Shown in pieces: positions 1 to 19,567 of a stretch of 19,567 nucleotides of DNA; positions within the stretch are counted from its first letter, which is position 1, and every line of letters starts with the position of its first letter. The notes beneath the pieces are model-generated. The model had not been told where the DNA came from. It saw nothing but the letters and a program-made list of their open reading frames with translations, and ran no database searches. A program made the position numbers and the translations under genes. Source of the DNA: a candidate division KSB1 bacterium (GTDB lineage Bacteria > Zhuqueibacterota > JdFR-76 > DREG01); the NCBI GenBank assembly GCA_022566355.1, contig JADFJB010000093.1, positions 1 to 19,567 on the forward strand. Reading direction: 5' to 3'.

Positions 1-988
1 GTCCGTCGATTGGCAATTTAGCCAAAATATCCTCATGAATTCCACTGCCATTATCAGAAATTGTGATTCGAATTTTTCCATCAAATTCACTAATTTCAAT
101 ACTTATCTGGAAGGGTTGGTTTTTGTTTTGCCAGCCATGGCGAATCGAATTCTCAATGATCGGTTGCATAAATAATACCGGCACATTTTGAGTAACGCCG
201 TTTACATTCTCTTGCCATTTCACTTGCAGCATTTCTCCAAACCTGGCCTGAAGCAGGTTCAGGTATTCCCGGGTAAATTGCAGCTCTCGTTGTAATTCGA
301 TTAAATTTTGCGATGCTCCCTGGAAAAAATAACGCAAAATATTACTCAGTTGAATAACCAACTGTTCCGATTTAACCGGATCTTTTCGGATAAAAGAAGC
401 AATGGTATTAAGTGAATTAAACAGGAAATGAGGTTCAATTTGAGATCGCAAAGCTGTTAGTTCGGCGCTTTGAAGCGCTTGTTTTTGCTTGTTTTCTTGC
501 CAGCGAATTTCTATGAAACTCCCCACCAGGCTGGCCATTCCGATAAGAAAAATCATGGCAAAAAAAGGTATTGAAACTGCCCGCAACTCCGGACTAAGCA
601 ATGAAGTTGGCCGGCCTGCCCCGAATGAAGATGTCACAAGATACACGAATCCCTTCAATATACTGTCGACGAACGCTTCGTTAATCGAATCAATAGGTAG
701 TAGAACAAAAGTTTGAAATACAAACCCCAGGAGATAAGCTGAGCAGACTGCAGTTGCATATAAAAAGCTTCTAAGAATAAGTTGTTGAGAATACGGAAAA
801 ACGGAAAGTTTGGCAGCAATAATCTTGTGGACCATATAAAAAACTGAAAAAATTGAAATTGCATAAAAATAGCCAATTGCAACAGCTTTTGCTAGCAAAT
901 CGGTTCTGGCTAAAAAGACAAAGGATAGAAAGGCGCCACCCATTAATACAGAAAAAATAAGCAGTAATATTTTGTAGATTTTTTTCAA
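1..988 (-). CDS. LytS/YehU-type membrane sensor histidine kinase, 3' end cut by window edge
   Basis: The reading frame is open from a TTG codon at 988-986 to the window edge (329 codons seen). It has about four hydrophobic N-terminal segments, then a His_kinase (PF06580-type) transmitter. The phosphoacceptor is His187 in QIEPHFLFN, the N-box is ENSIRHG (Asn280), and the ATP lid begins at DNGSG (Asp312). Kinases of this family autophosphorylate and usually pass phosphate to a LytTR response regulator, which would lie to the left, outside the window. The TTG start is chosen because GGAAA sits just upstream and because translation from it aligns end to end with the start of the neighbouring phosphatase (1150-2457). 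An in-frame ATG at residue 16 would cut the first membrane helix. The N-terminal ~170 residues are clearly paralogous to that phosphatase. What the sensor detects is unknown. Confidence 0.9.
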   Translation of the reverse strand, partial: MKKIYKILLLIFSVLMGGAFLSFVFLARTDLLAKAVAIGYFYAISIFSVFYMVHKIIAAKLSVFPYSQQLILRSFLYATAVCSAYLLGFVFQTFVLLPIDSINEAFVDSILKGFVYLVTSSFGAGRPTSLLSPELRAVSIPFFAMIFLIGMASLVGSFIEIRWQENKQKQALQSAELTALRSQIEPHFLFNSLNTIASFIRKDPVKSEQLVIQLSNILRYFFQGASQNLIELQRELQFTREYLNLLQARFGEMLQVKWQENVNGVTQNVPVLFMQPIIENSIRHGWQNKNQPFQISIEISEFDGKIRITISDNGSGIHEDILAKLPIDG

Positions 989-1022
989 ATTGTTTCCAGA
1001 TCTATATTATTTCTTAAATCAG

Positions 1023-1151
1023 AAATCCGAAGCACAAATATCTAAACAATATCTAAATGATAATGCTTCAAATATCAAACAAATCCAAAATAGTTACCAT
1101 ATTTAAGACATTGAGATTTGGATATTAAAATTTGTTTATGATTTCGGATTT
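1023..1151. repeat. AT-rich palindromic intergenic repeat, copy 1
   Basis: The outer arms are AAATCCGAA (1023-1031) and TTCGGATTT (1143-1151), a 9-bp perfect inverted pair. Imperfect complementary AT-rich sequence continues inward (ACAAATATCTAAACAAT against ATTTGTTTATG). The element is about 129 bp and fills nearly the whole gap between the phosphatase and kinase genes. Its right arm contains two bases of the phosphatase stop codon (1150-1152). Size, base composition and style resemble the element at 18720-18852. No coding potential or transposase gene is seen, so it would have to be a non-autonomous or structural repeat. Confidence 0.5.
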
Positions 1152-2457
1152 AGTGCTTCTGAAAACGAAGCGCCACGAACGTTATATCATCTTCCTGGGG
1201 TCTGTCATTTCTCCAATTTTCAGCTGAATTAAATAAATGGTTTATAATTTCCTGGGGTGATCGTTCGGCAACTTCCTCAAAGCATTGCTTAGCCCTGGTA
1301 TAATCAAAAATTTCTTTTCTTGGATTGAATAACTCCGGGAAACCATCTGTCATGAGTAAAATAGTATCACCGGGGTAAAGTTCAATTTTTTGATCTTTGA
1401 AAGGGAAATGATCATGCGCTCCCAACGGCATACTTTTCAGGAAAATCTCTTCAACTTTCTTCTCGCGAGTGCGATAAACCAATGTTGGCGGCATCCCGGC
1501 TGAGGTGATTTGCAGTTGATTTCCGACGAATTTCGCTAAAGTTAAGGACATGTATAAATTGCCCAAATTCATTTGTCGAATCGTTTGATTGATGCGTTGG
1601 AGTATTTCCAAAATTTCAAAATCTGTTGTCAGGACAGTAAACATACTTTTGGCGGCTGTGACCATCGTTCCGGCTTTAGCGCCATGGCCTGTCGCATCGC
1701 CGATAGCTATCGTGAGTGTATTATCCCCGGCTAAATGAAAGTCATAGTAATCCCCTCCAACTTCGGTAGCGGGCTTCATGAACACAGCTATTTCAAGATT
1801 TGGTAATTTCGGAATCGTTTTAGGCAGCATGGAAAGTTGTAAATCCCGGGCTTCTTCAAGCTCTTTGGTTTTCCTGACATTTTCAGCTTCCAGCATATCC
1901 CGTTCATGCTGTGCTTTTACCGTCAGCAATTCAGCTTGTTCGATCGCTCGCTTCTTCTTATTATCTTGCCAGCGGACCTCCACAAAACTACCGACGATGC
2001 TAACCAATCCGATTAAGAAAATCATGGCAAAGAACGTAATCGAAATGGTTTGGAATTCGGAACTAAACATTTCTTCGGATGTTTCTCCTTTGAATAAAGA
2101 AGAAATCATATAAACAAATCCCTTCCAGGCATTATCAATGACAGCATTTTGAACATCTTGAAAGGGCAAAAGAACGATGGTTTGAAAAACGAAACCTGCT
2201 AGATAAGCAAAAGATATAGCTATGGTGTATAGCAAACTTCTTACAATCAACTGCTGTCCCGCTGGTAAGACCGTTAATTTTGAGGCCATCAATTTATGGA
2301 CGAGTAAAAAGACAATGGTTGCAGTGACTGCATAAAAATAACCGATTGAGAGTGCTTTGTAGATAGACTCCGTTTTTGGAAAAAATAAAATAGATAAAAA
2401 GAAGCCGCCAATAACGACGGCTCCTAAAGTAATAAGAATTTTTTGGTATCGACTCAT
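1150..2457 (-). CDS. Membrane-anchored PP2C-type serine/threonine phosphatase (SpoIIE/RsbU class)
   Basis: 435 residues. The first ~160 form a multi-helix membrane domain (hydrophobic runs near 8-27, 37-54, 72-98 and 138-158). A charged, probably coiled-coil linker follows (165-208), then a SpoIIE phosphatase domain (215-433). The metal-binding acidic positions of the family are visible: GGDYYD (Asp236), GDATGHG (Asp254), MTDGFPE (Asp371) and EDDITF (Asp424). The LSMLP motif at 208-212 is typical just before the domain. Such enzymes dephosphorylate anti-sigma-antagonist proteins (STAS domain) in partner-switching systems; no STAS or RsbW gene lies in this window. Its ATG overlaps the stop of the upstream gene (ATGA, 2454-2457), indicating translational coupling. 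The sensor domain is paralogous to that of the kinase at 1-988. Confidence 0.92.
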   Translation of the reverse strand: MSRYQKILITLGAVVIGGFFLSILFFPKTESIYKALSIGYFYAVTATIVFLLVHKLMASKLTVLPAGQQLIVRSLLYTIAISFAYLAGFVFQTIVLLPFQDVQNAVIDNAWKGFVYMISSLFKGETSEEMFSSEFQTISITFFAMIFLIGLVSIVGSFVEVRWQDNKKKRAIEQAELLTVKAQHERDMLEAENVRKTKELEEARDLQLSMLPKTIPKLPNLEIAVFMKPATEVGGDYYDFHLAGDNTLTIAIGDATGHGAKAGTMVTAAKSMFTVLTTDFEILEILQRINQTIRQMNLGNLYMSLTLAKFVGNQLQITSAGMPPTLVYRTREKKVEEIFLKSMPLGAHDHFPFKDQKIELYPGDTILLMTDGFPELFNPRKEIFDYTRAKQCFEEVAERSPQEIINHLFNSAENWRNDRPQEDDITFVALRFQKH

Positions 2458-3572
2458 GCAGTTTGTTGATTATTTGTTTGCTTTAATTTCCAAATATATA
2501 GTACAAAACTGCCAAAACCAAAACAGATAATAGCCAGGTTTATTAACCAACCGAAATAGGGCATTTTAGGTAAGAGATACGCAATTAGTAATCCCACAAA
2601 CAATGATGCGATCAATAAATTTGAGCCATTATTCTTTTTTATTTGAGTAATCACAAAATCACCCAGGTAAAGCGCTGAAAACAGGGTGCTTAAATAGAGC
2701 ATAATTAAATAGAATGCTAATAGAATTAACGCGATTGGAATAGTTAAAACCAATGCTGTTAATATTACAATTACGACAGGAATTCCAACTAAGAATAACA
2801 ATCCCATTCCGAGACTCTTTATTTGCTCAGTTCCGGCATAGGTGACATAATCTCTGCAAAAATTTTTAAAAAAAGACGTAAAAACAACCCCAATCAAAAA
2901 CATAGAAAAAAAGGACCAATAGAAAAATCCACGAGTAAAAAACAGGCGTTTTTTACGATTTTCGACTTCCAAATCAGCCGGTACATTTTCCGCGTCCTGA
3001 TCTAAAGGTTTATTTAGTTTCAGGGATGTTCCTTCTTTAGCATCATATCCCGGTCCAAATGATATATGATCGGCTTCCAGTTCCACATAACCTGCAACGG
3101 TGCCATCCAAATGGATTCTGCCGCCGCCGCCTTTAATATAACCTCCGATTGAGCCGCCATATAAATTCAATTCACCTGTTCCGACAATCAGGTTGCCATG
3201 AATAACCGCACGACTCGAAATGGATACCTGCCCGCAAAAAGCAATTACATCCCCATGCACCTCGCCATCGATATGAATATAGCGGCCAAAGAAAATCACC
3301 CCACCACCAACTTTACCGAGAATAAATAAATCTCCTCCACCAACAACAACATCATCAGTAACAACACCTTCAATGGTGATTCTTTGCCCTCCTGCATAAA
3401 GATCACCATTTAAATAGCCCAAAATATCGATGTTACGTCCAAAGGCGAAAAGATCTGTATTTACAGTGTCGCCTATTGCTAGCCTTATGTTTTTGACGGC
3501 GCGGTAATCCGAAGCCTGTAACAATGGTACCGAAAGCCCAAAAATCATCAATCCAAAAATTAGCTTTTTCAT
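2454..3572 (-). CDS. Exported beta-solenoid (bactofilin-like) domain with C-terminal membrane helices
   Basis: 372 residues from the ATG at 3572-3570. A signal peptide (MKKLIFGLMIFGLS, ending near QAS-DY) is followed by ~170 residues of short repeats with the pattern G-[DNY]-[VIL]-x-[AV]-x-G, for example NGDLYAGGQRITIEG and VHGDVIAFCGQVSI. This is a right-handed beta-helix pattern like bactofilin/polymer-forming proteins, but on the exported side. About four membrane segments follow (near 225-250, 265-320, 330-370). The start is set here because an AGGAAAGGAAG Shine-Dalgarno lies just upstream; a frame extension to 3650 lacks one and would bury the signal peptide. The stop overlaps the phosphatase start by 4 bp. 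Its role is unknown. It may be a cell-envelope scaffold or input to the phosphatase. Confidence 0.82.
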   Translation of the reverse strand: MKKLIFGLMIFGLSVPLLQASDYRAVKNIRLAIGDTVNTDLFAFGRNIDILGYLNGDLYAGGQRITIEGVVTDDVVVGGGDLFILGKVGGGVIFFGRYIHIDGEVHGDVIAFCGQVSISSRAVIHGNLIVGTGELNLYGGSIGGYIKGGGGRIHLDGTVAGYVELEADHISFGPGYDAKEGTSLKLNKPLDQDAENVPADLEVENRKKRLFFTRGFFYWSFFSMFLIGVVFTSFFKNFCRDYVTYAGTEQIKSLGMGLLFLVGIPVVIVILTALVLTIPIALILLAFYLIMLYLSTLFSALYLGDFVITQIKKNNGSNLLIASLFVGLLIAYLLPKMPYFGWLINLAIICFGFGSFVLYIWKLKQTNNQQTA

Positions 3573-3734
3573 ACGCACTTCCTTTCCTGGTTTCGTTTCC
3601 ATATACAAATATACGCTGCTGTTACAAATGGATAGGCTAAACCTGACCAATGGTTGAATTCGGAGGTTCAGCGGTAATAGCGTTATCTAAATGGTCTGGT
3701 GAAGGAATATAAAAAGTGTCTCATCAAGTATTGA

Positions 3735-3854
3735 TTTCATAGTGCCAACAAATTAGGCGTGATCGTTTTATGCAACAAAGGCGGAATCGGAAGTGTTTAC
3801 CCCGGCGGAAGGATTTATAATTTGATTCATGATTATGCTGAAAAATTATTGTAA
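3735..3854 (+). pseudogene. C-terminal remnant of a serine-hydrolase (beta-lactamase-like) gene
   Basis: A frame without start, right after an in-frame TGA (3732-3734), reads FHSANKLGVIVLCN, then a Gly/Pro-rich turn, then RIYNLIHDYAEKLL and TAA (3852-3854). The pattern 'KLGVVVLCN ... G ... IYN-L' closely resembles the last strand and helix of PF00144 serine hydrolases. An intrinsic terminator follows 9 bases later, as expected at the true 3' end of a gene. Everything upstream has been lost or replaced. Family assignment is from pattern memory on about 38 residues. Confidence 0.45.
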
Positions 3855-3863
3855 TTTTGGATT

Positions 3864-3889
3864 GCATCAACCGTGTTGATGCGTTTTTG
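3864..3889 (+). terminator. Rho-independent terminator after the hydrolase remnant
   Basis: Perfect 8-bp stem GCATCAAC/GTTGATGC (3864-3871 with 3875-3882), 3-base loop CGT, then GTTTTTG. It faces the plus strand and lies 9 bases after the remnant's TAA. In the minus direction there is no T-run, so it is probably not the terminator of the minus-strand gene that ends at 3905. Confidence 0.75.
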
Positions 3890-3904
3890 AAATAAGCCCA
3901 GAAG

Positions 3905-4810
3905 CTATAATTGGTCGACTTGGTAACCCTTATCCTGCAATAAATTTACCAATCCCTCTTTTCCAACGAGATGTCCTGCCCCCACGATTATCATGGTTTT
4001 TTCTTTAGCCTGTAAATATTCTATGATTTGTGGCAGCCAATTCTTATTGCGCTTGTTGATAAATCGTTCCTGGATTTCCGGAAACTCTCCTAGACTTTTC
4101 AGTACGGTTGCTTCCATACCTTTTACATCGCCTTTTTTCCACGACTCAACAAGCTGGTCGATTTCTGTTTCGATGACATCAAGTTCATTTAAGGTTTGTA
4201 AGACAATTAATTCTTGAAAGTCATCAGACAATTCATCAAACAAGTTGATTTGGTATTCCAGTGTTTCAAAAGCCAGAATCTGCTTTTCAGTTTCCTTCGC
4301 TTTATTAAAAAAATATTTATCGATACCATGATTCGGATTGTAGCCCAAGCTTTGTAATTTCACTGCAATGAGTGATAGGCTGAAGAACCATGGTTTAAAG
4401 CCATTAAGCGTTGCAATCGGCAATCCAATCTCGTTTGCTTTCTCACCAGCCAGGGTGTAAGTCTCCGCTTTCAGCGATTTTTCCAATGTCATATCGTTAC
4501 CATAAGAGGCTTTCTGCATGATAAAGCTTTGACTTTTGGGAGTACTGGCGCTATCCAGGTTCATCTCAAAAACCAATATCCGGACATCCTCAAAAGCATT
4601 TTCAATGGCTTGCGGTAACGGGTAGTTTTCTGCTTTTAAATAATGGATCGATCCCAACAAATAGATCACATTGGTTTCTGATTGCACCTTCCACAGACAA
4701 CTTTTTTCTGATATGCCTGGTGCCTCCTGGGCAATGACAAAGGAAGATGTTAGGAATAGAAAATAAAGTAAAACACATCGGATTATTTTTATTGAATTTC
4801 TAATTGTCAT
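3905..4810 (-). CDS. TraB/GumN-like secreted or periplasmic protein
   Basis: 301 residues, the usual length for the TraB/PrgY/GumN family (PF01963). It has an N-terminal signal peptide (hydrophobic 9-27, ending FVIAQ-EA). The two conserved family hallmarks are present: LLGSIHYL (Gly53-His56, the GxxH motif) near the start and VGAGHLVG (Gly277-His280) near the C-terminus. Family members have been discussed as metal-dependent proteases, but the in vivo role of most bacterial ones is unknown. It appears to be transcribed alone: a plus-strand remnant lies downstream and plus-strand TA genes lie upstream. The ATG is the only sensible start before the signal peptide; the Shine-Dalgarno is weak. Confidence 0.85.
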   Translation of the reverse strand: MTIRNSIKIIRCVLLYFLFLTSSFVIAQEAPGISEKSCLWKVQSETNVIYLLGSIHYLKAENYPLPQAIENAFEDVRILVFEMNLDSASTPKSQSFIMQKASYGNDMTLEKSLKAETYTLAGEKANEIGLPIATLNGFKPWFFSLSLIAVKLQSLGYNPNHGIDKYFFNKAKETEKQILAFETLEYQINLFDELSDDFQELIVLQTLNELDVIETEIDQLVESWKKGDVKGMEATVLKSLGEFPEIQERFINKRNKNWLPQIIEYLQAKEKTMIIVGAGHLVGKEGLVNLLQDKGYQVDQL

Positions 4811-4942
4811 TTTATACTCGCTTAAAAAGTTTTAAGTTGTTATCGGCTATTTTTGTTGGTTAATTAAAGCTTTTTATTATTCCATTTCAAAAATAATATG
4901 ACTTAATTCTGAATAGAAAACAACTGGAAATCCATAATCTAT

Positions 4943-4979
4943 AAAAAAAACCCTGCTAAATCTTAGCCACATGGGGTTT
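4943..4979 (-). terminator. Terminator-like hairpin with T-run on the minus strand
   Basis: On the minus strand the order is AAACCC (4979-4974), six bases, GCTAA-GAT-TTAGC (inner stem 4967-4955), one base, GGGTTT (4953-4948), then T's to 4943. The inner 5-bp stem is perfect with a 3-base loop, the outer 6-bp stem is perfect, and the T-run totals eight. It sits 133 bp upstream of the TraB-like start, so it could be an attenuator in that gene's leader or a block to antisense reading from across the toxin-antitoxin genes. Confidence 0.45.
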
Positions 4980-5036
4980 ACCGTACCAATTTTGATTTCA
5001 AGTATTTTTCACAAATTTGTAACGGAATCCCTATTT

Positions 5037-5042
5037 TATAAT
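5037..5042 (+). promoter_or_regulatory. -10 box of the first toxin-antitoxin operon
   Basis: A consensus TATAAT lies 61 bases before the antitoxin ATG. No good -35 is seen; TTTGTA at 5016-5021 is the best nearby, at a short 15-base spacing. The box overlaps the left arm of the palindromic operator, which supports a regulated promoter. Confidence 0.5.
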
Positions 5043-5064
5043 ATGTTGCAATTTGCAACATATT
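5040..5064. promoter_or_regulatory. Perfect 25-bp palindromic operator of the toxin-antitoxin operon
   Basis: Arms AATATGTTGCAA and TTGCAACATATT are perfect inverses around a single T (5052). A third half-site, TTACAACATA (5073-5082), matches TTGCAACATA (5053-5062) at 9 of 10 bases, exactly 20 bases away, about two helical turns. The position, over the -10 box and just upstream of the antitoxin, is where type II antitoxins normally bind to autorepress. Confidence 0.75.
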
Positions 5065-5103
5065 GGGTTACTTTACAACATAAATACAATAATGAGGTAT
5101 AAG

Positions 5104-5322
5104 ATGAGCATTGCAGTTAGAATATCTGATAAATTAATAAAAGCTGCTAAAATCCAGTCTAAGGTTGAAAATCGTTCCTTAACAGGTCAAATTGAATTTT
5201 GGGCAAAAATCGGTAAAATATCTGAGGAAAATCCTGATTTACCTTACAGCTTTATTAAAGAAATTTTAATCGGTTTAGAACAATTGGATAGTGGCATTGG
5301 GGAAGAATACAGGTTTGGATAA
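5104..5322 (+). CDS. ParD-like type II antitoxin (PF11903-type)
   Basis: 72 residues beginning MSIAVRISDKLIKAAK. The sequence follows the ParD_like antitoxin pattern: an N-terminal ribbon-helix-helix-like part (2-35, with NRSLTGQIEFWAKIGK), then SEENPDLPYSFI and a C-terminal acidic, toxin-binding tail ending EEYRFG. The start is fixed by GAGG at 5094-5097, six bases before the ATG. A TTG-started extension to 5053 would begin inside the operator palindrome and is rejected. The antitoxin neutralises the toxin encoded next and should repress its own promoter through the palindrome. Its end overlaps the toxin gene. Confidence 0.85.
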   Translation: MSIAVRISDKLIKAAKIQSKVENRSLTGQIEFWAKIGKISEENPDLPYSFIKEILIGLEQLDSGIGEEYRFG

Positions 5323-5611
5323 ATCCAAAACATTGCAAGTGTTTCAATCACCACTTTTTACTAAAAAGGTAAAAAAGTTTTCCAAAAAACAAAAAAATGA
5401 GCTGGATAAACAAATTAAAAATCTGTTAGTGAATCCTCTTTTTGGTGAAGAGAAAAAAGGCGATTTAAAAGGGATATTTGTATATAAATTCAAGATATCA
5501 AATGCACAATACTTGTTTTCATATCGATTAAAGGAAAATAACATAGAACTTATTACAATCGGTCCTCATGAAAATTATTATAGAGATTTGAAGACTTATC
5601 TAAAATCATAA
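5315..5611 (+). CDS. RelE/ParE-family toxin, partner of the ParD-like antitoxin
   Basis: 98 residues from a TTG at 5315 that overlaps the antitoxin's last codons. The body reads FTKKVKKFSKKQKNELDKQIKNLL, then GEEKKGDLKGIFVYKF, YLFSYRL and IGPHENYYRDLKTYL. This is the usual RelE/ParE superfamily layout: two N-terminal helices, a beta-sheet, and a C-terminal His/Tyr-rich strand-helix. Relatives are usually mRNA interferases or gyrase poisons; which one cannot be decided here. The start is uncertain: GTG at 5291 would also read, but lies well inside the antitoxin, and TTG 5333 or GTG 5339 are possible. The GGGGAAG at 5298-5304 suits TTG 5315. The frame is intact with no lost segments. Confidence 0.82.
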   Translation: MDKSKTLQVFQSPLFTKKVKKFSKKQKNELDKQIKNLLVNPLFGEEKKGDLKGIFVYKFKISNAQYLFSYRLKENNIELITIGPHENYYRDLKTYLKS

Positions 5612-5679
5612 TAAACTATTATGCTGAAGGAATTAAAATCTAATTGTAAATTTATAAAATCCTAATTAAGCTTGGGAAA

Positions 5680-5695
5680 GGGGTCGAAAGATCCC
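5680..5695 (+). other. GNRA-loop hairpin between the two toxin-antitoxin modules
   Basis: GGGGTC-GAAA-GATCCC forms a 6-bp stem with one G-U pair closed by a GAAA tetraloop. No T-run follows, so it is not a standard terminator. It may be an mRNA stability element or chance. Confidence 0.25.
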
Positions 5696-5779
5696 AAACC
5701 TATCACATTCTAATTAAATCTTGAGTTTAAATTTTGTGATTTTGTTGGAAACCTTAACTGTTAATTATAGGGTACTGAT

Positions 5780-6007
5780 ATGAGGCCAAATCAAATCATT
5801 AAAGAAATAGATAAGTTGGATTTGTCTGAAAAACTGATACTTGTTGAAGATATTTGGGATTCAATTGCTCGCAGCAATTCAGAATTACCCTTACCTGAAT
5901 GGCAAAAAGTTGAACTGGGCAAAAGATATAAAGAATACAAAAATGGGAAGCTAACTCTTCATAAATATAAAGAAGTTCATGAAGAACTAAGGGAAAAATA
6001 TAAGTGA
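5780..6007 (+). CDS. Addiction-module antitoxin (PF09720, TIGR02574-like)
   Basis: 75 residues. The N-terminal signature LDLSEKLILVEDIWDSI (13-29) is the hallmark of the small 'Unstab_antitox' family, followed by an LPLPEWQKVELGKR segment and a charged helix with KYKEVHEELREK at the end. Full family length. Start ATG 5780 has a GGG-containing stretch seven bases upstream. Its TGA (6005-6007) overlaps the GTG start of the adjacent toxin (6004-6006), the usual coupling. Because that toxin is frameshifted, this antitoxin may now be an orphan, either neutral or protecting against a related toxin elsewhere. Confidence 0.85.
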   Translation: MRPNQIIKEIDKLDLSEKLILVEDIWDSIARSNSELPLPEWQKVELGKRYKEYKNGKLTLHKYKEVHEELREKYK

Positions 6008-6285
6008 GGCTTCGTTATACTGAACGTGCTAAAAATAGACGTAGAGTTGACATTCACATGGTACGAAAAGCAGAGGCGAGGACTTGGATCTGAATTCTTA
6101 GACTGCATTGAGATAGCGATAAAAGGCATACTTACCTTTCCTGAAATGTACCACCTATGTTATTCGAATTTCCACAGATGTGTGATTCGGAGATTCCTTT
6201 TTTCATATTCTATTCAATTGAAGATAAAGACGTAATAATACATTCTGTGTTTGATAATAGACAAGACCGCAAGAAGTTACCCTAA
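6004..6285 (+). pseudogene. RelE/ParE-family toxin with two compensating frameshifts
   Basis: Frame 0 from GTG 6004 gives VRLRYTERAK, then derails. The next frame gives KIDVELTFTWYEKQRRGLGSEFLDCIEIA up to CVIRRF, and the original frame resumes as PFFIFYSIEDKDVIIHSVFDNRQ and ends in TAA (6283-6285). Joined, these match a standard ParE-type toxin (FTWYEKQRRGLG...FLD, RRFPF..FY, VFDNRQD). The first shift is one extra base in the A5 run at about 6020-6025; the second is one base lost in the CC near 6196-6202. Unless these are sequencing errors, the toxin is not made at full length. Each piece remains recognisable, so the damage is recent. Confidence 0.75.
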
Positions 6286-6294
6286 GTTTAATAA

Positions 6295-6774
6295 TCACTT
6301 ATGATATTTCTGCCCCGCTAAAATTGTGAATGACCGGTACAATTGTTCCAGGAAAATCAGCCGCATCATGTCATGGGTAAAAGTGAGTTTTGAGAAAGAC
6401 CAAACTTCATTAGATTTTGCCAGCAGTTCTTTTGAAAGCCCTAACTCACCCCCTATTAAAAAACTAACCCGGTTGCGATTCTGGTTCATGAAGGCTTGCA
6501 ACGCATTTGCAAAGCCTAAAGAATCGAACACTTTTCCTTCTTTATTCAACGAGATGAGGTATTCTGCTGAATCGATCTGCCGATGAAAAAGTTCATATTC
6601 GTGACGGAGAATCTCATTTTGCGACAAATTTGATGATAATCGCTTTTGCGGCAGTTCGACAATTTCCGCATTTGCATAATGCTTCAAACGTTTAAGATAA
6701 TCCTGAATTCCTTCTTGCAAGTAGGAATGCTTGATTTTTCCGATTACAAGAAGTTTGATTTTTAGAGGAAGCAT
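6295..6774 (-). CDS. rlmH: 23S rRNA (pseudouridine-1915 N3)-methyltransferase RlmH
   Basis: 159 residues from ATG 6774, the normal length for this SPOUT methyltransferase, which methylates the helix 69 pseudouridine of 23S rRNA at the subunit interface. Diagnostic stretches are IKLLVIGKIK at the start, FLIGGELGLS (the SAM-binding knot), and the C-terminal signature LTFTHDMMRLIFLEQLYRSFTILAGQKYH. An upstream GTG at 6786 would add four residues from the intergenic repeat and is rejected. There is no good Shine-Dalgarno because a 28-bp repeat sits directly upstream (6781-6808). It lies 64 bp after mrfB and in the same direction. Confidence 0.95.
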   Translation of the reverse strand: MLPLKIKLLVIGKIKHSYLQEGIQDYLKRLKHYANAEIVELPQKRLSSNLSQNEILRHEYELFHRQIDSAEYLISLNKEGKVFDSLGFANALQAFMNQNRNRVSFLIGGELGLSKELLAKSNEVWSFSKLTFTHDMMRLIFLEQLYRSFTILAGQKYHK

Positions 6775-6780
6775 TCGAAT

Positions 6781-6808
6781 TACCACAGAGGCACGGAGGC
6801 ACAGAGAT
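6781..6808 (+). repeat. 28-bp dispersed repeat, copy 1 (upstream of rlmH)
   Basis: Begins TACCACAGAGGCAC and ends CACAGAGAT. The reverse complement of 8095-8122 matches it at 26 of 28 bases. The two copies are in inverted orientation and flank mrfB. This copy occupies the place where the ribosome binding site of rlmH would be. Confidence 0.7.
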
Positions 6809-6838
6809 CAAAAATATTGAATAACAAAACAATCAATT

Positions 6839-8089
6839 TCAATCTTGTTCTCTCCCAATCCGCTTATCTAATCTTTGCAATCGGTGCAAAAATTTATCTT
6901 TGTACTCTTTGACAAAACCATTGGGCCTGAATTTATCTATAACCTCAATACTCAGCAGGGCTCTCCGGGTAAGCTCCCGAGCTTGAGGAAAATCACTTGC
7001 CTGGTGCTCGTAAGCTTTGGCTAATTCTTCGAATGCTGCCAAACAAAGACCATCTTGCTTTATTGCTTCATACCAATAGCTCATAGCTTCTTCGAACCGA
7101 TTACATTTCTTGTGAATTGCCGCAATACGCAACAACGTTTCGGTTCTCATTTTTTTAGGTAACTCTAAATCAGCCAGCCTGGTGTAAAAAGCAAGGCCCT
7201 CATCGTATGCCTGCAGTTCATCAAAGGCCTTACACATTGTAAGCCAATCCACTTGTTCTTCTGTTATCTCCCTATTGCCACAATAGAGCTGAACCATCTC
7301 ATCCAATAAGCCGACAAGGGTCAGGATATCCAATTTATTGTGTAGGAATACCTGGTTAAGATTTGCCGGATCGTTATTTCGTAAATATTGAAAATACATT
7401 TCGGGAATCAGGTAACCGGGTATATCATCCACCCGATGAACCTTCAGGATATTCGCTTCCACATTTGTAAGAGAGCAGTCAATTAAAGAACGCTTCCATA
7501 TTCTTCGAGCTGCATGTAGAATATCAATGTGCTTGAATCGGTTTACCGGCTTTGCAAACCTGTTAAAAATCATTCTATTGAAGATCAATGGTAAATCGTA
7601 CGACTTACCATTAAAGCTGACTACAGCGCCGCAACCTTCAATCGCCCGGTTAAGCTGATTTTGAAAAGCAAAAAGTATCGAAGCTTCTTCTGAAAAATCC
7701 CGCATGAAGAATTGATCGATGATAAAAGTGTTGTCTTGAAAATATCCTGTCCCAAGCAAAAATGCGACTGTCCCAACTCCTCCTGATAGTCCCGTTGTCT
7801 CCGTATCTACAAAAAGAAGATTTTTCAGGTTAATGTTCTCATAGCCATGCGCCTTGGCTATAAATTTTAATGGAGCAGGTTCATGCGACAAAAGATCACC
7901 CATTCGATAGTTACCGTGATGAAATGAAAAATCAAAACGATATTGAATCCGCCAACATGAACCAAATTTAGTATAAATTTCTTCGCCGTTTAGTTGGGTG
8001 TCTATTGTTGGGTGAGTTATTGTAGGTGGTTCTATTGTCGCTGAAGTCGAATATCGATCCAGGCTGGCTAGTTTTTCTTTTAGGTTCAT
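6839..8089 (-). CDS. mrfB: MrfB (YprB)-like DnaQ/RNase H-fold 3'-5' exonuclease with TPR tail
   Basis: 416 residues. The RNase_H_2/DEDD exonuclease domain covers ~85-265: LLFVDTETTGLSGG (Asp95, Glu97), SFNGKSYDLPL (Asp165) and HNKLDILTL (His250, Asp254), giving the DEDDh-type metal site. The C-terminal ~130 residues (285-405) are helical and TPR-like (AFDELQAYDEGLAFYTRLAD, RFEEAMSYWYEAIK). In Bacillus subtilis the orthologue acts with the MrfA helicase in nucleotide-excision-independent repair of mitomycin C lesions. Here it follows mrfA by only 3 bp, the same arrangement, so co-transcription is expected. Confidence 0.88.
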   Translation of the reverse strand: MNLKEKLASLDRYSTSATIEPPTITHPTIDTQLNGEEIYTKFGSCWRIQYRFDFSFHHGNYRMGDLLSHEPAPLKFIAKAHGYENINLKNLLFVDTETTGLSGGVGTVAFLLGTGYFQDNTFIIDQFFMRDFSEEASILFAFQNQLNRAIEGCGAVVSFNGKSYDLPLIFNRMIFNRFAKPVNRFKHIDILHAARRIWKRSLIDCSLTNVEANILKVHRVDDIPGYLIPEMYFQYLRNNDPANLNQVFLHNKLDILTLVGLLDEMVQLYCGNREITEEQVDWLTMCKAFDELQAYDEGLAFYTRLADLELPKKMRTETLLRIAAIHKKCNRFEEAMSYWYEAIKQDGLCLAAFEELAKAYEHQASDFPQARELTRRALLSIEVIDKFRPNGFVKEYKDKFLHRLQRLDKRIGREQD

Positions 8090-8092
8090 TCG

Positions 8093-10414
8093 TTATCTCT
8101 GTACCTCTGTGCCTCTGTGGTAAATCCCAACACCCAATTCCAAAATTGCCATCGTACTTTTCTTGCCAAGATCACCGACTTCAAGGACAGGTCCGACACA
8201 TGAGGGACAACCATTCTCACATGAACAACTTTGAATCAGCTCTTTGGCTGAAAGCAGCAACCGGTCATGAATTTCAAACAACTTTTCACTTAAACCGATA
8301 CCGCCGGGATAGCCATCATATATAAAAAGCGTAGCCTGTTGGTGAAAAGGAGATTTCAGCATTGCTACCGAGTGTATATCTTTGGGATCGCACATAATAA
8401 ACAGTGGAGCTACAGATTTCATAACATTGCTTAACCCTTTCATGCCGTCGCCAAAGTTAAAACTATTCAGGTTTATCTCAGCCTCAATTTCATCATCGAT
8501 TTGCCACATGTAAGATGCGGTATGCATTTCCAATTCAGGTAGATGTATCTTGCCAAACCCAACATTTTCGTGGGTGTTAAATTTGATTTTCTTGAACATG
8601 GTTGGCGTGGTATTAACCGTCACCTCGCCAAACAATTTATAACCACCCGGCGTTGGTTCTTTTTCGAAAATATCCAATACCTTTAAATCGGTTTTTTCCT
8701 GGGCGTCTGTGTAGTAATCGACATTCACCTCATGCACGTAAGCCTTTTTGCGATCCCAATCCAGTTTGTCCACATGATACTGCTGGCTTTGGTGGATATA
8801 GATAGCTTCGTCATGAAGAAGTAGCGGTGCAGTGTAGAGATCGATTTCACCGATTACTTTAGGATCCGGATTGGTGGTGTCCACAATGACAAAATTTTCC
8901 GACGAAGCGCTGCGCAGGCTCACTTCCTGAGCCGGGTAGATTTCGCTGGTCCAATAAAACCGGCCATTCTGACGGTGGAGCACATGCTTTTCTTCGAGAT
9001 ATTCCAGCATCTCAATGGTTGCATCGATGCCAAATTTTTCCGATTCTTCAAAGGGTAATTCAAATGCTGCGCATTTGACGTGATTCATCAATATCATCAA
9101 GTTATTGGGATTGACAATTCCACTCTCAGGCGGTTTGCCAAAAAAATATTCAGGATGATTGATGATGTACTGATCGATAGGAGCGCTTGAGGCGACCAAA
9201 ATTGCTGCGGAAACATCCGCTCTTCGCCCTGCCCTTCCGGCCTGCTGCCAGGTACTGGCCACAGTTCCCGGATAACCAACCATGATACAGGCATCCAATT
9301 GACCGATGTCGATGCCAAGCTCCAATGCATTTGTGCTTACAACTCCTAAAATAGAGCCGTTTCTCAGGCCCTTCTCGATCTCCCTTCTCTCCAGGGGTAA
9401 ATAGCCGCCGCGGTAACCTTTAATCTTGTCTGTGGGCTTGCGGGAACGGGGCATCATCTCTTTTAGGTATTTTGTAAGAATCTCAACACGAAGCCGGCTT
9501 CTTGCAAACAGAATCGATTGAATATTATGTTGCAGAAATCGTCGAGCGATCCTGGCGGCCTCCTTGACTACAGATCGTCTGATCCCTAATTCCTGGTTCA
9601 CAACCGGCGGATTGTAAAAAATGAAATGCTTTTCACCCTGGGGAGCGCCGTTTGTATCAATTAATTGAAACGGCTCCTCGATAATTTTTTCTGCAAGCTC
9701 TTTGGGGTTTAAGATAGTTGCCGAGCAACAAATAAAAGTAGGGTTCGAATGATAAAATTTACAGATCCGTTTCAGCCGCCGAATCACATTGGACAGGTTG
9801 CTTCCGAAAACTCCCCGGTAATGATGAATCTCGTCAATGACCACAAATTTCAAATTCTCGAATAATTTTATCCAGCGTGTGTGATGCGGCAGGATGCCCT
9901 GATGCAGCATATCCGGATTGGTAACGACGATGTGGCCGCTAGTGCGGATCGCTCTCCTGGCATCGGCGGGTGTATCCCCATCGAAAGTGTAGGTCTTTAT
10001 ATCACTGCCCAAATCCGTAACGATTTTTTGCAGCTCAACCACTTGATCTTGCGACAACGCCTTTGTGGGAAACATATAAAGCGCCCGTGATTCTTTTTCT
10101 TCTAAAATAGTCTGAAGAACCGGCAAATTATAACACAGTGTTTTCCCTGATGCTGTCGGTGTTACAACGACAACATTTTTGCCTGCTCGAATGGAGCGGT
10201 AGGCTTGCTCCTGGTGTGTATAAAGTTGATCGATGCCTACTTGTCTTAATGTGGATATCAATTTCCCGTCAATATCATCCGGAAAGCCGGAAAATTGGGC
10301 TGGTTTGGCATCCAGTATTTTCCATTCTGTAACGTTGGCAGTGAACTGGTTATCGCTGCGAAGTTCACTGAGAACCGTTTTTAGTTTTTTCGAAGGAAAT
10401 TCAGTTAAGTTCAT
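8093..10414 (-). CDS. mrfA: MrfA (YprA)-like DEXH-box helicase with DUF1998 zinc domain
   Basis: 773 residues, the usual size. Superfamily 2 motifs in order: Q-like YTHQEQA (65-71), Walker A TPTASGKT (85-92), DEIH (194-197), SAT (231-233), STNALELGIDIG (360-371) and motif VI QQAGRAGRR (390-398). The C-terminal DUF1998 region (~660-745) ends with four cysteines, C730, C732, C736 and C739, the zinc site known for MrfA. The protein is a 3'-5' DNA helicase that works with the MrfB exonuclease on mitomycin-type DNA damage. The last residues, YHRGTEVQR, and the TAA are encoded by or next to a 28-bp dispersed repeat, so the native tail has been replaced. No clear Shine-Dalgarno is seen at ATG 10414, but Ser-Glu-rich N-terminal homology begins close after it. 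Confidence 0.93.
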   Translation of the reverse strand: MNLTEFPSKKLKTVLSELRSDNQFTANVTEWKILDAKPAQFSGFPDDIDGKLISTLRQVGIDQLYTHQEQAYRSIRAGKNVVVVTPTASGKTLCYNLPVLQTILEEKESRALYMFPTKALSQDQVVELQKIVTDLGSDIKTYTFDGDTPADARRAIRTSGHIVVTNPDMLHQGILPHHTRWIKLFENLKFVVIDEIHHYRGVFGSNLSNVIRRLKRICKFYHSNPTFICCSATILNPKELAEKIIEEPFQLIDTNGAPQGEKHFIFYNPPVVNQELGIRRSVVKEAARIARRFLQHNIQSILFARSRLRVEILTKYLKEMMPRSRKPTDKIKGYRGGYLPLERREIEKGLRNGSILGVVSTNALELGIDIGQLDACIMVGYPGTVASTWQQAGRAGRRADVSAAILVASSAPIDQYIINHPEYFFGKPPESGIVNPNNLMILMNHVKCAAFELPFEESEKFGIDATIEMLEYLEEKHVLHRQNGRFYWTSEIYPAQEVSLRSASSENFVIVDTTNPDPKVIGEIDLYTAPLLLHDEAIYIHQSQQYHVDKLDWDRKKAYVHEVNVDYYTDAQEKTDLKVLDIFEKEPTPGGYKLFGEVTVNTTPTMFKKIKFNTHENVGFGKIHLPELEMHTASYMWQIDDEIEAEINLNSFNFGDGMKGLSNVMKSVAPLFIMCDPKDIHSVAMLKSPFHQQATLFIYDGYPGGIGLSEKLFEIHDRLLLSAKELIQSCSCENGCPSCVGPVLEVGDLGKKSTMAILELGVGIYHRGTEVQR
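8095..8122 (-). repeat. 28-bp dispersed repeat, copy 2 (inside the mrfA 3' end)
   Basis: On the minus strand it begins TACCACAGAGGCAC and matches copy 1 (6781-6808) at 26 of 28 bases, inverted. It encodes the last residues of MrfA, and its end supplies part of the stop codon. MrfB starts 5 bp beyond it. Confidence 0.7.
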
Positions 10415-10513
10415 AAATGATTAATATTGTAAATTTTATTATTCTCAATTAATTTTTAATTCTACTGAGTTTTCATTGCAAGGATACTAACGATTCATGT
10501 TCATTTAATTAGC

Positions 10514-10629
10514 ACCCTTCGATACACCGACTGAAGTCGGTTACTCAGGATGCTCCTCTTGGTCAATAAAACTAAAACGAGCCTCCCGAGTAGTAATCAT
10601 GGTTTTTTAATGATTGCGTATCGAGGGGT
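10514..10629. repeat. Palindrome-bounded intergenic element (~116 bp)
   Basis: The ends are ACCCTTCGATAC (10514-10525) and GTATCGAGGGGT (10618-10629), inverse at 11 of 12 positions. Inside lies a second perfect hairpin, ACCGACT/AGTCGGT with a GA loop (10526-10541), and AATCAT/ATGATT around 10596-10616. The element lies between the 3' end of fic (4 bp away) and the mrfA start region. No ORF is present. It looks like a MITE or other dispersed palindromic unit, but no second copy is seen in the window. Confidence 0.5.
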
Positions 10630-10632
10630 CAT

Positions 10633-11394
10633 TCAAGTTAAGCTTTTAGGCAACATCGTCAAAAATGGCAGACATTCATCATAATTCAATTCGTGAAAAT
10701 TAACCCCTAAGTTAATGTTCTGATAATATTCATTCAAATGCTCTTTGTAATATTTTTCCGAAATAAGTTTCCAAACATCCGGCGATATGCAGCCTGCTAA
10801 AAACCATTTTTCCAATAACCGGGCCACACGGCCATTGCCATCGGAAAATGGATGGATGTGAACAAATATTAAATGAACAATAGCAACAGAATAAAAAGCT
10901 TCTGCTATTTTAAAATCATTTGCCAAAAACTCATTGATTTGCTCAAAAAATCTTTTCATCTCATTGACTACCTTCTCCGGTTCGACGGCTAAATAAACCA
11001 GACCCTGTTCATTATAAACACCACTGGCTTCGTTTCTATATTTACCCTGCCTGGCCTTGTTCAAAAATCCTTTTGATAATATCTTATGAGCTGCCAATAA
11101 ATGATCTTCAGTTAAGGTATTTGATTGTGCAAATTGATAAGCAGCAATCAAATCCTCTATTTCCTTTACTTCTTTACTCTTTGTGAATTTTTCCCTTGCT
11201 AATCTTTGGTTCATGAAAGTATTCAGATCAACCGTATTGCCCTCGATATTAGAAGAGAAAACAGCCGAAACGGCATTTTTAGTTCCCAAATCTCCATTTG
11301 CTTCACTGAAGTCATAATTTTCAAACCACTCTTGAATTTCAAATCCTACTTCTCGATTGAATGCATCAAAGAATTTTTTGTCAGTTAGATTCAT
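10633..11394 (-). CDS. Fic family protein, class II-type with N-terminal inhibitory motif
   Basis: 253 residues. The catalytic Fic motif HPFSDGNGRVAR (181-192) is complete (HxFx[DE]GNGRxxR), with the flanking FVHI helix. Near the N-terminus SSNIEG (47-52) fits the inhibitory [ST]xxxE[GN] motif whose Glu51 would block the active site, so it should be an auto-inhibited, probably AMP-transferring enzyme. The target is unknown. There is no separate antitoxin gene, consistent with the inhibitory helix being in the same protein. It starts 14 bp after the purL stop on the same strand and is likely co-transcribed with it. No clear Shine-Dalgarno is seen. The frame is intact and the length typical of short stand-alone Fic proteins. 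Confidence 0.88.
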   Translation of the reverse strand: MNLTDKKFFDAFNREVGFEIQEWFENYDFSEANGDLGTKNAVSAVFSSNIEGNTVDLNTFMNQRLAREKFTKSKEVKEIEDLIAAYQFAQSNTLTEDHLLAAHKILSKGFLNKARQGKYRNEASGVYNEQGLVYLAVEPEKVVNEMKRFFEQINEFLANDFKIAEAFYSVAIVHLIFVHIHPFSDGNGRVARLLEKWFLAGCISPDVWKLISEKYYKEHLNEYYQNINLGVNFHELNYDECLPFLTMLPKSLT

Positions 11395-11408
11395 TTCAGA
11401 GTGGCAAC

Positions 11409-13631
11409 TTACAAACTCATTATTGCAGGGATCGCGTTATAATAAATTTCCATGATTTCATGAATGTATACTTCTATCAAATCATTGATTCTAAATTTAT
11501 CTCCACCCGTTTCTCCAAGAAATTGAAGTGGAATCTCTCTTCGCAATGCTAAGGATTCCAACTTCTCCCGATTATTCTGGTTGCATGTCACAACTAGCCT
11601 GGATTGATCTTCGCCAAACAGGATAAAATCAGGTCTGCCATCCATTTCTAATTGAATAGATGCACCTAATGGATTGGTTCTATTTATGATACAGCATTCC
11701 GCCAATGCAACCGCAAGACCGCCTTCCGAAGTATCATGCGCCGATTGGATCATCCCGGATTGAATGACTTCCAAAAGAAATTGCTGCAACCTTTTCTCAA
11801 AATTCAAATCCAGGTTAGGCACATCCCCTTTTACTAAGTCGAAAAACGTTGACAAGTACTCCGATCCACCGATTTCACCGAAAGTTTTTCCCAGAATATA
11901 AATCGCATCTCCTTCTTCTTGAAAAGAGGATGGAGTGACATGGTCTATATCTTCCAATAATCCGATCATTCCAATGACCGGTGTTGGATAAATAGCGCCA
12001 TCCGGACTTTCATTATAAAAACTGACATTCCCGCCGGTAACGGGCGTCTCAAAGACTCTACATGCTTCTCCCATACCAAGGACGGCTTCTTTGAATTGCC
12101 AAAAACTTTCCGGTTTATAAGGATTACCAAAATTAAGGCAATTGGTAACCGCCAACGGTTTTGCTCCCGTGCAAACCACATTACGGGCAGCTTCTGCAAC
12201 GGCTATTTGTGCTCCCCTGCGTGGATTCAAATACACATAACGACCGTTGCAGTCGGTTGTCATCGCCAGAGCTTTATTGGTGGATTTAATCCGAATAACG
12301 GCGGCATCAGAGCCTGGTAATATCACGGAATTGGTTCTTACCATGGTATCATATTGTTCGTACACCCAGGACTTGCTTGCGATATTTGGATTGGCTAATA
12401 GTTTTTGAAGTACTACATTCAAATCTTTTGGTTGTTCCAACTGCTCAAAATCAAAATGATTAATACTATCCAGGTATTCCGGTCTTCTGGCTTCCCTTTC
12501 GTAAACCGGCGCTCCTGAACCTGCGGCCAAGGATTCCACCGGAATTTCCGCTACGGTTTCCCCTTCCCAATTTACCTTAAGTTTATTTCCTTCGGTTACC
12601 CGACCAAAAATGGCCCAGTTTAAATCCCATTTTTCACAGATATTAATAACTTCTTGCTCGCGTCCTTTTTTGCCAATGGCAAGCATTCTTTCCTGTGATT
12701 CGGACAAGAGGATTTCATAAGGGGTCATGCCATTTTCTCTCAGCGGCGTTTTATCCAGTTCTAACTCGATGCCGCATCCGCCTTTGTCAGCAGTTTCGGC
12801 GGCAGAACAGGTGATTCCGGCAGCGCCCATATCCTGGATGCCAACGATGCAATCCTTTTGGATCATCTCCAAAGTGGCTTCCATAATCAGCTTCTCCGTA
12901 AACGGATCACCGACCTGGACTTGTGGTCGCTTTCCTTCCGACTCTTCACTAATTTCTTCGGACGCAAACGTAGCGCCATGAATCCCATCCCTCCCGGTTC
13001 GTGAACCGAAAATAAAAACCGGGTTACCGACTCCCGTAGCGATTGCCCTGGCGATTCGATCGGTTTTAACAATTCCTACCGACATGGCATTCACCAGCGG
13101 GTTTTCAGAATAGGCTTCATCAAAATAAATTTCACCGGCAACTGTTGGAATGCCTAAACAATTGCCATAATCTCCGATCCCGCGAATAACACCATCGAAC
13201 AGATATCGATTGCGGCTATTCTCCAATGTCCCAAATCTTAGTGAATTTAATGCCGCAATAGGCCTGGCGCCCATGGTAAATATATCGCGCATAATGCCGC
13301 CTACCCCGGTTGCGGCGCCTTGATAAGGTTCCACAGCCGAGGGATGATTGTGGCTCTCAATTTTAAATGCGACCGCCAAGCCACCGCCAATATCTATCAA
13401 TCCGGCATTTTCTTCACCGGCCTTGGCAAGAATAGAAGGGCCCTCTTTGGGTAATGTTCTTAATAGCACTAAAGAATTCTTATAACTGCAATGCTCCGAC
13501 CACATTACTGAATAAATTCCCAATTCCGTATAAGTTGGAGTCCGGCCCAGAATTTCGCAAATTTTCTCATATTCCTCTTTTAATAATCCATGTTGTAAAG
13601 CCAACTCAAGTGTTATTTTCGGTTCTTGCAT
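11409..13631 (-). CDS. purL: Phosphoribosylformylglycinamidine synthase subunit PurL
   Basis: 740 residues, the length of the small-type PurL (FGAM synthetase II) that works in a complex with separate PurS and PurQ subunits, in contrast to the ~1300-residue fused form. It carries out the ATP-dependent conversion of FGAR and glutamine-derived ammonia to FGAM in purine synthesis. Visible hallmarks: SEHCSYKNS (His47 region), [14 protein letters not shown] (91-101) with the nearby [21 protein letters not shown]-like [10 protein letters not shown], and the second half-domain motif [12 protein letters not shown]. PurS and PurQ are not in the window. The start ATG 13631 is supported by family alignment, but its Shine-Dalgarno is poor. 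fic follows after 14 bp. Confidence 0.96.
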
Positions 13632-13920
13632 TTTTATCGGTTAATTTTTCTTTATTACCAGCGAGGCTCAGAAATTGAAGAGAAAATTATAAAATTGAAG
13701 TCATTGTTTCTCAAATCGAAATAAACACCTTTGCTAACAAATCCTATATGATTGAACAGATAGTCAAATTTTGGTTCATCATAAAAATGAATACTTTTGA
13801 ATATTCTTAGTAAATGACACGACTAATAAACCTTAATTTAAATTAACTAACTTGATCTATTCATATCGCAGCTCAAGGCTGCAAACAAATTAAAAATTAT
13901 TGTATTGCAGATAAAAAGCC
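13632..13920. other. AT-rich leader region upstream of purL, nothing else recognised
   Basis: About 290 bp on the 5' side of purL. A short GCAGC/GCTGC hairpin is visible near 13869-13883, without a T-run. No purine riboswitch hallmark and no good ORF were found. It likely holds the purL promoter, but no confident -35/-10 pair can be called. Confidence 0.4.
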
Positions 13921-14116
13921 ATGAAGGGATTTCTGCAGAGCTATAGCAAATTAATAAACGGCGTATTACATGGATTTGATAGAATCATCCTAATAAGGCC
14001 ATATTAAACATTTTTATCATAATAACAACTTTTATTATTTTCTCAACGAAGAGAATGTTCAACTAAAAGATTATAAAGATTATGTTCTAAAAGTTACGGA
14101 TAGTATAAAAACACAT
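13921..14116 (+). pseudogene. Decayed N-terminal fragment of a transposase-like/mobile gene
   Basis: From ATG 13921 the frame reads MKGFLQSYSKLINGVLHGFDR, then ILIRP and stops (14005). One frame over, from about 13997, it continues as GHIKHFYHNNNFYYFLNEEN, then VQLKDYKDYVLKVTDSIKTH, to about 14116. Joined, the order 'YSKxxxGVLxGFDR...RGHI...FLNxxxVxLKDYxxYVxxVTDxIK' is what I recall from the start of a widespread, ~450-residue repeated protein family usually listed as hypothetical or transposase-associated. One indel near 13996-14000 explains the break (native ...RGHI...). Downstream sequence no longer fits. Family naming is from memory and unverified. Confidence 0.4.
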
Positions 14117-14209
14117 ACCTTCTGTAGAATCTCCAGTCAGCCTACGGCTTCCTTCCGTTTCTGATGATCCTTGCTTCTCTGCTGTCATAATACTATCTCT
14201 AGCTAACAT
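14087..14209 (-). other. Unrecognised 40-codon ORF, possible remnant
   Basis: On the minus strand, ATG 14209 to TAG 14087 reads MLARDSIMTAEKQG, a Ser/Glu/Arg-rich middle (SETEGSRRLTGDSTEG), and MCFYTIRNF. Its composition is protein-like and less AT-rich than the gap around it. It overlaps the end of the plus-strand fragment on the other strand, suggesting two pieces of foreign DNA joined near 14116. No Shine-Dalgarno or known family was recognised, so it is not called a gene. Confidence 0.2.
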
Positions 14210-14301
14210 TTCAACGTCCTTTTCTCACCCTCTTAAAGCTATTAATTCTAGCTTAAATTAAAAGCAACTTTTTGTCTCATTAATATAGGCAGAGAGGGGG
14301 G

Positions 14302-14328
14302 CCTAAATAATTTTATGAATTATTCAGG
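14302..14328. other. AT-rich hairpin downstream of the FkbM gene
   Basis: CCTAAATAATT and AATTATTCAGG pair over 11 positions with one mismatch and a TTATG loop, about 28 bp beyond the stop of the FkbM gene. No T-run follows in the minus direction, so it does not look like an intrinsic terminator; it may still act as a 3'-end hairpin. Confidence 0.25.
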
Positions 14329-14356
14329 TTAATCAATTGACCATAAAAACATTAAG

Positions 14357-15088
14357 CTAAGAATTATTCATAAAGAAAACATCAGCCTGTAAAAAAGTGC
14401 CATCCTTTATACTCTGAGATACGTTTTCTATCCCTATTATTTTAAACCCTCTTTCTTTTAAAAAATCAACGATTTCATTAATTAATGGTTGCCCGTTATA
14501 TAACTCATTGAAACTTACTTCGGTATATATGATTTGTACATTTTTTAATAACTCCTCTGCCCCCTCTAAAACTTTTTTTTCGTATCCCTGTACATCTATT
14601 TTCAAAATGATGTTAAGTATTAATTCTTCAGCTTTAATTATATTATCAAGTTTATCAACAGTTATGTTAATTTTAGAATAGTTTTTAGTATATGGGTGGG
14701 CATCTATATGTAAAGTTGATATTTCTAAAAATGAAGATGAACCCACATGATTGTTTTGATAGAACTCTGTTTTTCCTGTAGTATTACCTAAGGCAATGTT
14801 AAAAGCCTTAAAGTTTTTATCTGCTTTAAATTTTTTGTTTAATATTTTATAGGAGCTCGGAATAGGCTCAAATGAATATATCATTGCTTCTGGAAACAAT
14901 GTTCTAGCTTTAGTTGCAAATTGTCCGTGTGAAGCTCCAACATCAAGAACCGTATTAATGTTTTGATTCAATAACCAGTCATATTTTACCTTTTCCAATT
15001 TTCCTTCGAATTTATTAAATGGTACTATGGTAAGATTTCTTTTATTAAGAAATTTTATAAGAAGTGCTTTTAACGTTGATTTAATCAT
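14357..15088 (-). CDS. FkbM-family SAM-dependent methyltransferase
   Basis: 243 residues. Class I methyltransferase core (Methyltransf_21/FkbM type): motif I VLDVGASHGQFA (48-58), FEPIPSSYKIL (73-83) as the family's second landmark, and ILKIDVQGYEKKVLEGAEELL (~160-180), the FkbM signature. The C-terminal strand ends in TFLQADVFFMN. Family members O-methylate sugars or other small molecules, often in surface-glycan or natural-product clusters. It stands 88 bp from a sulfotransferase on the same strand, which fits glycan decoration. The sequence is visibly more AT-rich than purL and the mrf genes, suggesting recent acquisition. The substrate is not known. Confidence 0.87.
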   Translation of the reverse strand: MIKSTLKALLIKFLNKRNLTIVPFNKFEGKLEKVKYDWLLNQNINTVLDVGASHGQFATKARTLFPEAMIYSFEPIPSSYKILNKKFKADKNFKAFNIALGNTTGKTEFYQNNHVGSSSFLEISTLHIDAHPYTKNYSKINITVDKLDNIIKAEELILNIILKIDVQGYEKKVLEGAEELLKNVQIIYTEVSFNELYNGQPLINEIVDFLKERGFKIIGIENVSQSIKDGTFLQADVFFMNNS

Positions 15089-15176
15089 TTTAAATTAAAC
15101 TTAAGAACTTAACCTTCAAGTAATGTGGTTAATTTAAAAAATAAAATGGTACATATTTACGCATTCTTTAGATTTG

Positions 15177-16082
15177 TTATAACTCATATCCATATTTTTC
15201 AGCTAAAGTTGCGATATTCTTAAGCTGTTGTTTATTATTTTGTGTCCAATTCTTATATTCAGAAAAGCGACCTTTCCGTTGCCTATTCACTGGTGTTTGG
15301 ATAAGTTTTTGAAGTTTTTTTCGTTGAAATCCATCCAGATATAAGAACTTAAATATTTTCTCTGTAACCTGGGGATCAGTAAAAAGTTCTTCCGCTTTTA
15401 CAAATAGCAAATAATCTCCTGCCAATGTTTCTCTAAAATCCTCAATAAATTGATTGGTTTCGTTCCACAGCCAGCCGATCTTTTCAATTGAAGAGAATTC
15501 TTGCCAGCGTTCTTTTATCTCGTCTGAAATCGGAACGATACGGCCGATATCGTGATCGTGTTTTCCCGTGTACCAATTTCTTCTAATTCCACTCCGCACA
15601 AAATCACCTGGATGCCTGACTAAATGGATGAAAGTTGTATTGGGAAAAACGTCCTTAATAATTGGAGCAAAAAAAGTAATTTGATTGTTTGTTTCGATAA
15701 AAACTCTTTTTTGCCTCGCTGCTTTAAGTAAGTACTCCTCCCTTGCACTTTTAATAACTTCTTTAAATAGGTCGGGATTTTTATCAATCTGTTCATAAGC
15801 AAGTTTGGAGGTTCGATACAACTCAGGTTTTGGTTTATGCTCCGGGTAAGCGTTTGGGGATGTTTGAAGTATCTTATTCAGCAAGAAAGTTCCACACCGG
15901 CCAGTAGATAACACAAAGCAAGTTCTTACATTTTCCCAATTTGTTCTCTCGCAGTCAGCGATAAAAACCTGGTTCTCCGTTGATAATCTATCTGCTGCTC
16001 CTCTTAATTTATTTGCCAATCTCTCCGCTTGTTCAGCGCCTCTGATCAAGTAGCTTTCAAACTTAAATTTTAAATATTTCAT
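15177..16082 (-). CDS. PAPS-dependent sulfotransferase family protein
   Basis: 301 residues. The 5'-phosphosulfate loop is STGRCGTFLL (59-68), and the 3'-phosphate part is LVRHPGDFVRSGIRRNW (154-170, Arg156 and Ser164 in the usual positions). A C-terminal ELFTDPQVTEKIFKFL segment follows the normal fold. The enzyme should transfer sulfate from PAPS to a carbohydrate or other acceptor. It is the first gene on the minus strand of a divergent pair with the NodB-like gene at 16229, and shares direction with the FkbM gene after it. It therefore probably sulfates a surface polysaccharide or lipid, but the acceptor cannot be read from the sequence. Confidence 0.82.
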   Translation of the reverse strand: MKYLKFKFESYLIRGAEQAERLANKLRGAADRLSTENQVFIADCERTNWENVRTCFVLSTGRCGTFLLNKILQTSPNAYPEHKPKPELYRTSKLAYEQIDKNPDLFKEVIKSAREEYLLKAARQKRVFIETNNQITFFAPIIKDVFPNTTFIHLVRHPGDFVRSGIRRNWYTGKHDHDIGRIVPISDEIKERWQEFSSIEKIGWLWNETNQFIEDFRETLAGDYLLFVKAEELFTDPQVTEKIFKFLYLDGFQRKKLQKLIQTPVNRQRKGRFSEYKNWTQNNKQQLKNIATLAEKYGYEL

Positions 16083-16142
16083 TAATACATATATTCTATT
16101 AATTTTCTCTTGCAGAATTCACGATGGAAATGTGCTTAAATA

Positions 16143-16170
16143 TTGTTATTATAACAAATATTATAACAAA
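16143..16170. promoter_or_regulatory. Repeat-rich site in the divergent promoter
   Basis: ATTATAACAAA occurs twice, at 16148-16158 and 16160-16170, one base apart, giving a 12-bp tandem period. The first copy also forms an inverted repeat TTGTTA-TTA-TAACAA (16143-16157). The site lies between the divergent starts of the sulfotransferase (16082) and the NodB-like gene (16229), where a regulator could act on both. No -35/-10 pair is called. Confidence 0.35.
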
Positions 16171-16228
16171 AGCTAATTTGCTTTTCATATAAATTAAGCT
16201 GATTTTATTAATTGTACAGAATCCATTT

Positions 16229-17653
16229 ATGAATCCAAAATTTAAATATATATTAGGATATTTCAAAACAATTTATGATGTGCCGGATAACATTTCTATT
16301 GGTTATGGCACTACCGACCAAAAAATAAATATCCATAAAAGCAATACTAATTATTTTGATTCTTTACAACCGTATTCAATTGAAAACGTAAAATGGCGAA
16401 AATGGCATAACACGACAATTCCCTTTTTATTTGATCCTTCCGACGAAAAAGAAATTTTGGAAATCCGAGAAGAGCAAGCATTTGTTCGTTATGATATTTT
16501 GGCTTCGGCATTTTTTTTTCTGAGTGGTTGGCAGGAATTTGTTTTTATGAAACAAAAAAAAGCCTGGCGATATCCTTTTGTAGAGAGTATTCAAAATAAG
16601 CTGAATATTACTCACCTTCCCATAGTAAATTATTATTTTGATATATTAAAAACTGCCATTGAGAAAACTTACAATATCCAACTTCAAATTACTAACTGGG
16701 AAAATAATGAATTCGGCATATGCCTGACTCACGACATCGATCAATGTGAAACAGGCTGGCAAGAGGATGCATTTGCTCAATTTAAGAAACTTCATTTATT
16801 ATCTATTCTGAAAATATTTTATCAAAGAATTTTCAAACAGGATACCTGGTTTAATTTTAATGAGATTTTAAATATCGAGAAAAAATTCTCTGCACATTCT
16901 TCATTCTATTTTTTGAGCAAAAATGGCAAGATTTATTTAGATATCAATAAACTGAATGCTGAAAGAAATGAAAACGATAAAAAATATAAATCGTACAAGA
17001 AGCATTCTTTTTTTGCCAGGTATTTCGGCTATCCGGAAGTCTATGAAAATGCTGACTATGCGATCCAACAAAACAAATTTCGGAAAGTCTTTCAGGAAAT
17101 CCAGGATAGGGGTTCAGAAATCGGAGTTCATGGCAGTATCACCTCGCACTTAAGCGAAGATATGATTCGACAAGAGATCGATGATCTTTCGACGCATATT
17201 TACGGTATTCGCTTCCATTATCTCTTTTTCGATCGATCCAGAACATTCGACATCTTAGAAAAATCAGGACTTAAATATGATACAACAATGGGTTTTTCTG
17301 AAGAAGTCGGCTTCCGATATGGAATTGCATTCCCTTTTGTTCCATACAATATTTCAGACAATAAACCGTATTCATTTATGGAAATCCCCTTGATTATCAT
17401 GGAGATGACCTATCGTGTTTATAAAAACACTCCTGTTGATCAAATATTGCCGGATATCATAAGTCTTATGGATGAAGTCCAAAAATTCAATGGATGTCTA
17501 ACTATTCTGTGGCATAATTCCTATTTTTCTCCCTATAAATATGCTGGATGGCGAGAGATATATGAATCTATTCTAAGAGAAGGAAGAAACAGAAAAGCCG
17601 GATTGTTTAGCGGCCTGCAGGTAGGTAATCAATGGAGCAATATTCTAACGTAA
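16229..17653 (+). CDS. Polysaccharide deacetylase (NodB-like) family protein with N-terminal DUF7033-type domain
   Basis: 474 residues. The first ~155 form the N-terminal domain often joined to this deacetylase class (YDILASAFFFLSGWQEF near 88-103). The NodB-like barrel begins with ICLTHDIDQ (164-172), where Asp169 would be the catalytic base and Asp171 a metal ligand, continues with EIGVHGS (297-303, His301 metal ligand) and GLKYDTTMGF (347-356), and ends with TILWHNSYFS (425-434, His429). Such enzymes remove acyl groups from glycans, or in some clades have lost activity. The second metal-ligand His is not in the textbook HxxxH spacing (HGSITSH), so activity is likely but not proven. No signal peptide is seen, suggesting cytoplasmic action in glycan or polymer processing. 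It is divergent from the sulfotransferase. Confidence 0.82.
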   Translation: MNPKFKYILGYFKTIYDVPDNISIGYGTTDQKINIHKSNTNYFDSLQPYSIENVKWRKWHNTTIPFLFDPSDEKEILEIREEQAFVRYDILASAFFFLSGWQEFVFMKQKKAWRYPFVESIQNKLNITHLPIVNYYFDILKTAIEKTYNIQLQITNWENNEFGICLTHDIDQCETGWQEDAFAQFKKLHLLSILKIFYQRIFKQDTWFNFNEILNIEKKFSAHSSFYFLSKNGKIYLDINKLNAERNENDKKYKSYKKHSFFARYFGYPEVYENADYAIQQNKFRKVFQEIQDRGSEIGVHGSITSHLSEDMIRQEIDDLSTHIYGIRFHYLFFDRSRTFDILEKSGLKYDTTMGFSEEVGFRYGIAFPFVPYNISDNKPYSFMEIPLIIMEMTYRVYKNTPVDQILPDIISLMDEVQKFNGCLTILWHNSYFSPYKYAGWREIYESILREGRNRKAGLFSGLQVGNQWSNILT

Positions 17654-17857
17654 ATTCAATATGTAGTAATTGGTAATATGAATGACCAGTTGAAAAATGT
17701 TAAAAAAAAACCTGCACAAAAGGAGTTGCACTCCCGAATTAACAAAATACCAGGGACTATTAGTCAAAACAACCTTCTTATCTAATCCAATATGGAATAA
17801 TTATCTGATCACAATCTTTTTGATGGCACAAACAAATTTAAACATTAATTTAATAAT

Positions 17858-18631
17858 ATGAATCCTTACATCATTTCAGGAATTATCTTGATTGCAATCG
17901 GTACTTTTTTGGCTATCTTTGGCAGTATAAATCAGGGCAAAAAAACAGCTTCAGAAAATTTTCTAACCTACCAGGAACAATATGATTCACTGGCTCAGAA
18001 AATTGATTCGGTTCAACAAAAGCGTGCGGATCACATATCGAAAAAGCAAATTAAGAAAATTCAAGAGGAATTTAAAGATTGGATTAGCAAAGGCGCTCTT
18101 GAAGAAGATAATAAAAGACACGAATTACAGAGTAGAATTGTTGAGACAGAACTAAAGAAAATCGAATTGACCCATGAATGGAAACATATTTATGAATACT
18201 TTTACCGGGCTTTGGAAGTAACATTAGATGGCTACAACTACGAAGACATTTCAGTCATTACTTATGAAATACCCGCATTACCCGAAAATCTCTTCTCAAT
18301 TGATGGGAGCAATTACACTGCCAAAGTTACATTTCCAACCGGGAAGGTTTGGCATATCAGGCATAATATTTCAGATAGTGCTCCATCTTCATTACCAAAA
18401 ATCATTTTCCAATTTGGAAATCAGGGTGAAAGCCCGCTTCGCTTAAAATTATGGATTACCATAATTCCGAATATCGATCAAAATAGGATGAAAATCAAAA
18501 AAGCCGGTCCTATGATTTCAATTCTGGAAAATATTCCGGAACAATTTTCATTAAGAAATTATAGATATGAATCCGTTTTTCGCGAATTAATCAGAACATT
18601 GATTGAGTACGAATTGGTGCGGACACAGTAA
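17858..18631 (+). CDS. Unrecognised membrane-anchored coiled-coil protein
   Basis: 257 residues, not recognised. It has one N-terminal membrane helix (IISGIILIAIGTFLAIFG, 5-22), so a signal-anchor orientation with the bulk outside or inside the membrane is possible. A long charged, heptad-like stretch follows (~38-115: YDSLAQKIDSVQQKRADHISKK). A folded C-terminal part (~125-255) has several hydrophobic strands (YTAKVTFP, KIIFQFG, LRLKLWITIIP) and ends in a helix FRELIRTLIEYELV. It lies alone between the NodB-like gene and a palindromic repeat. There is no Shine-Dalgarno; the ATG follows an AT-rich leader. The reading frame is clean and its composition coding-like, so I call it real, but no role is inferred. 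Confidence 0.65.
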   Translation: MNPYIISGIILIAIGTFLAIFGSINQGKKTASENFLTYQEQYDSLAQKIDSVQQKRADHISKKQIKKIQEEFKDWISKGALEEDNKRHELQSRIVETELKKIELTHEWKHIYEYFYRALEVTLDGYNYEDISVITYEIPALPENLFSIDGSNYTAKVTFPTGKVWHIRHNISDSAPSSLPKIIFQFGNQGESPLRLKLWITIIPNIDQNRMKIKKAGPMISILENIPEQFSLRNYRYESVFRELIRTLIEYELVRTQ

Positions 18632-18673
18632 TCTTCCCTCATATTCCTTCTCATTGATTGCGTAACTTAGCAG

Positions 18674-18697
18674 GTTAGTCTTGAGCAACTAACTTTT
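18674..18697 (+). terminator. Weak terminator candidate after the coiled-coil gene
   Basis: GTTAGT (18674-18679) pairs with ACTAAC (18688-18693), with an 8-base loop, followed by TTTT. It is 43 bases downstream of the stop at 18631. The stem is short and AT-rich, so the call is tentative. Confidence 0.3.
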
Positions 18698-18719
18698 GAG
18701 ATAGGAAGCTCCAAAATAC

Positions 18720-18852
18720 AAATCTCAAATAACAAATAAATCAAAATACTCAAATACCAATGTCCAAATATTTTAATTAAGTTCGATTTTTGTAATTTGA
18801 AGAATTGCTTATTTGAATTTATTTGTTATTTGATGCTTGGAAATTGAGATTT
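18720..18852. repeat. AT-rich palindromic intergenic repeat, copy 2
   Basis: The outer arms are AAATCTCAA (18720-18728) and TTGAGATTT (18844-18852). Inside lies a perfect 17-bp pair, TCAAATAACAAATAAAT (18725-18741) and its inverse (18817-18833). The total is 133 bp, close to the 129 bp of copy 1 (1023-1151), and like that copy it abuts the 3' end of a minus-strand gene (stop at 18857). There is no ORF inside. It resembles a non-autonomous dispersed element; sequence identity with copy 1 is low, so they may be related families rather than true copies. Confidence 0.6.
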
Positions 18853-18856
18853 CATT

Positions 18857-19567
18857 TTACTTCTGCACATAAATATAGCTACGAACCCCTTCTTTGATAT
18901 AGCGCTTGAACAGCTGTTCCAGACCGGTTTTCCGGGCCAACCAGTAAATCGCCAGAGTGGATTTCTCAAAAAAAACAAAATTCAAACGATCAAAACCTTC
19001 ACTTTTAAAAAGGTGTCGATTTAGGAATCGATACACTACATACTTTAAAGCCGGTAACTTTGCGGCATACTTAATTTGCCACTCCAGTGTGCCGGACTCC
19101 ATGATTCTTAAATCTTCCTGCAAAGCCATTTCCATCAATTCTTCGGGGCGATAAGCAGTATGGTAATAGGTATCACCTTCAACAAATGATTTTAAACCGG
19201 CAAGAGGAACCCAGGTTGGTTTTTGATTACGGTAATTTGGTGTGGTAATTAATGCTTTGCCACCAGGCTTCAATAGATTTGCTATTCCTGCAAATACTTT
19301 TTGAGGCTCGAGAAGATGTTCCAAAACCTCCGAGCACAATATTAAATCAAATTGGTTTGGCCGAAGAAAATTTAAAACTTGCGCATCTCCAACAAGAAAA
19401 TCATAGCGATTCGATTTAACCAGGCTCTTGCTTCTCTCCCTTGCTTTCCGAAGTATTGAAAATGATAAATCGATGCCAACAACCCGATCCCCTTTCATGA
19501 AATCAAAGTAAGTGCCGGCATTACAACCGATATCCAGGAAACTCCCTTTTGCATCTTCCAAATAGAG
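18857..19567 (-). CDS. Class I SAM-dependent methyltransferase, 5' end cut by window edge
   Basis: The frame is open to the right edge (236 codons seen, no stop). A TTG inside the frame at 19561 is not taken as the start because the codons before it remain open and the fold is missing its first helix. Methyltransf_11-type core: motif I FLDIGCNAGTYFD, DRVVGIDLSFSIL, YDFLVGDAQVL, FDLILCSEVLEHLL (motif IV) and LLKPGGKALITTPNY (motif VI-like). The C-terminal ~100 residues (PALKYVVYRFLN, LARKTGLEQLFKRYI) are less typical and may bind the substrate. It likely methylates a lipid or glycan, in keeping with the adjacent glycan genes. The 5' part lies outside the window. Confidence 0.85.
   Translation of the reverse strand, partial: LYLEDAKGSFLDIGCNAGTYFDFMKGDRVVGIDLSFSILRKARERSKSLVKSNRYDFLVGDAQVLNFLRPNQFDLILCSEVLEHLLEPQKVFAGIANLLKPGGKALITTPNYRNQKPTWVPLAGLKSFVEGDTYYHTAYRPEELMEMALQEDLRIMESGTLEWQIKYAAKLPALKYVVYRFLNRHLFKSEGFDRLNFVFFEKSTLAIYWLARKTGLEQLFKRYIKEGVRSYIYVQK

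Follow-up and report, generated by a model that had tools for sequence, protein, structure and literature searches.

The window analysed here, 19,567 nucleotides long, is the entire contig C93 of the 4.62-Mb assembly of a candidate division KSB1 bacterium (genome G000), and it ends inside a histidine kinase gene. Three genes at this end of the window lie on the minus strand in the order bactofilin-like gene, phosphatase gene, kinase gene. The bactofilin-like gene (2454..3572; start at 3572 picked by eye, the open reading frame opening at 3650) encodes a membrane protein with a likely signal peptide, beta-helix-like repeats and C-terminal hydrophobic segments. This protein scores 16.8 bits against Pfam Bactofilin (PF04519) and its counterpart in another genome of the same family (G001; locus L016, contig C408) scores 27.2 bits, both below the gathering cutoff of 27.9, and we speak of a resemblance only and do not place it in that family. 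An ATGA overlap joins this gene, in both G000 and G001, to the gene for a 435-residue sensor-PP2C phosphatase (1150..2457), which was recognized from its open reading frame, its Pfam domain and the motifs GGDYYD, GDATGHG, TDG and EDD. Its residues 1-176 (1930..2457) are a membrane sensor copy, residues 177-219 (1801..1929) a predicted linker helix and residues 245-432 (1162..1725) a SpoIIE-type PP2C domain (PF07228, E=3.6e-38). After a gap of 161 nt follows the kinase gene (2..988), which has a TTG start and is cut by the contig end after 329 codons. A membrane sensor (residues 1-176; 461..988), assigned by hydropathy and by alignment to the phosphatase, precedes a His_kinase domain (230..466; PF06580, E=1.5e-24) with the phospho-accepting H187 in the H-box PHFLFN and the start of a HATPase_c domain with its N and G1 boxes (17..166; PF02518, E=5.9e-06). 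A promoter scan of positions 900-3900 was uninformative, giving fewer sites than shuffled sequence.

The C-terminus of the kinase is reached through a contig join only. A search of the window genome for LytTR domains gave two matches. One is in a regulator made of a receiver and a LytTR domain, at the beginning of contig C13 (locus L111); the 46 codons ahead of this gene look like the C-terminus that the kinase lacks in the window. The ends of C93 and C13 share a 26-nt overlap in which 24 positions match; strain variation or contig-end errors may account for the other two. From this overlap and the gene content, C13 appears to carry the rest of the kinase and, after it, the LytTR regulator, the neighbour that the earlier note, made from the letters of the window, had predicted. 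Its term LytS-type kinase holds for the transmitter domain (PF06580) only, since no 5TMR_LYT membrane domain matched in Pfam at E up to 0.1, and we do not call the protein a LytS proper. For the kinase, an AF2 model made with four sequences had low quality (pLDDT 55) and was left out of our reasoning. Small genes after the LytTR regulator (L111, 1049-1655) have, read from sequence, a DUF433/DUF5615-type toxin-antitoxin look. Elsewhere in the window we observed a type II toxin-antitoxin pair with a ParD-like antitoxin and a ParE-like toxin (5098-5611), an RNase_H_2 exonuclease-like gene beside a DEAD/DEAH helicase gene with an MrfA zinc-binding domain (6839-10414), which together look like the DNA-repair pair MrfAB known from B. 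subtilis, and a gene for a Fic/DOC family protein (10633-11394) directly downstream of a gene read as purL.

One membrane sensor on two different outputs

In a gap-free alignment, residues 1-176 of the G000 kinase and phosphatase are 50% identical, and BLASTP matches the two proteins with 192 bits (E=2e-62). Homology over about 170 N-terminal residues had been proposed in the earlier note, which quoted FFAMIFLIG, SLVGSF/SIVGSF and RWQ[ED]NK; these motifs are present, their positions match, and the alignment bears the proposal out. The similarity extends to about residue 185 and then ceases, and the catalytic domains beyond it are unrelated, as had also been claimed, with PF06580 and HATPase_c in the kinase versus PF07228 (SpoIIE) in the phosphatase. 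Hydropathy predicts four membrane helices in the sensor, and no solved structure resembling it by sequence was found.

Membrane segments do inflate alignment scores, so that a similarity of this kind could in principle be hydrophobic chance, or else an assembly artefact, although nothing further was found in favour of either. The local score over the N-terminal 180 residues is 480, compared with 39±7 for plain shuffles and 65±19 for shuffles that keep the hydrophobic positions, the maximum among 2000 of these being 148. Because the score so far exceeds the hydrophobicity-preserving shuffles, the similarity revealed by the pairwise alignment is real and not generic hydrophobicity. Against an artefact speaks the separately assembled genome G001, which has the same arrangement with sensor orthologues 61-64% identical to those of G000, as does the divergence of the third codon positions. 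On the shuffle scores and the arrangement in G001 we have rejected both explanations, to which we attach practically no probability. Second codon positions are far more conserved than third ones, suggesting purifying selection.

By its PF07228 domain and metal-binding motifs the phosphatase is a SpoIIE-type PP2C (PPM) enzyme of predicted activity, and Foldseek matches its catalytic part to RssB, SiaA, Rv1364c and SpoIIE. No RsbT, receiver or HAMP part was detected in the protein. The AF2 monomer model (mean pLDDT 82.8), which has good confidence in the linker and is weak around residues 85-150 of the sensor part, contains one helix, residues 133-209, that links the last membrane segment with the PP2C domain. 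Within this helix the resemblance to the kinase stops at residues 185-190, adjoining H187 of the kinase, and a linker typical of the PP2C family starts there; because the coiled-coil sequence is repetitive, the position of the join has an uncertainty of several residues. The PP2C domain belongs to a large clade with KSB1, Calditrichota, Ignavibacteria and Acidobacteria records, and the window genome alone contains about 20 such domains. Elsewhere the domains of this clade are attached to other parts, which judged from sequence are of membrane, propeller-type or GAF-like character. Among 73 related PP2C loci only one, L016 of G001, carries the sensor; at L020 and L027 the tblastn matches extended into other membrane regions, not the sensor.

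Distribution of the module and direction of the swap

A sensor profile search found the sensor in 5 of 82 genomes of the window's phylum, with two copies each in G000 and G001, which belong to one family, and one copy each in three genomes of another family. It is also present, again as one copy each, in 15 of 40 Calditrichota genomes, while a scan of 395 Bacteroidota genomes, run without a positive control, gave none. Of the 18 genomes with a single copy, 15 belong to Calditrichota and 3 to the window's phylum. A PP2C gene between kinase and bactofilin-like gene was not detected in any of them; for one, G113, the output domain of the sensor is not seen because the contig ends within the sensor. 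All 17 outgroup loci that reach that far have the bactofilin-like gene immediately upstream of the sensor gene, and all 13 whose contig continues have a LytTR regulator immediately downstream of the kinase. G001 has the order bactofilin-like gene, PP2C gene and kinase, as in the window, and its contig also ends in the kinase. Among the genomes searched, the sensor-bearing phosphatase occurs only in G000 and G001, which are uncultured bacteria of different genera. The two genes are neighbours in the only other genome found with the phosphatase, 18 further genomes have the sensor once and lack a sensor-bearing phosphatase, and a conserved co-occurrence of both outputs, which the earlier note had looked to for support, is not general.

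The idea that gene duplication was followed by a swap of the output domain is supported by these results, and distribution, gene order, ATGA coupling and identities together give it a direction. Elsewhere the sensor occurs once per genome, on a kinase wherever the contig reaches far enough, and the phosphatase holds the ATGA-coupled place of the outgroup kinase, as in G015, where the overlap joins the bactofilin-like gene and the kinase. We therefore take the ancestral module to be a bactofilin-like gene, a kinase gene and a LytTR gene, and the phosphatase to be a derived fusion. The kinase sensors of the family are about 50% identical to the nearest Calditrichota sensors, and its phosphatase sensors 42-47%. 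In such a course of events the kinase gene would have been duplicated in tandem in one bacterial family, the copy beside the bactofilin-like gene would have lost its transmitter from about the phospho-histidine onward, and the same copy would have gained a PP2C domain of the clade that is abundant in these genomes. The homology, the domain content, the conserved order, the direction of the swap and the catalytic motifs can all be read at the level of sequence.

The shared position of the phosphatase in G000 and G001 favours one origin. A tree of 22 sequences groups the four sensors of these genomes together with moderate support (91/87), and the order within them was settled neither by this tree nor by quartet tests. 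In G001 the phosphatase and kinase sensors are 70% identical, above the identities of the orthologues, possibly as a result of gene conversion or of slower evolution. Since the quartet tests and the tree leave the topology undecided, neither gene conversion nor a single old duplication is established.

The LytTR regulators of G015 and G034 share 57% and 55% identity with that of the window genome, the next matches among the genomes searched having at most 39%. Those of G119-G121 are 66-67% identical to it and closer than the regulators of the window's own phylum, so the whole module may possibly have moved between phyla. In several Calditrichota genomes it lies among TetR, TolC-like, HlyD-like and ABC exporter genes, named from sequence. 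Exporter genes adjoin it in loci L148-L152, L155 and L112, being of the RND type in L112, and in G015 it is downstream of an AcrB-type RND exporter. These neighbours suggest a regulon of envelope or efflux control; about half of the module loci have neighbours other than exporter genes. In the literature searched we found no description of the module and no paper covering both LytTR and bactofilin.

Signal input and the two outputs

Because the duplicated sensor is fused to a phosphatase in the same putative operon, two signalling pathways could draw on a single input. The conserved neighbourhood, the retention of conserved residues and purifying selection led us to infer that both receptors answer to one signal and share the bactofilin-like protein as input. 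This protein and the membrane bundle would sense an envelope condition, and the last membrane helix of each protein would continue as a signalling helix that reorients a dimeric output. One receptor would then control phosphorylation of the LytTR regulator, and the other would govern the dephosphorylation of a partner phosphorylated on Ser/Thr, which is probably a STAS protein. A shared signal with dual output is plausible, while the topology, the helix mechanism, the phosphatase substrate and a shared response are what we infer beyond the genes themselves. For the account as a whole, that a conserved module gained a phosphatase branch by tandem duplication and output swap and now works with a dual output, we estimate a probability of about 60%.

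The kinase and phosphatase may also answer different signals, since the G000 sensor pair, at 50% identity, is at least as far apart as orthologous kinase sensors from different phyla. On such a reading the diverged receptors would have divided their functions and merely sit together, which agrees with the greater distance of the phosphatase sensors from the outgroup and with the 161-nt gap ahead of the kinase. However, the sensor columns conserved in the outgroup are kept about equally, in 14/17 and 17/17 cases for the phosphatases and 15/17 and 17/17 for the kinases, and the gene order is retained in both genera, and we consider a complete separation of signals rather unlikely.

As the output of the phosphatase the earlier note had imagined a partner-switch sigma pathway, and the window genome does contain numerous STAS and RsbW-like genes, but none adjoins the phosphatase in the window and no SigB/F/G-type sigma factor in the genome exceeds the TIGR02980 cutoff, the best scoring 139 of 234 bits. 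A partner-switch sigma output is therefore unproven, and a sigma-factor target of the phosphatase is unsupported. The same two findings, together with the putative operon, would fit a phosphatase that tunes or switches off its own neighbours, be it the kinase, the LytTR regulator or the bactofilin-like protein, and not a separate STAS pathway. SpoIIE-type PPM enzymes with known substrates, however, mostly act on STAS-type phosphoserine, for which this genome offers many candidates, and there is no known serine phosphorylation of the kinase or the regulator here, making such self-regulation improbable in our view. At long odds, the twin receptors could even form one system that the bactofilin-like envelope protein gates as a whole, the shared bundle and signalling helix allowing mixed kinase/phosphatase dimers. 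If true, such dimers would couple, at the membrane itself, Ser/Thr dephosphorylation to a His-Asp phosphorelay.

Relation to known systems

LytS/LytTR-type systems, such as LytSR, BtsSR and the AlgZ/AlgR kind, share the PF06580 transmitter and the adjacent receiver-LytTR regulator with the present kinase, which differs in having no detected 5TMR_LYT domain, a bactofilin-like gene upstream and an extra phosphatase with the same sensor. In LiaFSR-type three-component envelope-stress systems the gene of a membrane accessory protein lies directly upstream of the kinase-regulator pair; compared by description, the present module is alike in this accessory gene and unlike in its bactofilin-like product and LytTR regulator. 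A sensor found on both PPM phosphatases and histidine kinases has a precedent across organisms in the bipartite RsbQ/RsbP-PAS sensing module (PMC3183031), which also has an adjacent partner gene and a helical linker. There, however, the outputs are reported from different organisms, behind a cytoplasmic PAS domain, whereas here both lie in one putative operon behind a membrane bundle, and RsbQ is by its description no relative of the bactofilin-like protein. With RsbU, RssB, SiaA and SpoIIE (PMC12143880) the phosphatase shares the PF07228 domain, a predicted helical linker and matches in sequence and fold; unlike them, it has a four-helix membrane sensor borrowed from a kinase and no detected part of the RsbT, receiver or HAMP type. 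The ability of a single kind of sensor to drive both histidine kinases and PPM phosphatases has recently been termed a mystery, and exchangeable, crossing helical (coiled-coil) linkers have been proposed to allow it (PMC12143880). The continuous helix modelled for residues 133-209 of the phosphatase fits this proposal.

Modular sensor exchange is thus of a kind already known, and the copying of a sensor from a kinase to a phosphatase is a new variant of it. In this family the exchange seems to have taken place within a single operon that keeps the unswapped version alongside, and related operons display the state before the swap. Since the join is placed to within a few residues and nearly the same sensor, with the same upstream partner, precedes the two outputs to be compared, the exchange hypothesis becomes directly testable, and the pair offers a natural test of how bacteria swap sensors between outputs.
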